Virus record (IMG/VR): IMGVR_UViG_3300044591_002420 | Location: 61,004 to 125,003 of that record | DNA: 64,000 nucleotides | Source: a virus | Reading direction: 5' to 3' (one strand) | Shown here: one piece after another, positions 1 through 64,000 of the stretch | Numbering within the stretch: position 1 is the first letter of the stretch | How the letters are laid out: each line of letters begins with the position of its first letter | Notes under the pieces: model-generated | Databases searched by the model: none | What the model saw: the letters and a program-made list of their open reading frames with translations, nothing else | Told to the model about the DNA's origin: nothing | Translations under genes and position numbers: made by a program

Positions 1-12
1 CTGATTGGTTAG

Positions 13-552
13 GTGTTAGACAGTTTCTTAATAATCCACCAAAATAACATTTCTTTAAATCTTATTATTGTGGACAAATTTGAACAAGCTAGAGATCCAA
101 ACGCTCCAACGAATGTACTAGAACAACTAGCGACCGATGTGGATCCTGATGTTCGTTGGTATGTAGCACAAAATCCAAACACACCACCAAAAGTTCTAGA
201 ACAACTAGCGACCGATGAGGATTCTGATGTTTGTTATCGGGTAGCAGAAAACCCAAACACTCCACCAAAAGTCCTAGAACAACTAGCGACTGATGGGAAT
301 TCTGATGTTCGTTCGTGTGCAGCACGAAATTCAAACACACCACCAAAAGTTCTAGAACAATTAGCGACCGATAAGTATTCTAGTGTTCGTTATGACGTAG
401 CAAATAATCCAAACACACCACCAAAAGTACTAAAGCTTCTAGCGACCGATGAGTATTATGGTGTTCGTTATTGTGTAGCAAAAAATCCAAACACTCCACA
501 TTACATCAAGAGGTATCTTAAAATTCAAGAACAACTTAGGACACTTCTTTAA
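13..552 (+). CDS. LRV-repeat protein (5 repeats plus C-terminal cap)
   Basis: This is a leucine-rich-variant repeat protein of about 160-179 aa. Five repeats of the type NPNTPPKVLEQLATD-x4-VR-x3-VA follow one another and end in the family cap NPNTPHYIKRYLKIQEQL. The frame opens at GTG 13, just after an in-frame TAG; GTG 70 (VDKFEQA) is the more likely start because sister genes begin a few residues before the first repeat. Repeat DNA is nearly identical to the other LRV genes in the window. The stop codon lies inside a class A promoter dyad. LRV proteins form right-handed helical solenoids; the ligand is unknown and no catalytic motif is seen. Confidence 0.8.
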   Translation: MLDSFLIIHQNNISLNLIIVDKFEQARDPNAPTNVLEQLATDVDPDVRWYVAQNPNTPPKVLEQLATDEDSDVCYRVAENPNTPPKVLEQLATDGNSDVRSCAARNSNTPPKVLEQLATDKYSSVRYDVANNPNTPPKVLKLLATDEYYGVRYCVAKNPNTPHYIKRYLKIQEQLRTLL

Positions 553-596
553 CTGTCACAACAAAATACCCAGACCATCCAAAAACCCACTACCAT
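539..596 (+). promoter_or_regulatory. Class A promoter (dyad 539-558, -10 TACCAT 591-596)
   Basis: GGACAC-N8-CTGTCA dyad; its right half starts 38 nt before a TACCAT hexamer. It drives the Lar-like gene at 606, whose ATG is only about 10 nt after the -10, so that mRNA would be almost leaderless. The dyad spacer contains the TAA of the upstream gene. Confidence 0.6.
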
Positions 597-605
597 AAAA
601 AGACA

Positions 606-917
606 ATGAGTTACGAACACTATGTGAAACAACTTAAACCATGTTCTGAATGTGGTGAACCCCATGATCTTCGTTGGTGTGGCATCAGTGTCAGACCTTA
701 TTGTGGAAATTGTAAAAATTGGGGAGCCGTTAATTATAAAGCCGCCGAGGATGCAATTGCTTCTTGGAATGCATCTTATGAGCGAGCAGAAAAACGGTGG
801 CGAAATGAGGACCAAATTCGGAATCTTGAAAAGTATTCAAGGCAAATCGGTATTGATCTATCCATTCAAGATCTTATTGATTTCCATCGCGCCCATTCTT
901 CACATCTATTTTCTTAG
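606..917 (+). CDS. Lar-like zinc-ribbon protein
   Basis: 103 aa. The N-terminal half carries KPCSECG, then a tryptophan, a second CxxC (YCGNCKNWG) and the A-x-D-AIASWNAS ending. This order (CxxCG, W, CxxC, E/D-A-I-x-x-WN) is that of the Lar restriction-alleviation family of phage zinc ribbons. The C-terminal 45 residues are charged and helical and are not part of that family. Lar proteins in prophages modify type I restriction; a defence role here is inference from the motif only. It is the first gene behind a class A promoter, followed by a membrane protein gene. Confidence 0.6.
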   Translation: MSYEHYVKQLKPCSECGEPHDLRWCGISVRPYCGNCKNWGAVNYKAAEDAIASWNASYERAEKRWRNEDQIRNLEKYSRQIGIDLSIQDLIDFHRAHSSHLFS

Positions 918-928
918 GAGGTTTTATT

Positions 929-1159
929 ATGAAAAATGTTGACGTTGAATTGTCTATTTTTCTTATTGGAGTGTTTCTTTGTGTTATTGTTGCAATCATT
1001 GGGGATTATTATAATGATTTGATGACCAAAAAACAATATACAAATAATCTCGAAATCGTTATTAACTGCCGTAAGTCTCATGCACCTAATATTCTGGTTG
1101 CAGATCGGATTTGTGGTCCTGTTCCTCAATGGGCAACTCATAACAGGGAGGCCGAATGA
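929..1159 (+). CDS. Small single-pass membrane protein
   Basis: 76 aa. Residues 8-25 (ELSIFLIGVFLCVIVAIIG) form one hydrophobic helix; the remainder is polar, with a CRKSHAPN segment and a tail rich in Pro/Arg. A strong Shine-Dalgarno (AGGAGG) lies 10 nt upstream of ATG 929. Its stop overlaps the next start (ATGATGA). No family recognised. Confidence 0.65.
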   Translation: MKNVDVELSIFLIGVFLCVIVAIIGDYYNDLMTKKQYTNNLEIVINCRKSHAPNILVADRICGPVPQWATHNREAE

Positions 1160-1554
1160 TGAAACCATTTGATTATTACTCAAACAACACTGAAGTTTAT
1201 CCAGAAAGACGGGAATATACAGGAGTCTTTGTTTATGATAAAGGCAAATTAATCTGGCAAGGAAGTTTAAATGTTTATAGTCAGGTATTAGAATCTCTTA
1301 AACGAAATCACCCCAATTATGTAATTCAAAAATTTGTTCATGAGGATGCTTACAAAGAGCAGAGAACAAAATGGAATATTGAAAATACTCGGCTCTATAA
1401 TGAATTTAAAAGGGATCTCTTTGAAGAGTTTGGAGTTGAAAATCACCCTAAACGAGAAAAAGTTTTTGAGATGGCATGGGAACGTGCGCACTCTTCAGGA
1501 TACTATGAAGTTTACTTAGCCTTTGAAGATCTTGTTGAACTTATTAAGGATTAA
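1156..1554 (+). CDS. Hypothetical protein
   Basis: 132 aa, soluble, charged; aromatic-rich N-terminus (FDYYSNN), then a mixed alpha/beta region and an acidic helical C-terminus. ATG 1156 and ATG 1159 are both possible starts; both overlap the upstream stop, implying translational coupling. It lies 2 nt before the next gene. No family recognised. Confidence 0.65.
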   Translation: MMKPFDYYSNNTEVYPERREYTGVFVYDKGKLIWQGSLNVYSQVLESLKRNHPNYVIQKFVHEDAYKEQRTKWNIENTRLYNEFKRDLFEEFGVENHPKREKVFEMAWERAHSSGYYEVYLAFEDLVELIKD

Positions 1555-1556
1555 TT

Positions 1557-1844
1557 ATGACAAATCTCTTTGAATACCCGAATAGTTGGAATTCTCCAAG
1601 ATTTTTCTTTCAGAAGAATATTGGGGATATCATCAATGAGCTATCTTTGGCTCACGGATTGGATCTAAAAACATTCACCGAAAATAGAGGTTTCTTTAAT
1701 AGATCTGGAACCTTTACTGTTGTAGGTGAGTTTTCCGATGTTCGCGCCTTTGGTGAATTTCTGGAATCTACCTATAACAACTATCTCACCCACAATAATA
1801 CTGACTGGGATCTCTACCAAAATTACGATTACACAGAACAATGA
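1557..1844 (+). CDS. Hypothetical protein
   Basis: 95 aa, acidic; a FTVVGEFSDVRAFGEFLESTY segment suggests a beta-alpha unit, but no family is recognised. Start context is AATTATG without a clear Shine-Dalgarno. Its stop overlaps the next ATG by four bases (ATGA). Confidence 0.65.
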   Translation: MTNLFEYPNSWNSPRFFFQKNIGDIINELSLAHGLDLKTFTENRGFFNRSGTFTVVGEFSDVRAFGEFLESTYNNYLTHNNTDWDLYQNYDYTEQ

Positions 1845-2482
1845 TTTTTGAATCTCTTCTTTCTCTGGCTCTGATTCACAATCAACCAGTTGTTACACCT
1901 CGTCTATATACTCCTCCGATTATTTTGGCGGCTCGGAGTAATAGGGGTTATCGTCCATCCACTTCAATTCGCCCAACTTCTTCATCACCGTCTATTAGTC
2001 GGCCTATTCGTTCTTCTGGTGGTAATATTGTTATTAATCAACAAAGGGGATTTAAGCCTTCTAATACTCCCTTGAACGTAACTCGGTCTTCCGCTGGTAA
2101 TGTTGTTATTAATCGACAACGAACTTCTCCACCAGTTATTCGCACAGCTCCCGTTATTCGTTCTACGCCTTCGTCTAGCACAGCTCCCGTTATTCGTTCT
2201 CCACGAGTTTATACATCTCGTCCCATCGTGAGAGAGAGGATTATTGAACGGGAATCCGGTGGCGGTTTTCTCGGTAATCCATTCTTTTGGCTTTATATGA
2301 GTCAACAAAACAATAATTCTCAACCACGACAGGTTATTGTTCAGACACCTTCACAACCACAAAATACAACAGTTCAACCGATTATCCAAAAAAATGATTA
2401 TAATCCTGGACGAGAATTTGCTACATTCGCTCTAGGTTCCGGTCTTACTGTTCTGGCTATGCGTTCTCTCGCTCGTTCTTGA
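1841..2482 (+). CDS. Low-complexity Arg/Ser/Pro-rich protein
   Basis: 213 aa. After a short hydrophobic N-terminus (FESLLSLALI), residues 30-145 are low complexity, dominated by R, S, P, T and I with imperfect repeats such as SSGGNIVINQQRG/SSAGNVVINRQRT and TAPVIRS. A hydrophobic stretch (FLGNPFFWLYM) and an amphipathic C-terminus (FALGSGLTVLAMRSLA) follow. This suggests a membrane- or surface-associated disordered protein. Function unknown. Confidence 0.6.
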   Translation: MIFESLLSLALIHNQPVVTPRLYTPPIILAARSNRGYRPSTSIRPTSSSPSISRPIRSSGGNIVINQQRGFKPSNTPLNVTRSSAGNVVINRQRTSPPVIRTAPVIRSTPSSSTAPVIRSPRVYTSRPIVRERIIERESGGGFLGNPFFWLYMSQQNNNSQPRQVIVQTPSQPQNTTVQPIIQKNDYNPGREFATFALGSGLTVLAMRSLARS

Positions 2483-2485
2483 ATT

Positions 2486-2725
2486 ATGGCATTCACTTTT
2501 GAAGGCACAATTGATATTCCCCTGAAGAGTTTTTATTCTTGGGCAGAGGCTAATTATGGTCTCGGTGGAGGTTATGAGCGCTGTTATGGTGTTCCCACAG
2601 TCAACAAAGACAATCATACAATAGAAATTAGTGTTGCCGGCTCTGATGTATCTAATCCTACAGAATGGCGAGAAAAACCAAAAGCTGTTTTAGAATGGAA
2701 AGAAAAGGGTATCCCTAATTATTAA
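2486..2725 (+). CDS. Hypothetical protein
   Basis: 79 aa, small soluble protein with several aromatics in the first half (FYSWAEANYGLGGGYERCYGV) and a Lys/Trp-rich end. It sits three bases after the previous stop and just before an LRV gene, so is probably co-transcribed. No family recognised. Confidence 0.6.
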   Translation: MAFTFEGTIDIPLKSFYSWAEANYGLGGGYERCYGVPTVNKDNHTIEISVAGSDVSNPTEWREKPKAVLEWKEKGIPNY

Positions 2726-2733
2726 ATTTGATT

Positions 2734-3090
2734 ATGTGTCATTATCTCCAATCATGGAATCCAAACACACCACCAAAAACACTGGAACAACTAGCAACCG
2801 ATGAATATTATTTGGTTCGTTGGAACGTAGCAAATAATCCAAACACACCACCAAAAACACTGGAACAACTAGCAACCGATGAATATTATTTGGTTCGTTG
2901 GAACGTAGCAAATAATCCAAACACACCACCAAAAGTTCTAGAAATTCTAGCGACCGATAAGGAGTATCGGGTTCGTTATGGGGTAGCAATAAATCCAAAC
3001 ACTCCACACTACATCAAAAAGTATCTTAAAATTCAAGAACATCTTAGGACACTCCACAAACTGTCACATCCTCAACACCATACCACCTAA
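2734..3090 (+). CDS. LRV-repeat protein with two identical tandem repeat units
   Basis: 118 aa from ATG 2734 (an upstream in-frame TTG at 2728 is less likely). Three LRV repeats and the NPNTPHYIKKYLKIQEHL cap. Repeats 1 and 2 are identical at DNA level (78 bp each, 2758-2835 and 2836-2913). Unlike sister genes, the usual stop within the downstream dyad is lost (CAAAAA instead of a TAA), so the protein carries a tail HKLSHPQHHTT encoded by the regulatory site itself. Confidence 0.8.
   Translation: MCHYLQSWNPNTPPKTLEQLATDEYYLVRWNVANNPNTPPKTLEQLATDEYYLVRWNVANNPNTPPKVLEILATDKEYRVRYGVAINPNTPHYIKKYLKIQEHLRTLHKLSHPQHHTT
2758..2913 (+). repeat. Perfect 78-bp tandem duplication inside an LRV gene
   Basis: Two adjacent 78-bp units (26 codons, one LRV repeat each) are identical base for base, including third positions. 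This points to very recent unit duplication or gene conversion. Confidence 0.9.
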
Positions 3091-3104
3091 ATTCTCGCTA
3101 TTCT
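3047..3104 (+). promoter_or_regulatory. Class A promoter (dyad 3047-3066, -10 TATTCT 3099-3104)
   Basis: GGACAC-N8-CTGTCA dyad inside the 3' end of the LRV gene; right half is 38 nt before TATTCT. It drives clpS (ATG 3133, 29 nt after the -10). Confidence 0.65.
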
Positions 3105-3132
3105 AGTTTTGTTAACCAAGGAGGATTCAACC

Positions 3133-3426
3133 ATGTCCGCTCAAGTTATTGATCGCCCCGTTATTCAAGATGCTGGTGTAGAAAAGAAGCCTTCACCTCG
3201 GTATCGGGTGCTTCTCCATAACGATGAATTTAATATCCCTCAAAATGTAGTAAGGTGGTTGATGGAAGTTGTGCAACTCGGTGAACAAACTGCGACTGAT
3301 ATTATGTTGAATGCTCATTATAGAGGAGTAGGCCTTGTTAAAGTGTGTGACATTGAAATGGCCGAGTTCTATGTGGAACAACTGAAATCAAAGGGTCTCA
3401 CTATGAGTATGGAACCTGAGGAGTGA
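3133..3426 (+). CDS. clpS: ClpS-like ATP-dependent Clp protease adaptor
   Basis: 97 aa. Residues ~22-97 match the ClpS core: PSPRYRVLLHNDEFN at the start (the HNDxx strand that binds N-degron substrates), then VVRWLMEVV, A-T-x-IMLNAHYRGVGLV and a C-terminal helix-strand (AEFYVEQLKSKGL). ClpS delivers N-end-rule substrates to ClpA/ClpC. The ATG at 3133 is chosen over an upstream in-frame TTG because AAGGAGG stands 9 nt before it and because it fits the class A promoter spacing. A phage copy could redirect host proteolysis; that role is inference. Confidence 0.9.
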   Translation: MSAQVIDRPVIQDAGVEKKPSPRYRVLLHNDEFNIPQNVVRWLMEVVQLGEQTATDIMLNAHYRGVGLVKVCDIEMAEFYVEQLKSKGLTMSMEPEE

Positions 3427-3460
3427 ATTCATATTATCAATTTTACCAAGAGGAATTAAC

Positions 3461-4051
3461 ATGATTAATTTGGAAGATTATGTAGATCAGGAAGTGATTA
3501 TTATTAATAGTGAAAGACTATCACGATTTAACTATCATTCTATCTGCTATAAGGTAGGGAAAGTCACCAGAAAACATCATGATTCTACCAGTATTAATCA
3601 TTTTATTATCGGTAAAGACTCTTACACAAAAGAGGGTCGTCTTTTTGGGGGCGAGGGTGTGCAGAAGATTATATATATTCACCGCATTGTTCCGAAACTT
3701 ATTGGTTTGGCTCAGAAGGCACCCAATATTGAACTGGAGCAATTTGTGGGTAAGAAAGTTCTTGTTAAGTATAATGATAACACCGTTTATATTGGTAGAG
3801 TAGAAAAAAATGACAATGGAATTCTCTGCAGTTTTAATATCGGTAGTACTTCCTTCACTCATAAGGGATGTGTATATGGATGCTCTGATCCAAAATCTAT
3901 TCTAGAAATTTATGAAGAAGGCGCATATCAACTCTTCACTTCATCTATTCCCGAACCTGAAAATAAAAAGATGAATGAATTAGCTGAACAGATTAAGGAA
4001 CTCAATGAAACAGAACTAGTGGAATTGTTTAAGATTATTAAGGAACCTTGA
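3461..4051 (+). CDS. Hypothetical two-domain repeat protein
   Basis: 196 aa. Two tandem, diverged copies of a ~60-residue beta-rich domain: residues ~3-70 (LEDYVDQEVIIINSERLS ... SYTKEGRLFGG) and ~92-150 (LEQFVGKKVLVKYNDNT ... SFTHKGCVYGC). Each has a strand resembling an SH3/Sm-like barrel entry and a conserved [YF]T-x-[KE]G-x-[LV][FY]G turn. A charged helical C-terminus follows. AGAGGA lies before ATG 3461; the next LRV gene starts at its stop. Function unknown. Confidence 0.7.
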   Translation: MINLEDYVDQEVIIINSERLSRFNYHSICYKVGKVTRKHHDSTSINHFIIGKDSYTKEGRLFGGEGVQKIIYIHRIVPKLIGLAQKAPNIELEQFVGKKVLVKYNDNTVYIGRVEKNDNGILCSFNIGSTSFTHKGCVYGCSDPKSILEIYEEGAYQLFTSSIPEPENKKMNELAEQIKELNETELVELFKIIKEP

Positions 4052-4599
4052 TGGATTTGTCTATTGATTCCTATGTTTCACCAGAAGTTCTTGCTGATCT
4101 CGCGGGGAACGATAGCCGTAAGATTCGGTGTGATGTGGCGTGTCATCCCAACACGCCATTGGAAGCCTTAGAACTTCTAGCTACTGATTGTGATCCTGAT
4201 GTTCGTTATTACGTAGCATTAAATGATAATACCCCATCGGGTACACTAGAACAATTAGCTAAAGATACAGATTTTGATGTTCGCTGTGAAGTAGCATGTC
4301 ATCTAAACACACCGACAGAAATCCTAGAACAACTAGCGACCGATAAAGTGTCTCCTGTTCGTTGGGGAGTAGCAAGAAATCCAAACACACCACCAAAAGC
4401 CCTAGAACAACTAGCGACCGATGAGAATCATAATGTTCGTTGTGGGGTGGCAGAAAATCCAAACACTCCACCAAAAGCCCTAGAGCTTCTAGCGACCGAT
4501 AAGAACTCTGATGTTCGTTATTGGGTAGCAAGAAATCCAAACACTCCACACTACATCAAAAAGTATCTTAAAATTCAAGAACATTTAGCTAGATTATGA
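4051..4599 (+). CDS. LRV-repeat protein (about 6 repeats)
   Basis: 182 aa from ATG 4051, which overlaps the previous TGA. One diverged N-terminal unit (SPEVLADLAGND), then about five LRV repeats (HPNTPLEALELL through NPNTPPKALELLATD) and the standard cap. The first repeats differ in codon use from the last two, which are close to those of other family members, suggesting partial homogenisation. The stop overlaps the next LRV gene by ATGA. Confidence 0.85.
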   Translation: MDLSIDSYVSPEVLADLAGNDSRKIRCDVACHPNTPLEALELLATDCDPDVRYYVALNDNTPSGTLEQLAKDTDFDVRCEVACHLNTPTEILEQLATDKVSPVRWGVARNPNTPPKALEQLATDENHNVRCGVAENPNTPPKALELLATDKNSDVRYWVARNPNTPHYIKKYLKIQEHLARL

Positions 4600-4997
4600 A
4601 CAAATTTAGAACATCAAAAAGCCGACGTACTTCACCAAAAGTCTTAGAAATTCTAGTGACCGATGAGGATCGTAATGTTCGTTCCAAAGTAGCACGAAAT
4701 CCAAACACACCACCAGAAGTCCTAGAACAACTGGCAACAGATCAGGATTATGTTGTTCGTTATGCTGTAGCAACACATCTAAACACTCCACCGAAAGTTC
4801 TAGAACAACTATCGACCGATGATATATTGGATGTTCGTTGGGATATTGCAGAAAATCCAAACACTCCACCAAAAGCTCTAGAACAACTAGCGAGCGATGA
4901 GGATTTTTCTGTTCGTTGTAGCGTAGCAGAAAATCCAAACACACCACACTTCATCAAGAAGTATCTTAAACTTCAAGAACATCTAAAAACATTATGA
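4596..4997 (+). CDS. LRV-repeat protein (about 4 repeats)
   Basis: 133 aa. Starts directly inside a repeat (SRRTSPKVLEILVTDED), then three further LRV repeats and the cap NPNTPHFIKKYLKLQEHL. ATGA overlap with the upstream LRV gene and with the downstream kinase gene. The tight pair 4051/4596 looks like a tandem duplication or a split of one longer solenoid. Confidence 0.85.
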   Translation: MNKFRTSKSRRTSPKVLEILVTDEDRNVRSKVARNPNTPPEVLEQLATDQDYVVRYAVATHLNTPPKVLEQLSTDDILDVRWDIAENPNTPPKALEQLASDEDFSVRCSVAENPNTPHFIKKYLKLQEHLKTL

Positions 4998-5479
4998 AAT
5001 ACTTAATGCTCTCGGGAATCCCAACTAGCGGAAAATCCACTTATGTAAATAAGCTCCGGGAAAATCCTTATTGGCAATCTGCAGTAATCTTATCTACCGA
5101 TAATTATATTACTAAGATAGCAGAAGAGTCCGATACCACTTATGATGATGTTTTTGAAGAACATATTACTGAAGCAACAAGACAGCTACACTTAGATTTA
5201 CAAGAAGCAATCAAACACAATAAACCAATTATTCATGATCAGACTAATCTAACAATCAAAACTAGAGCAAAAAAACTTAGCAATATTCCTGAACGTTATC
5301 AGAAGATTGTTGTTCATTTTGAAGTTCCGCTAGAAGAAGCACTGAGAAGAAATAAATGTCGTCCAGGAAAGTTTATTTCTGAAGATATTATCAAAAGAAT
5401 GTTTTATACTTTTGAACCACCGACTTCAGACGAAGGATTCAATCTAGTCTTGAGGTCAGATCAAGAACTACTAATTTGA
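4994..5479 (+). CDS. P-loop kinase, polynucleotide-kinase-like
   Basis: 161 aa. Walker A GIPTSGKST at residues 8-16, a VILSTDNYI strand, a second acidic strand IIHDQTNLT (~72-82) and a basic lid RRNKCRPGKFISEDIIKRM. This layout fits the AAA_33/T4 Pnk 5'-kinase branch (G-x-P-x-SGKST plus D-x-T). There is no phosphatase domain, so it would be a kinase only. The RNA ligase gene lies 4 kb downstream on the same strand, compatible with an RNA-repair set; direct cooperation is inference. Confidence 0.7.
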   Translation: MKYLMLSGIPTSGKSTYVNKLRENPYWQSAVILSTDNYITKIAEESDTTYDDVFEEHITEATRQLHLDLQEAIKHNKPIIHDQTNLTIKTRAKKLSNIPERYQKIVVHFEVPLEEALRRNKCRPGKFISEDIIKRMFYTFEPPTSDEGFNLVLRSDQELLI

Positions 5480-5485
5480 AATTTT

Positions 5486-6949
5486 ATGGAAACCCGAGAA
5501 TCACGTTTAAATAAAATCAATAACATAAATTGTCCATATGCTGTTAAATTTAATCCTAGCAGTAGAGTGATTTATTTACAAGAAAACCATAAACACTTGG
5601 CACCCGGAGCCGAATGTCAAACAGAAGTTAGTATAGCGGGGAGAGTTATATCAAAAAGAGTTTTTGGTAAACTAGCCTTTTTTACATTATTGGACGAAAC
5701 AGGAACAATTCAAGCTTATATTGATAAAGGTTACCTAGACAGTTTTAATAATTTATATTTTTCTGAATTAACAACATTGGTTGATATCGGTGACTGGATT
5801 GGCCTTAGCGGACATCTTAAAGGAACCGAAAAAGGAGAATTATCAGTAAAGGTTAGAACTTGGCAGATGCTTTCTAAGGCACTTCAATCTTTACCTGATA
5901 AATGGCATGGATTAATTGACGTTGAAAAACGTTACAGACAAAGATATCTTGATTTAATTAGTAATCCGAAAAATAAAGAAATCTTTTATAAGAGATCTAA
6001 AATCATAAAGACTATCCGAAATTTTTTAGATGAACAGAATTTCTTAGAAGTAGAAACTCCTATTCTTCAAACTGAAACGGGTGGAGCAGATGCTAGACCC
6101 TTTCTGACGCATCATAACACTTTAGATATCCCTCTTAATTTGAGGATTGCGACGGAACTTCACCTGAAAATGATGATTGTTGGGGGATTTGAAAGAATTT
6201 ATGAAATTGGTAGAATTTTTAGAAATGAAGGAATAAGTACAAAACACAATCCAGAATTCACCTCTATTGAAATTTATAGTGCTTTTTCTGATTATTACGA
6301 CATGATGGATTTAGTACAAAAACTTATCTCTGAATGTTGTAAACAAGTATGTGATTCTGAGATTATTGAATATCAAGGCAACTTAATAGATTTTTCCTTT
6401 GGATTTCGTCGTGTTTCAATGCATGAAATTGTAGAGGAAAAAACAGGTTTAAATTTTAATAATTTCAATACTTGCCAAGAAGCTATTATTGAATTGAATA
6501 AAATGGGAATTGAACCTAGATCAAGTGATTCTTTGGGGCGACTTCTTAATGATGTTTTTGAGCAAAAAGTGGAAAATGAATTAATTCAACCGACAATTGT
6601 TATGGATTATCCGATAGAGATATCTCCTCTTGCCCGGCCTCATAGAAGCAAATCTGGTTTGGTTGAAAGATTTGAACTTTTTGTTGCAGGAAGAGAATTG
6701 GCGAATGCATTTAGTGAATTGATTGATCCGATAGACCAAAGAGCCAGATTTGAAGAACAACAACAAAGAAAAATAAATGGAGATTTAGAGGCACAAAATA
6801 TAAATGAATTATTCTTAGAAGCACTTGAGGTAGGAATGCCGCCAACTGGAGGACTAGGTATAGGAATCGATAGATTAGTTATGTTACTAACTGATAGTGC
6901 ATCAATTCGTGAAGTTATCGCTTTCCCTTTATTGAAACCCACCAATTGA
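5486..6949 (+). CDS. lysS: Lysyl-tRNA synthetase, class II
   Basis: 487 aa, near the usual bacterial length (~500). An N-terminal OB-fold ([22 protein letters not shown], residues ~52-73) is followed by the class II core: motif 1 region [15 protein letters not shown], motif 2 [16 protein letters not shown], the lysine-type [11 protein letters not shown] strand, and motif 3 [12 protein letters not shown] near the end. All motif residues look intact, so the enzyme is predicted active (Lys + ATP + tRNA-Lys). Start ATG 5486 lies 6 nt after the kinase stop. A complete aaRS in a phage is rare; a second one (aspS) lies 4 kb downstream. Confidence 0.93.
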
Positions 6950-7006
6950 GGACAGATCAAGAACTGTCCATCTGACAAGCATTCCCACATCATAAAAGAG
7001 TAGACT
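6950..7006 (+). promoter_or_regulatory. Class A promoter with perfect dyad (6950-6969; -10 TAGACT 7001-7006)
   Basis: GGACAG-ATCAAGAA-CTGTCC is a perfect 6+6 inverted repeat with an 8-nt spacer; 37 nt from its right half to TAGACT. It drives the short genes at 7016 and 7072 and the phosphoesterase. Confidence 0.75.
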
Positions 7007-7015
7007 TAAAACCCT

Positions 7016-7075
7016 ATGTCCAAAAATAAATCAAATGGTGAGTTTTTATTAAACTATATGAAGACGAGAAGGTGA
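7016..7075 (+). CDS. Micro-ORF (19 aa)
   Basis: A 19-codon basic ORF (MSKNKSNGEFLLNYMKTRR) directly behind a class A -10. Its stop overlaps a GTG start (GTGA) of the next micro-ORF. The coupled arrangement supports coding, but length alone cannot. Confidence 0.4.
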   Translation: MSKNKSNGEFLLNYMKTRR

Positions 7076-7167
7076 AAATTATTACTAAGGGAGAAAAAGG
7101 AAAAGATCCATCTAGTTTTGCTTCTACCACTGTTATACTTAAAGATACCAAAGATTCTGAAAAATGA
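7072..7167 (+). CDS. Micro-ORF (31 aa), GTG start
   Basis: 31 codons, Lys-rich, starting at a GTG that overlaps the previous TGA and ending in an ATGA overlap with the phosphoesterase gene. Chain-like overlaps on both sides suggest it is translated. No family. Confidence 0.45.
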   Translation: MKIITKGEKGKDPSSFASTTVILKDTKDSEK

Positions 7168-7955
7168 AAATTAAACTATTATCGGATCTACATCTAGATC
7201 AGGCGAAAGATCTTTCAATAATTGATTATTACACCGAAACGATTCTTGCGTCCGGTGATCTTCTCATATTGGCCGGTGATATTTTATCATCCAAACATCT
7301 TTCTTCTGATGGATTTCTGAAGAACATTTATATCTCTTTCTTCCGAGAATGCTCTAAACGGTACGATAAGATTATCTATGTAATGGGTAATCATGAGCAT
7401 TTTGGATATAATTGTAGTCGTACAAAAAATAAGATACAAGAATTTCTGCCGAATAACTTCTATCTGCTAGAGAATCAAACTCTTCAAATTGATAATTGGA
7501 ATTTCATTGGTTTTACCTTATGGACTGATTTCAATAGAGCAAATCCGTTAGATATGATAAATGCATCGTCTTATATGAATGATTATAAGACAATTAGAAT
7601 TACTGAGCGTTATCGTAAACTCAGACCCGAAGACTCACTCGCATTTCATCGCGGAAGTTTGCACTTTCTAAAAGAGCAACTCAATTTGATGAGCGATAAT
7701 GTTTTCGTGATCAGTCATCATACTCCGAGTTATCGTTCGGTTCCACCTAAATTTATCAGCAATCTTCATAATTCGGCTTATTGTACTTCACTAGATGAGC
7801 TTATTATGGATTCTCCACAGATTAAGTATTGGGCTCACGGTCATACACATTGGCAACAAGATTATTATATTGAACAATGTAGAGTATTATGTAATCCTCA
7901 TGGTTATTATGGAGAAACTACTGGATTCAATCCTAATTTTGAATTGGAAATCTAA
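7164..7955 (+). CDS. Calcineurin-like metallophosphoesterase
   Basis: 263 aa. All metallophosphoesterase blocks are present in order: SDLHLD (residues 7-12), LAGDIL (~36-41), VMGNHEHF (~74), VISHHTP (~181) and YWAHGHTHW (~228). These residues bind two metal ions. Substrate cannot be read; family members cleave cyclic nucleotides, nucleotides, phosphoproteins or nucleic acid ends. In this neighbourhood (kinase, RNA ligase, aaRS) a nucleic-acid end-processing or nucleotide role is possible. Confidence 0.9.
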   Translation: MKIKLLSDLHLDQAKDLSIIDYYTETILASGDLLILAGDILSSKHLSSDGFLKNIYISFFRECSKRYDKIIYVMGNHEHFGYNCSRTKNKIQEFLPNNFYLLENQTLQIDNWNFIGFTLWTDFNRANPLDMINASSYMNDYKTIRITERYRKLRPEDSLAFHRGSLHFLKEQLNLMSDNVFVISHHTPSYRSVPPKFISNLHNSAYCTSLDELIMDSPQIKYWAHGHTHWQQDYYIEQCRVLCNPHGYYGETTGFNPNFELEI

Positions 7956-7966
7956 TTAAAATGTCG

Positions 7967-8023
7967 TGCCACTCACACAACTGTCCACCGAAATCCACTT
8001 CTTCTTTCACCATCTGCTAAACT
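7967..8023 (+). promoter_or_regulatory. Class A promoter (dyad 7967-7986, -10 TAAACT 8018-8023)
   Basis: TGCCAC-N8-CTGTCC dyad, right half 37 nt from TAAACT. ATG 8048 follows 25 nt after the -10. Confidence 0.7.
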
Positions 8024-8047
8024 GAATTCACAAACAACGGAGTAATT

Positions 8048-8401
8048 ATGGGCTATCTCACGACCTTTACTGTCTATAATGATTTTGCACATGATATCAA
8101 AAAGGATCCCAAGCAATTTGGTGAAAAAGTTTATGAACATATCTGTGAAATGGAGACTGGCGATGTTAGTCTGGAAATCGGCAATTATTGCGCGACGGTT
8201 GCTATTGGTCAACATTCTCGTCATGCCGATGATCTCACAATCTATGTTCACATGGGAAATTGTGTGACCGAAGTGAATCCATATTCGCGCTCTTTTCAGG
8301 AATTAGTCAATAAAAATCCTCAGTTTGCAGATAAATTGATTAATTTTATTGAGGCAGAATTGGAGGAATTGAAAAAATTCAAACAAACAAAAAATAATTG
8401 A
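8048..8401 (+). CDS. Hypothetical protein
   Basis: 117 aa, acidic, soluble; N-terminal half has a beta pattern (YLTTFTVYNDFAHDI, YCATVAIGQHSRHADDLTIYVH), C-terminus is a charged helix. The ATG sits at the expected distance from the class A -10. It lies 9 nt before the next gene. No family recognised. Confidence 0.7.
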   Translation: MGYLTTFTVYNDFAHDIKKDPKQFGEKVYEHICEMETGDVSLEIGNYCATVAIGQHSRHADDLTIYVHMGNCVTEVNPYSRSFQELVNKNPQFADKLINFIEAELEELKKFKQTKNN

Positions 8402-8410
8402 GGTATTATC

Positions 8411-9259
8411 ATGGGCTGCTGGAACAAAACTTGTGGATTTTCGGGTCTTTCTATTATGGTGGGAGACCCGGTTTATGTCTTTGTTTTGAAGAAAAGCGAT
8501 TATTATGATCCATGCTCTTCAACTTCAGAATATACACCATTTCTTGCACCATTTGAGAGTTTTTATAATGATTATGGAAGTGGTGAAAATTCTAGAGGAG
8601 TCTGGCTACCATATATTATGGAAGCTCTTAAGAAGAAACTTATTGAAATGGAGGTCGGGGAAAATAAATGTCATGACATTGCAGTAAAACGCGATGATTT
8701 TGATGTGGATCTTTTCTTCTCGGCAATTAAAGAAGATCGGTTGTTTATTAATAAACATCAACCGAGTAATGCTATTCGTTTTACGATGATGCATAAAAGT
8801 ATCATTGATAAAATGTTAGAAGAATTTGAGTTCCGCCATTATGATTTTTTTAGGGAAATGGGGAAATGGGATTATAAATTTGCCGATATTATCACAAGAG
8901 TTGAAAATTATTGGAATAATATTAAATCATTTTATAACATCCATCAATTAATTGATTTTAATTATGATTCAATCATTGGGTCTTATATTTTCCATTATAT
9001 GTCAACCATCAATTTTATACCGATAAGAGAAGTTATCGGCGAATGCCTACAAAATAACACCGAAGATGAAGTTGCTATTAATCTCATTAAAGAATATCTC
9101 AAAGGATTACACGTTGAGATAATGATGAATCATCTTCGCAAAACTTGGCTACCTGGAGGATTTGAAGGTTCACAGGATTGTGAGTATGATGCATATAAAC
9201 TATTAGTCAATATTACACTAGAACATATTAAAGAAAAAGAAGAAGAATTGGATTATTAA
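8411..9259 (+). CDS. Hypothetical protein
   Basis: 282 aa, acidic, rich in aromatic residues and Ile/Asn; begins MGCWNKTCGFSGL with a CxxxxxC pair, and no membrane segment is seen. GAGG precedes the start at 8 nt. Abuts the next gene (stop followed directly by ATG). No family recognised. Confidence 0.7.
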   Translation: MGCWNKTCGFSGLSIMVGDPVYVFVLKKSDYYDPCSSTSEYTPFLAPFESFYNDYGSGENSRGVWLPYIMEALKKKLIEMEVGENKCHDIAVKRDDFDVDLFFSAIKEDRLFINKHQPSNAIRFTMMHKSIIDKMLEEFEFRHYDFFREMGKWDYKFADIITRVENYWNNIKSFYNIHQLIDFNYDSIIGSYIFHYMSTINFIPIREVIGECLQNNTEDEVAINLIKEYLKGLHVEIMMNHLRKTWLPGGFEGSQDCEYDAYKLLVNITLEHIKEKEEELDY

Positions 9260-9475
9260 ATGTCAAGAACACACCGAAGACAACCAGAAGAAAAGACTTG
9301 GTTTAAGCGCAATTATCGCCGACCGAGAACCTTTAATGAGAAAAAACAAATTGAAGATCTTATTCACGATGAAGATGTGAAACTAAGCAATCGTGAAAAA
9401 TCAAAACTCAATAATCTTCCAACCGCCTGGGATGACATCCGTAAAAGTTCCACTTATGAACAAGATTACCATTAA
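9260..9475 (+). CDS. Small basic protein
   Basis: 71 aa, highly basic N-terminus (SRTHRRQPEEKTWFKRNYRRP) then a charged helix. It starts right at the upstream stop and overlaps the RNA ligase start by 20 nt. Possibly a nucleic-acid-binding partner of the ligase (inference from charge and overlap). Confidence 0.6.
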   Translation: MSRTHRRQPEEKTWFKRNYRRPRTFNEKKQIEDLIHDEDVKLSNREKSKLNNLPTAWDDIRKSSTYEQDYH

Positions 9476-10139
9476 GTATCCAAGAACATTACATCTTCCA
9501 TGGTCGGAAGGAATAACCTCAGATGATAAGAAAATAAAAACATTGAATAATTTTCATGGTAGAAGTGTCATTATAACAGAAAAGATGGATGGTGAAAACA
9601 CTACAATGTATAGGAATAATATACATGCGCGTTCATTAGACAGTCGCGGAGGAGAAGACCGCGCATGGATAAAGAATTTTTGGTCAACTTTTTCATATAA
9701 AATTCCAGAAAACTATAGAATTTGTGGTGAAAATCTTTGGGCTAAACATAGCATTTATTATCAACATTTGAAGTCTTATTTTTACGGATTTAGTGTCTGG
9801 AATGGAAATCTCTGTCTTAGTTGGGAAGAGACTAAACTGTTCTTTGAAGATCTAGGAATTTATTCTGTTCCGATTCTTTATGAGGGAATCTGGAATGAAG
9901 ATCTGATTCGTAATCTACAGAATACTATTAATTTACAAGAAGTTGAAGGGTATGTTGTAAGATTAGCAGATGAATTCTCTTGTGAAAATTTTGATTGCAG
10001 TGTTGCTAAATTTGTAAGAACCAATCATGTCCAAACGAATAATCATTGGCGCAGTGATAATTTCATACCAAATCGGCTATCAAATGATATTTCTCAAGAA
10101 GAATCTCTCATTACAACAATAGGAGAAAACGCAAAATGA
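9456..10139 (+). CDS. RNA ligase (nucleotidyltransferase superfamily)
   Basis: 227 aa from ATG 9456 (an earlier in-frame ATG at 9393 gives an unlikely tail inside the upstream gene). Motif I EKMDGENTT holds the AMP-accepting Lys; RSLDSRG follows; the FYGFSVWN segment is motif III/IIIa-like; EGYVVRL is motif IV and SVAKFVR is motif V with its Lys. These are the covalent nucleotidyltransferase motifs of Rnl2-type RNA ligases. The C-terminus is short, so an accessory domain is missing or minimal. Probably seals RNA nicks (for example cleaved tRNA). Confidence 0.85.
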   Translation: MNKITIKYPRTLHLPWSEGITSDDKKIKTLNNFHGRSVIITEKMDGENTTMYRNNIHARSLDSRGGEDRAWIKNFWSTFSYKIPENYRICGENLWAKHSIYYQHLKSYFYGFSVWNGNLCLSWEETKLFFEDLGIYSVPILYEGIWNEDLIRNLQNTINLQEVEGYVVRLADEFSCENFDCSVAKFVRTNHVQTNNHWRSDNFIPNRLSNDISQEESLITTIGENAK

Positions 10140-10492
10140 AGATTGAAGACATGGTTCAAGATATTGTCAGGGAAGGAATTCCAGTGACAATTAAATATAA
10201 TAAAGAGACAGATGAAATTCGTTATTATATTCCGGGATTTTATAAGTCCGATGGATCAGTTTATTTGGTAGAGGAAGAGGGTTGTAGAATTTTCTGCTAT
10301 CAAAGATATGGCGAAAAAACAGAATTGTACGATAATAACTTTATGGACAGTCTTGTTGGTGTGAATTATTATTGGTGGTCGGTAACAAAAGAAAGAAATC
10401 CAGGTTCCACAATTCTTCCAGATGATTATTGGAAAGAACATCTAATAAAATCTGGACGTATTAAAGTTGTAACTAAAACTGAATACGTGTGA
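10136..10492 (+). CDS. Hypothetical protein
   Basis: 118 aa, acidic N-terminal half, several aromatic residues (VGVNYYWWSV). Overlaps the ligase stop by ATGA and the Toprim GTG start by GTGA, so all three are probably translated from one message. No family recognised. Confidence 0.65.
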   Translation: MKIEDMVQDIVREGIPVTIKYNKETDEIRYYIPGFYKSDGSVYLVEEEGCRIFCYQRYGEKTELYDNNFMDSLVGVNYYWWSVTKERNPGSTILPDDYWKEHLIKSGRIKVVTKTEYV

Positions 10493-11019
10493 ATAAAGAA
10501 CTTATTGATCATCTAAAATCAAGACATCTAAATTTAGAACTTCATCGTCCAATTCTTGATGAAGAACTTTCAATAGCAACCTTTCTTTTTTATAATCTAT
10601 CAGAACAACTTGTTGGTTATCAACAATACAATCCCAATGGTGATAAAAAGATCTTCAACTCAAAATTAGGTGGTCGTTATTACACTTATCGTAAACAACC
10701 AACAATTGCTATTTGGGGCCTAGAATCATATTACATTTCAGATGGACCAATTTTTATCACTGAGGGTATTTTTGACGCAGCAAGATTTACTGAAAGAAAT
10801 CAGACTGCATTTGCTGTTTGTAGTAATGATCCACCGAAGGATTATAAAAATTGGTTTGATACATTACCGAGAAAAGTTATTGCGATTTGTGATAATGATC
10901 CTGCCGGTGAAGAACTGGCTAAGTTTGGAGATTATTATGAAATTGTTCCCGACAACAAAGATGTAGGAGAATCTTCTGAAGAATATGTTCGTTATCTTAT
11001 TGAGAAATACACAAAATGA
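10489..11019 (+). CDS. Stand-alone Toprim domain protein
   Basis: 176 aa, GTG start overlapping the previous TGA. The C-terminal half is a Toprim fold: FITEGIFDAARF (catalytic Glu) at ~85-96 and VIAICDNDPAGEELA (the D-x-D pair) at ~127-141. An N-terminal ~75 residues resembles the region before Toprim in DnaG/gp4-type primases (LVGYQQYNPNGDKKI), but no zinc finger or polymerase core is visible. It may be a cut-down primase-like or nuclease/topoisomerase-type protein. Overlaps aspS by ATGA. Confidence 0.8.
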   Translation: MNKELIDHLKSRHLNLELHRPILDEELSIATFLFYNLSEQLVGYQQYNPNGDKKIFNSKLGGRYYTYRKQPTIAIWGLESYYISDGPIFITEGIFDAARFTERNQTAFAVCSNDPPKDYKNWFDTLPRKVIAICDNDPAGEELAKFGDYYEIVPDNKDVGESSEEYVRYLIEKYTK

Positions 11020-12791
11020 CTATTATTAAAAACTATCGCACTCATAATTGCGGTCAATTGACATCTAAAAATGTTAATGAGATCGTGACACTTTCTGGAT
11101 GGATTGATCGTAGACGCGATCATGGTAAATTGATTTTTATTGATCTTCGTGATAGCAGCGGAGTGATTCAATTAGTTTTATCTAATGAAAATTCTGAACG
11201 TCTGAGAGTTGAGACTGTTATTCTGATTACAGGTAATGTTATTTCCAGACCGATTGAGAATATCAATAATGAAATTTCAACAGGAGAGATAGAAGTAGAA
11301 GTGAGCGATTTAATTATTCTAAACGAGGTTAAACACGTTCTACCATTTTCTGTTTCAAGAAATGAAAGAACTGTTGTGAATGAAGAGTTACGTTTACAGA
11401 ATCGTTATCTTGATCTTAGAAGTAAACGCATGAGTGATAATATACGAATGCGCCATAAAGTAACAAGATCCATTCGTAATTTCTTAGAATCGGAAAATTT
11501 TATTGAAGTTGAAACACCTATTCTTAATCGTTCAACTCCAGAAGGTGCAAGAGAATACTTGGTACCAAGTAGAATCTATAAAGGAGAATGGTTCTCTCTT
11601 TCTCAATCACCACAACTGTTTAAACAGATGCTGATGGTGGGTGGAATTGAAAGATATTATCAAATTGCACGATGCTTCAGAGATGAATCTTTAAGAGTTG
11701 ATCGACAACCAGAATTTACACAAATTGATTTAGAGATGAGCTTCATGTCTCAAGATGAAATTCTTTCTCTTAGTGAGAGAATGATTTCTACTATCTGGAA
11801 AGAAGCAAAAGGAGAAGAATTGTCCATTCCTTTTTCTAGAATGAGTTGGAAAGAATCAATGGAGAGATATGGAACAGATCGGCCAGATATTCGCTATGGA
11901 TTAGAATTATCCGATGTTTCAAAGATCTTTTCTGATTGTGGTTTTAAGGTATTTTCCAATGTGATTAAAAGTGGTGGAGTTGTTAAATGTATTACCATCA
12001 ATTCTAACAACGAATCAATTACAAAATCTCGTCTTAAAATTGGAGGAGATTTAAATGATTTGGCGATAAATTTGGGTTCCGGTGGACTCGCATATATCAA
12101 AATAAATGACGACCATGAATTTGATTGTATCAATGCCATTAAAGACAATTTAACAGAATTCCAAAAAACTGAACTGTTAGAAATAACAGAAGCTACATCT
12201 GGAAGCTTGATTATATTTTGCGCTGGTACTTCTGATGTCGTCAATAAAACACTAGGCAAAATTCGTCAAGTTCTCGCAGAGGAATTGAATCTCATTACGA
12301 ATATGAATTCCTTTTTGTGGATTGTTGATTTTCCTATGTTTGAATATAATCCAATTGAGAATAAATTGTGTTCACTCCATCATCCTTTTTGTGCTCCAAA
12401 TGAAGACGATTTAGGAACCGAACCCGATTTATGGTCTGAGCGAATTGTTCACTGCCGAGCACAATCTTATGATTTGGTTCTCAATGGATACGAATTGGGT
12501 GGTGGATCATTACGAATTCATGATTCCGAATTACAGAGAAAAGTTTTACAGATTCTCGGTCTTTCTGAAGAAAAGATTGATGATCAATTTGGATTTCTTT
12601 TAAATGCATTGGATTCTGGCGCTCCTCCTCATGGCGGATTGGCTTTTGGTTTAGATAGAATTGTTATGCTTCTTTTGAATGAAGAATCCATTCGTGATGT
12701 TATTGCCTTTCCGAAAAGCTCACAAACTAGATGTCTACTAACGGGTGCTCCTTCAACTGTTTCAGATAATCAACTTCTTGAATTTGAATAG
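11016..12791 (+). CDS. aspS: Aspartyl-tRNA synthetase, bacterial type
   Basis: 591 aa, exactly the size of bacterial AspRS with the GAD insertion. N-terminal OB anticodon-binding domain (RTHNCGQL ... SGWIDRRRDHGKLIFIDLRD), class II motif 1 around IEVETPILNRSTPEGAREYLVPSR, QSPQLFKQMLM and FRDESLRVDRQPEFTQ (motif 2), GAD domain ~290-410, then GGGSLRIHD and motif 3 GLAFGLDRIVML ... DVIAFP. All key motifs appear intact. Translationally coupled to the Toprim gene. Phage aspS is very unusual. Confidence 0.95.
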   Translation: MTIIKNYRTHNCGQLTSKNVNEIVTLSGWIDRRRDHGKLIFIDLRDSSGVIQLVLSNENSERLRVETVILITGNVISRPIENINNEISTGEIEVEVSDLIILNEVKHVLPFSVSRNERTVVNEELRLQNRYLDLRSKRMSDNIRMRHKVTRSIRNFLESENFIEVETPILNRSTPEGAREYLVPSRIYKGEWFSLSQSPQLFKQMLMVGGIERYYQIARCFRDESLRVDRQPEFTQIDLEMSFMSQDEILSLSERMISTIWKEAKGEELSIPFSRMSWKESMERYGTDRPDIRYGLELSDVSKIFSDCGFKVFSNVIKSGGVVKCITINSNNESITKSRLKIGGDLNDLAINLGSGGLAYIKINDDHEFDCINAIKDNLTEFQKTELLEITEATSGSLIIFCAGTSDVVNKTLGKIRQVLAEELNLITNMNSFLWIVDFPMFEYNPIENKLCSLHHPFCAPNEDDLGTEPDLWSERIVHCRAQSYDLVLNGYELGGGSLRIHDSELQRKVLQILGLSEEKIDDQFGFLLNALDSGAPPHGGLAFGLDRIVMLLLNEESIRDVIAFPKSSQTRCLLTGAPSTVSDNQLLEFE

Positions 12792-12796
12792 AGTTT

Positions 12797-12892
12797 ATGG
12801 ATAACAAAAAAGGACAGTCTAAAATCCGTCCACCTCCGGCTCCACACTCTCCGATCTATGCTATGTTGATTAGGTCGGTGAGAGATCAATAA
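12797..12892 (+). CDS. Micro-ORF (31 aa), Pro-rich
   Basis: 31 codons after aspS with RPPPAPHSP in the middle. It contains a GGACAG-N8-CCGTCC dyad in its coding sequence (12812-12831), so either the ORF is accidental or the dyad is. No Shine-Dalgarno. Confidence 0.3.
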   Translation: MDNKKGQSKIRPPPAPHSPIYAMLIRSVRDQ

Positions 12893-12932
12893 TCCACCAA
12901 CCATCCACAACCACGTTCACTCCTGTTAGTAT
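12873..12932 (+). promoter_or_regulatory. Degenerate class A promoter (-10 TAGTAT 12927-12932)
   Basis: TAGTAT lies 25 nt before ATG 12957, the usual class A distance. 37 nt upstream of the -10 stands TAATCCAC, a degenerate right half-site; the left half is not clear. Confidence 0.4.
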
Positions 12933-12956
12933 TCACACTGTCGTACTGAACCAACC

Positions 12957-14207
12957 ATGACCAAAGAAGCAACTTTTGAGACTGCCGATTTCTTTATTGT
13001 TCCCGAAGAAGTTTCTTACTTCTCTACTCCAAACTTTACCTCATACTATAATAACATGCGTACAGATTATGAGGCAAAAGAACATACTTTCAAAAAAGCA
13101 GTCATTGCTGGAGCTGTTATTCTGGCTGCTTCAAAGGCACAACGTCTTCATACAGTTTGGCCCGATATTCCTAATGACTATTTTCGGAATTATTGGCCTC
13201 TTCTTGAACTTCCGATTGAGCTTGAACTACTTAATGATGAGCTGGTCGCCAACTGGTTTCGGGAGAACATGAGCTATCGTACATTTTTCAATATGATTTA
13301 TCGTCATGCTCGTCGTTATGGAAAGGCTCTTTATCAAGAAGATGAGATTCCAAATAAATTGACCGAGATTAACTTTGATGATATTCTTAAATCTGGTACA
13401 GGTACAGTAGAAAGTATTTTGGATCAGTTGGCACTCAAAGAAGAAGCGATTTATGATAATTATATTAATGGAAATATGGAAGATTCTGATTCAAATCAAG
13501 AATCTTTCCGTGCAATCAGCATTCTTTATCATATCGCGGGACATCCTAACACTTCCTCTGAGACATTGGCGCGGTTGGCATCCAATGACGATTATCCATC
13601 ATATGTGTATCGGCAGGTTGTATTGAATCCGAACACACCAGAAGATATTCGGCTCAGTCTTATTATTGAACGGGGTGTTGAAGATGTGAATTCTCAGCTC
13701 AAAGATACACTTAGTCAGCTCCAAAAAATGCTAAAAGCTGGCGATACCATTGTTCCAGAAACTCGTAAAGATGATGGAACAATTAAGAAGTGGCGTTGGC
13801 GTCTTATTGATTTTCACGATAACATCAGCTATCTTTATCTGATGCGAGAGATTAAAAATGTTGAGTTTACCAACAATACCATCAAAAATCAGTATCAAGA
13901 AGGCTCCTGGAATGTATATCAACCCAAAGATAGCGTGGCTCTAGCAATGTGGGCACAAAAAGTCAAGAATTGTATTCGTTCACGAGAAGATAATGTTCAC
14001 AGTGGGGATTCAGAAATCGTATTCATTGAGCGTAATGGTGTTCCCGCTTATACTGTTGAAGTTCGTCCGGGAGCACCTAAACGTCGCAATCTCTCAGAAC
14101 TTAATATCAAAGAGATTCAGGCATTTGGTGCTCGCACCGGCACCACTCGTGACAATCAAGGAGAGATCTTGAATATGATTAAGCGTGCGATGGAAGCAAA
14201 TGTATGA
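12957..14207 (+). CDS. PcfJ-like protein with embedded LRV-like repeats
   Basis: 416 aa. Residues ~190-235 hold two LRV-like units (GHPNTSSETLARLASND, VLNPNTPEDIRLSL). The C-terminal ~110 residues (YQPKDSVALAMWAQKVKNCI ... IVFIERNGVPAYTVEVRP ... IKEIQAFGARTGTT) match the PcfJ-like pattern: a Cys-containing helix, a strand with x-R-x-G-x-P-x-x-T-x-E and an I-x-Q-x-G-x-x-N/T end. PcfJ was named from a conjugative plasmid; biochemical function is not established. An N-terminal hydrophobic stretch (AVIAGAVILAASKA) may be a buried helix. Confidence 0.65.
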   Translation: MTKEATFETADFFIVPEEVSYFSTPNFTSYYNNMRTDYEAKEHTFKKAVIAGAVILAASKAQRLHTVWPDIPNDYFRNYWPLLELPIELELLNDELVANWFRENMSYRTFFNMIYRHARRYGKALYQEDEIPNKLTEINFDDILKSGTGTVESILDQLALKEEAIYDNYINGNMEDSDSNQESFRAISILYHIAGHPNTSSETLARLASNDDYPSYVYRQVVLNPNTPEDIRLSLIIERGVEDVNSQLKDTLSQLQKMLKAGDTIVPETRKDDGTIKKWRWRLIDFHDNISYLYLMREIKNVEFTNNTIKNQYQEGSWNVYQPKDSVALAMWAQKVKNCIRSREDNVHSGDSEIVFIERNGVPAYTVEVRPGAPKRRNLSELNIKEIQAFGARTGTTRDNQGEILNMIKRAMEANV

Positions 14208-14407
14208 ACTACAAGCTACTGCTTTATTTTCTACTCTTTGAGATTGGAGAGTTCACCGCATTTTGGCTGATCGCCGATTACATTCCACTAGCATTTACAC
14301 AACTACAGATCTTTATTGGTCTTATTGTTATTGATGTGGTAGTAACCGAAATCGTATTTCCTGGTGCATTTGTGACTCTTTACCGGAACATCTTTAACAA
14401 ACACTAA
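14204..14407 (+). CDS. Small membrane protein (two segments)
   Basis: 67 aa with two hydrophobic segments (LLLYFLLFEIGEFTAFWLIA and IFIGLIVIDVVVTEIVF). ATGA overlap with the PcfJ-like gene. Function unknown. Confidence 0.6.
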   Translation: MNYKLLLYFLLFEIGEFTAFWLIADYIPLAFTQLQIFIGLIVIDVVVTEIVFPGAFVTLYRNIFNKH

Positions 14408-14422
14408 TTGGAAATTTCTTAA

Positions 14423-14842
14423 ATGACAAAAAATGACGATTCGGTAATTTTTACTTTTTTCGCCTGGTGTGGATTGATTCTCGGCATTATCATTCTCGTT
14501 TTAGCGATCTTCGGTCCCTATTATTCTGTATGGCAACAGGGACTTGAGGGTAAATCAGAATTGATGAAAGCTGAATACACTAGACAGATCGCTGTTCTTG
14601 AATCCAAGGCTAAATTTGAAAGCGCAAAAGCACTAGCACAAGCTGAAGTAGAACGTGCAAAAGGAGTTTCACAAGCGAATCAGATTATCGCCAGCTCATT
14701 GAAAGATAATCCCGAATATCTTTCTTATCTTTGGATCACTGGACTTCAAGAAGGGGCTGATCATGGTAACAAAACCATTTACATGATCCCTTCACAGACA
14801 GCCATTCCCGCGCCAGTTTTTAATCTAGACAAAACCGCATGA
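14423..14842 (+). CDS. Membrane-anchored coiled-coil protein, SPFH/prohibitin C-tail-like
   Basis: 139 aa. One transmembrane segment (residues ~9-33, FTFFAWCGLILGIIILVLAIF), then a long Ala/Lys/Glu coiled coil (ESKAKFESAKALAQAEVERAKG) followed by QANQIIASSLKDNPEYLSYLW and a TIYMIPS ... PAPVF end. This order (AEVERAKG, A-N-x-I, YLxYLW, IYxIP) resembles the C-terminal part of SPFH/band-7 proteins without the SPFH core. It may interact with host membrane scaffolds (inference). Confidence 0.6.
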   Translation: MTKNDDSVIFTFFAWCGLILGIIILVLAIFGPYYSVWQQGLEGKSELMKAEYTRQIAVLESKAKFESAKALAQAEVERAKGVSQANQIIASSLKDNPEYLSYLWITGLQEGADHGNKTIYMIPSQTAIPAPVFNLDKTA

Positions 14843-14850
14843 TCCAATTT

Positions 14851-14870
14851 GGGTGCCTTTAATGGCGCCC
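14851..14870 (+). terminator. Short hairpin terminator
   Basis: GGGTGCC-tttaat-GGCGCCC (7-bp stem with one G-U) followed by ATTCTTATT. It lies after the coiled-coil gene and before LRV ATG 14880. Confidence 0.5.
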
Positions 14871-14879
14871 ATTCTTATT

Positions 14880-15125
14880 ATGAGCAAACTTGACCGGGCA
14901 AGAAATCCGAACACCCCACCAAAAGCACTAGAACAACTAGCATCCGATGAGCATTATCTTGTTCGGTATTATGTAGCAGAAAACCCAAATACTCCACCAA
15001 AAGCCCTAGAAATTCTAGCAAATGATGTGGATTATTGGATTCGTCGTTGGGTAGCAATAAACCCGAACACACCTCACTATCTCAAAAAGTATCTTAAAAT
15101 TCAAGAACAGCTTATCAAATTATGA
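14880..15125 (+). CDS. LRV-repeat protein (2 repeats plus cap)
   Basis: 81 aa from ATG 14880 (upstream in-frame starts lie inside the terminator hairpin). Two LRV repeats (NPNTPPKALEQLASD, NPNTPPKALEILAND) and the cap NPNTPHYLKKYLKIQEQL. One of the shortest family members. ATGA overlap with the following membrane gene. Confidence 0.8.
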   Translation: MSKLDRARNPNTPPKALEQLASDEHYLVRYYVAENPNTPPKALEILANDVDYWIRRWVAINPNTPHYLKKYLKIQEQLIKL

Positions 15126-15433
15126 GAATTCTATCTATTTCATTAAATGCCATTATATTAGTCATTGACATTATCATTGTTTTGATTATCAATATCTTTG
15201 AGTTTGTCATTGCATTCTTAGCTATTTTATTGTTCAATAATCCAGACTATGAACCACTGATCAGTCAAGAAAGGCGGCTTAATTTCATAGATCAAATGAA
15301 TGATTCTTATCTAAAACTAAGTGAATTTAAACCTGAGAATTTTAAAACCGAGAATGATGCATTGGATTTCATAAATCAATATCTGAAAGACGCCAACCGA
15401 CTGTACTGGACAATGATCCTAGGTGACTCCTGA
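15122..15433 (+). CDS. Small membrane protein
   Basis: 103 aa. A long hydrophobic N-terminal half (residues ~4-42, two likely segments: ISLNAIILVIDIIIVLIINI and EFVIAFLAILLF), then a soluble acidic tail. Coupled to the LRV gene. Function unknown. Confidence 0.6.
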   Translation: MRILSISLNAIILVIDIIIVLIINIFEFVIAFLAILLFNNPDYEPLISQERRLNFIDQMNDSYLKLSEFKPENFKTENDALDFINQYLKDANRLYWTMILGDS

Positions 15434-15481
15434 GAGACCCTAGAAGGCGGCTCTAGTCCGTTTGCCGTGCTCCAGATCAAA

Positions 15482-15538
15482 GGACAATTCTTCAACTGTC
15501 CATTTTTGTACCCTTTCTTCGGATATGTGCTCTAGCAT
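15482..15538 (+). promoter_or_regulatory. Class A promoter (dyad 15482-15501, -10 TAGCAT 15533-15538)
   Basis: GGACAA-TTCTTCAA-CTGTCC dyad, right half 37 nt before TAGCAT. ATG 15572 follows 34 nt later, slightly longer than usual. Confidence 0.65.
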
Positions 15539-15571
15539 GGAGAGGTCAACAACACCCACAATAATGGAGAA

Positions 15572-16084
15572 ATGACATCACCTTCCATCGAAAATCTTTC
15601 CATTGAAGAAATTAATGCTCTTCTTCCACAACTTCAACGAGCACTAGAAGTTGCTGAGCGACCACCCATTGATGAGTTGGTTAGTAAAAAATTTGAGGAT
15701 GAGTGGGAAATTATTGAGCTTAGTCTAAATCAAGCACACGAAGATGATTTGGAGCGAACCAAAGAACACCTTTTTCTCTTTACTTCACTTGAAGCCGTTC
15801 TGACTTCATCCATTGGAGAAGAAAACACTAAGCTTTTTCTTAATATCGCCAATAAATGTGTTCAAGAAAATTCTTTTCGGAATACATTCTCGTTTTATAA
15901 TAAAGTTAGTGATTCCACTATTCGCACAATTGCCCGCCTATCTTTCTGTGTTCTTCAACTCAAATTGGGTACACGCAAATCTTACGACATTAAATCAAAA
16001 GTCAACGAATGTTTACTGAATTGCCCAGAATTGGTTCAAAAAACCTTTGACATCTATCAACAACTCGGTCTCATCTCTCTTTGA
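15572..16084 (+). CDS. Hypothetical helical protein (paralogue of 16094)
   Basis: 170 aa, all-helical in appearance. SIEEINALLPQLQRALEVAERP then a [IV]-x-x-x-F-x-x-[ER]W-x-[IV]IE motif (VSKKFEDEWEIIE). The same motif and general layout recur in the next gene, so the two are probably diverged tandem duplicates. No family recognised. Confidence 0.65.
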   Translation: MTSPSIENLSIEEINALLPQLQRALEVAERPPIDELVSKKFEDEWEIIELSLNQAHEDDLERTKEHLFLFTSLEAVLTSSIGEENTKLFLNIANKCVQENSFRNTFSFYNKVSDSTIRTIARLSFCVLQLKLGTRKSYDIKSKVNECLLNCPELVQKTFDIYQQLGLISL

Positions 16085-16093
16085 TTATACATT

Positions 16094-16642
16094 ATGATTA
16101 ATCTTGAAAATCCACAAAAACTGAAGAATACGATTGAAATGCTTCTTGCTCGTAGACAAGAGCTTGAAAACACCCGAAGTATTTCTGACATTATTAATGA
16201 CACATTCACACAACGATGGAGTGTTATTGAAGAAACTAAACAGTCGGAGTTTTCCAAAAAGGTAACAAAAGCCCGTTTGGTTGTCCGACTTGAAGTGGCA
16301 CTCGTTAATGCAATTTCTGATTATGTTTCACCTGAGTTTATTGAAGAACTTAATGTAGGTCTGGCAAGAGTTAGAATGACCGAGGATCTAAAATCTCTTA
16401 AGGGTGTCTACCATAAGTACCGAGATGATGTAAAACATCGCCAAGTTATTAAGCTGATTAGTAGCATTTATCGCTATAACATTCTTCTTAGTGAAGATAA
16501 CAAAAGCTGTTATTTTTACGCTACTAGGATCAATTTGAAATCGGTAATTCGTTATGCGACTCTTTGTCCTCATTGTGGTGAAATTGCAAAACAGATTCTT
16601 CAAAATATTCAGCGGACTAAAGTAGTGGAGCTTCCAGAATGA
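16094..16642 (+). CDS. Hypothetical helical protein (paralogue of 15572)
   Basis: 182 aa. Begins LENPQKLKNTIEMLLARRQELENTRS, then INDTFTQRWSVIEE, matching the upstream gene. The C-terminus has a single LCPHCGEI CxxC. Starts 9 nt after the upstream stop (TTGATTATACATTATG). No family recognised. Confidence 0.65.
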   Translation: MINLENPQKLKNTIEMLLARRQELENTRSISDIINDTFTQRWSVIEETKQSEFSKKVTKARLVVRLEVALVNAISDYVSPEFIEELNVGLARVRMTEDLKSLKGVYHKYRDDVKHRQVIKLISSIYRYNILLSEDNKSCYFYATRINLKSVIRYATLCPHCGEIAKQILQNIQRTKVVELPE

Positions 16643-16697
16643 CCACTTTCTGAACTGTCCACTAAGACCTCTTAGCTCTCTAGAGATATGTTATTCT
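16641..16697 (+). promoter_or_regulatory. Class A promoter (dyad 16641-16660, -10 TATTCT 16692-16697)
   Basis: GACCAC-N8-CTGTCC dyad overlapping the previous stop codon; 37 nt to TATTCT. TTG start 16721 is 24 nt after the -10. Confidence 0.65.
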
Positions 16698-16720
16698 TTA
16701 GATGAGCTAGGAGGTTTTTC

Positions 16721-16987
16721 TTGACCACAACACTCTACCACGCAACAACACCAAAAAAGGTACAAAAATACCATCAAACTGGTCACATTATCAAACCAGT
16801 TCGTGGATTTACAACTCTTGAAGCAGCCATGGCATGGGCAATGAAAACTCAACGATCGGTAATTCTTGAAATCTCAGGGAATGATTGTCATAAACTTCCA
16901 GATCATCACAATAAATTCGGAGAAGCGTGGTGGTTTGATGAAAATATCTCCACTTGGAAATGTATTGTTTCACCAGGAAAAGTTTAA
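16721..16987 (+). CDS. Small ADP-ribosyltransferase-fold-like protein, TTG start
   Basis: 88 aa. TTLYHATTPKKVQKYHQTGHI then GFTTLEAAMAWA and a SVILEIS strand: the order of an aromatic-H-[AG]-T loop, helix, and small hydrophobic strand recalls the first half of the ART/Tpt1 fold (LYHGTS-x-ENA-x-x-I). No obvious catalytic Glu in the usual context. TTG 16721 is taken as start because AGCTAGGAGG lies 7 nt upstream and it fits the promoter spacing. The functional class is tentative. Confidence 0.5.
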   Translation: MTTTLYHATTPKKVQKYHQTGHIIKPVRGFTTLEAAMAWAMKTQRSVILEISGNDCHKLPDHHNKFGEAWWFDENISTWKCIVSPGKV

Positions 16988-16993
16988 TTGATT

Positions 16994-17359
16994 ATGAAAT
17001 ACTGTTATTTTTTGTATGCTAGATCAAACAAAACTTTTACATTTAATCAAATTTCAACATTAGACCATGAAATTTCTGCTACGGACATTAGGGAATGGGA
17101 AAAATATCTTGATACAGAACACCCCGAAAGAGGTGAGTGGATGGTTGTTTCAATAACTCTTCTGTCAAAAACGAATGAGAATTCAGACGAGACGAATCCT
17201 TATGTTGTTCATAATGTCTCGCGTAATGAGAAAACATATTTTCCTTTCCGAAGTGATGCTGAAGCTTATTTTGATCTTCTTAAGGATGAATTGGGTTCTG
17301 GTTGTGAAATTGAGATGTGTATGATTATTAAGAAGCATGTCCCACCAGAAAGATTGTGA
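16994..17359 (+). CDS. Hypothetical protein
   Basis: 121 aa from ATG 16994 (in-frame TTG 16988 possible). YCYFLYARSNKTFTFNQ at the start, acidic middle, and GCEIEMCMIIKKHVPPERL at the end. The stop codon lies within a class A dyad. No family recognised. Confidence 0.65.
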   Translation: MKYCYFLYARSNKTFTFNQISTLDHEISATDIREWEKYLDTEHPERGEWMVVSITLLSKTNENSDETNPYVVHNVSRNEKTYFPFRSDAEAYFDLLKDELGSGCEIEMCMIIKKHVPPERL

Positions 17360-17414
17360 CGGTTTTTGATCTGACACACATCTTGATCCCTGTCGCCGTT
17401 CTATCCATTATTCT
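17357..17414 (+). promoter_or_regulatory. Class A promoter (dyad 17357-17376, -10 TATTCT 17409-17414)
   Basis: TGACGG-N8-CTGACA dyad including the previous TGA; 38 nt to TATTCT; ATG 17438 is 24 nt beyond. Confidence 0.65.
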
Positions 17415-17437
17415 TGATTAGTTATTGGAGAAAAACC

Positions 17438-17947
17438 ATGAACATTTTTGCAACTTCATCTTGCCCCGAACAATCAGCAATCGTTCTTCCTGATAAGCAC
17501 ATCAATAAGATGCCAACTGAATGTTGTCAGATGTTGGCATATGCCGCATCATCTTCTTACAATAACTACGGAACAATTCCAAAAATCAACGGTGAACCAT
17601 ATAAGACCACAAATATCGCTCATCTTAAGCATCCATGTACAAAATGGGCAGCAGAATCAATTCATAATGCTTCCTGGTTGATTTATCATGCGTTTATGTT
17701 GTGTGAAGAATTTGAGCGCCGATTTGGTCATAAACATGGAACTTATAATACTCTCATGGCAGCTTATGTGTTGTTTCCAGAAGGTCAATTTTCGTTGATA
17801 ACTCCATTTGTTCGCTCAATGGATGAAGTTTTTAAGTTTGATACTACCATTGATACGTTTATGGCATATAAGCTCTATCTTGCGAGTAAGCCATGGATTC
17901 AGGATAATTATATTCGTTTGCCCGAAAGGAAGCCGGAATGGATTTAA
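17438..17947 (+). CDS. Phage protein of the 'pyrimidine dimer DNA glycosylase'-annotated family
   Basis: 169 aa. MNIFATSSCPEQSAIVLPDKHINKM, ECCQMLAYA, YKTTNIAHLKHPCTKWA, WLIYHAFMLCEEFERRFGHKH: the pattern D-x-x-x-x-A-x-x-x-x-DKH-x-x-KM, HPC-x-x-W and ALC-EY/F-x-x-R(Y/F)G is that of a protein common in tailed phages and often labelled a pyrimidine-dimer glycosylase. The biochemical role is not something the sequence proves. GGAG lies before ATG 17438. The end overlaps the next LRV gene. Confidence 0.6.
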   Translation: MNIFATSSCPEQSAIVLPDKHINKMPTECCQMLAYAASSSYNNYGTIPKINGEPYKTTNIAHLKHPCTKWAAESIHNASWLIYHAFMLCEEFERRFGHKHGTYNTLMAAYVLFPEGQFSLITPFVRSMDEVFKFDTTIDTFMAYKLYLASKPWIQDNYIRLPERKPEWI

Positions 17948-18351
17948 ATTCTAAAATAATACAATCTAATAACCCAAACACTTCACCCGAAATCCTAGAT
18001 CAACTAGCAGCAGATCCGAGATATTGTGTTCGTATGGGTGTAGCAGAAAATCCAAACACATCGCCAGAAGTCTTAGAACAACTAGCGACCGATGATGATC
18101 TTTGGGTTCGTCGTGGTGTAGCACGAAATCCAAACACATCACCACATATTCTGGAATTATTGGCGACCGATAATTATTATATTGTTCTTTGGAACGTAGC
18201 ACTACATCCAAACACCTCACCAAAAGCACTAGAAATTCTAGCGACCGATATGGATTATTCTATCTGCCATAAAGTAACAGAAAATCCAAACACTCCACAA
18301 TACATTAAGAATTATATTAAAATTCAAGAACAGCTTAAGACACTTTCATAA
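17938..18351 (+). CDS. LRV-repeat protein (4 repeats plus cap)
   Basis: 137 aa, ATG 17938 overlapping the previous gene by 10 nt. Four repeats in which the second proline is often Ser (NPNTSPEILDQLAAD), ending in NPNTPQYIKNYIKIQEQL. This TSPE variant is shared with 22879, suggesting subgroups. The stop lies in a class A dyad spacer. Confidence 0.85.
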   Translation: MDLNSKIIQSNNPNTSPEILDQLAADPRYCVRMGVAENPNTSPEVLEQLATDDDLWVRRGVARNPNTSPHILELLATDNYYIVLWNVALHPNTSPKALEILATDMDYSICHKVTENPNTPQYIKNYIKIQEQLKTLS

Positions 18352-18394
18352 CTGTCACAATAACCACCCATTTCCACAATCCATCCGTTAAACC
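18338..18394 (+). promoter_or_regulatory. Class A promoter (dyad 18338-18357, weak -10 TAAACC)
   Basis: AGACAC-N8-CTGTCA dyad; TAAACC at the 37-nt position is a poor -10 but ATG 18417 lies at the usual distance (23 nt). Confidence 0.5.
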
Positions 18395-18416
18395 ACAAAC
18401 TGTATCTGAGATTACC

Positions 18417-19097
18417 ATGAATTCTTCTGAAATCACAACCGCTGTTAGTGAAGCGCTTCAACGACATATCCCTCTTATTGTTGAAGAAGTAACAACAAAG
18501 CTAATCAAGAAAGAAAAATGGGAAGATTATAGTGTTGAGAAACTATCTGCGATGGCAGTGAGTGAAGATTACAAGCAAAGATGTTCTGCCGCAGCACATC
18601 CAAGAACACCCATGGAAATCATTTATAAGCTGCTTGAGGATCCGAATCATAATGTTAGGTTAGCAGTAGGACGAAATCCTAATATTCCACTCATCACTCT
18701 TAGCTCACTTTCATTATATCCATCTTTAATCAAAAGACTTAAAACTGAGGGGAATTTAAATCAAATTATGGAGTTTTTTGATGAAGCTAAAGCCAATAAA
18801 AGCACCCGACGAAGCTTTAGAATGTTGATTGAAGAAAGAATTATGAATGGTGATTTTGATGACGAGCTTAACAACGGTGTTGACGGATCGCGTGGAATTT
18901 TTAACTTGAATACACCAGCCAAATCACTTATTAATTGGACTAAAAATACTTCAGATTTTTATTATGATTTTAGATTTTTATGTAAACTCATGATTAAATA
19001 TCGGTTCAAAAGATTCCTCCAAACTGCAACGCCAGACGAAAAAGAGTTATTGATCCATCTTATGCCAACATTAGCAAGTTTTATGACCACTCCATAA
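18417..19097 (+). CDS. Diverged LRV-containing protein
   Basis: 226 aa. Starts MNSSEITTAVSEALQRHIPLIVEEV, an N-terminus echoed by the short gene at 25425. Residues ~45-95 carry two degenerate LRV units (HPRTPMEIIYKLLEDPNHNVRLAVGRNPNIPLITL). The rest is helical and basic, without repeats. It ends in a class A dyad. Confidence 0.65.
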   Translation: MNSSEITTAVSEALQRHIPLIVEEVTTKLIKKEKWEDYSVEKLSAMAVSEDYKQRCSAAAHPRTPMEIIYKLLEDPNHNVRLAVGRNPNIPLITLSSLSLYPSLIKRLKTEGNLNQIMEFFDEAKANKSTRRSFRMLIEERIMNGDFDDELNNGVDGSRGIFNLNTPAKSLINWTKNTSDFYYDFRFLCKLMIKYRFKRFLQTATPDEKELLIHLMPTLASFMTTP

Positions 19098-19142
19098 ACT
19101 GTCACACCACAAACAGAAGATCAGCGTTTCCTGACTTACACT
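19085..19142 (+). promoter_or_regulatory. Class A promoter (dyad 19085-19104, -10 TACACT 19137-19142)
   Basis: GACCAC-TCCATAAA-CTGTCA dyad across the upstream stop; 38 nt to TACACT; ATG 19167 25 nt beyond. Confidence 0.65.
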
Positions 19143-19166
19143 GTATGAGTCTTCAACCAGCTTCGT

Positions 19167-19379
19167 ATGACCTTCTCAGAATTCCGCCGAAACGCAAAAA
19201 ACTCTGCAATCCATAATCCTTCGCGTTCTTATGGGCAAGCTATTATGGATTATCTTTGTGGTGTTTCGCCTAATCTTTATGATCAAATTCCCGATGAGGC
19301 AAATCCCACTCAAGATGATTCACGATCTGATGCCTTTTTTGATTTTGTTAAGGACAATTGGGGTCAAGATCTGAGTTAA
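19167..19379 (+). CDS. Hypothetical protein
   Basis: 70 aa; TFSEFRRNAKNSAIHNPSRSYGQAIMDYL and an acidic Asp-rich second half (QDDSRSDAFFDFVKDNWGQDL). Fits class A start spacing. No family recognised. Confidence 0.6.
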   Translation: MTFSEFRRNAKNSAIHNPSRSYGQAIMDYLCGVSPNLYDQIPDEANPTQDDSRSDAFFDFVKDNWGQDLS

Positions 19380-19411
19380 AGTAAATTCATTCAATTTCAC
19401 GGTATTTGATT

Positions 19412-19597
19412 ATGTACAATGTAACATCGCGCCAAGTAACAACCAAAGTTATTAATCTTTCTCTTGATGGTGAACTAGCAAGAAATTTGGCTAGACTTAT
19501 TGAAACTCATTTTGATTTCGTTAAGGATTTGGGATTTGATCCTAAAATACGTCTTGAACTTGAAAATCTCGCTAATTCTCTCAAGGGACATCTTTAA
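19412..19597 (+). CDS. Hypothetical protein
   Basis: 61 aa from ATG 19412 (context TTTGATTATG). Helical, with SLDGELARNLARLIETHFDFVKDLG. Two bases before the next gene. No family recognised. Confidence 0.6.
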   Translation: MYNVTSRQVTTKVINLSLDGELARNLARLIETHFDFVKDLGFDPKIRLELENLANSLKGHL

Positions 19598-19599
19598 TC

Positions 19600-19785
19600 A
19601 TGAATCTCTCTGGCTACATGATCTTTAATGATTATAACATGCTCGTACAACCAGAGCGATGTTATCTCGTGAAAGCTTCTGATATTATTGATGAAGGGCC
19701 TTGTTCTCCCGGAATCAATGAAGCCAAACAAAAAGGCATTAAACTATCCACACTTTTTGATCTTCTTCCCAACATTCAACAATGA
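19600..19785 (+). CDS. Hypothetical protein
   Basis: 61 aa, soluble; LSGYMIFNDYNMLVQPERCYLV then SPGINEAKQKGIKLSTLF. Stop overlaps the next ATG (ATGA). No family recognised. Confidence 0.6.
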   Translation: MNLSGYMIFNDYNMLVQPERCYLVKASDIIDEGPCSPGINEAKQKGIKLSTLFDLLPNIQQ

Positions 19786-20111
19786 TTCAAACTACCGTAC
19801 AAAAAACAGAATACTGGATTCTTGGAGCAATTCAACGTTTTAAATTTCTTGGTATTATCAAGGGCACCTTTTTTGACAATAAACTGTCTACACTACCAGA
19901 AGATCTTGACTGGTGGGAACTTGATGGTACACGAGAGGAATGGTGTGATTCAGATATCCTCAAAAGAAAAATGAATGAGTTTTTTAATGAGCTTTATCCG
20001 ATAGAAAAGGTTATTATGATTAATAATTTGGGTTATTTCTTTATTGGTGGGGAAGTAAGAACTCAATTTATGAGATCTGCATTTTCTAATCTTTATGATG
20101 GTAAATCATGA
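19782..20111 (+). CDS. Hypothetical protein
   Basis: 109 aa, acidic middle (EDLDWWELDGTREEWCDSDI). Translationally coupled on both sides (ATGA overlaps at 19782 and 20108). No family recognised. Confidence 0.6.
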   Translation: MIQTTVQKTEYWILGAIQRFKFLGIIKGTFFDNKLSTLPEDLDWWELDGTREEWCDSDILKRKMNEFFNELYPIEKVIMINNLGYFFIGGEVRTQFMRSAFSNLYDGKS

Positions 20112-20335
20112 GCACAACATTTTTAAAAAGTAATCAAATCACGATCGGTTCAAAATGGAAGCGTGTTGATGGTTCTAAACAAATTGTAACAATTGACAAT
20201 ATTAAGAATTATCCAGCTTCCGATCACGAATTAAGCAATTGGTGTTATGTTTATTATTCCTGGGAAGAAAATGAACAGACTATGAGTGATCATAGAGATC
20301 ATCTCAGTTTTCAATGTCGCTATTGTCCATTATGA
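20108..20335 (+). CDS. Hypothetical protein
   Basis: 75 aa, ends FQCRYCPL before TGA 20333-20335. The same frame stays open for another 65 codons past this TGA (see next entry), so stop readthrough cannot be excluded. No family recognised. Confidence 0.55.
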   Translation: MSTTFLKSNQITIGSKWKRVDGSKQIVTIDNIKNYPASDHELSNWCYVYYSWEENEQTMSDHRDHLSFQCRYCPL

Positions 20336-20533
20336 CCCAAGCACAATATAGGCGTTTCTGTTATTAAAGCCCGTTCTTTCGTTAATAATCTTCTCAAAAA
20401 GTATCATCAACAACGTATTGATTTAGAGATTGTTAAAGTCTGGTGTTATCGGAAACATCATCCGAGACATAAGACTTTTTATGCCTGTTATCCCGATGAA
20501 CCGAACAGATGGATCAAGTGTGACGGTTATTGA
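20332..20533 (+). pseudogene. Frame-disrupted small gene (or programmed +1 shift)
   Basis: ATG 20332 overlaps the upstream TGA in the standard ATGA manner but reads only 11 codons (MTQAQYRRFCY) before TAA. The +1 frame then continues, protein-like, to TGA 20531-20533: VIKARSFVNNLLKKYHQQ, then KVWCYRKHHPRHKTFYAC and CDGY. That long frame has no ATG/GTG/TTG of its own near its start. A +1 shift around the CTGTTATTAAA stretch would join both into a 66-68 aa protein. Either a real +1 frameshift, a mutation, or a sequencing indel. Confidence 0.55.
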
Positions 20534-20577
20534 ACTGTCCACTCACCCATCAGTTTTTCTCTGTTCCCCGTTAGTAT
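20521..20577 (+). promoter_or_regulatory. Class A promoter (dyad 20521-20540, -10 TAGTAT 20572-20577)
   Basis: TGACGG-N8-CTGTCC dyad covering the preceding TGA; 37 nt to TAGTAT; ATG 20601 24 nt beyond. Confidence 0.7.
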
Positions 20578-20600
20578 ATTACTAATTCCACGAAACCACC

Positions 20601-20885
20601 ATGAACCCGATCACAGCAAAGGAGCCAACCATGAACCCGATCACCGCAGAAGAAGCACGATCCTTGGCAGAGGATGTTGTTGAGACACTAGACAAAATTT
20701 ATGATCATATTCGTGAATACGCCAAAAAACATGATAACACTGGTTATTTTGTAAAATGTTTTCAAGCTAAACGGATTAAAGCTGAATTAGAAAGAAATGG
20801 TTACTACGTTAGTGCATCAGAGAAGCAAACAGAATGTGATGGCCGTATGATTTATTTGTATATTAGCTGGGATAAAGAAACATGA
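20601..20885 (+). CDS. Hypothetical protein with duplicated start segment
   Basis: 94 aa. The first codons are duplicated: ACCATGAACCCGATCAC occurs at 20598 and 20628, giving MNPITAKEPTMNPITAEEA; ATG 20631 is an alternative start. The remainder is a helical acidic domain (ARSLAEDVVETLDKIYDHI) followed by a basic region and a C-terminal strand. ATG 20601 fits the class A spacing. No family. Confidence 0.6.
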   Translation: MNPITAKEPTMNPITAEEARSLAEDVVETLDKIYDHIREYAKKHDNTGYFVKCFQAKRIKAELERNGYYVSASEKQTECDGRMIYLYISWDKET

Positions 20886-20938
20886 AAAAACAAGATCTCA
20901 TTGAAATTCTAAGCCGACTTCCTGACGATTTGGAATAA
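20882..20938 (+). CDS. Micro-ORF (18 aa)
   Basis: 18 codons (MKKQDLIEILSRLPDDLE), an amphipathic helix, linked by ATGA to the upstream gene. Small but protein-like. Confidence 0.35.
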   Translation: MKKQDLIEILSRLPDDLE

Positions 20939-21000
20939 TGGAAAATCTACTTTTTGTAGTGATCTCAACATCACCCTCATTGAATTCACCAAACCAATGA
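20938..21000 (+). CDS. Micro-ORF (20 aa)
   Basis: 20 codons sharing one base with the previous stop (TAATG) and overlapping the next start (ATGA). The coupling on both sides is suggestive; composition is not. Confidence 0.25.
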   Translation: MENLLFVVISTSPSLNSPNQ

Positions 21001-21473
21001 ACCAAAAACAACAACTGATTCAACAAATCCAATCTCTTGAAGAACAACTGAAGACTACAAAAGAGCAACTGAAGAATCTCAAAGTCAAACCAGAAGACGC
21101 TGATATTGGTGACGTACTAGAAGACGGTTCAATCGTTTTTCTACGAGGTGATAATTTTATTATCGTTATGGCTAATCCAGAATTTGACTTATTTTGTCAA
21201 TATGACGACTCAATGGCGAATTATTTTGCATCTAAAGTGTGGAATGATCGTTCCATCGCCGAATGGTTTCTTCCTGATGTCAATCTTATGAAACGGGCGA
21301 TGCTTGTGCTACCAAATATGTTTAAAAACGAATATTATTGGACATCAAGTAAAGGTAAAGTGGATTTTAATCGTCAAAAGATTTTATGGTGCAATGGAGT
21401 TGTTCGGGGTTCAGAATCTACCGCTGGGGCTGATCTTTTTTATATGCGAGCCTTCAGGGTAATTCATTTTTGA
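20997..21473 (+). CDS. DUF1566/Lcl-like domain protein with coiled coil
   Basis: 158 aa. Residues 1-32 are a Gln/Lys/Glu coiled coil (QQLIQQIQSLEEQLKTTKEQ). The C-terminal part has EYYWTSSKG, a WCNG turn and a YMRAFRVI ending, the pattern of DUF1566/Lcl C-type-lectin-like domains (YWSS ... G ... VRxVR). Such domains occur in surface or structural proteins; the role here is unknown. Confidence 0.6.
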   Translation: MNQKQQLIQQIQSLEEQLKTTKEQLKNLKVKPEDADIGDVLEDGSIVFLRGDNFIIVMANPEFDLFCQYDDSMANYFASKVWNDRSIAEWFLPDVNLMKRAMLVLPNMFKNEYYWTSSKGKVDFNRQKILWCNGVVRGSESTAGADLFYMRAFRVIHF

Positions 21474-21477
21474 TAAC

Positions 21478-22518
21478 ATGGCTAAGAGTGATCAGCTTAT
21501 TCCAAAAATTCCCGAAGAAGCGTCTTCTGCGATTGATCTAGCCAAGAAAACAACAGACAGAGCTGTTCTTATCGCTCTTTCAAAACATAGTAATAATGAT
21601 GTAAGATTCTTTGTTGCTGAAAATCGTTACACTCCTATTGAGGTTCTCAGAGAACTTTCAAAGGATTGTTATTTTACTGTTCGGCTTAAAGTTGCGGGAA
21701 ATCCTTCAACTCCTTCGGATGTTTTAGAGAATATTATGGAAAATGATATTTCTCTTAAGGCAGCAGTGGAAAATAATCTTTCTTATAAAAGTAAAGATAA
21801 AGAAGAAGTTCAGGCTTTTCTTAAGAACATTAGTATAACTGATGCCAAAAATTTAGCGGAAAATATTAATACTCCTCCTGAGACACTTATTAAACTTGCC
21901 GGGCATAAAAATTCATATGTTACTCTTCTGCTATCTCGTAATCCCAATACTCCAGCAGAAGCTCTTAAAATTCTTGCAACCCTTGATGACCGTATTGTAA
22001 GAAATTATGTGTTTGATCATAATAATTCGTCAGCAGAAACCTTAGCTATTATTGATTGTATAGACGGTTTTACTACAGGAGAATATAGGATTCTTTACGA
22101 TAAACAGGCCCGTATTATTGAAAAATACAAAAGAGAAGAAACACAAAGAGTTACACAACGAGAACAAGAACAGAAACAACTAAAAGAAAAAGAAGAAAAA
22201 CTCCAGAGTGAATTAGAACATAGGCAAGAATCTCAAAGAATTCTCGCAATTATTAGTAATCCCGAAACACCTATTGAAGAATTATTAAAATACAGCTATC
22301 GTGAAGAAATCATTAACAACCCAACCTATAGGAGATACCTAAATCTCAATAAGACAGACCCAACTGATTTAGAAATTCTAGATTTTTTAGATTGGGTCTA
22401 TAATGCAGACACAGAAAAACTAGAAGCCTTTGCTGCACTAGATTTATCTAAGAAATTATCATTGTGGGAAAAACTAATTCTGTTCTTTAAAAATCTCTTT
22501 AACGGAAAAACATTATGA
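21478..22518 (+). CDS. Long diverged LRV protein with coiled coil
   Basis: 346 aa. Degenerate LRV units at ~55-110 (RYTPIEVLRELSKD, NPSTPSDVLENIMEN) and ~130-190 (NINTPPETLIKLAGH, NPNTPAEALKILATL), then a ~55-residue charged coiled coil (ERVTQREQEQKQLKEKEEKL region), another NPETPIEELL unit and a hydrophobic/basic C-terminus (KLSLWEKLILFFKNLF). This is the most diverged family member and may represent an older copy. Overlaps the next membrane gene (ATGA). Confidence 0.7.
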   Translation: MAKSDQLIPKIPEEASSAIDLAKKTTDRAVLIALSKHSNNDVRFFVAENRYTPIEVLRELSKDCYFTVRLKVAGNPSTPSDVLENIMENDISLKAAVENNLSYKSKDKEEVQAFLKNISITDAKNLAENINTPPETLIKLAGHKNSYVTLLLSRNPNTPAEALKILATLDDRIVRNYVFDHNNSSAETLAIIDCIDGFTTGEYRILYDKQARIIEKYKREETQRVTQREQEQKQLKEKEEKLQSELEHRQESQRILAIISNPETPIEELLKYSYREEIINNPTYRRYLNLNKTDPTDLEILDFLDWVYNADTEKLEAFAALDLSKKLSLWEKLILFFKNLFNGKTL

Positions 22519-22796
22519 ATCGTTTTGAAAATCTTCTACTTGGTTTAGGTATTGCTGCTTTTATAGGATTGATTATTGCGATGGTCGTTCTCAACTATAA
22601 TTTCGAAAAGAATTATGTTGCAACGAATGATTGCCATCTCACCGGAAATACTAAAACCGAAGAATACTCATATTGGGTTACTACAGATGTAGATACCGGA
22701 GCTGGTTTTGTTGATTATGGCGAATACTCCACTTATGAGTATTATTGTAATGTCACCGGAAGCAATAAATGGTTTATGTATCGGTTTGACGACTGA
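22515..22796 (+). CDS. Small membrane protein
   Basis: 93 aa. One transmembrane segment (residues ~7-28, LLLGLGIAAFIGLIIAMVVL) followed by a Tyr/Thr-rich soluble domain with CHLTG and YYCNVTG, two Cys that could pair. Probably exposed outside the cytoplasm (inference). Function unknown. Confidence 0.6.
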   Translation: MNRFENLLLGLGIAAFIGLIIAMVVLNYNFEKNYVATNDCHLTGNTKTEEYSYWVTTDVDTGAGFVDYGEYSTYEYYCNVTGSNKWFMYRFDD

Positions 22797-22853
22797 TGCC
22801 ACTTTGAAAGCTGTCCACCACTGAGTTCTCAGCCACGTTATTGGTGCTATAGT
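22797..22853 (+). promoter_or_regulatory. Class A promoter (dyad 22797-22816, -10 TATAGT 22848-22853)
   Basis: TGCCAC-N8-CTGTCC; 37 nt to TATAGT; ATG 22879 26 nt beyond. The dyad starts 1 nt after the upstream stop. Confidence 0.7.
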
Positions 22854-22878
22854 ACATTCTACCAACAAGGAGTTTTTA

Positions 22879-23283
22879 ATGTCAATCACAACTGAACAAC
22901 TAAAAGAGATTTTCAATAAAGTTCTTTCGGAAATTGAAAATCTAAATGTTGCGAACCTTTCTTATTTTGAAAAGAAATCGCTAGCTTGTGATCCCAAAAC
23001 CTCACCGGAAATCTTAGCAGTTCTGGCTACCGATGAGGATTCTCTTGTTCGTTATTTGGTAGCAAGAAATCCAAACACACCACCAAAAGTCCTAGAACAA
23101 CTAGCGACCGATGTGGAATATTGGATTCGTTGTTGTGTAGCAAAACATCCAAACTATGAAAAAGCTACTGTAAGGGTTCCAGATCTATCTGTGGCTGAAT
23201 ATAATGCCCTAAAAGAACTACTCAAAAATACACAAAATCAAAGTCTAAAATCTCTTTCCATCAAACTAGGAGTCATTCAATGA
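22879..23283 (+). CDS. LRV-containing protein without the usual cap
   Basis: 134 aa. N-terminal helical region, then two LRV repeats (DPKTSPEILAVLATD, NPNTPPKVLEQLATD) and a broken third (HPNYEKATV), followed by a different C-terminus (DLSVAEYNALKELLKNTQ). An example of repeat DNA embedded in an unrelated gene. AAGGAG before the ATG. ATGA overlap with the lipoprotein. Confidence 0.75.
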   Translation: MSITTEQLKEIFNKVLSEIENLNVANLSYFEKKSLACDPKTSPEILAVLATDEDSLVRYLVARNPNTPPKVLEQLATDVEYWIRCCVAKHPNYEKATVRVPDLSVAEYNALKELLKNTQNQSLKSLSIKLGVIQ

Positions 23284-23540
23284 TCAAACGAATTATTGCA
23301 ATTTCAATCTGTGCTCTGCTTCTTACTTCATGCACACAGCTCGACCGAACAACTCGCATTCTGGAAGATCAAGGTTATTCAAATATTCAGACACACAGTT
23401 TCGGATTTATGCAACTGTTTCAGTGTTCTGAAGATGACACTTTTAGAACACCCTTTACTGCTGAATCATCCACAGGTCGGCAAGTTACCGGAGTTGTCTG
23501 TTCCGGTATTCTTAAAGGTGCCACCGTTCGTTTTGGTTGA
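23280..23540 (+). CDS. Small lipoprotein
   Basis: 86 aa. Signal peptide IKRIIAISICALLLTSC with a lipobox (LLTS-C, Cys ~18). Mature part has two further Cys (FQCSEDD, VVCSG). Predicted to be lipidated in the host envelope; phage lipoproteins of this size often act in superinfection exclusion, but that is inference. Confidence 0.75.
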   Translation: MIKRIIAISICALLLTSCTQLDRTTRILEDQGYSNIQTHSFGFMQLFQCSEDDTFRTPFTAESSTGRQVTGVVCSGILKGATVRFG

Positions 23541-23549
23541 GGAACTATT

Positions 23550-23930
23550 ATGAACATCACTGAGCACATTCAAAAAGCAAACGAAAACTTTATCAAACAA
23601 AGAGAAGCCTATTATCAGGAGATGAGAGTTATTGCTGAAGAATACACAAAAGAAGTTATTACTCCTTTCTGTGAACGTTATAATTTGACTTATGATTTTT
23701 CCGATCATCCTTTCGCAGCAGAACGAGGATTTTGGTATAATGGTGGTGCTAAGAATTATTACGTCAATAGAAAAGAGTACGCTCTAGAACGATATCCTAA
23801 AATCTTCTCAGGGTTTCCTGATTCATTTTGGGATGAATTGCATCAGATTTATGATACGACTTATTCGGGATGTCCAGACCGAGGAAGTGATACTATTTTT
23901 GATAATTTTTGCTCTTCTGTTTCAAAATGA
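23550..23930 (+). CDS. Hypothetical protein
   Basis: 126 aa, aromatic-rich (YYQEMRVIAEEYTKEVITPF, FWYNGGAKNYYVNR, FPDSFWDELHQIYDTTY). Looks like a compact helical protein. Coupled to the next gene by ATGA. No family recognised. Confidence 0.65.
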   Translation: MNITEHIQKANENFIKQREAYYQEMRVIAEEYTKEVITPFCERYNLTYDFSDHPFAAERGFWYNGGAKNYYVNRKEYALERYPKIFSGFPDSFWDELHQIYDTTYSGCPDRGSDTIFDNFCSSVSK

Positions 23931-24160
23931 TAATCCCTCTAGGATCAAACCAAAACGAAAAAATTCTATCCAACGGCAATAAGATTCTCTTTTCTTATTC
24001 AAAACCTGTTGCCGCTTTTGTTGTTGGAGAAGGCTATGTGAGAACTTATGATCCATGTTCTTATACAACGAATTCTCACATCAATAAATGGACAGAAAAC
24101 AATGCCTGTGCTCTCGTACCACAAAAACGGATTGACGAGATCCTACATGCCGGTTCATAA
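23927..24160 (+). CDS. Hypothetical protein
   Basis: 77 aa from ATG 23927. Beta-rich (PVAAFVVGEGYVRTYDPCSYTT). The stop lies in a class A dyad. No family recognised. Confidence 0.6.
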   Translation: MIIPLGSNQNEKILSNGNKILFSYSKPVAAFVVGEGYVRTYDPCSYTTNSHINKWTENNACALVPQKRIDEILHAGS

Positions 24161-24205
24161 ACTGTCACATCTATCAGTCAAACATAATCATTCATAGTCT
24201 ACAAT
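24148..24205 (+). promoter_or_regulatory. Class A promoter (dyad 24148-24167, -10 TACAAT 24200-24205)
   Basis: TGCCGG-N8-CTGTCA; 38 nt to TACAAT; ATG 24232 27 nt beyond; upstream TAA in the spacer. Confidence 0.65.
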
Positions 24206-24231
24206 AAAAACATCCATTCCACTATTCGGAA

Positions 24232-24846
24232 ATGAAACCTCAATTCTTCTCTGCTCAAATTCCATTTATGGGATTTTATGCTTCCATTCATTCTGATGCT
24301 ATTGATCACGAAGAAGAACAACTGTTCACTTCTGATACAGGAAAATTCTATGATGCACTTTATGATGACTTTTTTCTTCATGTGAATTGGGAACAAGTTT
24401 ATCAGAAGTATGCAACAGTTTATTGCGATGAATTCGCTAAGACTTTTGGTATCACTCTTGATTTTGAAGAGTTAGTTTCTCCGAGAGAATATAACTTCCA
24501 AACCGATCGGATTTTCGCAAAGATCTCAAGGAATGATCTTGCAAAGATTCTTAAAAAAGTTCGCGGGGAGAAACTGAAGAATACAACCAATAAGCTCTTT
24601 TCTTCTCGGTCTGGTTTCGTTTCTTATTATTCCAATAACATCAGAGATTGGGGTAAAATTTCTACTTGGGACCACAATCAAATCTATGCAATTTTAGTTG
24701 CGTTCACTGAATCTTCTTTCTCGGAAGATGAGATCTTGTCTAGTATTTTTGAAAACAATAATGTTGGTGATTGGATTTATGAATCCGCAGATTATAAAGG
24801 TAAACTGGCCATAAAATTTGCCGATATTATGAGGAGAGTTTATTGA
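24232..24846 (+). CDS. Hypothetical protein
   Basis: 204 aa, acidic N-terminal half (DAIDHEEEQLFTSDTGKFYDAL), basic middle (KILKKVRGEKLKNTTNKLF) and acidic C-terminus. No membrane segment and no recognised motif. It is the promoter-proximal gene of an operon ending in two LRV genes. Confidence 0.65.
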   Translation: MKPQFFSAQIPFMGFYASIHSDAIDHEEEQLFTSDTGKFYDALYDDFFLHVNWEQVYQKYATVYCDEFAKTFGITLDFEELVSPREYNFQTDRIFAKISRNDLAKILKKVRGEKLKNTTNKLFSSRSGFVSYYSNNIRDWGKISTWDHNQIYAILVAFTESSFSEDEILSSIFENNNVGDWIYESADYKGKLAIKFADIMRRVY

Positions 24847-25190
24847 TGGTCTACCTAAAAACAACAGAATCAAGAGAATCTGCTGCACGAAATCCAAACA
24901 CACCGCCAAAAACTCTAGAGCAACTAGCGACCGATGATGATTGGAATGTTCGTTGGAACGTAGCAGAAAATCCAAACACACCACCAAAAGCCCTAGAGAT
25001 TCTAGCGAGCGATGAGAATTCTCTTGTTCGTTGGAAGGTAGCAAGAAATCCAAACACCCCACCAAAAGTCTTAGAACAACTAGCGTCTGATGAGGATTGG
25101 ATGGTTCGTTATCGTGTAAAACATAATCCAAACACACCACACTACATCAAAAAGTATCTTAAAATTCAAGAACAACTAGCTAGATTATGA
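24846..25190 (+). CDS. LRV-repeat protein (3 repeats plus cap)
   Basis: 114 aa from ATG 24846 overlapping the previous TGA. Short N-terminus (VYLKTTESRESAA) then three LRV repeats and the cap NPNTPHYIKKYLKIQEQL. Third repeat has VKHNPNTP. ATGA overlap with another small LRV gene. Confidence 0.85.
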   Translation: MVYLKTTESRESAARNPNTPPKTLEQLATDDDWNVRWNVAENPNTPPKALEILASDENSLVRWKVARNPNTPPKVLEQLASDEDWMVRYRVKHNPNTPHYIKKYLKIQEQLARL

Positions 25191-25357
25191 ACAAATATTA
25201 CCTTGCTATAGACCCAAACACTTCAACAGAAATCCTAGAACAACTGGCAACCGATGAGAGTCCTTCCGTTCGCTGTAATGTAGCAGAAAATCCAAACACT
25301 CAACATTACATCAAGAGGTATCTTAAAATTCAAGAACATCTTAGGACACTTCCATAA
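25187..25357 (+). CDS. Minimal LRV protein (1 repeat plus cap, 56 aa)
   Basis: 56 aa: a single LRV repeat (DPNTSTEILEQLATDE) and the cap NPNTQHYIKRYLKIQEHL. It shows the smallest unit in the family, one repeat plus cap. Overlaps the upstream LRV stop by ATGA; its own TAA lies inside a class A dyad. Confidence 0.75.
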   Translation: MNKYYLAIDPNTSTEILEQLATDESPSVRCNVAENPNTQHYIKRYLKIQEHLRTLP

Positions 25358-25401
25358 CTGACCACCAACCCGCATCTGCTCCACAATATTTCTGCTATTA
25401 T
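25344..25401 (+). promoter_or_regulatory. Class A promoter (dyad 25344-25363, -10 TATTAT 25396-25401)
   Basis: GGACAC-N8-CTGACC; 38 nt to TATTAT; ATG 25425 24 nt beyond. Confidence 0.65.
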
Positions 25402-25424
25402 GATAAAGCCAACGGAGATTTTCA

Positions 25425-25562
25425 ATGAATTCTTCTGAACTGATTCAAGGACAAATTGAAGCACTAATGCCATCTTATCTTCGTGCCAAAGAAGATGCGA
25501 TTAAAACAGGTAAAGCCGAAGAAAAAATCGGTTCAGATTCACTTAATTTTTATCTCAATTAA
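25425..25562 (+). CDS. Small hypothetical protein
   Basis: 45 aa, MNSSELIQGQIEALMPSYL then a Lys/Glu-rich stretch. The N-terminus resembles that of the protein at 18417 (MNSSEITTAVSEAL), so it may be a truncated relative. Start agrees with the class A spacing. Confidence 0.55.
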   Translation: MNSSELIQGQIEALMPSYLRAKEDAIKTGKAEEKIGSDSLNFYLN

Positions 25563-25574
25563 ACCAAAATTAAA

Positions 25575-25913
25575 ATGGAAAACTACATTCAAGACAATCA
25601 ATTAGGATTCAATGTACCACGAAAAAGTTGGGTTGAAGGGCCATTCTCTATCCTCGTTAATACAATAAAAGAAAAATTAGGAGAAGAAACACTAGATTTT
25701 TCCAATGACTTCTTTAGTCTTAGAAGTTATCATTGGGGTGATGACGAGGATATATTGGGGGAACCCAATTTTGAAATTCCGAGTGAGAATTTTAAACTAG
25801 ACTGGTACAAATATCCGTTTAGATGTTCCTATTCATCAGAAAAACTTACACCCAAACGTTGGAACGATCTCATCCAAAAATGTATTAAAAGTCTTGGCGA
25901 GGACAATCAGTAA
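25575..25913 (+). CDS. Hypothetical protein
   Basis: 112 aa, acidic, Trp/Tyr/Phe-rich (SYHWGDDEDILGEPNFEIP, LDWYKYPFRCSYSS). Its stop codon lies in the dyad of the next promoter. No family recognised. Confidence 0.6.
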   Translation: MENYIQDNQLGFNVPRKSWVEGPFSILVNTIKEKLGEETLDFSNDFFSLRSYHWGDDEDILGEPNFEIPSENFKLDWYKYPFRCSYSSEKLTPKRWNDLIQKCIKSLGEDNQ

Positions 25914-25957
25914 ACTGGAACAGTAACCCACTGCTGATCCAGACTCTTTGATATATT
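25901..25957 (+). promoter_or_regulatory. Class A promoter (dyad 25901-25920, -10 TATATT 25952-25957)
   Basis: GGACAA-TCAGTAAA-CTGGAA, a diverged dyad, but the 37-nt spacing to TATATT and the 24 nt to ATG 25981 are kept. Confidence 0.6.
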
Positions 25958-25980
25958 ATGATAGTTCGCAATCATTTCTC

Positions 25981-26457
25981 ATGCACATCTTTGAATTCGG
26001 TGTCACCACCTTTATTGGTTGGCGAAATGTTGAAACTGTTTATGTGAAAGCAGCATCTTCATCTGATGCAATAAAATTCATGCGCACTCTGGCAGATGAA
26101 GATGATGAGACGAAACCTTATGCTGATTTCAGGTTTCGTACTTCGGTTCCTGAATGTTGTCTTCCTGTAGATCCAGAAATTTTGGATGCAACAGAATCTC
26201 CATCTTTTGTGCTTGTTATCAGTGAAGAGAAACAAGAATTTGAATGGTTGGAATGGTATTCTGTTCGTATGGACAATAAAATTATTGGTGACATTGGCCG
26301 AAACCAAAATGTCCAAGAAAATTATTACTTTAGCGCATACGAAAGTTCTTATTGTGATCGTGCAAGACTTGATCTGGATTTTAGCGGATCTTTTGATACA
26401 TTGGAAGAAGCCAAAACTAGAGCTTATGAGTATGCGGAATATCTCAATTTTTCGTGA
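25981..26457 (+). CDS. Hypothetical protein
   Basis: 158 aa from ATG 25981 (TTTCTCATG context). An upstream in-frame start at 25948 lies before the -10 hexamer and cannot be in the transcript. HIFEFGVTTFIGWRNVETVYV begins a beta-rich domain; VPECCLPVDPEILDAT and a repeated acidic pattern follow. No family recognised. Confidence 0.65.
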   Translation: MHIFEFGVTTFIGWRNVETVYVKAASSSDAIKFMRTLADEDDETKPYADFRFRTSVPECCLPVDPEILDATESPSFVLVISEEKQEFEWLEWYSVRMDNKIIGDIGRNQNVQENYYFSAYESSYCDRARLDLDFSGSFDTLEEAKTRAYEYAEYLNFS

Positions 26458-26498
26458 TAATCTGCGCCTTATTCCAACACTCAAAAAATTCTAAAATC

Positions 26499-26711
26499 AT
26501 GACACAACTCAATCTCACATCTGGACAAATTCTTGATATTATTGCTTCTCTACGTTGTAGTCGGCAATGGGCACATAAAAATCGTGAACAGTATGGACAC
26601 TTGGCTGTTTATTATGACAACATGATTAAACAATTTGAGGATGTTTATGATAAGTTACAGGAGCTTCCTGGTGAAAAGAGAGAAGCTCATCTGATTCTGG
26701 CGATGAATTAG
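26499..26711 (+). CDS. Hypothetical protein
   Basis: 70 aa from ATG 26499; an overlapping GTG 26454 start would add 15 residues. Helical: TSGQILDIIASLRCSRQWAH, then MIKQFEDVYDKLQELPGEKR. The stop touches the next dyad. No family recognised. Confidence 0.6.
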   Translation: MTQLNLTSGQILDIIASLRCSRQWAHKNREQYGHLAVYYDNMIKQFEDVYDKLQELPGEKREAHLILAMN

Positions 26712-26767
26712 GACGGTTCATAAGGTGGCACAATAACTCAGCGCGACCGGCAAGAAGGCGTTATCTT
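26711..26767 (+). promoter_or_regulatory. Class A promoter (dyad 26711-26730, -10 TATCTT 26762-26767)
   Basis: GGACGG-TTCATAAG-GTGGCA; 37 nt to TATCTT. Drives the GC-rich gene at 26816, with a longer leader (48 nt) holding GGAGG. Confidence 0.6.
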
Positions 26768-26815
26768 ATAAAAGTCAACCGACAACAACCACAACACACC
26801 GGAGGAAACACAATC

Positions 26816-27091
26816 ATGGCTCGTAAATCTGTTACTACCGATTCCAGCGTTCAATCTTTCGCAACCGCCGAAGATCTGAAAGGTTATCTTCAGACTCTGG
26901 AAGATTCCACCACTAAAGCTGCCACGGAATCGGCCCAGAAAATGGAGACTACCGTAACCATCAACGGTAGGCCCGTTCGCTGCACCGTCACTCCGCCCGC
27001 TAAGGCCGGCCGCAAGCCCTACACGCTCTTTTATGTGGGCGATAAGCGTCAGGCCAAAAAGACCATTCCCACTGCTATTCTGGTGGTCTGA
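26816..27091 (+). CDS. Hypothetical protein with atypical GC-rich codon use
   Basis: 91 aa, basic. ARKSVTTDSSVQSFATAEDL, a METTVTINGRPVRCTVTPP strand region and a TLFYVGDKRQAKKTIPTA end. Codon use is markedly richer in G/C third positions (GCC, CGC, CCC, ACC, GGC) than its neighbours, and it has a strong GGAGG and its own perfect terminator. This fits a highly expressed gene adapted to host tRNAs or a recent acquisition. No family recognised. Confidence 0.7.
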   Translation: MARKSVTTDSSVQSFATAEDLKGYLQTLEDSTTKAATESAQKMETTVTINGRPVRCTVTPPAKAGRKPYTLFYVGDKRQAKKTIPTAILVV

Positions 27092-27110
27092 ACGGCGAAG
27101 TGGCACAGTC

Positions 27111-27146
27111 AATATCGGGGAGAAAACAAGACTCCCCGATATTTTT
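27111..27146 (+). terminator. Strong intrinsic terminator
   Basis: AATATCGGGGAG / CTCCCCGATATT, a 12-bp perfect stem with a 9-nt loop and a T-run. Stops transcription after the gene at 26816. Confidence 0.9.
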
Positions 27147-27168
27147 CATTCATCTAAAAATTCCCAAA

Positions 27169-27372
27169 ATGTCTGAAAAAGAAGCAGCAACACGTGCCGA
27201 TAGTCTTGCTAAAATTCCATTGCCGAAGATTAATAACACCACTAGACCCGATCTAAGTCGGTCATTTAATCATCAAAATACCGCTCCAGATTCTTCAAAA
27301 GAAAGATCTCGCCGATGGAATAATAAGAAACCTTTGTATGAATTTTTTAACACGCTCAGACAAGTTCCATGA
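27169..27372 (+). CDS. Hypothetical protein
   Basis: 67 aa from ATG 27169; upstream in-frame codons fall inside the terminator. Charged, disordered-looking (KIPLPKINNTTRPDLSRSF). Coupled by ATGA to the next gene. No family recognised. Confidence 0.5.
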   Translation: MSEKEAATRADSLAKIPLPKINNTTRPDLSRSFNHQNTAPDSSKERSRRWNNKKPLYEFFNTLRQVP

Positions 27373-27524
27373 AAATCCTAATCTATTTGATGGTCGCGCT
27401 AGGTGTTTATGCTGGTTTCGTTGATGCTGGCGCCAAACAAGATGTATCTCTCAACAACGCAATATTTTGGCCAGTATCACTTCCTTATATGATAACCAAG
27501 GACTATCTACAACACAACAAATGA
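27369..27524 (+). CDS. Small secreted or membrane protein
   Basis: 51 aa; hydrophobic N-terminus (ILIYLMVALGVYAGFVDAGA) resembling a signal peptide or single TM helix, then a polar tail with FWPVSLPYMI. Coupled to the upstream gene. Function unknown. Confidence 0.55.
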   Translation: MKILIYLMVALGVYAGFVDAGAKQDVSLNNAIFWPVSLPYMITKDYLQHNK

Positions 27525-27533
27525 GGAAAACCC

Positions 27534-27875
27534 ATGCTTTTTTCTAATGATGCTTTTAGTGGAGAAGGAGAATATAGTGGAACATTTCTTCATCATTTTC
27601 TGATTGAATGTGCAGCAAAACATGGCGAAACAAATCCAGGTTTTATTGAACGAATCGCGGAAAAAGAACAAACTGATGTCACATTGACTATTGATGGAGA
27701 AGAAGTTGATATAAGCGAAACTCTTCAATTTTTCTGGTCACAAATGGATAACATGATTAAAGAGCGAGCATGCAAACTAATGCGCGACAAATTTGTTGAT
27801 ATTAGTGATAATTTACAGATTATTGAAAATGAAGTTCTTCATAAGATGAAGGATGAACTCGGGTTTGATTATTAA
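27534..27875 (+). CDS. Hypothetical protein
   Basis: 113 aa, acidic; GAGG before the ATG. LFSNDAFSGEGEYSGTFLHHF, then VTLTIDGEEVDISETL and a helical C-terminus. Followed directly by an LRV gene (TAATG). No family recognised. Confidence 0.65.
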   Translation: MLFSNDAFSGEGEYSGTFLHHFLIECAAKHGETNPGFIERIAEKEQTDVTLTIDGEEVDISETLQFFWSQMDNMIKERACKLMRDKFVDISDNLQIIENEVLHKMKDELGFDY

Positions 27876-28243
27876 TGATTATGTCAAAGAATGAAGATAT
27901 TACGAAGCTAACACTTAATGAAAAATGTAATCAAGCTAGAGATCCAAACACTCCACCAAAAACTCTAGTACAACTAGCTACCGATGAGGAATGGTATGTT
28001 CGTTATTGGGTAGCACTAAACCCAAACACTCCACTAAAAGTTCTAGAACATCTAGCAGCCGATGAAAATTATTGGGTTCGTGATGAAGTAGCAAATAATC
28101 TAAACACACCAATAAAAACACTAGAACAACTAGCGAGCGATGAGTATATTAGTGTTCGTCTTGAAGTGGCAAGAAATCCAAACACACCACACTACATCAA
28201 GAAGTTCATTACCATTCAAGAACAGCTTAGGTCACTTCCATAA
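27875..28243 (+). CDS. LRV-repeat protein (3 repeats plus cap)
   Basis: 122 aa; ATG 27875 shares a base with the previous TAA, ATG 27881 is an alternative. After NEDITKLTLNEKCNQARD come three LRV repeats and the cap NPNTPHYIKKFITIQEQL. The N-terminal QARDPN junction is also found in the gene at 13-552. The stop lies inside a class A dyad. Confidence 0.85.
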   Translation: MIMSKNEDITKLTLNEKCNQARDPNTPPKTLVQLATDEEWYVRYWVALNPNTPLKVLEHLAADENYWVRDEVANNLNTPIKTLEQLASDEYISVRLEVARNPNTPHYIKKFITIQEQLRSLP

Positions 28244-28287
28244 CTGTCACAATAACCACCAATAACACCATAGAAATCTGCTAGTAT
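28230..28287 (+). promoter_or_regulatory. Class A promoter (dyad 28230-28249, -10 TAGTAT 28282-28287)
   Basis: GGTCAC-N8-CTGTCA over the previous stop; 38 nt to TAGTAT; ATG 28310 23 nt beyond. Confidence 0.7.
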
Positions 28288-28309
28288 TCAACTACAAACC
28301 GATCTTCTC

Positions 28310-28573
28310 ATGTCAACACGAATTATTACCCACTACAATCCACCACCACATCGCCGTTCTTTTGGTGGATTTATTCGCTTTCTTCGTAGCGTTATTAATA
28401 TTTTGTTGTTGTTAATTGGCTTTATCATCGCATTTTATCTCGCAGTCGCTATTTTGTCATTTTTTGTGGTTTCAATAATTAAAGGAAATGTTATTGGAAT
28501 TATTGGCAGTATTGTAATCGCACTCATCGTAATCATCGTCACTTATCTAGTGGAAGCATATAAAAACTACTAA
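28310..28573 (+). CDS. Membrane protein (two segments)
   Basis: 87 aa. A basic N-terminus (HYNPPPHRRSFGGFIRFLRS) and two hydrophobic segments (~29-53 INILLLLIGFIIAFYLAVAIL and ~62-82). Start context TTCTCATG. Function unknown. Confidence 0.65.
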   Translation: MSTRIITHYNPPPHRRSFGGFIRFLRSVINILLLLIGFIIAFYLAVAILSFFVVSIIKGNVIGIIGSIVIALIVIIVTYLVEAYKNY

Positions 28574-28576
28574 TTT

Positions 28577-28681
28577 ATGATAAGTCTAGTAATTTATGTC
28601 ATTTCGTTTCTTCTACTGACCCTCTTATATTGTGCAGGATCATTAATGATTTTTTTGATTATTGAAATCCTAAATGAATGA
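28577..28681 (+). CDS. Micro membrane protein (34 aa)
   Basis: 34 codons that are almost wholly hydrophobic (SLVIYVISFLLLTLLYC), 3 nt after the previous stop. Probably a single-span peptide. Stop precedes a class A dyad. Confidence 0.45.
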   Translation: MISLVIYVISFLLLTLLYCAGSLMIFLIIEILNE

Positions 28682-28683
28682 TG

Positions 28684-28740
28684 TGTCAGTTGAGCTAGTG
28701 TCCACTCCGACAGTGGTTATTCTGTTGAAGGAGTTATACT
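28684..28740 (+). promoter_or_regulatory. Class A promoter (dyad 28684-28703, -10 TATACT 28735-28740)
   Basis: TGTCAG-N8-GTGTCC; 37 nt to TATACT; ATG 28771 is 31 nt beyond, in CTCATG context. Confidence 0.7.
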
Positions 28741-28770
28741 TAAAAAGTCTTCAAATCTTCAGTGAAACTC

Positions 28771-28977
28771 ATGTTTGGCAACACGCTCATAATCTACATG
28801 AAAAGTGGCAACAAAATTGTGTTGCCCTTTATTTCCGAATATGCCTTTAGAGCAGATGGTGAATCTATCACTTATATTAAAATCACGAGAATTTGGTGGC
28901 TTGAATGGTTGTCACGTCAAAAGTTAATCGTTGAAACAATCAATCTGTCTCAGATTGAAGCGGTCTGTGTAAAATAA
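28771..28977 (+). CDS. Hypothetical protein
   Basis: 68 aa from ATG 28771 (in-frame GTG 28762 possible). Beta-rich: NTLIIYMKSGNKIVLPFISEYAF and a SQIEAVCVK end, with a WWLEWL helix. No family recognised. Confidence 0.6.
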   Translation: MFGNTLIIYMKSGNKIVLPFISEYAFRADGESITYIKITRIWWLEWLSRQKLIVETINLSQIEAVCVK

Positions 28978-29018
28978 TAATTATCAAACTGATTAAACAC
29001 TCCACCCCTTTACCATCC

Positions 29019-29864
29019 ATGAAACTTCAAGAAATCATTGCCCATCTGAACACCAAAGAAGAACCCTATTCCGGTGAAGATCTTCAAAGGAAACTTGGTC
29101 ACCAAAATCCAGTGGATCTTTCAATCCATGGATTCTCTTTACGTGTGATCCAGAAATATAGCACATCCGTAAGAGCTGCTTATCATCTCATTTACCATAA
29201 TGGTGTTCCAATTTGTATTGCTCATTTTTATCAATCATTTCAATATTTATTGGCTGAATACTGTTGGATCAGTGAAGAAATCTATTGGAATATCCTGAAA
29301 ATTATTAAAAATATTCACTCTCAAGATATTCGTCTTATTGTTCAAAATGAAGAATGGGATCCCGTTGATATTGAACTGAAACCAATTAGTGAAATTATTC
29401 TGTCCGAAAAACAGAAACTTGAACTGGCAAAAAATCCAGATACTTCTTCTGGATTGTTGGAGTTTCTTGCATCCGATGAGAATGAAGAGGTTCGTCGTCG
29501 TGTAGCAGAAAATATAAACACTCCACCAGAAATTCTTGAACAACTAGCGACCGATAAGGATCCTTATGTTCGTTGGTTTGTAGCACGAAATCCAAACACA
29601 CAATCAGAAGCCTTAGAACTTCTAGCAATCAATAATGATTTTGGTGAGTATCATTGGGGAATTCACTGTGGAGTGGCAAATAATCCAAACACTCCATTAA
29701 AAACTTTAGAACTTTTTGTGACCCATAATAATGGCGCAGTTCGTTATTGTGTGGCAGGAAATCCAAACACACCAACAAAAATTCTAGAAGTGTTGGTTAA
29801 TGATGAGTTTCCTAATGTTCGGGAACGAGCGGCAGAAAATCTTAAATCAAGGACGGTTGCTTAA
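29019..29864 (+). CDS. Two-part protein with C-terminal LRV solenoid
   Basis: 281 aa. Residues 1-135 form a unique domain (KLQEIIAHLNTKEEPYSGED, VIQKYSTSVRAAYHLIYHNG). Residues ~140-281 are five LRV repeats, from NPDTSSGLLEFLASD to NPNTPTKILEVLVND, without the cap. One repeat carries an insertion (INNDFGEYHWGIHCG). Shows LRV DNA fused to a different N-terminal domain, consistent with the repeats acting as a portable interaction module. Confidence 0.75.
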   Translation: MKLQEIIAHLNTKEEPYSGEDLQRKLGHQNPVDLSIHGFSLRVIQKYSTSVRAAYHLIYHNGVPICIAHFYQSFQYLLAEYCWISEEIYWNILKIIKNIHSQDIRLIVQNEEWDPVDIELKPISEIILSEKQKLELAKNPDTSSGLLEFLASDENEEVRRRVAENINTPPEILEQLATDKDPYVRWFVARNPNTQSEALELLAINNDFGEYHWGIHCGVANNPNTPLKTLELFVTHNNGAVRYCVAGNPNTPTKILEVLVNDEFPNVRERAAENLKSRTVA

Positions 29865-29907
29865 CTGTCCACTGATGCCACCAGTGACTCGGTAACCATC
29901 TTATATT
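29851..29907 (+). promoter_or_regulatory. Class A promoter (dyad 29851-29870, -10 TATATT 29902-29907)
   Basis: GGACGG-TTGCTTAA-CTGTCC across the upstream stop; 37 nt to TATATT; ATG 29932 25 nt beyond (TTTCTCATG). Confidence 0.75.
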
Positions 29908-29931
29908 GATTCTGTTCCCAGAGAATTTCTC

Positions 29932-30306
29932 ATGTCACTCACACCAGAAGAGATGGAAACGTTGGATCTTCGTTCGCCACGATGGCTTGAAGATCCTATT
30001 TCTTTCGTTGATAAGTATCATACGGATAATGAGATTGTTGATCTCTTGATGAGTGATAGAGGAGTTCTTAAGAATTTTCTTTCTACACTCGGTTGTAGTC
30101 TGTCTAATCGTCAAGTAAGAGAAAGTGCTAATTCCGCTACAAGATGGATTAATGATCTCAACTCTTGTGAAGAGAAAGAAGGACTTACCGATGATATGAA
30201 ACTATGGAGAATGGGCCACAAGGCTATGCTGGCATGGTTGCATTCTCATAGAGCCAAGCGATCAACTTATAGCACAACAAATCCGAATCAATATCGCAGA
30301 CAATAA
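29932..30306 (+). CDS. Hypothetical protein
   Basis: 124 aa, helical and charged (TPEEMETLDLRSPRWLEDPI, GCSLSNRQVRESANSATRWI), with a basic tail (HSHRAKRSTYSTTNPNQYRR). Shares the MSL(T/S)PE start with the gene at 31807. No family recognised. Confidence 0.65.
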   Translation: MSLTPEEMETLDLRSPRWLEDPISFVDKYHTDNEIVDLLMSDRGVLKNFLSTLGCSLSNRQVRESANSATRWINDLNSCEEKEGLTDDMKLWRMGHKAMLAWLHSHRAKRSTYSTTNPNQYRRQ

Positions 30307-30339
30307 TAACATCAATTTCATTCATTTTTCAACAAAATC

Positions 30340-30666
30340 ATGATCTTCACACAAGAGGATGTTTTCAAACTCACTAATCTTCTTAATGAAAAATTGGGAG
30401 ACTTTGGGTATTTTAAAGTTTCCTACACTGCTCTAGGTGGTGCAGATCGGGCATCACTGTTTGTTCATTCTTCAAGACAAAAACAAAAAGAATGGCTCTA
30501 TGGCATTTATCATAACAGTGATTATGCGATCTTTTGTCTGGATTATCTTGGTAAAATGGAGATCATCAGCAGACATCATCAGATGCCAAAGATGCGCAAA
30601 TGTAACATCAAATCTCTTGAAGATGCCGCCGATAGAATTGCCAAATATCTTCTTAGTGTCTCATAA
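30340..30666 (+). CDS. Hypothetical protein
   Basis: 108 aa, mixed alpha/beta (FGYFKVSYTALGGADRASLF) with a basic C-terminal half. Start context AAAATCATG without Shine-Dalgarno. No family recognised. Confidence 0.65.
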   Translation: MIFTQEDVFKLTNLLNEKLGDFGYFKVSYTALGGADRASLFVHSSRQKQKEWLYGIYHNSDYAIFCLDYLGKMEIISRHHQMPKMRKCNIKSLEDAADRIAKYLLSVS

Positions 30667-30673
30667 TAACATC

Positions 30674-30904
30674 ATGTATCTTTATACAGTTGAAATTCAT
30701 TTCCGATATAACGACGAGATTATACAACTTGTTTGTATTAACGATGCTTTGTCTTATCTTATATACACCTTTGATAAATCAGAAGATATTCTTGAATATA
30801 CAATTAGTTGTGGCGCAAATACGTTATTGACCAAAGAATTTTTTAGTTTTCCTTGCGACAAACTTGTAACAGAATTTCATTTTGAAGATCCTTATGCAGT
30901 GTGA
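30674..30904 (+). CDS. Hypothetical protein
   Basis: 76 aa from ATG 30674 (YLYTVEIHFRYNDEIIQLVC). Beta-rich and acidic. Longer in-frame starts would run through the previous gene. The stop lies at the next dyad. Confidence 0.6.
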   Translation: MYLYTVEIHFRYNDEIIQLVCINDALSYLIYTFDKSEDILEYTISCGANTLLTKEFFSFPCDKLVTEFHFEDPYAV

Positions 30905-30959
30905 CACTTAAACAACTGACACATAACCACTACCATTCCGTCAGAAGAACGGTTATTGT
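30902..30959 (+). promoter_or_regulatory. Class A promoter (dyad 30902-30921, -10 TATTGT 30954-30959)
   Basis: TGACAC-N8-CTGACA including the previous TGA; 38 nt to TATTGT; ATG 30984 25 nt beyond. Confidence 0.7.
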
Positions 30960-30983
30960 TCATTTATTCCCGACTTTCACACC

Positions 30984-31619
30984 ATGAAGTATCGGCTCCA
31001 AATTAAAGAACATGAAGAATATGGTAATCTCGGTGCAATCATTTTAGGGCCACGATCACGTTCTTATCATGATCCATTTTCGGGTCTGACAATAGCTCAT
31101 GATATTTTGGAGCATCCGACTAAAATTCATCCAGATCCCTTTATTGATGAATTGTTGGCGCTTGGTGGAATAATTGCTGGACGGCGTTGGAATACTTATA
31201 CCGTGAACCAAGAATCATTAAAAGGTGTTCTTCGTGATTTGATGGAACAAACACCCGTAGCTTTTATGATGAATAGTTCTTTTTCTAATAACAAAACTCT
31301 TAAGAATCAAGATCAGTTTGAGGAAATTCGGACTATTGTAGCGAATGCTGGAACAGAATTGTATAGAGATCATTATTCAGATGAAATTTGTCCCGTTTTT
31401 AATGAGCCTCTTATCGTTTCCTGGATCTGCGAAGGTTATTCAAGATTCAAGAAAAGATTTAGGCGTTACGATCTTTATGACATTTCAAATCACATGTTTG
31501 ACTCAATAAAATACAAGGTAGATCGGTGGATTGAACAAGCCGAGATAGGAGATACTGCCGATTTATATGTGAATTTTAATCGTTGTGGTGTATATTTGAT
31601 TCCATCTCATCAAAGGTAA
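30984..31619 (+). CDS. Hypothetical protein
   Basis: 211 aa, soluble alpha/beta protein: LQIKEHEEYGNLGAIILGPR, EILCP-free middle, a basic stretch YSRFKKRFRRYDLYD and a beta-strand end. No motif recognised. Confidence 0.65.
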   Translation: MKYRLQIKEHEEYGNLGAIILGPRSRSYHDPFSGLTIAHDILEHPTKIHPDPFIDELLALGGIIAGRRWNTYTVNQESLKGVLRDLMEQTPVAFMMNSSFSNNKTLKNQDQFEEIRTIVANAGTELYRDHYSDEICPVFNEPLIVSWICEGYSRFKKRFRRYDLYDISNHMFDSIKYKVDRWIEQAEIGDTADLYVNFNRCGVYLIPSHQR

Positions 31620-31626
31620 CCAAATC

Positions 31627-31722
31627 ATGACCCATAAGGATCCTTGGAATAGGAGAAAGGTGAAAATGCACCCTAATTATAAGACTTCTCGTTGGAATTT
31701 TTTCAAATTTCTGTTCGGGTGA
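31627..31722 (+). CDS. Micro-ORF (31 aa)
   Basis: 31 codons, strongly basic and aromatic (KDPWNRRKVKMHPNYKTSRW, then FFKFLFG). Starts 7 nt after the previous stop. A class A dyad begins 2 nt after its TGA, which supports a real gene end there. Confidence 0.5.
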   Translation: MTHKDPWNRRKVKMHPNYKTSRWNFFKFLFG

Positions 31723-31724
31723 AT

Positions 31725-31782
31725 GGACGGTTCAAGAAGTGGCACAGTCCGAACGTTGCTGACCCATAAGAGTTGCTATATT
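31725..31782 (+). promoter_or_regulatory. Class A promoter (dyad 31725-31744, -10 TATATT 31777-31782)
   Basis: GGACGG-TTCAAGAA-GTGGCA; 38 nt to TATATT; ATG 31807 25 nt beyond. Confidence 0.7.
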
Positions 31783-31806
31783 GATTCTGTTCCCAAAGGA
31801 GATTCC

Positions 31807-32091
31807 ATGTCACTCTCACCAGAATGGACTAATGTTCTTGAGGCTCATTGCAAAAGAGTTGTAAACGAAATGAGTATTGATGAACTGAAGGCTTATGCCC
31901 GACAAATGATGTGTTCTTCGCTTTTTGGTGGTGGTCGTGATTTTCTGGATACTCGGGAAGATCTTGTAGAAGATATTGTAGAACATTGTTATGCACAGGA
32001 AGAAAATGGTGTTTTGGTAGCTAGAAAATTTATTATCGGTTGTGGTGTTTCTGAAGTAGATGCCGATTATGCCTTGATTGATTATAATTAA
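31807..32091 (+). CDS. Hypothetical protein
   Basis: 94 aa from ATG 31807, with AAAGGAG upstream; the earlier ATG 31723 is before the promoter. Acidic, helical (SIDELKAYARQMMCSSLFGG, REDLVEDIVEHCYAQEENG). No family recognised. Confidence 0.65.
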   Translation: MSLSPEWTNVLEAHCKRVVNEMSIDELKAYARQMMCSSLFGGGRDFLDTREDLVEDIVEHCYAQEENGVLVARKFIIGCGVSEVDADYALIDYN

Positions 32092-32128
32092 TCTTACATC
32101 ACTAATTCCTTTCTTTTTCTTTACCAAC

Positions 32129-32359
32129 ATGGACACGAAGAGTTTTGAGAGCCTTGATCTAAGGATATATCAACCACTACTTAATGGAATCACAGAAATT
32201 GCTGATGCTGAGGGTAGATCCGTTGAAGAGGTAATAAGAAGGGCTCTGGGTCTTTATGATCTTTGTCGAAAAGAAGAGGCCGAAGGTAGAACGATTGTGA
32301 TTGCAAATCTTGATAATGGTATAGTTGTCGAAGCAGTAAAGGGCATTAGACTTAATTAA
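32129..32359 (+). CDS. Ribbon-helix-helix-like small protein
   Basis: 76 aa from ATG 32129. IADAEGRSVEEVIRRALGLYDLCRKEEAEGRTIVIANLD matches the helix-helix part of RHH/CopG-like proteins (xGxSVxEVxRxAlxLyxx), followed by a short strand. A candidate small transcription factor; a related pattern occurs at 48464-48664 on the other strand. DNA binding is inferred. Confidence 0.6.
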   Translation: MDTKSFESLDLRIYQPLLNGITEIADAEGRSVEEVIRRALGLYDLCRKEEAEGRTIVIANLDNGIVVEAVKGIRLN

Positions 32360-32540
32360 TCCACCACATTTCTTAAATCCATGACCGGATACACCAAAAT
32401 CACCGAACAAAAATTCTATGAAGTTGGTGGTTTCTCAAATCCTCGCTGTGTGAGAGTGGAGCGAGGAGGCTGCTGGGCTTACTTTTATGAAAACTCACTG
32501 TAACGATAATTAATCCACCACGTTTCTTAAATCCATGAAA
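32354..32540 (+). repeat. Duplicated gene-leader sequence
   Basis: AATTAATCCACCAC(A/G)TTTCTTAAATCCATGA occurs directly before ATG 32381 (32354-32384) and again before ATG 32535 (about 32508-32538), differing at one base. A repeated 5' leader rather than coding homology, since the proteins differ. Confidence 0.75.
32381..32503 (+). CDS. Small hypothetical protein
   Basis: 40 aa (TGYTKITEQKFYEVGGFSNP, then a CVRVERGGCWAYFYEN strand). Two Cys. Preceded by the duplicated leader. No family recognised. Confidence 0.5.
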   Translation: MTGYTKITEQKFYEVGGFSNPRCVRVERGGCWAYFYENSL

Positions 32541-32753
32541 ATCGCAAAAGTTGCTCACGTCACCAAAAATCAGATCTATCAAATCCCCGGAGAGATTTAT
32601 GATGAAGATCGCCCCGAATTTGATTGTTATATGCCAGAATATACGGGACATTTCTGGATTGTTGATTGTTTGATCTGCGATAAAAATGGAAATCTCCATC
32701 CCGACATTCAAAAAGGAGTTCCCGTTTACACCGAACACATGAAGCGAGTCTGA
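32535..32753 (+). CDS. Hypothetical protein
   Basis: 72 aa, beta-rich, acidic (KIAKVAHVTKNQIYQIPGEI, FWIVDCLICDKNGNLHPD). One CxxC. Preceded by the duplicated leader. No family recognised. Confidence 0.6.
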   Translation: MKIAKVAHVTKNQIYQIPGEIYDEDRPEFDCYMPEYTGHFWIVDCLICDKNGNLHPDIQKGVPVYTEHMKRV

Positions 32754-32761
32754 ATTTAATC

Positions 32762-33058
32762 ATGAACATCACCACCGATGGTTACACCAAACTTTATTTG
32801 TCATCTAGCGAAACAAATGAATTCCTTTCCGATCTTCGACATCTTCCTTCGAGATTGAGCGTATCCACAACCTTTTATCTTGAACATCTTAAAGATGCTT
32901 CCCGAAAAAATGGAGGAAGTGAAATAATGATGAGTGGTAAACACTGCATCAGCGAACTTCTAGCTGATCTTTATAGACTTCAGAAATTGAAAATTAAACT
33001 TAGGCCAATAACTAAACTTATTATTCATCACTTGGAATATATCTCACCATATTATTGA
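32762..33058 (+). CDS. Hypothetical protein
   Basis: 98 aa; beta strand TKLYLSSSETNEFLSDL followed by helices, basic C-terminus. No family recognised. The next gene starts 21 nt later. Confidence 0.6.
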   Translation: MNITTDGYTKLYLSSSETNEFLSDLRHLPSRLSVSTTFYLEHLKDASRKNGGSEIMMSGKHCISELLADLYRLQKLKIKLRPITKLIIHHLEYISPYY

Positions 33059-33078
33059 TCACTTTTTTAATTTTCATC

Positions 33079-33321
33079 ATGAGCAAAAATTACACAAATT
33101 CTCAACTGAGAGATCCTTGGGTAGCAGGAGAAGACAAAATTCCACGGCCACTGAGAACAGAAGATGGAAGACTAGAACAATTCATGTTTCGGAATTATCA
33201 GCTTTCCGGGCAGAGTTTTTATTGTGAGTGTGGATGTAATGTATTTCATAGGCCCGTTCACAAGAATCTAGATTTATATCAATGTAATTGTTGTGAGCGA
33301 CAATTTGAGGCTTATGACTAA
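33079..33321 (+). CDS. Zinc-ribbon-like protein
   Basis: 80 aa from ATG 33079. The C-terminal half has FYCECGCNVFHRP then YQCNCCERQFEA, i.e. CxC/CxxxC plus CxCC, likely one zinc ribbon. A nucleic-acid or protein-binding role is plausible. The stop overlaps the next ATG. Confidence 0.6.
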   Translation: MSKNYTNSQLRDPWVAGEDKIPRPLRTEDGRLEQFMFRNYQLSGQSFYCECGCNVFHRPVHKNLDLYQCNCCERQFEAYD

Positions 33322-33579
33322 TCCCCTGATCGCTCTGGCGGAGGCTCAGAGAGCCCTAAGTTTGGCCGCTGATAGAATTCACAGCCACGAAGGCTGCAGC
33401 TCAGCCTGGCGCGATGCCACAAACGCTTCTGATCGCGCTCGTGATCTTCTGGTGATAAAATTTTGGTGTGCGATGATGAATACACATTGTATTCATACTA
33501 TAACGATATTGGTGCGGCACTTCAGGCTAAATTGGATTATCTTGAAGGGTTCTGTCTTAATCTCAATCGACGATGCTAA
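33314..33579 (+). pseudogene. Frame-disrupted gene (or -1 frameshift)
   Basis: ATG 33314 overlaps the previous TAA. The first ~45 residues are protein-like (TNPLIALAEAQRALSLAADR ... ASDRARDLL). From about 33450 the -1 frame becomes the protein-like one (LVCDDEYTLYSYYNDIGAAL, QAKLDYLEGFCLNLNRRC) up to TAA 33577-33579; the original frame continues to 33610 with poor composition. The -1 frame has a TGA at 33442 and no good own start. A slip at GATAAAATTTT (33450s) would join them. Real frameshift, mutation or sequence error. Confidence 0.5.
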
Positions 33580-33598
33580 TGATGCGATTTTCAATAAG

Positions 33599-33627
33599 AT
33601 CCTCCTCTAATCCAGGAGGATTTTTTA
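33599..33627 (+). terminator. Intrinsic terminator
   Basis: ATCCTCCT-N7-AGGAGGAT followed by TTTTTATTG. Ends the long plus-strand accessory block before the minus-strand gene. Confidence 0.9.
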
Positions 33628-33646
33628 TTGTCCAAAAATGTAAAAA

Positions 33647-34153
33647 TCACCCATTCTCCATCTGATAAAGAATCTTTCTTAGACCACGAGTGTTGATATA
33701 ATTTTCCATGGCCTCTTTTAGAAATTGATTCAAAAACTCTGTAGAAGTAGGAACAGAATAACCTTTCAGTTTAACCGCCTTGTAGAGCATTTTGAAATCT
33801 TTTATTATCTTTTTATCCATCAATAAGATTTCGTCTTTTTTAGCTTTCTCCCATGTAACATTATTAACAGAACAATCCATTCTGTCTTTACTTTTATACT
33901 TGATTCTTTTTGAATTGGAAATGTTAGGAAGAAATGCTTTTGCAACTAAATTACCAACAAGAATACATCTTCTACGGTGAGTTTTATCATAAATCCAGAC
34001 AGCCTTATTTGTCTTTACTCTTCCATCTTTTAGTTTAATGAGAGTGTTATTTCTTTTCATTGACCATATTTCACCAGAGTCAGAGACGAAATACCCCTCA
34101 AAGTCCTCGTAGCCGGAAATGCTATTTATTGCCGTCAAATTGGTTGGTATCAC
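33647..34153 (-). CDS. NUMOD4/HNH-type homing endonuclease-like protein
   Basis: 168 aa on the minus strand, the only such gene between 0 and 48 kb. SGYEDFEGYFVSDSGEIWSMKR is the NUMOD4 pattern (GYE-x-x-Y-x-VS-x-x-G-x-[IV]-S). RRRCILVGNLVAKAFLPN then SKDRMDCSVNNVTWEKAK follow the HNH-fold order (V-H-R-L-V-A-x-A-F-x-P, N-x-x-x-N-L-x-W), though the catalytic His is replaced. Such genes are mobile in phages. It sits between a terminator and the repeat region, with late-like TAAATAA upstream. Confidence 0.7.
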   Translation of the reverse strand: MIPTNLTAINSISGYEDFEGYFVSDSGEIWSMKRNNTLIKLKDGRVKTNKAVWIYDKTHRRRCILVGNLVAKAFLPNISNSKRIKYKSKDRMDCSVNNVTWEKAKKDEILLMDKKIIKDFKMLYKAVKLKGYSVPTSTEFLNQFLKEAMENYINTRGLRKILYQMENG

Positions 34154-34229
34154 TGGGCTTATTTGGACAGAGATAATTATTTAAGCATTCTGTATGAAAG
34201 TTAGTATTTTTTAAGGGTTTTCTTGTCAT

Positions 34230-34790
34230 AGTATAGGAATCGTGAATTGATAATGATTGTTATTGATTAGAATTCGTATCGTTTATTGTTGTTATTGATG
34301 TGGTTTGTTATTGTGTTTGATCTGGTTATTGTGGTTATTGTAATTCGTATCGTTTATTGTGTTTGAGACCCTTATTGATAATAATTCGTATCGTTTATTG
34401 TTATTATTGTGGTTAGGGCTCTTATTGTGTTTGAAACTCTTATTGTGTTTATTGTGGTTATCGTGTTTGATCTGGTTATTGTTGTTATTGTGTTTGAGAC
34501 CCTTATTGATAATAATTCGTATCGGTTGTTGTTATTGTGTTTGAAACTCTTATTGTGTTTATTGTGGTTATCGTGTTTGATCTGGTTATTGTTGTTATTG
34601 TGTTTGAGACCCTTATTATTCTTAGTAATCTCGGGCTTCCTGTGATAACAACACCACTAACAAAAGAAACAACACCAACCAACAACAATAACAAAAGAGA
34701 CACCAATAACCAATACGAATTAATATCAATAACAAACCACATCAATAACAATAACCGATACGAATTATTATCAACATAACCCATAAGAGA
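34230..34790. repeat. Non-coding GT-rich/AC-rich direct and inverted repeat region
   Basis: About 600 bp without a credible gene. The top strand is T/G-rich and almost C-free up to ~34630, then A/C-rich and T/G-poor. TTATTG-type words recur throughout. A 110-bp direct period is seen (34422 and 34532). Perfect inverted pairs include a 23-mer at 34291-34313 with 34727-34749 and a 22-mer (AATTCGTATCGG core) at 34506-34527 with 34753-34774. Candidate replication origin, recombination site or structured RNA; none is proven. Confidence 0.85.
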
Positions 34791-34862
34791 TCCTAATACC
34801 CCAACCATTGACAAGGATCCTCACAACCGCCTATATTACTCATGTATCCCAGAGGTTCTCCA

Positions 34863-35426
34863 ATGCCCATCACCAAAACAATCACTCTCTATAAGTTTGA
34901 TGAATTGAGCGAAGAAGCCCAGAAGTTTGCAATCTCCAATCTGTACGATTGGTGCTGCACAAACCACATAAATGCAGATCACGATTGGTCGGATCCCATT
35001 TATGAAGATGCCAAAACTATCGGTCTTAAGATTGAAGAATTTCATCTTGAACACAAGAAAATCAATGGAGCATTGACCGAATATCTTCTTGATTGTTGTC
35101 GTTCAATCCGACATAATCACGGTAAAGACAGTGATACATTCAATACTGCTCATCAATATCTACAAGAATACATTCAGGCATTTGTTAAATGGAAAGAAGA
35201 GAATAAAGATGATGATAACAAAGATTGGAAACCCGCTGATTGGTTATATGAATTCAAATATACTGACGAAGCCGATGAGATTACAAATGAATTCAGGAAA
35301 GCTCTGCTACAAGATTATCTTATCATGTTGGATAAAGAATATGATTATTTGACTAGCGAAGAAGCAATTAAACAATCAATGGAAGCCAATGAATGTCTTT
35401 TTCATGAGGATGGCACACTAGAATAA
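34863..35426 (+). CDS. Conserved phage protein of unknown function
   Basis: 187 aa from ATG 34863 (PITKTITLYKFDELSEEAQ). The start YKFDEL-x-x-x-A-x-x-x-A and the later NADHDWSDPIYEDAKTIGL are typical of a protein family common in Gram-negative tailed phages, whose function is not established. Highly acidic helical C-terminus. Start chosen over ATG 34842 because MYPRGSP lacks the family pattern. Confidence 0.65.
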   Translation: MPITKTITLYKFDELSEEAQKFAISNLYDWCCTNHINADHDWSDPIYEDAKTIGLKIEEFHLEHKKINGALTEYLLDCCRSIRHNHGKDSDTFNTAHQYLQEYIQAFVKWKEENKDDDNKDWKPADWLYEFKYTDEADEITNEFRKALLQDYLIMLDKEYDYLTSEEAIKQSMEANECLFHEDGTLE

Positions 35427-35566
35427 AACTCTTCCATTAACTAACATCTGCTTCGGTATTATTATATCGGAGCATTTGTTATATCTTTACATTTAGCCTT
35501 AATAACAGCTTATAGTGTCCGTAAGAGTTATTATACACGATACAATGCACTAATGGTCCATGAGTG

Positions 35567-35623
35567 TTCCAGTTTATCAAGTGTCCACTGCTGCTGTTAT
35601 TCCTCCATAATATGGGTTATTGT
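35567..35623 (+). promoter_or_regulatory. Class A promoter (dyad 35567-35586, -10 TATTGT 35618-35623)
   Basis: TTCCAG-TTTATCAA-GTGTCC; 37 nt to TATTGT; ATG 35648 25 nt beyond. The preceding 35427-35566 segment is AT-rich with no gene. Confidence 0.65.
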
Positions 35624-35647
35624 TATTAAGTCTTCAGGGAAACAACA

Positions 35648-35815
35648 ATGTTTGATTTCATCAACGATCGCAATCTGATTATCATTGCACTTCTTTGTAT
35701 TGCTGGAGTAGGATCAATTCTTTACGGTCTTTATGCCCTCTTTGGTCTTTATGGAATCGTTATTCCTATTGGAGTCTTAGCATCATTGGTTCTTTTCTAT
35801 AACACTCGCTACTGA
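35648..35815 (+). CDS. Small membrane protein (55 aa)
   Basis: 55 aa, two adjacent hydrophobic segments (LIIIALLCIAGVGSILYGLY and GIVIPIGVLASLVLFY). Fits class A start spacing. Function unknown. Confidence 0.6.
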   Translation: MFDFINDRNLIIIALLCIAGVGSILYGLYALFGLYGIVIPIGVLASLVLFYNTRY

Positions 35816-35822
35816 TAACACT

Positions 35823-35999
35823 ATGGATAAAGTGAACATGGTATTTCTTATTATCCAAACCACTGTAGCTTTATATTTCACCTTCTTTCTTGATAATCTC
35901 ACTCATAAGGCATTTAAGGAACTGGATGTAGACAAAAGGCGTCTTATTTCATGGGGAATGTTCTTTCTTATGCTCATCTCTCTCAATACTTTTAACTGA
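35823..35999 (+). CDS. Small membrane protein (58 aa)
   Basis: 58 aa with two hydrophobic segments (VFLIIQTTVALYFTFFL and ISWGMFFLMLISLNTF) separated by a charged loop (KAFKELDVDKRR). Co-transcribed with 35648. Function unknown. Confidence 0.6.
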   Translation: MDKVNMVFLIIQTTVALYFTFFLDNLTHKAFKELDVDKRRLISWGMFFLMLISLNTFN

Positions 36000-36019
36000 A
36001 CTCAAAGGTTTCTTCATAT

Positions 36020-36047
36020 AGCTAGGACTAATAATCCTAGCTTTTTA
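36020..36047 (+). terminator. Intrinsic terminator
   Basis: AGCTAGGA-N7-TCCTAGCT plus TTTTATTG. The following 36050-36286 is non-coding. Confidence 0.85.
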
Positions 36048-36242
36048 TTGTCTAATAATCTAATAACATAAATAATAACAGGTAATAACAATCCTCTTAC
36101 ACCTCCGGCCTCTGTAGTCACTGTCTCAAAGAGATCAAATTACACACCACTAAGGTTCTTAAAGATTAAAAATCCTACTTCCAACCGAATAACAAAAAAC
36201 AGTAATAAAACTGATTATATTTTATTGCTTATAATAATTCAA

Positions 36243-36276
36243 GTAGAAAGCGTTAGCGCGATCTACGATTTTTTAG
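36243..36276 (+). terminator. Second hairpin with T-run in a non-coding stretch
   Basis: GTAGA ... TCTAC with an inner AGCG/CGC element, followed by GATTTTTTA. It sits 11 nt before the next class A dyad; the ~220 bp between this and the previous terminator hold no ORF and could encode a small RNA. Confidence 0.5.
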
Positions 36277-36286
36277 TATCTGCGTG

Positions 36287-36343
36287 TACCAGTTTATCAA
36301 GTGTCCACTCGTGGTTGCTTGATCTTTTAATACCTGTTATATT
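36287..36343 (+). promoter_or_regulatory. Class A promoter (dyad 36287-36306, -10 TATATT 36338-36343)
   Basis: TACCAG-TTTATCAA-GTGTCC; 37 nt to TATATT; ATG 36373 30 nt beyond. Confidence 0.7.
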
Positions 36344-36372
36344 GTTAATGACCTAAAAGAATTCCACTCATC

Positions 36373-36573
36373 ATGCTAATGATTTTTATCATTTACTTCT
36401 ACATGGTCACTTGCACATATTGGGCTCTTGTTGCATTACGAACTCCGAGTAATTTTTCCGAACGACTTCTTGTACTACGGGATGATATAAGTCCTTATCA
36501 ATGCTTTGGTTATTATGTTGACGATGTGACAGAAGAGGATCTGGCACAGTCTCCACTCCAACCGATTCAATGA
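36373..36573 (+). CDS. Small membrane protein (66 aa)
   Basis: 66 aa. N-terminal hydrophobic segment (MLMIFIIYFYMVTCTYWALVA) then an acidic soluble tail (LRDDISPYQCFGYYVDDVTEED). Its 3' end contains the dyad of the next promoter (36527-36546). Function unknown. Confidence 0.6.
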   Translation: MLMIFIIYFYMVTCTYWALVALRTPSNFSERLLVLRDDISPYQCFGYYVDDVTEEDLAQSPLQPIQ

Positions 36574-36584
36574 TCTGTTATTCT
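36527..36584 (+). promoter_or_regulatory. Class A promoter inside a gene 3' end (dyad 36527-36546, -10 TATTCT 36579-36584)
   Basis: TGACAG-N8-CTGGCA; 38 nt to TATTCT. A second dyad (CAGCGG-N8-CTGGCA, 36590-36609) follows directly but has no -10 at 37-38 nt. Only a 12-codon ORF (ATG 36637) follows before a hairpin at ~36674, so this promoter may make a short RNA. Confidence 0.5.
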
Positions 36585-36700
36585 AGTTTCAGCGGTTGAA
36601 CAACTGGCACAGTCTAGCGAGCATACAGATTGCATTATGGTGGCCGGTATTGATTCCAAGTGTTTTTATTGCTAAAATCCTAAAGGATTTGGATTCTTTA

Positions 36701-36757
36701 TGACACTCCATAAGCTGTCCACTCAACTCCAATAATCCCAGCACTATCCGCTAACAT
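36701..36757 (+). promoter_or_regulatory. Class A promoter (dyad 36701-36720, -10 TAACAT 36752-36757)
   Basis: TGACAC-TCCATAAG-CTGTCC; 37 nt to TAACAT; ATG 36782 25 nt beyond. Confidence 0.65.
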
Positions 36758-36781
36758 GATTACTGTTATTGGAATTCTTCA

Positions 36782-36937
36782 ATGAAAATCAACTGGCTTA
36801 ATATTCTTATTTGTTTGATAGGAATTATTAGTAACATTATTCTTTTTAATTTGCTTTTCGGGCCAGGTCCCCATCTTTCTGCAATGGTACTTGGTATTGT
36901 ATGGGGACTGTTTTTCCCATTTATTGATATTGAGTGA
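36782..36937 (+). CDS. Small membrane protein (51 aa), first of a tandem pair
   Basis: 51 aa: KINWLNILICLIGIISNIIL and a second hydrophobic segment (MVLGIVWGLFFPFI). Its first 22 nt (AATGAAAATCAACTGGCTTAAT) are repeated exactly at the start of the next gene. Confidence 0.55.
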   Translation: MKINWLNILICLIGIISNIILFNLLFGPGPHLSAMVLGIVWGLFFPFIDIE

Positions 36938-36941
36938 TCCA

Positions 36942-37109
36942 ATGAAAATCAACTGGCTTAATTTCTTTTATTGGCACCTTGTCAATCAGGTTTCATTAAC
37001 AGTGTTTACTGTGTTCTTTGGTCCTGTAGACATTTTGACAGCAATAATAACTGGTACTTTCTGGGGTGTAGTATCAAATTACACTCTTCCGATTTTTTAT
37101 TACGAATGA
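36942..37109 (+). CDS. Small membrane protein (55 aa), second of a tandem pair
   Basis: 55 aa: KINWLNFFYWHLVNQVSLTV then FGPVDILTAIITGTFWGVV. Shares N-terminal KINWLN and a GP-x-x-L-x-A/S turn with the upstream gene, so is a diverged tandem duplicate. ATGA overlap with the next gene. Confidence 0.55.
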   Translation: MKINWLNFFYWHLVNQVSLTVFTVFFGPVDILTAIITGTFWGVVSNYTLPIFYYE

Positions 37110-37348
37110 TGCCACACCACAAGTACATTGTTGAAGTTAGGAACATTGATGGTTCCTTGGCAAGTTTTTCAGAACAGGAAAAGAAAAGACAAGAACATCC
37201 ATATCTCTTTTCAAAAGAAGAATTTACAATAGATGAACTTTGTTATTATGCGTCATTTGGACAGAAGAGAAATTTTCCAATTGGTCCTGTAGGTTTGCCC
37301 AAATTTATGCAAGATATTGGTATTTCTTATCGGCTTAAAACATGGTAA
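37106..37348 (+). CDS. Hypothetical protein
   Basis: 80 aa from ATG 37106 (or 37109). HKYIVEVRNIDGSLASFSEQ is beta-rich, the rest charged. Ends in an overlap with an LRV remnant. No family recognised. Confidence 0.55.
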   Translation: MMPHHKYIVEVRNIDGSLASFSEQEKKRQEHPYLFSKEEFTIDELCYYASFGQKRNFPIGPVGLPKFMQDIGISYRLKTW

Positions 37349-37551
37349 CAACCCATTCATTATTAGAAAGTTATGAAATCCATCTTAAACGTTGTTATAC
37401 CGCAATAAGTTTAGACACACCAATAAAAGATCTATTGTTATTAGTAACTGACGAGAATTATTTTATTTGGGATTTGGTAGCAGAAAATCCAAACTGCCCA
37501 CATTATATTAAAAGATACATTGTAATTAAAAAGTATCTAATGAGACTGTGA
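37342..37551 (+). CDS. Degenerate LRV protein (1 repeat plus cap)
   Basis: 69 aa. One eroded repeat (LDTPIKDLLLLVTDENYFIWDLVAE) and a cap (NPNCPHYIKRYIVIKKYL). DNA identity to the family is low, so it is an old or decaying copy. The stop touches a class A dyad, as in other family members. Confidence 0.7.
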   Translation: MVTTHSLLESYEIHLKRCYTAISLDTPIKDLLLLVTDENYFIWDLVAENPNCPHYIKRYIVIKKYLMRL

Positions 37552-37605
37552 CACTTCATAAGCTGTCCACCGGGACCACCGATTCCCAATAATCCGCTGT
37601 ATTGT
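37549..37605 (+). promoter_or_regulatory. Class A promoter (dyad 37549-37568, -10 TATTGT 37600-37605)
   Basis: TGACAC-TTCATAAG-CTGTCC across the previous TGA; 37 nt to TATTGT; ATG 37631 26 nt beyond. Confidence 0.75.
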
Positions 37606-37630
37606 TATTAAGTCCACAAAAGGAATTTCA

Positions 37631-37891
37631 ATGTCTTCTCTCACTCCTGAACAACTGTCCGACCTTCTTGACGATACCTTTGACGGTTATTGTGAACATA
37701 TTCTTGATAATGTAGATCAAAATACGGTCGTTGGAGTTAAGATTACCACAGAGGTAACACATTCCGATGGTTCCATTACGGAATTTGTTGATATTCACAC
37801 TCCAACAGAAGAATCATCTAGTGTCAACAAGAAACCCGCTCAACAAGAAAATAGACCCTATCGTAGCAACTGTTTTCCTGACGACAAATAA
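37631..37891 (+). CDS. Hypothetical protein
   Basis: 86 aa, strongly acidic (LTPEQLSDLLDDTFDGYCEH, then a TEVTHSDGSITEFVDIH strand), with a Ser/Asn/basic tail. No family recognised. Confidence 0.6.
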   Translation: MSSLTPEQLSDLLDDTFDGYCEHILDNVDQNTVVGVKITTEVTHSDGSITEFVDIHTPTEESSSVNKKPAQQENRPYRSNCFPDDK

Positions 37892-37925
37892 TAACCACTA
37901 ACCCACCCACATCTCTTTTCTTCCA

Positions 37926-38126
37926 ATGACAAAATCAAACAACGTCAAGCTAACTCTCACGGTTCAACTTGAAGTGGATCTTGGAAAAAATGGTCTCACA
38001 ATTGAAGATTTTGTTTCTGAATTGAAAAGTGGTTATCAATCATTCCATCCACAAGGAGCTTATATCATTTCCGAGAAAATTGTCCGACACGATGTTAATG
38101 GTACCCATCCAGATTTTGACCAATGA
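37926..38126 (+). CDS. Hypothetical protein
   Basis: 66 aa, a strand LTLTVQLEVDLGKNGLTIED followed by a helix. ATGA overlap with the next gene. No family recognised. Confidence 0.6.
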   Translation: MTKSNNVKLTLTVQLEVDLGKNGLTIEDFVSELKSGYQSFHPQGAYIISEKIVRHDVNGTHPDFDQ

Positions 38127-38368
38127 GCACCACCAATCAGGCAATTTTTGAGAATCATCTGAAGAATGCTTATGAGGATCTCTTTGCTAACAATCCAGAG
38201 TATTCTTATGCTGCTAGCAGAACAACTCCTGTAGAACTCGCTCATAAAATGACAGAATCTCTTGTAACTGGGCAAGGAAATAAAGACGGTGATGGTATCA
38301 AAAGAGCATGTAAAGCTGTAGGAATTAAACACACTTATAAAGCGATCAAAGAATATCTTAACCAATAA
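38123..38368 (+). CDS. Hypothetical protein
   Basis: 81 aa, helical (IFENHLKNAYEDLFANNPEY, then a basic GIKRACKAVGIKHTYKAIKE helix that could bind DNA). Followed by a terminator. No family assigned. Confidence 0.6.
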   Translation: MSTTNQAIFENHLKNAYEDLFANNPEYSYAASRTTPVELAHKMTESLVTGQGNKDGDGIKRACKAVGIKHTYKAIKEYLNQ

Positions 38369-38390
38369 CAATACAATTCCAATAACATTT

Positions 38391-38420
38391 GCTGAGGTAT
38401 AACAATACTTCAGCTTTTGT
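38391..38420 (+). terminator. Terminator hairpin
   Basis: GCTGAGGTAT-aaca-ATACTTCAGC then TTTTGTTAT. A close relative (GCTAGGGTAT-aaca-ATACTCTAGC) stands before the module at 44721. Confidence 0.75.
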
Positions 38421-38469
38421 TATATTCTTATTTTTTGTCTTAAAAATAGAATAGGCTTCCCGTATCTGT

Positions 38470-38563
38470 ATTCTACTGATGGCGTTGGTATCTGTCAAGC
38501 ATTCTTCCATAAGCACTTCTGATCGGTTGAGAGGTTGACTTAAGCGGTTCCAGGGTCTATATT
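38470..38563. promoter_or_regulatory. Class B divergent promoter module 1
   Basis: Leftward: TTGACA (top TGTCAA 38493-38498), 17 nt, TAGAAT (top ATTCTA 38470-38475). Rightward: TTGACT 38535-38540, 17 nt, TATATT 38558-38563. The -35 boxes lie 36 nt apart around CATAAGCACTTCTGATCGGTT. A conserved AATAGAATAGG-CTTCCCGTATCTG block lies left of the leftward -10. Confidence 0.75.
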
Positions 38564-38590
38564 ATGGAAGTCACTCAGACAAGCCTTCTC

Positions 38591-38974
38591 ATGTCCCGGA
38601 ATCCCGCTCCCGAACTGAAGCACGACATTGTAGTTCATGAGGGTTTCGTAACCCTATCTAATAACAATGATGGTTTCTATACACAATACTTCAATAATCG
38701 GGAAGAGGTTGAGCAATTCATCGCTGAACTTCGTGAGGCAATGGATAACATTTGGCCGGATGGTGTTGATCCTCAAAAACTACAGGAAGAATGTTATCAA
38801 AAACGAGAGGAAGAGCGTCAAGAATACTTGCGCAATAATCCTCCTCGGCCACTAACACCAGAAGATATTGAACGTAATAAAAGGTTAGTGGAACTTCTCA
38901 ATAAACTGGCTAATGATGATTCCTATTATATTCGTTCTCATGTTGCGGAAAATCCCGGATTCATCACACCATAA
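38591..38974 (+). CDS. Hypothetical protein with C-terminal LRV-like unit
   Basis: 127 aa from ATG 38591; the longer frame starting at ATG 38564 begins immediately after the -10 hexamer and cannot be fully transcribed. RNPAPELKHDIVVHEGFVTL then a EEVEQFIAELREAMDNIW helix; C-terminus RLVELLNKLANDDSYYIRSHVAENPG resembles an LRV unit. The central helix pattern (NREEVEQFIAEL) recurs in the gene at 39287 (NRKELNKFISEL), so the two are related. Confidence 0.6.
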   Translation: MSRNPAPELKHDIVVHEGFVTLSNNNDGFYTQYFNNREEVEQFIAELREAMDNIWPDGVDPQKLQEECYQKREEERQEYLRNNPPRPLTPEDIERNKRLVELLNKLANDDSYYIRSHVAENPGFITP

Positions 38975-39203
38975 GAACCTATCCACAACATAATGCGATA
39001 ACAACCCACTCTACCACTACCTTTTCAGCGACATTATTGTGCTCAGTGAGTCCTTTATCCTTGAGCACATTTTTGTAGCTGAGATCCAAGATGATATAAA
39101 TAAATCTAAAAAACCTTTTATCGGGAATTTCGGTCTGAAGGTGCTACGGGTCATTCCGTCAAATAAGATCACCGATAATTTCATTGTTATAATAAATGTT
39201 ATG
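38975..39203. other. Intergenic stretch with hairpin, coding uncertain
   Basis: About 230 bp between genes. A GTGCTCA ... TGAGCAC inverted repeat (16-nt loop) lies near 39039-39070. A GTG-started frame from 39039 is open to 39263 but runs through the class A dyad and -10 of the next gene, so only part of it could be real. No firm gene call. Confidence 0.4.
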
Positions 39204-39260
39204 TGTCAGTCCATAAGCTGTCCACCGATACTCTCATGTTCCCATAATCTGCTGTATTGT
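39204..39260 (+). promoter_or_regulatory. Class A promoter (dyad 39204-39223, -10 TATTGT 39255-39260)
   Basis: TGTCAG-TCCATAAG-CTGTCC; 37 nt to TATTGT; ATG 39287 27 nt beyond. Leader AAGAAGTCTCCAGAGAATG-TTTCTC is shared with the promoter at 39748. Confidence 0.75.
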
Positions 39261-39286
39261 TAAGAAGTCTCCAGAGAATGTTTCTC

Positions 39287-39673
39287 ATGGCTCACTATTT
39301 CAGTCTTGCTGAAAATCCTCACACAGATCTTAGAACTCTCGTACGTCTGGCTCATGATGGTGATAATCCTCTTACGGATGCGGAATGTGATAAAATCATC
39401 GCTGAGAATAACGAGCGTGCTCGGCAGCTAGAAGAGGCCAGGCTTAATAGGCCCATTCTTCCACAAACATGGACAGATAGATATGATATTATTGAGAAAT
39501 CTATTCCCTACGGTGGAACTGTTGGAAATCCTGTAACAGAGGGTATCCAAAAGGTCGTCACACTTAGGATTATTGACGAAGTTGATTATTCTGTTCATGT
39601 TAATTTCTACAACAGAAAAGAACTGAATAAATTTATTTCAGAATTGCTACAAGTCTCAGATCATCTTGATTGA
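39287..39673 (+). CDS. Hypothetical protein with LRV-like N-terminus
   Basis: 128 aa from ATG 39287 (TTTCTCATG). AHYFSLAENPHTDLRTLVRL is an LRV-like unit; the C-terminus RIIDEVDYSVHVNFYNRKEL then FISELLQVSDHL matches the central part of the protein at 38591. So both combine an LRV unit and the same small domain in different order. Confidence 0.6.
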   Translation: MAHYFSLAENPHTDLRTLVRLAHDGDNPLTDAECDKIIAENNERARQLEEARLNRPILPQTWTDRYDIIEKSIPYGGTVGNPVTEGIQKVVTLRIIDEVDYSVHVNFYNRKELNKFISELLQVSDHLD

Positions 39674-39747
39674 ATACGAGACAATAACAATTCAATTTAC
39701 GAGAGGTGGAGTTTTCTACCTCTTTTTTATATGAACTATAGATCGTG

Positions 39748-39804
39748 TGCCAGTCCATAAGCTGTCCACCATTATCCCCACCCGACGAGATTTCTGGTTA
39801 TTGT
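39748..39804 (+). promoter_or_regulatory. Class A promoter (dyad 39748-39767, -10 TATTGT 39799-39804)
   Basis: TGCCAG-TCCATAAG-CTGTCC; 37 nt to TATTGT; ATG 39831 27 nt beyond. Nearly a copy of the 39204 promoter and leader. Confidence 0.75.
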
Positions 39805-39830
39805 TAAGAAGTCTTCAGAGAATGTTTCTC

Positions 39831-40265
39831 ATGGCCCCCAACATCAGCAGTTTTCATCCATTGTGGTTGATCCATCTTTTTAGTTGGCGAGATATTGCAG
39901 CGCTTATTGGCAGTAGAGCTATCTATGGACGGAATGCTAGCCATGAAAGTGATTTTGATTATATTTTTCCTGAGGGAACAAAGAATGCTGCAATCAATGT
40001 TCTCAATAAAAATAACGTTCAATTTACAACTAACAATTTCGGAACTATTAAAATTGTTGTTGAAGTTCGTGATTATGCTATACCTTTTTGTTTTAACATT
40101 ATTTTTCTTGACGAATGTAATTTCGCGGCATGGTCTAAAGCGACTAAGTTGTTAAAAGTTATTCTTAACGAGGTAAATATCAATAAAACGGATAGACTGA
40201 AAATGTTCAATTCTCTGGTGCAAGAATTTGGTGGAGCTGCAATCACCAATACACCAAGTTTCTGA
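39831..40265 (+). CDS. Nucleotidyltransferase-fold-like protein
   Basis: 144 aa from ATG 39831. IAALIGSRAIYGRNASHESDFDYIFPEG contains the G-S-x(n)-S-D-x-D pattern of the minimal nucleotidyltransferase fold (MNT/KNT type), followed by helix AINVLNKNN, and strands IKIVVEVRDYAIPFCFNIIF. A third acidic residue may be in FLDEC. Possible roles include AMP transfer to a protein or a nucleotide; unproven. Confidence 0.6.
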   Translation: MAPNISSFHPLWLIHLFSWRDIAALIGSRAIYGRNASHESDFDYIFPEGTKNAAINVLNKNNVQFTTNNFGTIKIVVEVRDYAIPFCFNIIFLDECNFAAWSKATKLLKVILNEVNINKTDRLKMFNSLVQEFGGAAITNTPSF

Positions 40266-40289
40266 TCCTGATCCTGATAACAATAATAA

Positions 40290-40318
40290 CCCTAGAGTAA
40301 TTCTGGGGGTTTTTATTG
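40290..40318 (+). terminator. Intrinsic terminator
   Basis: CCCTAGA-gtaat-TCTGGGG with T-run GTTTTTATTGTTT. Possibly bidirectional, since AT-rich tracts flank both sides and the leftward class B promoter would read into it. Confidence 0.8.
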
Positions 40319-40362
40319 TTTATATTTTGATAAGAAAAATAGAATAGGTTTCCCGTATCTGT

Positions 40363-40457
40363 ATTCTACTCATGATCCAACAGTTTGTCAAGGTCCGGAA
40401 TGATAAAATGTTCTTATCGGTTGTGGCCTTGACAAATTCCTAAAAGAGGTTTATTGT
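40363..40457. promoter_or_regulatory. Class B divergent promoter module 2
   Basis: Leftward TTGACA (top 40386-40391), 17 nt, TAGAAT (top 40363-40368); rightward TTGACA 40429-40434, 17 nt, TATTGT 40452-40457. Between the -35s: GATAA-AATGTTC-TTATC-GGTT, a 5+5 inverted repeat. Confidence 0.8.
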
Positions 40458-40482
40458 ATGAAAGACGAATCTCACAGGATCC

Positions 40483-40782
40483 ATGATCACCCGTCAGCAG
40501 TATCTTTCTTCCCCATCTTCTCTTCATCACGAGTATTTTCTTCAATTTTCTAATCCTGTTATTCGTGGTATTCTTAAGAGATCAATTTTTGATTCTGATA
40601 AAAAGTTGAAAGAAAGCACTGATCCACATTTTAATGATATTCCACTGAAATGGTGGGATGATATTGCAAATTTTATTGCCCCGTATATCAATAACACCAA
40701 ACTCGTTGAGTTGGGTGAAATCAATTCACTAAGCACAAGAGTTTGTATTTTGAAAGCTATTGCCCAAGAAATGATCAAATAG
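40483..40782 (+). CDS. Hypothetical protein
   Basis: 99 aa, basic N-terminal half (QYLSSPSSLHHEYFLQFSNP, RGILKRSIFDSDKKLKEST), then PLKWWDDIANFIAPYI. 26 nt after the class B -10. No family recognised. Confidence 0.6.
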   Translation: MITRQQYLSSPSSLHHEYFLQFSNPVIRGILKRSIFDSDKKLKESTDPHFNDIPLKWWDDIANFIAPYINNTKLVELGEINSLSTRVCILKAIAQEMIK

Positions 40783-40920
40783 GATTGTTTTCAAATGAGT
40801 AATGAGTCAGGTATTCTTATACTTGGCTCATTTTTATATTCTTATTTTTAAGAAGAAAAATAGAGTAGTATGTCCGTAAGATTATTCTAGTCGTTATATT
40901 CAGAAAATGGTCTGCTCCCG

Positions 40921-40977
40921 TGCCAGTTTGAGAAGTGTCACAACCTATGAGAACGGCGATCAAAATTCCACTATTAT
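40921..40977 (+). promoter_or_regulatory. Class A promoter (dyad 40921-40940, -10 TATTAT 40972-40977)
   Basis: TGCCAG-TTTGAGAA-GTGTCA; 37 nt to TATTAT; ATG 41002 25 nt beyond. Upstream (40850-40890) lies a partial class B block (AATAGAGTAG ... ATTCTAG) lacking both -35 boxes, i.e. a hybrid or eroded module. Confidence 0.7.
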
Positions 40978-41001
40978 GGTATGAACCACGGAATTTCTCA
41001 C

Positions 41002-41247
41002 ATGAGTATCCCTGATCCTTCTCAGGCAACCGCCATTCTTAACCGTTGCGACTGCCAAACTGTCGCCGCTGCTACTCTCCCGGTTTGGAATAAGTTTCTG
41101 AATGACCTTAGTCTCCCCGCAGACCTTTATGATAATGTTGAGGATATGATTAACATTCTTGAATATATCAAAGATTGGCAACCTTCCGATGCTGACATAA
41201 TTAAAAACAATTCTTGTGGTACTGCATGGCATGATGGATGCCTTTGA
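41002..41247 (+). CDS. Hypothetical protein
   Basis: 81 aa from ATG 41002; ATG 40981 is too close to the -10. SIPDPSQATAILNRCDCQTV then acidic helices, Cys at the end. No family recognised. Confidence 0.6.
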   Translation: MSIPDPSQATAILNRCDCQTVAAATLPVWNKFLNDLSLPADLYDNVEDMINILEYIKDWQPSDADIIKNNSCGTAWHDGCL

Positions 41248-41303
41248 TTGATTATACATGAAATAATCAGTATAGTATAAAGATCGGAAATAGTATGCTC
41301 CTG

Positions 41304-41360
41304 TGCCAGTTTGAGAAGTGTCCACTGACTCACTGAAATGGTGTGTTTATCCGCCATAAT
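41304..41360 (+). promoter_or_regulatory. Class A promoter (dyad 41304-41323, -10 CATAAT 41355-41360)
   Basis: TGCCAG-TTTGAGAA-GTGTCC; 37 nt to CATAAT; ATG 41385 25 nt beyond. Confidence 0.7.
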
Positions 41361-41384
41361 ACAAAGGTAATCGCAATTCTTCTC

Positions 41385-41834
41385 ATGCGACTTGAAACCG
41401 TCAATCGTCATCTGGGAGAGATTGAGTGTATTATTCAATCGGTTTATAGTGCCGCGAAGTGTCATCTCCTCTCATCAGAACAGATCAACGCTGAAATTTA
41501 TCGGAGAGTTCTTGATACAAATAAGTATAAAAATCTTCCCATGTGGGCAAAAGATAAGGTGTATGATATTATCAAACATTTCAGGAAAAAAACAATAGAT
41601 ATGTATGTTCGGTTGTTTTATATTGGTCTGGATGATAGAAAGATTCCCACTCACAAAGCATGGGATCTTTTCACCGAAGAAGAGAAAGAATTGTGCCGAA
41701 CACCTAATGGCTTAGTAATCCATCATATTTGGATGAGAGAAACAATCCAAAGAAACGATGATGGAAGTGAGATTATCACTCTCAATCCTACTGATAAAGT
41801 ATATTGGTGTTCTAAGATTAAAGAAACAGAATAA
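41385..41834 (+). CDS. Hypothetical protein
   Basis: 149 aa from ATG 41385 (GCAATTCTTCTCATG leader). Helical N-terminal half (RLETVNRHLGEIECIIQSVY), basic middle (KDKVYDIIKHFRKKTIDMYV), C-terminus with LVIHHIWMRETIQ. No family recognised. Confidence 0.6.
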   Translation: MRLETVNRHLGEIECIIQSVYSAAKCHLLSSEQINAEIYRRVLDTNKYKNLPMWAKDKVYDIIKHFRKKTIDMYVRLFYIGLDDRKIPTHKAWDLFTEEEKELCRTPNGLVIHHIWMRETIQRNDDGSEIITLNPTDKVYWCSKIKETE

Positions 41835-41841
41835 TAACATC

Positions 41842-41864
41842 AGCCAGGTTTAATCCCTGGCTAT
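41842..41864 (+). terminator. Hairpin terminator
   Basis: AGCCAGG-tttaatc-CCTGGCT, 7-bp stem; the T-run is weak. Confidence 0.6.
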
Positions 41865-41910
41865 AAACTTATATTTTCTCTTAAAAATAGAATAGGTTTC
41901 CCGTATCTGT

Positions 41911-42004
41911 ATTCTACTCATGATCCAACATCCTGTCAAGCATTCTTCCATAAGCATTCCTGATCGGTTAAGGGCTTGACGTGGGCATCAATCCGGTCCA
42001 TACT
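41911..42004. promoter_or_regulatory. Class B divergent promoter module 3
   Basis: Leftward TTGACA (top 41934-41939), 17 nt, TAGAAT (top 41911-41916); rightward TTGACG 41976-41981, 17 nt, CATACT 41999-42004. Core CATAAGCATTCCTGATCGGTT. Confidence 0.75.
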
Positions 42005-42029
42005 ATGGAAGTCAACCGGAACCGAACCG

Positions 42030-42194
42030 ATGGCCCAAACATTCCGCCCTGTCTGCGACATTCAGAGCAGAAATCCGTTCATGGTAGCGGTAGTCAAAGA
42101 TGATAAGAATCTTCTCATCGACAGTGAGCCTTCAGTGGTTCCGATGTCGTGGATTGCCGCTGAGTACGCTAAACAATATGGAAAAGTGAAATGA
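42030..42194 (+). CDS. Small hypothetical protein
   Basis: 54 aa from ATG 42030; longer in-frame starts precede the -10. AQTFRPVCDIQSRNPFMVAV then SWIAAEYAKQYG. ATGA overlap with the next gene. Confidence 0.55.
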   Translation: MAQTFRPVCDIQSRNPFMVAVVKDDKNLLIDSEPSVVPMSWIAAEYAKQYGKVK

Positions 42195-42775
42195 GCAATA
42201 ATAAATTCCGAATCGTTAAGTATAACGGTTCCTTTGAAGAATGTGAAGTTCTTCAAGTCTGTCACTCGTATGAGGAAGCAGACCAAAGATTCCAATACTG
42301 GGATGATAAATATACGAACGATTATATTGAGAACGATTATATTGAGATTCTCACTCCAGAAGACTGGAGAAATTTTCAATTAGGTTCTAATCCCTTAGGT
42401 TCTAATCCATCATTGATGTTCCAAACAAGTTACACGATCACCGGCCGTCTTCAACGCCAATTAGCGGCAGTTGCTACTCCAATTGTCGAGGATTGGTTCA
42501 CAGATGTATTGATTCACGATACTGCCGCTGTCAAAGATATGGAAATTGGCGAAGTTCGTTTATGGGCACTTCGCAAAACGGGTACATGGTTGTGTACTCT
42601 GAAGCAAGATATTTCTGAGTATAACGAATTTTCTGGACTTATCACCAAAATTATGAAAAGACCCGATGAATATAATGACGGATATTATCATCTTTTTCTA
42701 TTGCATAAGATCTCAGCAGATAAGCTGAAGATCACACCGACAACTTATGAAGAAATGTCCTATGTGAATGTGTGA
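42191..42775 (+). CDS. Hypothetical protein with short internal duplications
   Basis: 194 aa. Two fresh in-frame tandem repeats: NDYIENDYIE and LGSNPLGSNP (12-15 bp units). N-terminal FRIVKYNGSFEECEVLQVCH resembles a small modification-type beta domain. The rest is alpha/beta. No family recognised. Confidence 0.6.
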   Translation: MSNNKFRIVKYNGSFEECEVLQVCHSYEEADQRFQYWDDKYTNDYIENDYIEILTPEDWRNFQLGSNPLGSNPSLMFQTSYTITGRLQRQLAAVATPIVEDWFTDVLIHDTAAVKDMEIGEVRLWALRKTGTWLCTLKQDISEYNEFSGLITKIMKRPDEYNDGYYHLFLLHKISADKLKITPTTYEEMSYVNV

Positions 42776-42786
42776 GATAATAAATG

Positions 42787-42810
42787 CCCCGGAGAAATCT
42801 GGGGTTTTTT
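42787..42810 (+). terminator. Intrinsic terminator
   Basis: CCCCGGA-gaaa-TCTGGGG plus TTTTTT. Confidence 0.85.
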
Positions 42811-42858
42811 ATTGTTTATATTTTGATAAGAAAAATAGAATAGGATCTCCGTATCTGT

Positions 42859-42953
42859 ATTCTAGTCATATTTTTATCGGTTGTCAAGGTCTGAACTGAT
42901 AAAATGTTCTTATCGGTTAAAGGGTTGACAGATTCCTAAAAGCGGTTTATTGT
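42859..42953. promoter_or_regulatory. Class B divergent promoter module 4
   Basis: Leftward TTGACA (top 42882-42887), 17 nt, TAGAAT (top 42859-42864); rightward TTGACA 42925-42930, 17 nt, TATTGT 42948-42953. Core GATAA-AATGTTC-TTATC-GGTT. Confidence 0.8.
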
Positions 42954-42983
42954 ATGAGAGTCAATCCATCAAGGCTCTCTCTC

Positions 42984-43220
42984 ATGTATAGTTCTCTCCG
43001 CGAAAAATGCAGGAATTATACTGGCAATGTTTCTCTCAGAAGGGAACGTCTTAATAATGGCGGATACACTAAAGATGGTGTATATTTTGGTGTCGGTGAT
43101 CGTCTATATTATATGGCAGATGAAGATGGAATTTATGATCATTATTTTCGTGCAACATGCCGAGAAGAAGCTATTGAAATCGGAAAGGTAACGTATCCTA
43201 ATGGCAAGTTTCGCAAATAA
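42984..43220 (+). CDS. Hypothetical protein
   Basis: 78 aa from ATG 42984 (CTCTCTCATG). Basic N-terminus (SSLREKCRNYTGNVSLRRER), then a Tyr-rich strand (DGVYFGVGDRLYYMADEDG). No family recognised. Confidence 0.6.
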   Translation: MYSSLREKCRNYTGNVSLRRERLNNGGYTKDGVYFGVGDRLYYMADEDGIYDHYFRATCREEAIEIGKVTYPNGKFRK

Positions 43221-43259
43221 TACTTTGTTACCGTAATTCATCCAATCGCATTTAATTCA

Positions 43260-43523
43260 ATGTCAATTCGCTACACAATTCAACGATTCGCTGATTCTGG
43301 AAACTGGGCTGATCCAGAAGGAAACGAAGTGCGTCATTATTCCAATAAGAAAGAAGTCAATGATGATCTAGATTATTGGGCTGATGTAGTTGAACGTCAT
43401 GATGATCGGCGGGATGCTTATCTTATGGTTTGGTGTGGAGAATTGGAAGATGTAACCGATCAGTATCCAGATTTTAAGGTAACAATCGGCCCCCGTGGGG
43501 GTATCAATTGGGAATCATGTTGA
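43260..43523 (+). CDS. Hypothetical protein
   Basis: 87 aa, acidic (SIRYTIQRFADSGNWADPEG, NDDLDYWADVVERHDDRRD). Looks like a small alpha/beta domain. No family recognised. Confidence 0.6.
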   Translation: MSIRYTIQRFADSGNWADPEGNEVRHYSNKKEVNDDLDYWADVVERHDDRRDAYLMVWCGELEDVTDQYPDFKVTIGPRGGINWESC

Positions 43524-43549
43524 ATTGAATAACAAATACAAACACATTT

Positions 43550-43575
43550 GCTAGGGTATAACAATACCTGACCTT
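43550..43575 (+). terminator. Weak hairpin (eroded terminator)
   Basis: Related to the hairpins at 38391 and 44642 (GGGTAT-aaca-ATACC) but with a shorter stem. Confidence 0.4.
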
Positions 43576-43628
43576 ATCTTATAGCCTTATATTTTGTTGA
43601 AAAAATGAGATAGTCTGTCCGTATCTCT

Positions 43629-43723
43629 ATTCTACTGGTAATAATCCAGGTTGTCAAGGTCTGGAGTGATAAGCATTTCTGATCGGTTGAAGGCTTGACG
43701 TTTGCCGCTGGTGGGTCCATACT
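43629..43723. promoter_or_regulatory. Class B divergent promoter module 5
   Basis: Leftward TTGACA (top 43652-43657), 17 nt, TAGAAT (top 43629-43634); rightward TTGACG 43695-43700, 17 nt, CATACT 43718-43723. Core GATAAGCATTTCTGATCGGTT. Confidence 0.8.
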
Positions 43724-43753
43724 ATAGAAGTCAACCAAACCGGAAGGTTTCCG

Positions 43754-43963
43754 ATGGACGCCACTAACCATCCCGAACCGCTTGATAATGTTTATGTGGA
43801 AGAAGAATTTGGTCATTATGAAATGACATTGCGGAGATTTTCGAGAGAGGATCTTATTCTTTTCTGCACTATTCTCGAAAATGCTGAACATAGGGGAGAA
43901 TCTAATGAATTCATCAATGGAACAAGACTTGAAATTGAATCTTTTATTATGGAGGTGAATTGA
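43754..43963 (+). CDS. Hypothetical protein
   Basis: 69 aa, acidic helical (EEEFGHYEMTLRRFSREDLI, ENAEHRGESNEFINGTRLEI). Starts 30 nt after the class B -10. No family recognised. Confidence 0.6.
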   Translation: MDATNHPEPLDNVYVEEEFGHYEMTLRRFSREDLILFCTILENAEHRGESNEFINGTRLEIESFIMEVN

Positions 43964-44000
43964 TCTGTTTTCTTATTCTTATTCCATCGCAATTCTCATC

Positions 44001-44234
44001 ATGGCAATGTACATCAACAACGAAGAATTTTCCCAAACCACGTACTATGTTGGTGAATACCTATCTTTAGGTGATGTGAAGATCAATCAAGTCCAGGCAG
44101 ATGGGGACGAATTGTTGCTTTGTATGAGAATTTTAAGAATTGAAAAGATAGACAATAGAGTACACATATTTGTGGGTGATGAAGCCCGCGAAATTATTTC
44201 CAATTGGAATAACTATCAAAAGCTATATTCTTAA
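44001..44234 (+). CDS. Hypothetical protein
   Basis: 77 aa, acidic; strands NEEFSQTTYYVGEYLSLGDV and RVHIFVGDEAREI. The GDEARE motif also appears in the next protein (SGDEAREF). No family recognised. Confidence 0.6.
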   Translation: MAMYINNEEFSQTTYYVGEYLSLGDVKINQVQADGDELLLCMRILRIEKIDNRVHIFVGDEAREIISNWNNYQKLYS

Positions 44235-44262
44235 CAATAACCATTCCATCGCAATTCTTCTC

Positions 44263-44427
44263 ATGAACGCTTACAGCCTTTCCGCATCACAAGCTAGAGA
44301 AAAGATCATTGAATGGGGAGAAGAAATCTCTTTTGAGACTGTCTGTCGTGAAATTGTGTCACGAATGAGCGGCGATGAAGCCCGCGAATTTGTGGAGTAT
44401 TTTCATGATAATGTCCTGAACAACTGA
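44263..44427 (+). CDS. Small hypothetical protein
   Basis: 54 aa from ATG 44263 (TTCTTCTCATG). Helical, NAYSLSASQAREKIIEWGEE, with GDEAREFVEYFHD at the end. Preceded by the repeated leader. Confidence 0.55.
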   Translation: MNAYSLSASQAREKIIEWGEEISFETVCREIVSRMSGDEAREFVEYFHDNVLNN

Positions 44428-44458
44428 TCTAATTTCTTATTCCTTTGCAATTCTCATC

Positions 44459-44620
44459 ATGACTTACATTCTCACAGGTGTTGATCGTTCGGGCAAGCGA
44501 TTCAGGAAAGAATCAACAAATTGTTATTATCTTTCCTGTCATAATGTATGGCGAGGAAACTTATGGGAGCAAGATCCCGTTACAGGAAAAAGAAAGAAAA
44601 TCAAATCTTGGTACAATTGA
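44459..44620 (+). CDS. Small hypothetical protein
   Basis: 53 aa, basic (TYILTGVDRSGKRFRKEST, VWRGNLWEQDPVTGKRKKIK). Beta-rich, could bind nucleic acid. Preceded by the repeated leader; followed by a terminator. Confidence 0.55.
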   Translation: MTYILTGVDRSGKRFRKESTNCYYLSCHNVWRGNLWEQDPVTGKRKKIKSWYN

Positions 44621-44641
44621 GTAACAAATACAAACACATTT

Positions 44642-44675
44642 GCTAGGGTATAACAATACTCTAGCATTTGTTATA
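44642..44675 (+). terminator. Terminator hairpin
   Basis: GCTAGGGTAT-aaca-ATACTCTAGC then ATTTGTTATAG. Confidence 0.75.
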
Positions 44676-44720
44676 GTCTTATATTTTGTTGAAAAAATAG
44701 AGTAGGCTTCCCGTATCTGT

Positions 44721-44815
44721 ATTCTACTGACAATAATCCAGTTTGTCAAGATCTGGAGTGATAAAATGTTCTTATCGGTTAAAGGCTTGACGGTGGCCGC
44801 TGGTGGCTGTATATT
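44721..44815. promoter_or_regulatory. Class B divergent promoter module 6
   Basis: Leftward TTGACA (top 44744-44749), 17 nt, TAGAAT (top 44721-44726); rightward TTGACG 44787-44792, 17 nt, TATATT 44810-44815. Core GATAA-AATGTTC-TTATC-GGTT. Confidence 0.85.
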
Positions 44816-44840
44816 ATGAGAGTCCCGATGGATTCCTTCC

Positions 44841-45152
44841 ATGCGAAAGATTGAAAAAGAGATGAATCTTGCCATCGCTGAATATCGCAACTGGCAAGAA
44901 GGAAACACAAGAGTAGAGCATTTTCAGGAGAAAGTTTCAGTCTTTCTGTACAATCATCTTATTGCAGAAATCGGCGATAATTATATCATTCTCTATGATG
45001 GTGGTCACCGGACGGCAACAACAAAAAGCAGGCTTAACGCTATTCTTTCTGGGAATGGAAAAGGTGATGAAAAGGTATATCAAAAAGATCGTGAGTGGCG
45101 CATTTCTTATGATAAAAAGGATGAACCTTTCGTATCTGGAATGACAATCTAA
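44841..45152 (+). CDS. Hypothetical protein
   Basis: 103 aa, charged. Helical N-terminus (RKIEKEMNLAIAEYRNWQEG), middle strand IIAEIGDNYIILYDGGH-like, basic C-terminal half. Followed by a strong terminator. No family recognised. Confidence 0.6.
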   Translation: MRKIEKEMNLAIAEYRNWQEGNTRVEHFQEKVSVFLYNHLIAEIGDNYIILYDGGHRTATTKSRLNAILSGNGKGDEKVYQKDREWRISYDKKDEPFVSGMTI

Positions 45153-45174
45153 TTATTCTACATTCTCTACATCG

Positions 45175-45202
45175 GCTCCGGGAATATCTCGGAGCTTTTT
45201 TA
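45175..45202 (+). terminator. Intrinsic terminator
   Basis: GCTCCG-ggaatatct-CGGAGC followed by TTTTTTATTG. Confidence 0.85.
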
Positions 45203-45256
45203 TTGTTTATATTTTCCTCTTAAAAACAGCATAAGTTCTCCGTAGTTATATTCTAG

Positions 45257-45357
45257 CTGATCCATAAATTCAGTCTGTATCAACCGATACAGTTTGAGGA
45301 ATTTTCATAATCAGCAGATCTTATGGATCAGATTCCTGAAATGGTATCAACCGATAC
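45257..45357. promoter_or_regulatory. Nested inverted repeats upstream of the helicase
   Basis: GTATC-AACC-GATAC occurs twice (45277-45290 and 45344-45357). CTGATCCATAA (45257-45267) is the inverse of TTATGGATCAG (45321-45331). Together they form a nested, partly palindromic control region where other genes have a class B module. Likely operators; the binding protein is unknown. Confidence 0.65.
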
Positions 45358-45429
45358 AGACAGGATCTGTGAGCCGATTATGATTGATCCACGCCAACCC
45401 TAGGCTCTTTTTTGATATAGTAAATTGAA

Positions 45430-45458
45430 TTGATTATTAGTTTGTTATTTGTTATATT
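45430..45458 (+). promoter_or_regulatory. Sigma70-like promoter of the helicase gene
   Basis: TTGATT 45430-45435, 17 nt, TATATT 45453-45458. Leaves a ~65-nt leader with two small hairpins (ACCCataGGGT, CTGAGagaaCCTCAG) before ATG 45532. Confidence 0.6.
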
Positions 45459-45531
45459 ATTATGGCTCCATAACCCCGCACCCATAGGGTGGAACCGTGC
45501 TAGGATCTGAGAGAACCTCAGGGAATCCCCT

Positions 45532-47097
45532 ATGACTCGCATCCTCTCCCCCCAGCAGGCCGCCGCCATCGCAGCCGCGATTAAATCAGCGCAACACCAG
45601 ATCATCCCGTCTGTGGCTGGGAGCGGGAAGACTACCGTATTGGTAGAGATTCCGCGTCTTATTCCTACAACAAAGACTGTAGCATTTTGCGCATTCAACA
45701 AGAATATCGTACAAGAGATTGAGTCCCGAATTGCACAGGAGATTAAATCAAGAATTGAACAATACAATAACGAGCAGGAATTTATGAACCCAATTGCAGA
45801 GTGTAATCTAGAGAATGTTAAGGTCGGAACCTTACACTCTTTCGGATTCGGCGCGATCCGTCGCGCTGTCTCCCGCGTCAAGGTTGACGGCAATAAGCTA
45901 AAGAATCTTGCCAGACAGGAATTTACCGGAGAGTATGAAAATCTCCAACAGTTTGTTATTCCTGCCGTCGCAATGGCGAAGGAAATCGGAATAGGTGCAA
46001 TCGTAGAAGATAATATAAAGAATTGGTCCGATATGTTGGATCACCACAATCTCTGGGATTCTCTGCCCGATAAGGTATCACCAGAACAGGGTATTGATGC
46101 GGCGCAATACCTTTTGCGATATAATAACAGTATTAAAAATGTTATTGATTATTCGGATATGATCTACTTTCCTGTTCTTTTTGGAATGAGAATCTGGCAG
46201 TATGATTATGTACTTTTAGATGAAGCACAGGATACTAATGGCCCCCGGCGGGCGTTAGTTAAAATGATGCTGAAGAAAGGCGGCAAACTTATAGCGGTGG
46301 GTGATCCACACCAAGCCATTTATGGCTTTACAGGGGCAGATAATAGGTCGTTAGATATTATTAAGGAAGAATTTAATGCTATTGTTACACCTTTGAGTGT
46401 TACATTCCGCTGTCCTAAAAAGATCGTATCACTCGCTCAATCATGGGTGAGTCACATTGAAGCCCACGGGGAGGCGCCAGATGGGATCGTTGACCGTTGC
46501 GAATTAGCTGAGATTGTTAAACTCACCAATCCTAAAGATGCGATCATTTGTCGCAACACCAAACCACTTGTGGAGCTTGCGTATAGCTTTCTCCGCAATT
46601 CTGTTGCATGTAAGGTAGAAGGTCGTGCAATCGGGGAAGGTTTAGTTAAACTCGCCCAGCGTTGGAAAACGCTAAAGAGTGTCGGAGAATTGAGTGCAAA
46701 AATATCTCAGTGGGCAGAAAGTGAGATTGAAAAGAATAAAGTTAAAGGTAACGATTCCCGTTGCCAAGTTATTGACGATCAGGCGAAAACGTTAGAGGTT
46801 TTTATTGATCAGTGTGACAGTTCCGATCCTATTAGCGTACTTGTGGAGAAGATTCGGTCTCTCTTCAGCGATACAGAAGGGGAGCAGAAAGTGCTCACAT
46901 TATCAACGATTCACAAGGCGAAAGGTAAGGAATGGGATAGAGTATTTGCGCTGGGGATGGATACTTATTCTCCATCAAAGTGGGCAAGGAAAGAATGGGA
47001 AGTGGAGCAGGAATATAATCTCTGTTATGTGCAAGTTACCAGATCAAAGCATCATCTCACTCTCGTCAATGTTCCAGTGAAAGTGAAGAAGTCATAA
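45532..47097 (+). CDS. UvrD/Rep-type superfamily 1A DNA helicase
   Basis: 521 aa. All SF1A motifs are visible: Q-motif ILSPQQAAAI, I VAGSGKTT (~30-37), Ia FCAFNKNI, Ic TLHSFGF, II VLLDEAQD (~232), III IAVGDPHQAIYGFTGAD, IV VTFRCPKKI, V STIHKAKGKEW (~462) and VI YNLCYVQVTRSKHHL. It is shorter than UvrD (~720 aa) because the 1B/2B subdomains are small, as in phage helicases. Likely acts in phage replication, recombination or repair with ATP. Codon use in the first 30 codons is GC-rich. A single gene transcript closed by a terminator. Confidence 0.92.
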   Translation: MTRILSPQQAAAIAAAIKSAQHQIIPSVAGSGKTTVLVEIPRLIPTTKTVAFCAFNKNIVQEIESRIAQEIKSRIEQYNNEQEFMNPIAECNLENVKVGTLHSFGFGAIRRAVSRVKVDGNKLKNLARQEFTGEYENLQQFVIPAVAMAKEIGIGAIVEDNIKNWSDMLDHHNLWDSLPDKVSPEQGIDAAQYLLRYNNSIKNVIDYSDMIYFPVLFGMRIWQYDYVLLDEAQDTNGPRRALVKMMLKKGGKLIAVGDPHQAIYGFTGADNRSLDIIKEEFNAIVTPLSVTFRCPKKIVSLAQSWVSHIEAHGEAPDGIVDRCELAEIVKLTNPKDAIICRNTKPLVELAYSFLRNSVACKVEGRAIGEGLVKLAQRWKTLKSVGELSAKISQWAESEIEKNKVKGNDSRCQVIDDQAKTLEVFIDQCDSSDPISVLVEKIRSLFSDTEGEQKVLTLSTIHKAKGKEWDRVFALGMDTYSPSKWARKEWEVEQEYNLCYVQVTRSKHHLTLVNVPVKVKKS

Positions 47098-47122
47098 ATC
47101 ATACGAACAATTAGCTATTCTT

Positions 47123-47153
47123 TATCCCCGACTTAATTGTTGGGGATATTTTT
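47123..47153 (+). terminator. Intrinsic terminator
   Basis: TATCCCC-N12-GGGGATA followed by TTTTTATATC. Confidence 0.8.
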
Positions 47154-47222
47154 ATATCGGATGATGTGTTTGTTATATTATTATACTTTATGAAAAAACA
47201 GTACAGGGCTCCCGTTGATTTA

Positions 47223-47317
47223 ATTATACAGCCGAGGCTGGCCATAGTCAAGGTCTGGAGTGATAAGCATTCCTGATCGGGTAAAGGCTTGACGGTGGCC
47301 GATGGTGGCTGTATATT
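47223..47317. promoter_or_regulatory. Class B divergent promoter module 7 (diverged flank)
   Basis: Leftward TTGACT (top AGTCAA 47246-47251), 17 nt, TATAAT (top ATTATA 47223-47228); rightward TTGACG 47289-47294, 17 nt, TATATT 47312-47317. The AATAGAATAGG block is lost here, yet the leftward promoter keeps spacing and even has a consensus -10, which supports real function. Core GATAAGCATTCCTGATCGG. Confidence 0.8.
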
Positions 47318-47359
47318 ATGGGTGTTCTAGACATTCCTGGCAGGTTGCCGGCTCCACCG

Positions 47360-47524
47360 ATGCGATTCTCAACCCCACAAAAGATCTCCAAATTTTTCTA
47401 TCTGGGATTGAATCCTAATTCTTATGATGAGATTTTCGGATTCTCATTATTCAATTTCTACGTCGGATTCTACTACGAATCTGGCTGGTGTGCGGGATTT
47501 CTTGACGCGAACGGGTGCCTCTGA
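47360..47524 (+). CDS. Small aromatic-rich protein
   Basis: 54 aa from ATG 47360; the frame opens at ATG 47318 but that is directly after the -10. FFYLGLNPNSYDEIFGFSLF and FYVGFYYESGWCAGF, possibly membrane-associated. Coding status moderate. Confidence 0.45.
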   Translation: MRFSTPQKISKFFYLGLNPNSYDEIFGFSLFNFYVGFYYESGWCAGFLDANGCL

Positions 47525-47554
47525 AAGTATTACAATCCTCTCGCAGTCTTTCTC

Positions 47555-47920
47555 ATGAAATCTCTCACTCTTCCCGTTGTTCTCACCACAACAAAAATAA
47601 CTGAAGATCAGTGGAAAGAGTTTATTTCTGATACAATCGGTGACATTTCTGGTGAAATGGTTACAGTTGGGCCATGGCAAGTTCCGGTTAAGTTTGTGGC
47701 TCTAGCAGCATCTTATAATTGGAAAAATAATTGTTACGGTGACTTTATTGAATCTGTTACGCTATATGGAAAGCGCACGCTATGCAGAGTAAAAGAAAGC
47801 GACTATAAGTTGGAGGGTATCGTTAGCATTAAAGGTGTGAAGAGGAGAGCCTATACTTCTTCCATTATGTTTGAACTTCCCGATGGTCGGCTATATAATG
47901 TGTCGACAATTCAGGTATGA
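47555..47920 (+). CDS. Hypothetical protein
   Basis: 121 aa (TTTCTCATG start). Beta-rich with TDTIGD-like acidic segment ISDTIGDISGEMVTVGPWQV and a repeated strand pattern (LYGKRTLCRVKES, GVKRRAYTSSIMFEL). Followed by a terminator. No family recognised. Confidence 0.6.
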   Translation: MKSLTLPVVLTTTKITEDQWKEFISDTIGDISGEMVTVGPWQVPVKFVALAASYNWKNNCYGDFIESVTLYGKRTLCRVKESDYKLEGIVSIKGVKRRAYTSSIMFELPDGRLYNVSTIQV

Positions 47921-47937
47921 AATAGCAAACACAAAGG

Positions 47938-47963
47938 CCCCGGTTTAATCGCCGGGGTTTTTT
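47938..47963 (+). terminator. Intrinsic terminator
   Basis: CCCCGG-tttaatcg-CCGGGG followed by TTTTTTATTG. Closes the plus-strand accessory block. Confidence 0.85.
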
Positions 47964-48303
47964 ATTGTCTTCTAATCTATTTGTTATTCTCTATAACAGT
48001 TTGTAGCATTTGATTGTATTGTTATATCGGTTGATGTGTTTGTTATGGTTATAACAAGTAATCTGTGTTTAATTGTTATTATTAACAGTGTCTAATGACA
48101 GTTGATTTGTTATTTTGTATGCTTATCGGCCCCGCCTAGCGATAATAATCCATAAGCCCCCCATAAGCCCCCAATAACCCCCAATAATAATCTGACCCTT
48201 TGAAATAATATATCAAATATCCATGGGTCCCCTACATCACCTTAAAATATACCGATACCATTTTTTCAAAAAATTTCCGCCGGCAAAAATTTTCCCAAAA
48301 GGG
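47964..48303. other. Non-coding boundary with iteron-like repeats
   Basis: About 340 bp without a gene between converging plus- and minus-strand blocks. Left half is TTGTTAT-rich. TTATCG ... CGATAA forms a hairpin (48123-48145). CCATAAGCCC, CCATAAGCCC, CCAATAACCC, CCAATAATAA follow at a ~10-nt period (48150-48190). An AT-rich stretch and AAATTTCCGCCGGCAAAAATTTT lie near 48270-48295. Candidate origin or insulator; unproven. Confidence 0.6.
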
Positions 48304-48474
48304 TCAACTCGTTTCCATCACATAAGACAGATTAACATTCAATCCGATCCATAAATCAACAGAAAAATATAAATCCGTCTCTGGATCCGAAAGCATCATA
48401 TCAAGCCAGTATTCAAAATTTGTACCTACTTGATACCAGCCCCAATATATCTTCTCAAAGAAATTATGTCTCAT
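48304..48474 (-). CDS. Small hypothetical protein
   Basis: 56 aa on the minus strand from ATG 48474, with AAGGAGAATAA upstream. RHNFFEKIYWGWYQVGTNFE then DLYFSVDLWIGLNVNLSYV: aromatic-rich and amphipathic, possibly membrane-associated. Overlaps the RHH-like gene by 11 nt. Confidence 0.6.
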   Translation of the reverse strand: MRHNFFEKIYWGWYQVGTNFEYWLDMMLSDPETDLYFSVDLWIGLNVNLSYVMETS

Positions 48475-48664
48475 CTTTATTCTCCTTATCAACACATAAA
48501 AATTCTTGTCCTCTGGCCTCGGCATCCAATAACCGTTCAAATAAATCAAGTCCAGCTAGAATAACTTCCATTTTTGTTAATCCTGATCTATAAGCAGCGG
48601 AGGTCCATTTATTCATAGCTTCGTCGTTGAAAGTGATTATGAACTGATGTTTATACTTTGTCAT
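48464..48664 (-). CDS. RHH-like small protein
   Basis: 66 aa from ATG 48664. TKYKHQFIITFNDEAMNKWTSAA: strand, then SGLTKMEVILAGLDLFERLLDAEARGQEFLC, a ribbon-helix-helix-like pattern related to the protein at 32129. Candidate repressor of the minus-strand operon. DNA binding is inferred from pattern only. Confidence 0.55.
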   Translation of the reverse strand: MTKYKHQFIITFNDEAMNKWTSAAYRSGLTKMEVILAGLDLFERLLDAEARGQEFLCVDKENKDET

Positions 48665-49008
48665 GATTGGTTTTGTTGATAATAATTTTTCGATAAATTC
48701 TCTAATTTCATTTTTGATAACTCCCGCCATTCGGAATCAAAAATTTCATAAAACTGTACCATTGGTGTACCATTAGAATCAAGAACACACCAATCAAAAA
48801 TTTTATAATCGTGATGTAATTCTCTGATACTCATTTCTTCATCTGTAACGATCATACTATACATATCACCATAATTACGAGAAGTCACATATACTGTAAT
48901 CTCATAATCTTCTGGAGATCTTCCTTCATAAGTAAAATTGTATTCACGATAATCTTTAAATTTTACCTTAACATCTCCAAATGTCTCAACAAATTCTTTA
49001 AGTTTCAT
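48661..49008 (-). CDS. Hypothetical protein
   Basis: 115 aa from ATG 49008 (in-frame ATG at 49035 would overlap the -10). KLKEFVETFGDVKVKFKDYR and a TVYVTSRNYGDMYSMIVTDE strand; basic C-terminus. Coupled to 48464 by overlap. No family recognised. Confidence 0.6.
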   Translation of the reverse strand: MKLKEFVETFGDVKVKFKDYREYNFTYEGRSPEDYEITVYVTSRNYGDMYSMIVTDEEMSIRELHHDYKIFDWCVLDSNGTPMVQFYEIFDSEWRELSKMKLENLSKNYYQQNQS

Positions 49009-49030
49009 TTTTGTCTTTTCGCCAAATACC

Positions 49031-49059
49031 ACCATAACACGAAAACCTCTTTCTGTCAA
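49031..49059 (-). promoter_or_regulatory. Minus-strand sigma70-like promoter
   Basis: TTGACA (top TGTCAA 49054-49059), 17 nt, TATGGT (top 49031-49036). Just upstream lies a class-A-like dyad (GTCCAG-N8-CTGACA, 49063-49082) but no -10 at the class A distance on either strand. Drives 49008 to 48304. Confidence 0.6.
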
Positions 49060-49130
49060 GAGGTCCAGTGAACGAACTGACACACAGATTTTCTACATAG
49101 ATTGATTCAGTAAAAATCGTCTTTAATCTT

Positions 49131-49328
49131 ATGAAGGAAACCAAATATCACATCTATCTCAATAATAAATGTGTTAATTATAATCTATCTGAAGATGAAT
49201 TTAATAAAATCTGGAACGATTATCTACACATGGCGTCCATTCATAAAAATCTCAACAGAGAAGACCTATCTTATGAAGAGGTGGTGTTTGATAAATCAAC
49301 CTACTCTCTTCAAGGTACTATATACTGA
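49131..49328 (+). CDS. Small hypothetical protein
   Basis: 65 aa, KETKYHIYLNNKCVNYNLSE then an acidic helix and YEEVVFDKSTYSLQGTIY. Divergent from the minus-strand operon. No family recognised. Confidence 0.6.
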   Translation: MKETKYHIYLNNKCVNYNLSEDEFNKIWNDYLHMASIHKNLNREDLSYEEVVFDKSTYSLQGTIY

Positions 49329-49353
49329 GCACTGAAGTTTATAAAGGTGAAAC

Positions 49354-50238
49354 ATGAAAGGTTTTAAAGTGAAAGCGGTAGAACCGGTTCAAGAGGATAT
49401 GGACACTCTTATTGAACGAGCGAAGAATAAACTAAAAGGAAAGACGATCGTATTCTGTCTTCCCGGTAGATCGGTTTCTTATACATTCTTGAAGAATTTT
49501 GTTCAGTTATGTTTTGATCTTGCTGGTAATGGTACTGCATTTGCCATTCAACAAGATTATTCTTCCATGGTGAATTTTGCTCGTTGTAAATGTCTTGGAT
49601 ATAATGTAACCAGAGGTAAGTTTCAGATTCCTTGGGACGGTAGATTACATTATGATTATCAAATGTGGATTGATAGTGATATCGTCTTTAACAGTTCCGT
49701 TTTTTGGAAATTGGTTGATACTGCCATTTTTAACGAAGAGAAAGCCGATAACAGAAATTCAGAACAATGGCCGCTAATGAATAAGACAGAAGAGGAATTA
49801 GATTCCATCGGTCGTTGGAATGAAGCTGTTCGTAAAGAAAGAATTCAACGACTCAATCTAAAATGTAATCCTGTTACCAGTGGTTATTATGCCACCGAAG
49901 ATCGCACCACCGTTCCCGTTGCACACTGGATCTACGATGGTGAAGAATTTATTCGCAATGGTGGTATGATGAAATCAGAAACACTAGAATCAATGGCCGC
50001 TCGTAAAAAACCATTTACTTGCGATTACGTTGGTTTTGGATTCGTATTAGTGGCTCATGGTGTTTTTGAAAATATGATCTATCCGGTCTTTGGCCCTAAA
50101 TTACAAGCCTACGATAATGGTATTGAAGACTTCTGTGGTGAAGACGTTGGTTTCTGTCTAGATGCAAAGGAACTCGGAGTTGAGATTGTTGTAGATCCCG
50201 CTGTACGAGTTGGTCACGAGAAAATGGTTGTGCTCTGA
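49354..50238 (+). CDS. GT-A type glycosyltransferase-like protein
   Basis: 294 aa. IVFCLPGRSVSYTFLKNFVQL, then a MWIDSDIVFNSSVFWKLVD segment with a D-x-D motif (metal/nucleotide-sugar binding), and a late CGEDVGFCLDAKELGVEIVVDP followed by GHEKM. This is the layout of a phage GT-A glycosyltransferase that commonly sits near structural genes in T4-like cyanophages. Substrate (virion protein, DNA base or host glycan) cannot be read. Shares an ATG overlap with the next small gene. Confidence 0.75.
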   Translation: MKGFKVKAVEPVQEDMDTLIERAKNKLKGKTIVFCLPGRSVSYTFLKNFVQLCFDLAGNGTAFAIQQDYSSMVNFARCKCLGYNVTRGKFQIPWDGRLHYDYQMWIDSDIVFNSSVFWKLVDTAIFNEEKADNRNSEQWPLMNKTEEELDSIGRWNEAVRKERIQRLNLKCNPVTSGYYATEDRTTVPVAHWIYDGEEFIRNGGMMKSETLESMAARKKPFTCDYVGFGFVLVAHGVFENMIYPVFGPKLQAYDNGIEDFCGEDVGFCLDAKELGVEIVVDPAVRVGHEKMVVL

Positions 50239-50381
50239 TGTACTGGAACATTTATTACGACAATAAGCTTCTTCACGAAAGAGTAACAGACGAAGAACGC
50301 AAAACGATACAGCTAGCATTAATGGAAAAAGTCACAGATGGAGAAATGAACGTTACACTTATTAAAATGGAGGTAGTATGA
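50238..50381 (+). CDS. Small hypothetical protein
   Basis: 47 aa (YWNIYYDNKLLHERVTDEER, then MNVTLIKMEV). Overlaps the glycosyltransferase stop and the next ATG (ATGA). No family recognised. Confidence 0.6.
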   Translation: MYWNIYYDNKLLHERVTDEERKTIQLALMEKVTDGEMNVTLIKMEVV

Positions 50382-50515
50382 AAAAGAATTTATCGGGAGG
50401 AAGAATTATTGAATCCCAGCCCAAAAAATCTCGTCAAGGAGATGGCAAACACACCAAAAACTCTGCAACCAGTAGAAATGCAAAACGCAAACCCACTCGC
50501 GGTCAAGGCCGTTGA
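50378..50515 (+). CDS. Small basic protein, cyanophage-type
   Basis: 45 aa, very basic: KKNLSGGRIIESQPKKSRQG then KNSATSRNAKRKPTRGQGR. The pattern SGGR ... PKKSRQG ... SRNAxxKxxRGQGR recalls a small conserved protein of T4-like cyanophages next to structural genes. Likely nucleic-acid or protein binding. Overlaps the next gene in another frame. Confidence 0.6.
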   Translation: MKKNLSGGRIIESQPKKSRQGDGKHTKNSATSRNAKRKPTRGQGR

Positions 50516-50918
50516 AGAATGGATTCAAAGAGTCTCTCAGTCTCGTTCAGAGCTGGGAGGCTTTTCTGTATGTCCTTATGCATCTAAAGCATCTTATAAG
50601 ATCGTTGAATGTGACATTGATAAACTAGAACCAATAACAGGTTATGATATTCTAATTTACATCGTCAATGAGTCTTCACTGGAAGAAATCAATAAATGGA
50701 TAGAACATTATAACGAAGAGTATTCTGATTGGATCTTTCTAGAAGACTGTGCTACCTATGACACCTTTATTAATGGTGTTCAGACCAATAACGGAAGTCT
50801 CAATTTAATACTCGCTCAGCCCAAGAAAGATTTACTAAAAGCCCGAGAAGCATTAAAAAAGACCAGTTACTATTCGTTCTGGTCCGATGAGTATTATAAT
50901 GAAATCGTTGGAGATTAA
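50442..50918 (+). CDS. Conserved cyanophage-type hypothetical protein
   Basis: 158 aa from ATG 50442, or 147 aa from ATG 50475 (MQNANPLAVKAVEEWIQRVS). NPLAVKAVEEWIQRVSQSRS, then GGFSVCPYASKASYKIVECD, resembles a conserved cyanophage protein (AVK-x-V-x-x-W-I-x-R-V-S ... CPYA). Function unknown. The earlier frame overlaps the small basic gene fully, so 50475 may be right. Converges with the minus-strand virion block. Confidence 0.7.
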   Translation: MANTPKTLQPVEMQNANPLAVKAVEEWIQRVSQSRSELGGFSVCPYASKASYKIVECDIDKLEPITGYDILIYIVNESSLEEINKWIEHYNEEYSDWIFLEDCATYDTFINGVQTNNGSLNLILAQPKKDLLKAREALKKTSYYSFWSDEYYNEIVGD

Positions 50919-51526
50919 CGAAGTCTTACATTAGCAAGATTGGTTGTTCTTTTTCTTTTCTCTTCTTGTGATGCCTGAGGCTTTTCGTTTCTAATCTTTT
51001 CTTGAGTATCGGCAAGATTTCTTAATGCAACTGCATAACGCTCTCTTTGTTTTGGAGTAACTTGCTTCATCTGCCAATCAAGAAGAATAGAATGTTTCCA
51101 ATCTTCGCTCATTACACTCATAATATTTCTGGCAGCATCTTCACTATCAACAAAACCCCCATCAATCAGATATTCAAGAACGAGATCATAAACATCCATT
51201 TCTTCCTTGAAACCACTGTCCCTCATGTCTCGTTCTGCATCAGCTTTTGCCATTCTAGGGCCGGGGCCTCTTTGAATGTTTCTTGCCGATCTGGCGATTG
51301 CCTTCTTTGATCCTTGTGCATTAGCAGCATGAATCTTGTCACCGCGTTTAACGTCTTCGGGGTTATCACTATTGATGAGTTTATTCACTTTGGCTCTTAT
51401 TCTATTGCCACGTTCATATGGTGCCCGATAATTCTTGTCTGCTTTTGCGAGCGCAGAACGTCGTTCTTCATTTTCTTCATAAACACCCAAATAAGCCTCG
51501 TGAAGACTATAATACTTACCGTTCAT
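50915..51526 (-). CDS. Putative virion-associated protein with shared C-terminal helix motif
   Basis: 203 aa, basic. N-terminus YYSLHEAYLGVYEENEERR; central region rich in K, R, A (RGNRIRAKVNKLI, SKKAIARSARNIQRG). At ~112-150 it has VYDLVLEYLIDGGFVDSEDA then ARNIMSVMSEDWKHSIL, a module also present in 53520-53882 (YLVDNNFAKTEKAARNIM ... MSENWIQSIL). A late-type CTAAATA box lies 23-29 nt upstream (51549-51555). Likely a virion or capsid protein, role unknown. Confidence 0.7.
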   Translation of the reverse strand: MNGKYYSLHEAYLGVYEENEERRSALAKADKNYRAPYERGNRIRAKVNKLINSDNPEDVKRGDKIHAANAQGSKKAIARSARNIQRGPGPRMAKADAERDMRDSGFKEEMDVYDLVLEYLIDGGFVDSEDAARNIMSVMSEDWKHSILLDWQMKQVTPKQRERYAVALRNLADTQEKIRNEKPQASQEEKRKRTTNLANVRLR

Positions 51527-51548
51527 TGTTGTTAGTTTGAATATAAGT

Positions 51549-51555
51549 TATTTAG
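51549..51555 (-). promoter_or_regulatory. Late-promoter-like CTAAATA box
   Basis: CTAAATA on the minus strand (top TATTTAG), 23 nt before the ATG of 51526. T4-like late promoters have TATAAATA-type -10 boxes recognised by gp55; CTAAATA is a cyanophage-like version. No -35. Confidence 0.55.
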
Positions 51556-51564
51556 AATTTATTG

Positions 51565-52203
51565 CTAAAATGGTAGTAATGCACCTAGAGTAGTCTTAAC
51601 AAGAAAATCTTTAGCTTTTCTCACAGGTTTTGATCTAGCTATTCTTCTACCAGAATTTCTTGATTGTTTTGTTAGAACTCTATTTGCCTTTCTTGTGACG
51701 GATTTTATTTTGCGATCTCTTTCTCTTACTCTTTTTAGTTTATCTCGTAATGCTTTCTTTGTGTTTTTATCAGTGGTGTTTTTAATTTGTTTCTGGATTC
51801 TTTGTACTTGACCAAAAAGCTCCATGATCAATTCTTCGCTCAATTTTGGATTTCTAATTCTACTATCTGATACACTAAAATCTTTATTTCTTCCACTATT
51901 TTTGTTAAATCCAAAAGACTTATAGAATTTTTCTAGCTTTCCTTTCTTTCCCTTATCGGCTTGTGGTGTGAGTGTAACTCTTTTGTTTTGTTTATCGGCA
52001 TAACGAGTCAGACCCTTAATTGCTCTTGAGCCGATTCCTTGATTTCTTTTTTCTTTTGGTACTTCTATAGCATGAAGCCTAACATCACCACTATTACTAA
52101 GAGTAGAATGAAACTTCATTCCTGGATATTTTCTTCGCCAGGCGGAGCCTATTTTATCTAAGGATTCTTGTGATTCGGTAATAAACTGGCGAAAGGTTTT
52201 CAT
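51565..52203 (-). CDS. Putative packaged GNAT acetyltransferase
   Basis: 212 aa. Residues 1-11 MKTFRQFITES match the T4 capsid-targeting sequence (MKTYQEFIAEA of the internal proteins), with a likely gp21-type cleavage after FITE. Residues ~40-110 read as a GNAT: VRLHAIEVPKEKRNQGIGSR (acetyl-CoA Q/RxxGxG loop), then KRVTLTPQAD and KFYKSFGF. The C-terminal 80 residues are strongly basic. Predicted to be packaged in the head and injected; target unknown. Confidence 0.75.
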   Translation of the reverse strand: MKTFRQFITESQESLDKIGSAWRRKYPGMKFHSTLSNSGDVRLHAIEVPKEKRNQGIGSRAIKGLTRYADKQNKRVTLTPQADKGKKGKLEKFYKSFGFNKNSGRNKDFSVSDSRIRNPKLSEELIMELFGQVQRIQKQIKNTTDKNTKKALRDKLKRVRERDRKIKSVTRKANRVLTKQSRNSGRRIARSKPVRKAKDFLVKTTLGALLPF

Positions 52204-52748
52204 CTTCTTTTTGGTTGAGTTTTCGTTCTTTGTGGTTTATCTTTTGCTCTTATTGTTGGTGGTGCATTTTTGCTGATGTTCTTGTTAGCGGTATCTATGT
52301 CAACCATAATATAACTCCCCTTACCAGCTTTTGCACCCGCATTATGAGCATCTGGTACCCGAACTATTTTATGACCTTTCTTAATGTATTCTCTAGATTG
52401 TTGTATAGGACTCACTTTCTTTGCTCTTTTCATGAGTTCTTCACCTTCATATTTTTGTAACAACTCCTTTTTCTTTTCTCTTGATTTTTTATGTGATATT
52501 GTATTTTTTACTTTAGGATTAACAAATTTAAGATTCACTCTAGAATAACCATAATCATTACCCACTCTAGGTGTAGGAGTTGTATATACAGTTTTATTAG
52601 TTTTTTCTGGATGATAAGTTCCTGATGACGGAGATTCTTTGAAGCCTGATTTTAAAATAGAGTTTTTATTTTCTCTAGAAGTGTAATGAGCGGTTCTCAA
52701 AACTCTCATTCTTTTGGCTTCGGTTATAAACTGGCGAAAGGTCTTCAT
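52200..52748 (-). CDS. Putative packaged ADP-ribosyltransferase-like protein
   Basis: 182 aa. Begins with MKTFRQFITEA (capsid-targeting-like, cleavage predicted after FITE). Then RTAHYTSRENKNSILKSGF is an ART-like loop-helix ([YH]-x-[TG]-S-x-EN-x-x-x-IL-x-x-G[FI]); TVYTTPTPRVG and a SYIMVDIDTAN strand may be further core elements. The C-terminus is basic and Pro/Lys-rich. T4 packages an ART (Alt), so the analogy is attractive, but the catalytic Glu cannot be fixed by eye. Overlaps the next gene by ATGA-type coupling. Confidence 0.6.
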   Translation of the reverse strand: MKTFRQFITEAKRMRVLRTAHYTSRENKNSILKSGFKESPSSGTYHPEKTNKTVYTTPTPRVGNDYGYSRVNLKFVNPKVKNTISHKKSREKKKELLQKYEGEELMKRAKKVSPIQQSREYIKKGHKIVRVPDAHNAGAKAGKGSYIMVDIDTANKNISKNAPPTIRAKDKPQRTKTQPKRR

Positions 52749-53158
52749 CTTCCAAATTTTCTAATATTACTTTTTGTATTACCAACTTCAATATATTTTT
52801 TTGTTTTTCGGTTTTCTATATCACGTTTCATCTCTCTTGATTCGGGATGACTTAAATCACCACGAACCATTCTAGAAAACATTCTTCCCTGCCTATAACC
52901 TTTTAGTTTATCAATTCTAGTCCTAACCTCTTTTTTAGTGTTGGGTAAATTACCACTGTCTGTTCTATAATCATCCCGGGATTTTTTATCATATTTGGCG
53001 CCTCTGTTTGCAGAATGAAACATGCGCCTGATTCCAGTTTGTCGATCTCTTAATAAAGTTGATCCTGTTGCTCTTTTGTTTCTTATGTCCTCTTTTTCTA
53101 AAGGACTAAGATTTTTTTCTTGTTTGGCCTCGGCCATAAACTCTCTATAAGTCTTCAT
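52745..53158 (-). CDS. Putative packaged basic protein
   Basis: 137 aa. Begins MKTYREFMAEA, the closest match here to T4 MKTYQEFIAEA. The rest is highly basic (K/R ~27 percent) with no fold recognised: RMFHSANRGAKYDKKSRDDY and RKTKKYIEVGNTKSNIRKF. Basic character suits association with packaged DNA. Confidence 0.7.
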   Translation of the reverse strand: MKTYREFMAEAKQEKNLSPLEKEDIRNKRATGSTLLRDRQTGIRRMFHSANRGAKYDKKSRDDYRTDSGNLPNTKKEVRTRIDKLKGYRQGRMFSRMVRGDLSHPESREMKRDIENRKTKKYIEVGNTKSNIRKFGR

Positions 53159-53161
53159 AGT

Positions 53162-53536
53162 TCAATAACCGTGTTTTGGAATTTGATGTGAATATTGACG
53201 TAGTATAACAGCAGCAGTAGCATTAGCCTCATTTTCAATATCGCTGCCATCACCACCATCCATCTCTTTACCACTCGCTTTTTGTTTATAATGAACCAAC
53301 TCATGAGCCAGTGTGCGATAAATGTCCATAGGATGACGTTCTGCAATCTGAATTCTTATCGTATCGTCAGAAAGATTATACATCCCAAAGGTCTTATGTT
53401 TCGCTGAAAATTCAGGATTATCAATAATAATAACATTAGGAGTTTCTTCTATTTCAAGATGATCACAAGCAAACTTAAGAAAGTCTTTGACTTGCGATCT
53501 TTTTGATTCAGTAAGAAATTCAGTGTACTTCTTCAT
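53162..53536 (-). CDS. Putative packaged zinc metallopeptidase
   Basis: 124 aa. MKKYTEFLTES at the N-terminus is capsid-targeting-like. TLAHELVHYKQ contains HExxH zinc-binding residues (~82-86); SDIENEANATAAVIL supplies a downstream glutamate as third ligand, the gluzincin order. VIIIDNPEFSAKHKTFGMY lies before it. Similar small peptidases occur in cyanophages. May act as a co-injected or maturation protease. Start overlaps the 53520 gene. Confidence 0.75.
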   Translation of the reverse strand: MKKYTEFLTESKRSQVKDFLKFACDHLEIEETPNVIIIDNPEFSAKHKTFGMYNLSDDTIRIQIAERHPMDIYRTLAHELVHYKQKASGKEMDGGDGSDIENEANATAAVILRQYSHQIPKHGY

Positions 53537-53882
53537 CTAGAATACTTTGAATCCAGTTTTCACTCATCGCTTCCATAATATTTCTTGCAGCTTTTTCGGT
53601 TTTTGCAAAATTATTGTCCACCAAATAAGCAATAATGGTATCAACTTCTTCTTTCACTAATTTTCTGACAGTTTCGCGTCTTTTATTGTGAAGATGTTCT
53701 ACATCCTTTCTTGTGAATTTTGGATCTGCAGCTTTTTTGGCACCCTTCTCAATATTTTTCTTCACTGCTTCAATATCAACAGCTTCACTAATACGATAGC
53801 GAATTCTTTCTGCATAAGGAAAGACTTCTCTCGTGACAGTACAACCATACATGTCATAATAAGAATCCAGTAATTCGTCCAT
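53520..53882 (-). CDS. Putative virion-associated protein with shared C-terminal module
   Basis: 120 aa. N-terminus DELLDSYYDMYGCTVTREVF; basic middle (KKNIEKGAKKAADPKFTRKD); C-terminus YLVDNNFAKTEKAARNIMEA then MSENWIQSIL matches the 50915 protein. First gene of the minus-strand late operon, 24 nt after a CTAAATA box. Overlaps the peptidase start by 17 nt. Confidence 0.65.
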   Translation of the reverse strand: MDELLDSYYDMYGCTVTREVFPYAERIRYRISEAVDIEAVKKNIEKGAKKAADPKFTRKDVEHLHNKRRETVRKLVKEEVDTIIAYLVDNNFAKTEKAARNIMEAMSENWIQSILDEEVH

Positions 53883-53905
53883 CGGGTGCGACTAGTAGAT
53901 AATCC

Positions 53906-53912
53906 TATTTAG
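53906..53912 (-). promoter_or_regulatory. Late-promoter-like CTAAATA box (leftward)
   Basis: Minus-strand CTAAATA (top TATTTAG), upstream of the gene starting at 53882. Divergent partner of the box at 53924. Confidence 0.55.
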
Positions 53913-53923
53913 AATTTTGACAC

Positions 53924-53930
53924 CTAAATA
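53924..53930 (+). promoter_or_regulatory. Late-promoter-like CTAAATA box (rightward)
   Basis: CTAAATA 64 nt before ATG 53994. The two divergent boxes are 11 nt apart and define the boundary between minus- and plus-strand virion genes. Confidence 0.55.
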
Positions 53931-53993
53931 ACCTTGGTGATTAAGGAACCACCTTAAAAGTTTCTCTTAATCCAAATTTAGGAGAATAGACTA

Positions 53994-54194
53994 ATGCCTG
54001 CTGTAGACCGCGATGTGATGTATATGCAAGAGACATTTGGTACCACTTGTCTCGCAACTGATTATGGTGCTCTTGAACTCCGGGAAGTAATTCACGATCG
54101 CAAAGATAAAAAAGTTAAAACTGAAGATAAAGAACTGTTTTCTCTAGAATCTTCTTGGGATTATGGTCTTGAACCGAATGTTATTAACGGCTAA
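53994..54194 (+). CDS. Small virion-region protein
   Basis: 66 aa with AGGAG 8-12 nt upstream. PAVDRDVMYMQETFGTTCLA, then a charged KDKKVKTEDKELF and WDYGLEPNVING. It sits between a late box and gp25, so a structural or assembly role is likely. No family recognised. Confidence 0.65.
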   Translation: MPAVDRDVMYMQETFGTTCLATDYGALELREVIHDRKDKKVKTEDKELFSLESSWDYGLEPNVING

Positions 54195-54197
54195 ATA
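54191..54197 (+). promoter_or_regulatory. Late-promoter-like CTAAATA box
   Basis: CTAAATA overlapping the stop of the previous gene, 20 nt before ATG 54217 of gene 25. Confidence 0.55.
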
Positions 54198-54216
54198 ACT
54201 CTTAATTTAGTATAAA

Positions 54217-54615
54217 ATGCCAGTAGAGCGGATAAGTCGTTCTTTTAAGGATATAAGTATTTCATTTGATGTTAATCCATTAACTCGTGATCTTATCGTA
54301 CTTAAAAACGAAACGGCCATTGTCCGCTCTATTCGCAATTTAATCTCAACAATAAAAGGAGAGATCCCTTATTCAGATAAAGGTAGTAATATTACTAATC
54401 TTTTATTTGAAAATATGAATTCCATAACTTCGTCGCTGATTGAAAGTGAAGTCACTGATACCATTACTCGCTATGAGCCTAGAGTGTCTCTTATAAGCGT
54501 AGTTGTGAATCCCGATTACGATAATAACACTTATGATATTGTAATTACATATACGATCGTAGGAATAGATGTTCCACCACAACAACTAACTCTGGTTCTT
54601 AATACCGTCCGATAA
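54217..54615 (+). CDS. 25: Baseplate wedge protein gp25
   Basis: 132 aa, the size of T4 gp25. SRSFKDISISFDVNPLTRDL, then KNETAIVRSIRNLISTIKGEIPY is the family hallmark (L-x-x-x-x-A-I-x-x-S-[IV]-x-N-L-[IL]), with PRVSLISVVVNPDYDNNTY and a C-terminal strand. gp25 is the TssE-like lysozyme-related wedge protein that starts sheath polymerisation at the baseplate. Its TAA shares a base with gene 6 ATG. Confidence 0.93.
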   Translation: MPVERISRSFKDISISFDVNPLTRDLIVLKNETAIVRSIRNLISTIKGEIPYSDKGSNITNLLFENMNSITSSLIESEVTDTITRYEPRVSLISVVVNPDYDNNTYDIVITYTIVGIDVPPQQLTLVLNTVR

Positions 54616-56513
54616 TGGCCATAGTCAATCTCACTTCACTAGATTTCAATGAAATAAAAGCCTCTTTAAGAGATTATCTTAGAGCCAATTCAAACTTTAG
54701 TGATTATGATTTTGAGGGTTCTAACTTTTCTACTATTATTGATATTCTTGCCTATAATACTTACATCTCCTCATATAATACCAACATGGTATCTAATGAG
54801 GTTTTTCTTGATTCGGCAACATTAAGAGAGAATGTTGTATCAAGAGCCAAAGAAATCGGTTACACTCCAAGATCCCGAACTGCCGCAAGAGCAAATATTA
54901 GTTTTACCGTTGATACCACCAATCTACCCATTAATCCAATCACACTGACTCTGAAAAAAGGAGTTGTCGTTACGAGTGATTCTTTTAACGGTGCTAGTTA
55001 CACTTTTTCTATACTTGAAGATATTATCGCACCAGTTATCAATAACATTGCAACCTTCAATAACATTTCAGTTTATGAAGGATCTTTTATTGTTCAGAAT
55101 TTTACCGTAGTTGATGATAATTCAAGATTTCGTCTTGATAACGAGGGAATTGATACTTCGCTTATTAATGTTCTTATTCGTGAGAGTAATCTAACAAACG
55201 TAACACAAAAATATAATCTTACTAAAAATCTTTTTAATGTAACGTCCACTTCTAAAGTTTTCTTTGTACAAGAAGTAGAAGACGAAAGATATGAACTTCT
55301 TTTTGGTGATGATATTTTTGGTAAGAAATTGGAGTCCAATACTCTTATTGATGTCTCTTATATTATTACAAGTGGTGAAGATGGTAATGGCATCGGAACA
55401 TTTAATTTCAATGGTAGAATTGTTGATAATAATGGTAGAATCGTAAATTCCGATATTTCTAAAATCACTACCAACACTCATGCTTTTGGTGGTAAGGCTA
55501 TTGAGTCTCTTTCTTCAATCAAAAAGTTTGCACCATTAAATTACTCCACACAACAAAGAGCCGTAACCGCCGCTGATTATGAGGCTATTATTCCTCAGAT
55601 CTATCCAGAAGCAGAATCGGTATCAGCTTTTGGTGGCGAAACATTAACACCACCCAAGTATGGAAAGGTTTATATTTCAATTAAGCCAATCAATGGACCA
55701 TTCGTTTCTAATGGTGTAAAAGATAATATCAAGACGCTACTTCGCAAATATTCTGTTGGCGGTATTGTTCCTGAAATTATTGATCTCAAATATCTTTACA
55801 TTGAATTTGAGTCTGCTGTTTATTATAATTCTAATTTTTCAACATCACCCGAAACTCTTAAAACCACAATTACCAATAACATAGAGTCTTACGCTAATTC
55901 TTCTGAATTGAATCGCTATGGTGCGAGATTTAAGTATAGCAAGTTTCTTAAAATTATTGACGAAAGCGATAGTGCAATAACATCAAATATTACAAAAATC
56001 ACAATCCGCCGTGGAATGAAGGCGGAGATCAATAAATTCGCGTTCTATGAAATTTGTTTTGGTAATGCAATTCATATCAACAAACAGACTGGTTATAATA
56101 TTAAGTCTACCGCATTTAGGATCGCGGGTTCAAGTTATGATGTTTATTTTTCAGATAGACCATCTAATGATGAAACTGGAACAATTTTCATCTTCCGCCT
56201 TGATGCATCTCAACAACCAGTTGTTATTAGAAACAACGTCGGAACAATAAATTACAAAAAAGGAGAGATTCTTCTTAACCCCATAAATATTACATCTACT
56301 CAAAAAACAGTAGGTTTTGATAATATTATTGATCTTAAAGTGACACCCAAATCAAACGATGTTATTGGTCTACAAGATCTATATTTACAACTGATTACAA
56401 GTTCAAGTACAGTAAATATGCTTTCTGATACTATCTCTTCTGGTTATGATATTTCAGGTGTCAATTATGTTTCAACTTCTAGCTATTTTAACGGAGAATT
56501 AATCATCAAGTAA
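54615..56513 (+). CDS. 6: Baseplate wedge protein gp6
   Basis: 632 aa (T4 gp6 is ~660). LTSLDFNEIKASLRDYLRAN then GSNFSTIIDILAYNTYISSYN, NMVSNEVFLDSATLRENVVS and AKEIGYTPRSRTAARANISF are the characteristic N-terminal block of gp6/baseplate-J proteins. RAVTAADYEAIIPQIYPEAE lies in the central part. gp6 dimers join wedges into the baseplate ring. Immediately downstream of gene 25, as in T4-like phages. Confidence 0.93.
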   Translation: MAIVNLTSLDFNEIKASLRDYLRANSNFSDYDFEGSNFSTIIDILAYNTYISSYNTNMVSNEVFLDSATLRENVVSRAKEIGYTPRSRTAARANISFTVDTTNLPINPITLTLKKGVVVTSDSFNGASYTFSILEDIIAPVINNIATFNNISVYEGSFIVQNFTVVDDNSRFRLDNEGIDTSLINVLIRESNLTNVTQKYNLTKNLFNVTSTSKVFFVQEVEDERYELLFGDDIFGKKLESNTLIDVSYIITSGEDGNGIGTFNFNGRIVDNNGRIVNSDISKITTNTHAFGGKAIESLSSIKKFAPLNYSTQQRAVTAADYEAIIPQIYPEAESVSAFGGETLTPPKYGKVYISIKPINGPFVSNGVKDNIKTLLRKYSVGGIVPEIIDLKYLYIEFESAVYYNSNFSTSPETLKTTITNNIESYANSSELNRYGARFKYSKFLKIIDESDSAITSNITKITIRRGMKAEINKFAFYEICFGNAIHINKQTGYNIKSTAFRIAGSSYDVYFSDRPSNDETGTIFIFRLDASQQPVVIRNNVGTINYKKGEILLNPINITSTQKTVGFDNIIDLKVTPKSNDVIGLQDLYLQLITSSSTVNMLSDTISSGYDISGVNYVSTSSYFNGELIIK

Positions 56514-56514
56514 T

Positions 56515-59500
56515 ATGAAAATTGAACTCTCATCTATTGTAGAAAATCAACTACCTCTCTATGTTAGAGAAGAATATCCTTTAGCTGCAGAGTTTATTAA
56601 GCAATATTACATATCAGATAATGCCAATAAGATCGTTCAAAATATTGATGAATATTTGGATCTTGATGTAATTTTTGATATTCCCGAAAGCACAATTCTT
56701 TTAAATTCAATTGATTTTGACGATGATGTTATTAATGTATCATCAACAAAAGGATTTCCTGAGACTTATGGTCTTCTAAAGATTGATAATGAAATAATTA
56801 CATATATCTCAAAAACTGATACCTCTTTTAATGGATGTATTAGAGGCTTCAGTGCAGTAGAAAGAGCAGCTTCTTCGCAACTTGTTTTTACTGATTCCAA
56901 CGCAGCAATTCATAATTCAGAATCAAAAGTTTATAATCTTAGTTCATTTTTTCTTAAAGAATTCTTTTTCAAGATCAAACAGAAAATTGCTCCGGGTTTT
57001 GAGAATCGCAATCTGTATTCTTCTCTTAACCAAGCTAATTTTCTAAAGCATCTTAAAGACTTTTATCAATCAAAAGGTACCGAAGAATCTTTTCGTCTAC
57101 TCTTTGCCGCTCTTTATGGAACCGATGTAAAACTCATTCTACCACGAGATCGGCTATTTTCAGCTTCCAATGCACAATATAGAGTTACAAAGAAACTTGT
57201 TGTTGAAGCACTTCAAGGAAATCCGAAGGAATTAGTTAATGGTACTATCTACCAAGATTCTGATGGTTTTATTCCGGAAGCAAGAGGAACAATTACCTAT
57301 ATTGAGCAGATTATCCGCAACAATAAGCCATATTTTATTATCAGTCTAGACTACGATTATGATAAAGATATTGATGTATCAGGTTCCCTAAAGAGTGAAT
57401 TCACCGTTCATCCACAAACACTAACTCTTTCTACATCAGAAGCTGGATCTTCATTTATTGATGTTGATTCCACAGTTGGATTTCCTGATAGTGGAACTCT
57501 CATCACGAAGAAAATAGATGATACCGATCTTGTTATTCAATATACTACCAAGAACTTAAATCAATTTCTTGGTTGTAGTGGAATAACTTCTCAAATTAAA
57601 CAAGGTTCTTCAATTCGGCTTGATTCTTTCGCCTACGGCTACAATTCTAATCAAGAAATTGTAAAGTTGAGAGTCACAGGTGTTCTTGATGAGCCTCAAT
57701 TTATTGATAACACAAATTCTTATAATCCAAAAGAAGAGTTTGAAATTGAAACATTAGGATTTCCTTCAGAAGATTTAAGAGCTAATAATTGGAATTTTAA
57801 TATTCCCCTGTCTTTTAATATCTCTAGTATTGAATTGCTTGATTATAGTGATCTTTCTTATAAAGTGGAGACCATTGATAATTGCGTATTTTCTGTTGGT
57901 GATAATTGCGTATTAGTATCACCATCTTCAAATGAGAATCCTGGAACAGTTTCCAATATTCTTAATAACAACACAATCGTCGCCAGTTTTGATTCTCTTG
58001 TTAATCTAGAACTAACTCACGTACTTAAAAAGATTATCACAAAAACTAGATTTCAAGATGCACCTGAACTTGACATTTATAATGCCAATGCACAAAATAC
58101 TTATATTGATTCCAATAAAAATGTCTACGTTCTTTCTCCTTCTTTACCCTCCTATCTATTCGCAGAACTTACAACCAATACCGGAAAAATAACATTCTCC
58201 GGAACATTCAATAATCAAATTAATCTACCAGACAATCATCCATTCTTTACTGGTGATATTGTCGTTTACCGACCTGAGAATTCAGCAAATAAGCTACTCA
58301 GTGAAGGAATCTATTTTATTAAAAAGATTGACGAGAAAACAATTAAACTCGCGCTCAGCAGAGAAAATCTTTACAATCAAACTTATGTTGAATTTTCCGG
58401 TACCATTACAAATAGCACTTTAGAATTCTTTGAGTTTACCGGATTGAATCTCACACCGAAGAGCATCCAACCCCAAAATCTGATTAGAGAGCTAGTCACA
58501 CCAAGGCTTTCCGGGCAGAGAAATGAGACTCCCTTAGCTGCTGTTGGTATTCTCAAAAATGGCGTTGAGATTATGAATTATAAATCTCAGCATCAAATTT
58601 TTTATGGTCCAATAACAAAAGTTGTTGCCACAGCTCCTGGTAGCGATTACGATATTATCAATCCTCCAACTTTAACACTAACAGATCAAAGTGGTTCGGG
58701 TGCAATTCTTCATCCGGCAATAACAGGATCACTAAAGAGAATTGATCTTTTATATTCGGGATTTGACTATATTGATGAACCTTCAATTACCATAAAAGGT
58801 GGCAATGGTAAAAATGCCTCGGCTAAGGCCAATCTTATTGAGTTTGAGCATATTGAATTTTTCAATGCGATTACTGATATTTCTTTAACTCAAGAGAATA
58901 TTGGGTTTTCAACTTATCACAAATTCCGACGTGGAGAAGAAATTGTTTATAATTCTAATGGTCAAATCCCAATCGGAGGATTAATTTCAAGCGAAAAATA
59001 TTTTATTAATGCCAAAAATGGTCAGAATGTATCTCTACATAAGAGTCAGTCTGATGCAATCTCAGGCATAAACAGTATTAATTTAACAGCTAAGAGCACA
59101 GGTTTACATTCATTAAAAACAATCAATAAGAAAAAGAAAATTGGTTCTATTTCAGTTTTAAGTGAAGGAGAAAATTATAAGTACCGGAAGAACCTGATTA
59201 CTGGTATTAACACTTCTACTGGTATTATTGAAGTAAAAGATCATAAATTTGAAAGTGGTGAATTAGTATTTTACAATACTACAACTACTCCATCAGTAGG
59301 TTTATCTAACAATACTCAGTATTATGTTAATATTATTGATAAAGATCATGTAATGTTAGCAGGAATCAATACTATCAAAACGGCTGATTTTAATTATGCC
59401 AGTAACCAATATGTTGGTATCACATCTTTTAGTTCTTCTATTCAATATCTTTCTTATCCCCCTATTGAAGTTGAAGTAAAGGGGAGAATTGGTGTAACGA

Positions 59501-62500
59501 CTTTTGATTCCACAACTTTTAATTCAGAAATTATTCCGATTTTCAGAGGTGGAATTGTAGATGTAACATTAGAGTCAGGAGGTGATTCTTATGGTTCTCA
59601 AGATATTTTAGATTACTCAATTGAACCAAAAATCACAATAACAAAAGGTAGTGGAGCGCAGCTAAAACCTATAATTAATAAAGGAAAAATTATAGGAGTT
59701 ATTATTCAATATGCTGGATCTAATTATATTTCAAATCCCGACATAATCGTTCAAGGGGATGGATATAACGCAGTTCTTGCACCAATTATTCAAAATGGTC
59801 TTATTGTTGATGTAGAAGTTATTTCTGGTGGATTTGGTTATACACCAGAAAAAACATTCATTACAATAAATTCTCCAGGTGAAGGTGCTCAGTTCAAAAC
59901 CGCGATTAGATCATGGAGGATCAATAATTTTGAAAAACTTTATATCTCAAATTATTTTAGTGAAGATGATGGAGTTATTGCTAATGCACTCAATCCCAAT
60001 AATGGATTACAATATTATCATCTTTTTGCACCAAGAAAGCTAAGATCGTCAACATATTCAAAGAATATCTTAAATGGTGTTACTGTTTTCCAAAAAGATC
60101 TTCAGGTAGACCAAAACAACAAAGAAATAGATTCCACCGCACACTCACCTATTTTAGGTTGGGCATATGATGGCAATCCGATTTATGGTCCTTATGGTTA
60201 CACAACAAGCTTTAATTCAACGAATATAAAACAGTTAAAAAGTGGTTACACATTAAAAACAAATTTACAACTTGGAAGTGAAAATAGACCAGATCAAAGC
60301 ATCTACGCTGCGGGAATGTTTGTTGAGGATTATGAATACACCGCTGCTGGGGATCTAGATGAACATAACGGTCGTTATTGTGTAACTCCAGAGTTCCCCA
60401 ATGGCGTTTATGCATATTTTACCACCTTTGAAGATGTTGCGTCAACTTCTGGTGCATTTGTGAACTACAAAAAGCCGAAGTTTCCTTATGTTATAGGTAA
60501 TTCTTTCTATTCTAAGGCAATTGATTTTAACTTTGATCCAAAATCAAACCAATCCCAAGTCAATTTTAGTGATTTAGGATTACTAAGAAATACTTTACCA
60601 TATAATTTGAAATCTAACAACACTAATTATGAAGGACTATTGTTACCTTATGAAGTAAAAAAAGCTATTTTTACTATAAAAACAGTAAATCCGTCAAATA
60701 TTAATAAAATTGACGTACTTTATGGTGGAGATGGATATAAGGTCAACGATACTATTGAACTGGAGAGCAATAATTTAGCAAAAATCTCAAAAATTAGAGG
60801 AAAATCAGTAACCGGAGTTGCCTGTTCTGAGAATTTCGTAGAAAATCTAGAACTCCTGTCTAAAAATAGTGAATTAATAGCTTATTCTGCCACGCCCCAT
60901 CCATTTAAAGATGGCGATTCCCTATTTTTTAGTTCTTATGGTGGTAAAAATACAAAACAAAAGGTAAAAATTAGAGAAAATCAGCTTATTTTATCAGTTG
61001 GAGTACAATCAAGTAGTATTACCGGAATTGTTACTCATTTTAATGTCTATGGAAATCTTTCAGAAGACGATATAAAACCAAATGATGTCTATAAAGTCGG
61101 AAATGAAGAAATAAAAATTCTAACGGTTGATAATATTGGGTCAAGAGTCTGGATAGAAAGACAATATAATGGAACATCGGGGATAAACTCTTTTCCTGTG
61201 GGATTTGCTTTCACTGAAAAATCAAGAAAGTTGATTTTTTCCAATAATATTGGAATTAGTAGCAATATAATCAACAACCAGTATTATTTTAAGCCTTCTG
61301 AATCTGTGGGCTTAGGTACTACCACTACTAATAGAGTTTTTATTGGTTCCCCTGGTGTTGGAGCAACTTTTATTGATATTCCAGCAAGATCAATTTATCT
61401 TGAAAATCATAATTTACAAACTAATACAAAACTATCTTATAGTGCTCATGGAAATCAACCAATTTCAGTTTTAATTAATGGTGTAACTGGAGCGCTTCTT
61501 AACACATTTTCAAGTCTTTATGTTGCAAGATATAATGATAATTTAATTGGTCTTTCAACAACTCCCATCGGAATTGGATCTACTGGATCTTTTATTGGTA
61601 TTGGTACAACCACATCTCTTTTGAGTTTTACAAATTTTGGTGACGGTTCGTACCATAGTTTTAACACACAATATACATCATTAAAAGGTGATGTGATTAA
61701 ACAGGATATTATTGTATCAGCCGCCTCAAGTCACAATTTAAGTCTTGAAGATAATATTAATCTTTCTGTAATTTCTGGAATAACAACTCATATTAGACTA
61801 AAATATTCCGATTATAATAGAAGAATTACATCAAAAGAAGTATCAATTCAAAATGTTGACATTGACAATAATATACTAAAATTCAACGAACATTCTTTTA
61901 AAACCGGTGAAAGGGTAATCTATACTACAACATCAAGTATTTCAGGACTCAATAACAACGGAATTTATTATGTCATATCTATAAACAAATTTAAGTTAAA
62001 ACTTGCAACCTCAAAATATAATGCAGAAAATCTTATTGGAGTAGATTTACAATCTGGTGGTTCGGGTTCACTTTCGTCTATCAATCCACCTTTGAGACTT
62101 GAAAGAAATTCCACTATCGTTTTTGATCTCTCTGATTCTTCTCTTGGTTATGTGAAAAATGGTTTTTCATATTCGGCATTTTCTTTTGATGTATATTATG
62201 ATCCGGAATTAAATTTCTCCTATTTTAATAATGGAAAATCTCCCCAATTAAATCTAACTTTTTCTGGTAGTATTGGAGTTAATACTGATGCAAGAGCAAC
62301 TCTTAAAATAGATGTATTTACTCCTTCATTTCTTTATTATGATCTAAAGCCCCTCAATAGGGAAGTGCCTACAGTCAAATATGAAAAAGTTATTGATATT
62401 AATCAAATCAATTATAACACTCTTCGGATTGAAGAATCATCACTCAGCGGGAATTATAAAATTAAGTCCTTCGGAGAAGATACTTTTGTTCTAGAGCCTA

Positions 62501-64000
62501 GAAATCTTATTGATAATAAATCTTATCTGAATTCCGATAACAATCTTACATATACTACAGATTCAAAAAGCAGTTCTGGTGCCATTGCAGAAATTCAACT
62601 CACCAAAAATAATAATAACAATTATAGACTTCCGAATATCACAAAAATTAATTCGGTAAACGGTTCGGATGCGAATCTAGAAGTATCACGAGTTGGTATT
62701 GGTTCTATTAAAACGATAACACTTAATGATATTGGTTTTGATTATTCTTCAGATTACACTGTTAGACCAAAATTAAATCTTCCAAAAATTCTAAAGTCTG
62801 AACCTCTTTATACTATTGATAAAGTTGAAGTCGTCAGTACACCTGTCACATACTACGTTCCCCCAAAACTGGTTCTTATTGATAATCACAATAATAAACC
62901 TATACTGGATGCGGTATTCAGTTATAATGCACAACAAGGAACTGTTGATATTATTAAAAACACAAAGAATATTATTGGGACAAATCCATATATTGTTCCC
63001 ACCAATAATTCTTTTGGTCTTGAGATCAGCAATATCAGTTTCAATTCAACCACTAAAGATGTTACGGTTCAATTAAATCAAGAATTTAATGAATTATCGG
63101 AATTCCCATTTGAAGTGGGTGAAGGTGTTCTAATTGAAAATGTGATCGTAGGAGAAAATGAGAAGGGTTATAATTCGTCTGGATACGATTATACACTCTT
63201 CACGATTAAAAATATTGATCCGAATATTGGTGGTATCGGTGCCACATTTGGATATAGTATGTCAGACATTCTTGAACAAAATGAAGTCTTAGGAATTTAT
63301 ACTGGACAAACACTAAAAGGGAATGCTGTACCAGAAAAATACTTACCAACTTTTAATGTTTCTGTTAATCAAACAGAATTTGTTATTGGTGAGAATATCC
63401 ATTGCGATGGTTCTAGTGGTATTATCGTTGATCAAAATTTAAGCAATAATTTTATCAAAGTTCTAACCAAAGATGAACTAAAAATTGGAAGTAAATTAAC
63501 AGGACAAACTTCTAAGACTAATATTATTATTTCCGATATTGTAGACTTTGAAGGTTATTTAAATGTCAAATCAACTTCTACCGTTATTGATGGTTGGAAA
63601 AGAGAAACAGGTTTCTTTAATAATAATTTACAGCGTATCCACGATAATGATTATTACCAGTATTTTTCATATTCTTTAAGTTCTGATGTTGAATACTCTA
63701 AGTGGAATGAAGTTGTTAGCGATCTGGTGCATCCAGCAGGATTCAAGAAATTTAGTGATTTAACTGTTTATTGTGAATCACCAGAAACCGAGTTCGCTAG
63801 TACACTTGATGTTGAAGTTACACCTATTGTTGATATTGAAATTGATCTAAATCTTAATTGTGTTGATAATTTTGATCTAGTTAGAGAAAATTCATTTACT
63901 ATTGATGATGAATTAGCGTCCAATGAGATATACTTTAATTCAACATTATTGCAAGATTATGTGGAATCCATTGGTAATAGAGTTATAAGTATTGATGACT
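56515..64000 (+). CDS. Giant baseplate/tail structural protein with YHYH domain (runs off window)
   Basis: From ATG 56515, 2 nt after gene 6, and open to the window end (at least 2495 codons; I checked reading frame at several points). N-terminal ~230 residues resemble a wedge protein: LPLYVREEYPLAAEFIKQYY, LNQANFLKHLKDFYQSKGTE, RDRLFSASNAQYRVT. A YHYH domain is visible near codon 1215 (LGWAYDGNPIYGPYGY). At least three copies of an H-x-F-x-x-G-E/D-x-V-x-Y ... YYV/YFI ... L-A unit and several G-x-G-Y-x-x-x-P-x-[IV] units follow. Position after gene 6 is that of T4 gene 7. Confidence 0.85.
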   Translation, partial: MKIELSSIVENQLPLYVREEYPLAAEFIKQYYISDNANKIVQNIDEYLDLDVIFDIPESTILLNSIDFDDDVINVSSTKGFPETYGLLKIDNEIITYISKTDTSFNGCIRGFSAVERAASSQLVFTDSNAAIHNSESKVYNLSSFFLKEFFFKIKQKIAPGFENRNLYSSLNQANFLKHLKDFYQSKGTEESFRLLFAALYGTDVKLILPRDRLFSASNAQYRVTKKLVVEALQGNPKELVNGTIYQDSDGFIPEARGTITYIEQIIRNNKPYFIISLDYDYDKDIDVSGSLKSEFTVHPQTLTLSTSEAGSSFIDVDSTVGFPDSGTLITKKIDDTDLVIQYTTKNLNQFLGCSGITSQIKQGSSIRLDSFAYGYNSNQEIVKLRVTGVLDEPQFIDNTNSYNPKEEFEIETLGFPSEDLRANNWNFNIPLSFNISSIELLDYSDLSYKVETIDNCVFSVGDNCVLVSPSSNENPGTVSNILNNNTIVASFDSLVNLELTHVLKKIITKTRFQDAPELDIYNANAQNTYIDSNKNVYVLSPSLPSYLFAELTTNTGKITFSGTFNNQINLPDNHPFFTGDIVVYRPENSANKLLSEGIYFIKKIDEKTIKLALSRENLYNQTYVEFSGTITNSTLEFFEFTGLNLTPKSIQPQNLIRELVTPRLSGQRNETPLAAVGILKNGVEIMNYKSQHQIFYGPITKVVATAPGSDYDIINPPTLTLTDQSGSGAILHPAITGSLKRIDLLYSGFDYIDEPSITIKGGNGKNASAKANLIEFEHIEFFNAITDISLTQENIGFSTYHKFRRGEEIVYNSNGQIPIGGLISSEKYFINAKNGQNVSLHKSQSDAISGINSINLTAKSTGLHSLKTINKKKKIGSISVLSEGENYKYRKNLITGINTSTGIIEVKDHKFESGELVFYNTTTTPSVGLSNNTQYYVNIIDKDHVMLAGINTIKTADFNYASNQYVGITSFSSSIQYLSYPPIEVEVKGRIGVTTFDSTTFNSEIIPIFRGGIVDVTLESGGDSYGSQDILDYSIEPKITITKGSGAQLKPIINKGKIIGVIIQYAGSNYISNPDIIVQGDGYNAVLAPIIQNGLIVDVEVISGGFGYTPEKTFITINSPGEGAQFKTAIRSWRINNFEKLYISNYFSEDDGVIANALNPNNGLQYYHLFAPRKLRSSTYSKNILNGVTVFQKDLQVDQNNKEIDSTAHSPILGWAYDGNPIYGPYGYTTSFNSTNIKQLKSGYTLKTNLQLGSENRPDQSIYAAGMFVEDYEYTAAGDLDEHNGRYCVTPEFPNGVYAYFTTFEDVASTSGAFVNYKKPKFPYVIGNSFYSKAIDFNFDPKSNQSQVNFSDLGLLRNTLPYNLKSNNTNYEGLLLPYEVKKAIFTIKTVNPSNINKIDVLYGGDGYKVNDTIELESNNLAKISKIRGKSVTGVACSENFVENLELLSKNSELIAYSATPHPFKDGDSLFFSSYGGKNTKQKVKIRENQLILSVGVQSSSITGIVTHFNVYGNLSEDDIKPNDVYKVGNEEIKILTVDNIGSRVWIERQYNGTSGINSFPVGFAFTEKSRKLIFSNNIGISSNIINNQYYFKPSESVGLGTTTTNRVFIGSPGVGATFIDIPARSIYLENHNLQTNTKLSYSAHGNQPISVLINGVTGALLNTFSSLYVARYNDNLIGLSTTPIGIGSTGSFIGIGTTTSLLSFTNFGDGSYHSFNTQYTSLKGDVIKQDIIVSAASSHNLSLEDNINLSVISGITTHIRLKYSDYNRRITSKEVSIQNVDIDNNILKFNEHSFKTGERVIYTTTSSISGLNNNGIYYVISINKFKLKLATSKYNAENLIGVDLQSGGSGSLSSINPPLRLERNSTIVFDLSDSSLGYVKNGFSYSAFSFDVYYDPELNFSYFNNGKSPQLNLTFSGSIGVNTDARATLKIDVFTPSFLYYDLKPLNREVPTVKYEKVIDINQINYNTLRIEESSLSGNYKIKSFGEDTFVLEPRNLIDNKSYLNSDNNLTYTTDSKSSSGAIAEIQLTKNNNNNYRLPNITKINSVNGSDANLEVSRVGIGSIKTITLNDIGFDYSSDYTVRPKLNLPKILKSEPLYTIDKVEVVSTPVTYYVPPKLVLIDNHNNKPILDAVFSYNAQQGTVDIIKNTKNIIGTNPYIVPTNNSFGLEISNISFNSTTKDVTVQLNQEFNELSEFPFEVGEGVLIENVIVGENEKGYNSSGYDYTLFTIKNIDPNIGGIGATFGYSMSDILEQNEVLGIYTGQTLKGNAVPEKYLPTFNVSVNQTEFVIGENIHCDGSSGIIVDQNLSNNFIKVLTKDELKIGSKLTGQTSKTNIIISDIVDFEGYLNVKSTSTVIDGWKRETGFFNNNLQRIHDNDYYQYFSYSLSSDVEYSKWNEVVSDLVHPAGFKKFSDLTVYCESPETEFASTLDVEVTPIVDIEIDLNLNCVDNFDLVRENSFTIDDELASNEIYFNSTLLQDYVESIGNRVISIDD

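What the first reader, a model, noticed from the sequence alone, without database searches (positions are those of the whole stretch)
51565..53536. Operon of four putative capsid-packaged effectors
Four consecutive minus-strand proteins start with MKTFRQFITES, MKTFRQFITEA, MKTYREFMAEA and MKKYTEFLTES. In T4 the sequence MKTYQEFIAEA targets internal proteins to the head and is cut by gp21 after the Glu. Behind the leader stand a GNAT-like enzyme, an ART-like protein, a very basic protein and an HExxH metallopeptidase. This predicts that the virion carries and injects at least three enzymes. An acetyltransferase with such a leader is not something I know from T4.
Basis: partly seen in the sequence, partly recalled or inferred. 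Interest (0 to 1): 0.88.

Follow-up and report, generated by a model that had tools for sequence, protein, structure and literature searches.

The report
Enzymes tagged for a phage head
Four neighbouring genes of a virus of freshwater cyanobacteria make unrelated proteins that all begin with the same ten-letter address tag, which in other phages loads proteins into the virus head for delivery into the next host; published particle analyses of three related viruses show that proteins with such a tag usually are in the particle, so this is very probably a set of cargo enzymes.

Summary
Window 51565-53536 (-) holds four overlapping ORFs beginning MKTFRQFITE|S, MKTFRQFITE|A, MKTYREFMAE|A and MKKYTEFLTE|S, against about 0.08 such N-termini expected by chance in the genome. 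The phage is a T4-like cyanophage. A near-identical 179.5-kb contig encodes gp21 protease, gp22 and gp23. The gp23 propeptide ends LLTE|S, the same rule as the leaders. The cassette has a T4-type late promoter (CTAAATA, -30) like gp21 and gp22. The decisive test used published virion proteomes of three cyanophages: 7 of 8 leader-bearing proteins are in the particle (P about 1e-4), including SAM hydrolase, a kinase and cytidylyltransferase. The cargo is GNAT (same family as a domain of DarB-like polyvalent proteins), a zincin peptidase, a basic protein and a probable, unproven ADP-ribosyltransferase: polyvalent-protein domain types, here as single tagged proteins. The cassette recurs, shuffled, in other contigs. 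The operon extends to 50915-53882. An acetyltransferase with this leader also occurs, unremarked, in S-CRM01 and B23. Packaging is well supported; gp21 cleavage is probable; injection and host targets are inferred.

The parts
51565..52203 (-). GNAT acetyltransferase-family protein, 212 aa, leader MKTFRQFITE|S, basic C-terminal tail
   Evidence: GNAT families; homologous to a domain of DarB-like polyvalent proteins; M1, F7 and E10 kept in 9 of 9 aligned homologues; acetyl-CoA loop RNQGIGSR intact
52174..52203 (-). leader of GNAT (residues 1-10)
   Evidence: 29/33 nt identical to the ART-like gene's leader, 10/27 in the next stretch
52200..52748 (-). probable ADP-ribosyltransferase-like protein, 182 aa, leader MKTFRQFITE|A, basic
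   Evidence: conserved H21-x-T23, GF and VYTTP motifs; a distant leader-bearing homologue hits ART-PolyVal at E=0.024; Foldseek not significant
52745..53158 (-). very basic 137-aa protein, leader MKTYREFMAE|A, no known domain
   Evidence: probable homologue fused to the ART-like protein in L200 (by eye)
53162..53536 (-). zincin-type metallopeptidase, 124 aa, leader MKKYTEFLTE|S
   Evidence: HELVH and ENEAN conserved; PHROG_87 metallo-protease 1e-6; B23 gp332 53% identical with leader MNYKQFLRE|S
53520..53882 (-). first gene of the operon, 120 aa, N-terminus ELLDSYYDMY and C-terminal AARNIMEAMSENW motif; probable virion protein of a second type
   Evidence: resembles SSCSM1_89, labelled virion protein
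50915..51526 (-). 203-aa protein with N-terminus SLHEAYLGVY and the same C-terminal motif; own late promoter
53906..53912 (-). late promoter CTAAATA, 30 nt 5' of the first operon gene
51549..51555 (-). second late promoter CTAAATA, about 30 nt 5' of the 203-aa gene

Best explanation
The cassette is a late-expressed operon of internal head proteins of a T4-like cyanophage. (1) Late in infection it is transcribed from CTAAATA promoters (motif shown, function inferred). (2) The 10-residue leader, with an aromatic residue at 4, F at 7, I/L/M at 8 and E at 10, binds each protein to the prohead core, as the T4 capsid-targeting sequence does (supported by correlation with published virion proteomes). 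(3) The gp21 protease cuts after E10, as it does after LLTE in gp23, leaving mature cargo in the head (inferred). (4) The cargo enters the next cell with the DNA and acts before phage genes are expressed: the GNAT and ART-like proteins modify host or defence proteins, the peptidase cleaves proteins, and the basic protein binds DNA or counters nucleases (inferred). The cargo families overlap with the domains of giant polyvalent proteins, so these are single-domain, individually addressed versions of the same early-phase effectors.
For: Leaders confirmed and far above chance. gp21, gp22 and gp23 in the sister genome, with the gp23 site SLLTE|SPTNS. Published proteomes: S-CREM2 5/5, S-SCSM1 1/2, S-SM1 1/1 (P(>=7/8)=1.1e-4; restricting S-CREM2 to CDS of at least 75 aa gives 0.004, and to non-structural ones 3.6e-4). 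Late promoter at -30 shared with gp21 and gp22; 18/29 such sites lie just 5' of an ORF against 10% of random positions. T4 genetics of the leader: residues 4 and 7 target, 8 and 10 process, rule L/I-x-E (PMC9026906). The leader is kept in the operon relatives at 36-85% identity and shared by non-homologous proteins. Among 66 leader proteins profiled are members of internal head or virion protein families and ART-PolyVal, GNAT and M78-type domains. The GNAT domain also sits before LPD39 or after LPD22 in polyvalent proteins. Three of four proteins are strongly basic, as packed DNA-associated proteins tend to be.
Against: No virion proteomics exists for this phage. One leader protein, SSCSM1_30 (106 aa), is not labelled as found in the S-SCSM1 virion. 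The S-CREM2 authors caution that such enzymes could be CsCl carry-over. The peptidase is acidic, unlike typical internal proteins. The FMAE site has M where T4 prefers L/I. Some peptidase homologues (S-SRM01, L022) lack a leader. Injection itself is untested.
Confidence: 0.8

Rival explanations
1. The proteins are packaged and cut but act inside the head (scaffolding, DNA condensation, maturation) rather than being injected to act on the host.
For: Three are very basic. T4 IPIII has a role in head assembly (PMC9026906).
Against: GNAT and zincin active-site motifs are conserved. The families match early-phase effectors of polyvalent proteins. Leader-bearing SAM lyase and kinase in S-CREM2 make most sense in the host. 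Cargo content is variable and shuffled.
Confidence: 0.12
2. The shared N-terminus is not a packaging signal but a translation-start or gene-duplication relic that hitchhikes with these genes.
For: GNAT and ART leaders are 29/33 identical in DNA, so at least these two share a recent origin.
Against: Other leaders differ in DNA yet keep the amino acids that T4 genetics mapped. The leader predicts virion presence in other phages. It is retained over deep divergence and across non-homologous proteins.
Confidence: 0.05
3. The enzymes are ordinary intracellular proteins made late, and the virion detections of leader proteins in other phages are contamination.
For: The authors of the S-CREM2 and S-SCSM1 proteomes raise this possibility.
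Against: Contamination would not select the 5 CDS of 219 that carry the leader. Replication enzymes such as DNA polymerase and the clamp are not in the S-CREM2 particle list. S-SM1 was analysed by another laboratory and again contains the tagged cytidyltransferase.
Confidence: 0.05

Closest known systems
T4 internal proteins IPI, IPII, IPIII (capsid-targeting sequence, gp21-processed, injected; anti-GmrSD)
   Same: Ten-residue N-terminal leader of the same pattern, non-homologous cargo behind it, small basic proteins, gp21 system present, clustered variable locus
   Different: Cargo here has recognisable catalytic domains (GNAT, zincin, possibly ART), whereas T4 IPs are inhibitors; host lineage is cyanobacterial; no sequence similarity beyond the leader
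T4 Alt (packaged, injected ADP-ribosyltransferase)
   Same: A packaged protein-modifying enzyme cut by gp21
   Different: The ART-like protein here is much smaller and shows no profile hit to known ART families; relation to Alt not shown
Phage polyvalent proteins (P1 DarB/DdrB, DarB-like giants of Parlo and Skulduggery)
   Same: Same GNAT family, and the same zincin and ART domain types, predicted to be delivered with the DNA; ART-GNAT neighbours in both
   Different: One domain per gene with its own leader instead of one giant polypeptide; no LPD, helicase or methylase domains found
Cyanophage virion-associated enzymes (S-CREM2 SAM hydrolase, kinase; cytidylyltransferase/NMNAT of S-SM1, S-SCSM1)
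   Same: Non-structural enzymes found in virions, with the same leader
   Different: Different enzyme families; the leader was not named as a packaging tag in the passages of those papers read here

Membership tests
T4-type CTS-bearing internal head proteins | N-terminal leader of about 10 residues, aromatic at 4, F at 7, L/I-x-E at 8-10 | tested here: met
   three leaders fit fully, the fourth has M at residue 8
T4-type CTS-bearing internal head proteins | Genome encodes a gp21-type S77 prohead protease and gp22/gp23 with a cognate site | tested here: met
   in the near-identical sister contig G001; the window's own record is a fragment lacking the head genes
T4-type CTS-bearing internal head proteins | Late expression | tested here: met
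   CTAAATA at -30, as for gp21 and gp22; sequence evidence only
T4-type CTS-bearing internal head proteins | Proteins found in the virion | tested here: inconclusive
   Not testable for these four; leader-bearing proteins of three other cyanophages are in the virion in 7 of 8 cases
T4-type CTS-bearing internal head proteins | Cleavage after E10 and injection into the host | not testable with these tools
   Needs N-terminomics and a delivery assay
Polyvalent proteins | Several effector domains in one large polypeptide with LPD domains | tested here: not met
   Single-domain proteins of 124-212 aa, no LPD hit; only the domain families are shared
GNAT acetyltransferases | GNAT fold with an acetyl-CoA loop R/Q-x-x-G-x-G/A | tested here: met
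   Pfam scores slightly below gathering, a leader-bearing homologue L091 above it
Zincin metallopeptidases | HExxH plus a downstream Glu | tested here: met
   Pfam M78 and MPTase-PolyVal hits are weak
ADP-ribosyltransferases | Significant profile or fold match | tested here: inconclusive
   No Pfam hit for the window protein; distant homologue E=0.024 to ART-PolyVal; Foldseek PARP1 catalytic domain at rank 3 but E=1.3

The most novel reading that the evidence does not exclude
In T4-like cyanophages the ten-residue leader is a portable address that turns unrelated enzymes into injected effectors. T4 internal proteins and giant polyvalent proteins would then be two packaging formats that draw on one shared effector pool, and the leader would give a genome-readable rule for the injected proteome of an abundant virus group.
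Probability: 0.55. Interest if true: 0.85.

Novelty: new variant of a known kind. Interest (0 to 1): 0.72.

Why it matters
Cyanophage proteome papers repeatedly report metabolic or regulatory enzymes in particles and ask whether they are contaminants. The leader gives a simple, testable reason why they are there and lets the cargo be read from sequence in any T4-like genome. It also joins two lines of work that had not been connected in the papers found here: T4 internal proteins, now known to be specific anti-restriction factors, and polyvalent proteins. If right, a phage can acquire a new injected effector by placing it behind ten residues.

Tried and rejected
DNA similarity of the operon to annotated phages: no match. 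PDB profile searches for the ART-like and peptidase families: nothing credible (the hits are designed proteins or chance). First AlphaFold model of the ART-like protein too poor (pLDDT 52); the second usable (73) but Foldseek not significant. T4-like ATAAATA late promoter: depleted and absent at the operon; CTAAATA turned out to be the motif. S-CBWM1 as a further proteome: only 1-50 kb read, gene order not T4-like, its NMNAT has no leader, so not used. S-CREM1: only 50 kb of the record examined and its virion list appears only in a figure or supplement, so not counted. The circularity that the 66-protein survey was selected by the leader pattern was recognised; it is used only for cargo content, not to prove conservation of residues 7 and 10. 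The claim that a leader acetyltransferase is unknown was rejected.

Full report
WHAT IS THERE. On the minus strand, 51565-53536 encodes four proteins that start MKTFRQFITES, MKTFRQFITEA, MKTYREFMAEA and MKKYTEFLTES, at the coordinates given. The genes overlap by 4 nt or abut, so they are probably one transcription unit. A 120-aa ORF (53520-53882) overlaps the first leader gene, and a 203-aa ORF (50915-51526) follows. These two share another pair of motifs, an N-terminal L-x-[ED]-[AS]-Y-x-x-[VM]-Y and a C-terminal AARNIMxxMSExW. Even one ORF with this leader is unlikely by chance: shuffling the N-termini of all ORFs gives 0.075 expected per genome.

WHAT IT COMES FROM. The window lies in a 125-kb virus fragment, G000. 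A near-identical 179.5-kb contig, G001, overlaps it and carries the head genes that the fragment lacks: gp21 protease 41393-42043, scaffold 42092-43321 and gp23 43370-44776. The gp23 protein is 71.5% identical to that of Synechococcus phage B23, so this is a T4-like cyanophage; the operon's closest annotated relatives are in phages such as S-CRM01 (a reservoir isolate) and B23, which makes a freshwater host likely but not proven. The operon sits just 5' of gp25-gp6 and inverted; B23 has its own tagged GNAT (gp252) and a tagged small protein (gp253) in the same place and orientation.

OWN CLEAVAGE RULE. gp21 of T4 cuts after L/I-x-E (PMC9026906). The gp23 propeptide of this phage ends RGSLLTE|SPTNS by comparison with T4; in S-CREM2 it is GLLTE|APTQA and in S-SCSM1 SFLAE|APTNA. 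The four leaders end FITE|S, FITE|A, FMAE|A and FLTE|S, i.e. the same rule, with one M in place of L/I. In T4, residues 4 and 7 of the leader govern targeting and residues 8 and 10 processing; all four leaders have F/Y at 4, F at 7 and E at 10. Cleavage itself is inferred.

LATE EXPRESSION. CTAAATA occurs 29 times in G001 in the contexts scanned, and 18 of these are 22-44 nt 5' of an ORF (10% for random positions), typically 30 nt before late genes such as gp21 and gp22. Only four copies occur in the 64-kb window (15 expected). One is 30 nt before the first operon gene (53906-53912), one before the 203-aa gene (51549-51555), and one 26 nt before gp25. The same motif was described as the late promoter of Aeh1 (PMC1524935). 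The leader protein at G001 95266 has one too.

TEST AGAINST PUBLISHED PARTICLES. The pattern M..[FYWL]..F[ILMVF].E at residue 1 is a relaxed class form of the six leaders of this phage; it was written after a first look at S-CREM2 N-termini and then applied unchanged to S-SCSM1 and S-SM1. S-CREM2 (52 of 219 CDS in the virion, PMC10665884 Table 3): exactly five CDS match, gp6 SAM hydrolase MKDFDSFLEE, gp13 MKDLHSFLTE, gp14 kinase MKRFDAFLTE, gp136 MQTFSMFFSE and gp154 cytidylyltransferase MKNFSSFLTE, and all five are in the virion (P=6.5e-4). Restricting to CDS of at least 75 aa gives P=0.004, and to non-structural CDS of that size 3.6e-4. A sixth S-CREM2 protein, gp12 (annotated Cas9), has the motif displaced into residues 17-25 and is also in the virion. 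S-SCSM1: NMNAT MKSFLQFLKE is labelled virion protein, and a 106-aa MKTFKQFMSE protein is not. S-SM1: the only matching CDS, cytidyltransferase MKKFSAFLNE (T4-GC190), was detected experimentally (PMC3037559). Together 7 of 8, P=1.1e-4. The S-CREM2 and S-SCSM1 authors could not exclude carry-over, and no cyanophage paper that my searches returned discusses a capsid-targeting sequence.

THE CARGO. (a) GNAT: weak-to-moderate profile hits, strong homology to PHROG_10691, a 3,925-position giant-protein profile, starting exactly at residue 11 (E=3e-24), and to a stretch of the DarB-like giants of Parlo (40%, just before LPD39) and of Vibrio phage 1.185.O (42%, after LPD22). Nine T4-type homologues all keep M1, F7 and E10. 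(b) Zincin peptidase: HELVH and ENEAN conserved; B23 gp332 carries MNYKQFLRES, while many marine relatives begin with shorter variants such as MRAREFLSEG. (c) ART-like: motifs and neighbourhood fit, and a separate leader-bearing protein L143 is a clear ART-PolyVal (E=1e-23), but the window protein itself is not proven to be an ART. (d) Basic 137-aa protein: no known domain. GNAT, ART-like and basic proteins have pI 10.5-11.2, while the peptidase is acidic.

SHUFFLING. The order peptidase-basic-ART-GNAT recurs in L002 and L004. In L003 a 244-aa leader protein replaces the basic one, on the other side of the ART-like gene. Tagged ART-GNAT pairs recur in L091 and L201, and L200 has a tagged GNAT downstream of the ART-like region. 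In L200 a protein resembling the basic one (by eye) and the ART-like protein are fused in one ORF, with the leader kept internally as STKTFEEFINE|A. In the window, the GNAT and ART leaders are 29/33 nt identical and the following 27 nt only 10/27, as expected if the leader DNA is the point of exchange. A pattern scan of viral contigs gave 80 non-redundant leader proteins; those profiled include members of internal head or virion protein families, cytidyltransferases, an AAA/zeta-toxin-type kinase, GNAT, ART-PolyVal and M78-type hits. That set was selected by the leader, so it shows cargo content, not leader conservation.

MECHANISM. Shown: the leader, its conservation, the protease gene, the gp23 site, the promoter motif, and the correlation of leader with virion presence in other phages. 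Inferred: core binding, cleavage, injection and host action. The match of cargo families to polyvalent early-phase effectors (PMC5512222) and the anti-restriction role of T4 IPs (PMC12373910) make counter-defence or host take-over the likeliest purpose.

VERDICT. A real, conserved and, as far as I could search, previously unremarked use of a T4-type head-targeting leader on enzymatic cargo in cyanophages; new variant of a known kind.

Noticed in passing
L067:7704-10313 (S-CREM2 gp12, annotated Cas9/Csn1): This virion-detected protein carries the leader motif displaced to residues 17-25 (LRFASFMAE|A). The Cas9 label was not supported by any Pfam hit here. If it is a Cas9/IscB-type nuclease it would be a packaged one.
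   Followed up: partly
window 50915-51526 and 53520-53882; G001 57246, 70407, 81387: A second recurrent N-terminal motif, L-x-[ED]-[AS]-Y-x-x-[VIML]-Y, mostly with a C-terminal AAxxIMxxMSxxW motif, often behind late promoters. SSCSM1_89 with the same start is labelled virion protein, so this may be another virion tag.
   Followed up: partly
L200:3224-4558: Apparent polyprotein: a part resembling the basic protein fused to the ART-like protein with an internal leader FEEFINE|A, suggesting gp21 could separate them.
   Followed up: partly
L039-L041 (G000:C1:1-58000) and G001 58346: About a dozen small paralogues built of tandem PNTPPKxLEQLATDExxxVRxxVA repeats (leucine-rich variant/HEAT-like) scattered through the genome.
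   Followed up: no
L067:3837-5081 (S-CREM2 gp6): A leader-bearing S-adenosylmethionine lyase (PF23780, E=2e-19) in the virion: a packaged, probably anti-restriction enzyme.
   Followed up: partly
whole window: ATAAATA and CTAAATA are strongly depleted (6 against 29 and 4 against 15 expected), consistent with selection against stray late promoters.
   Followed up: partly
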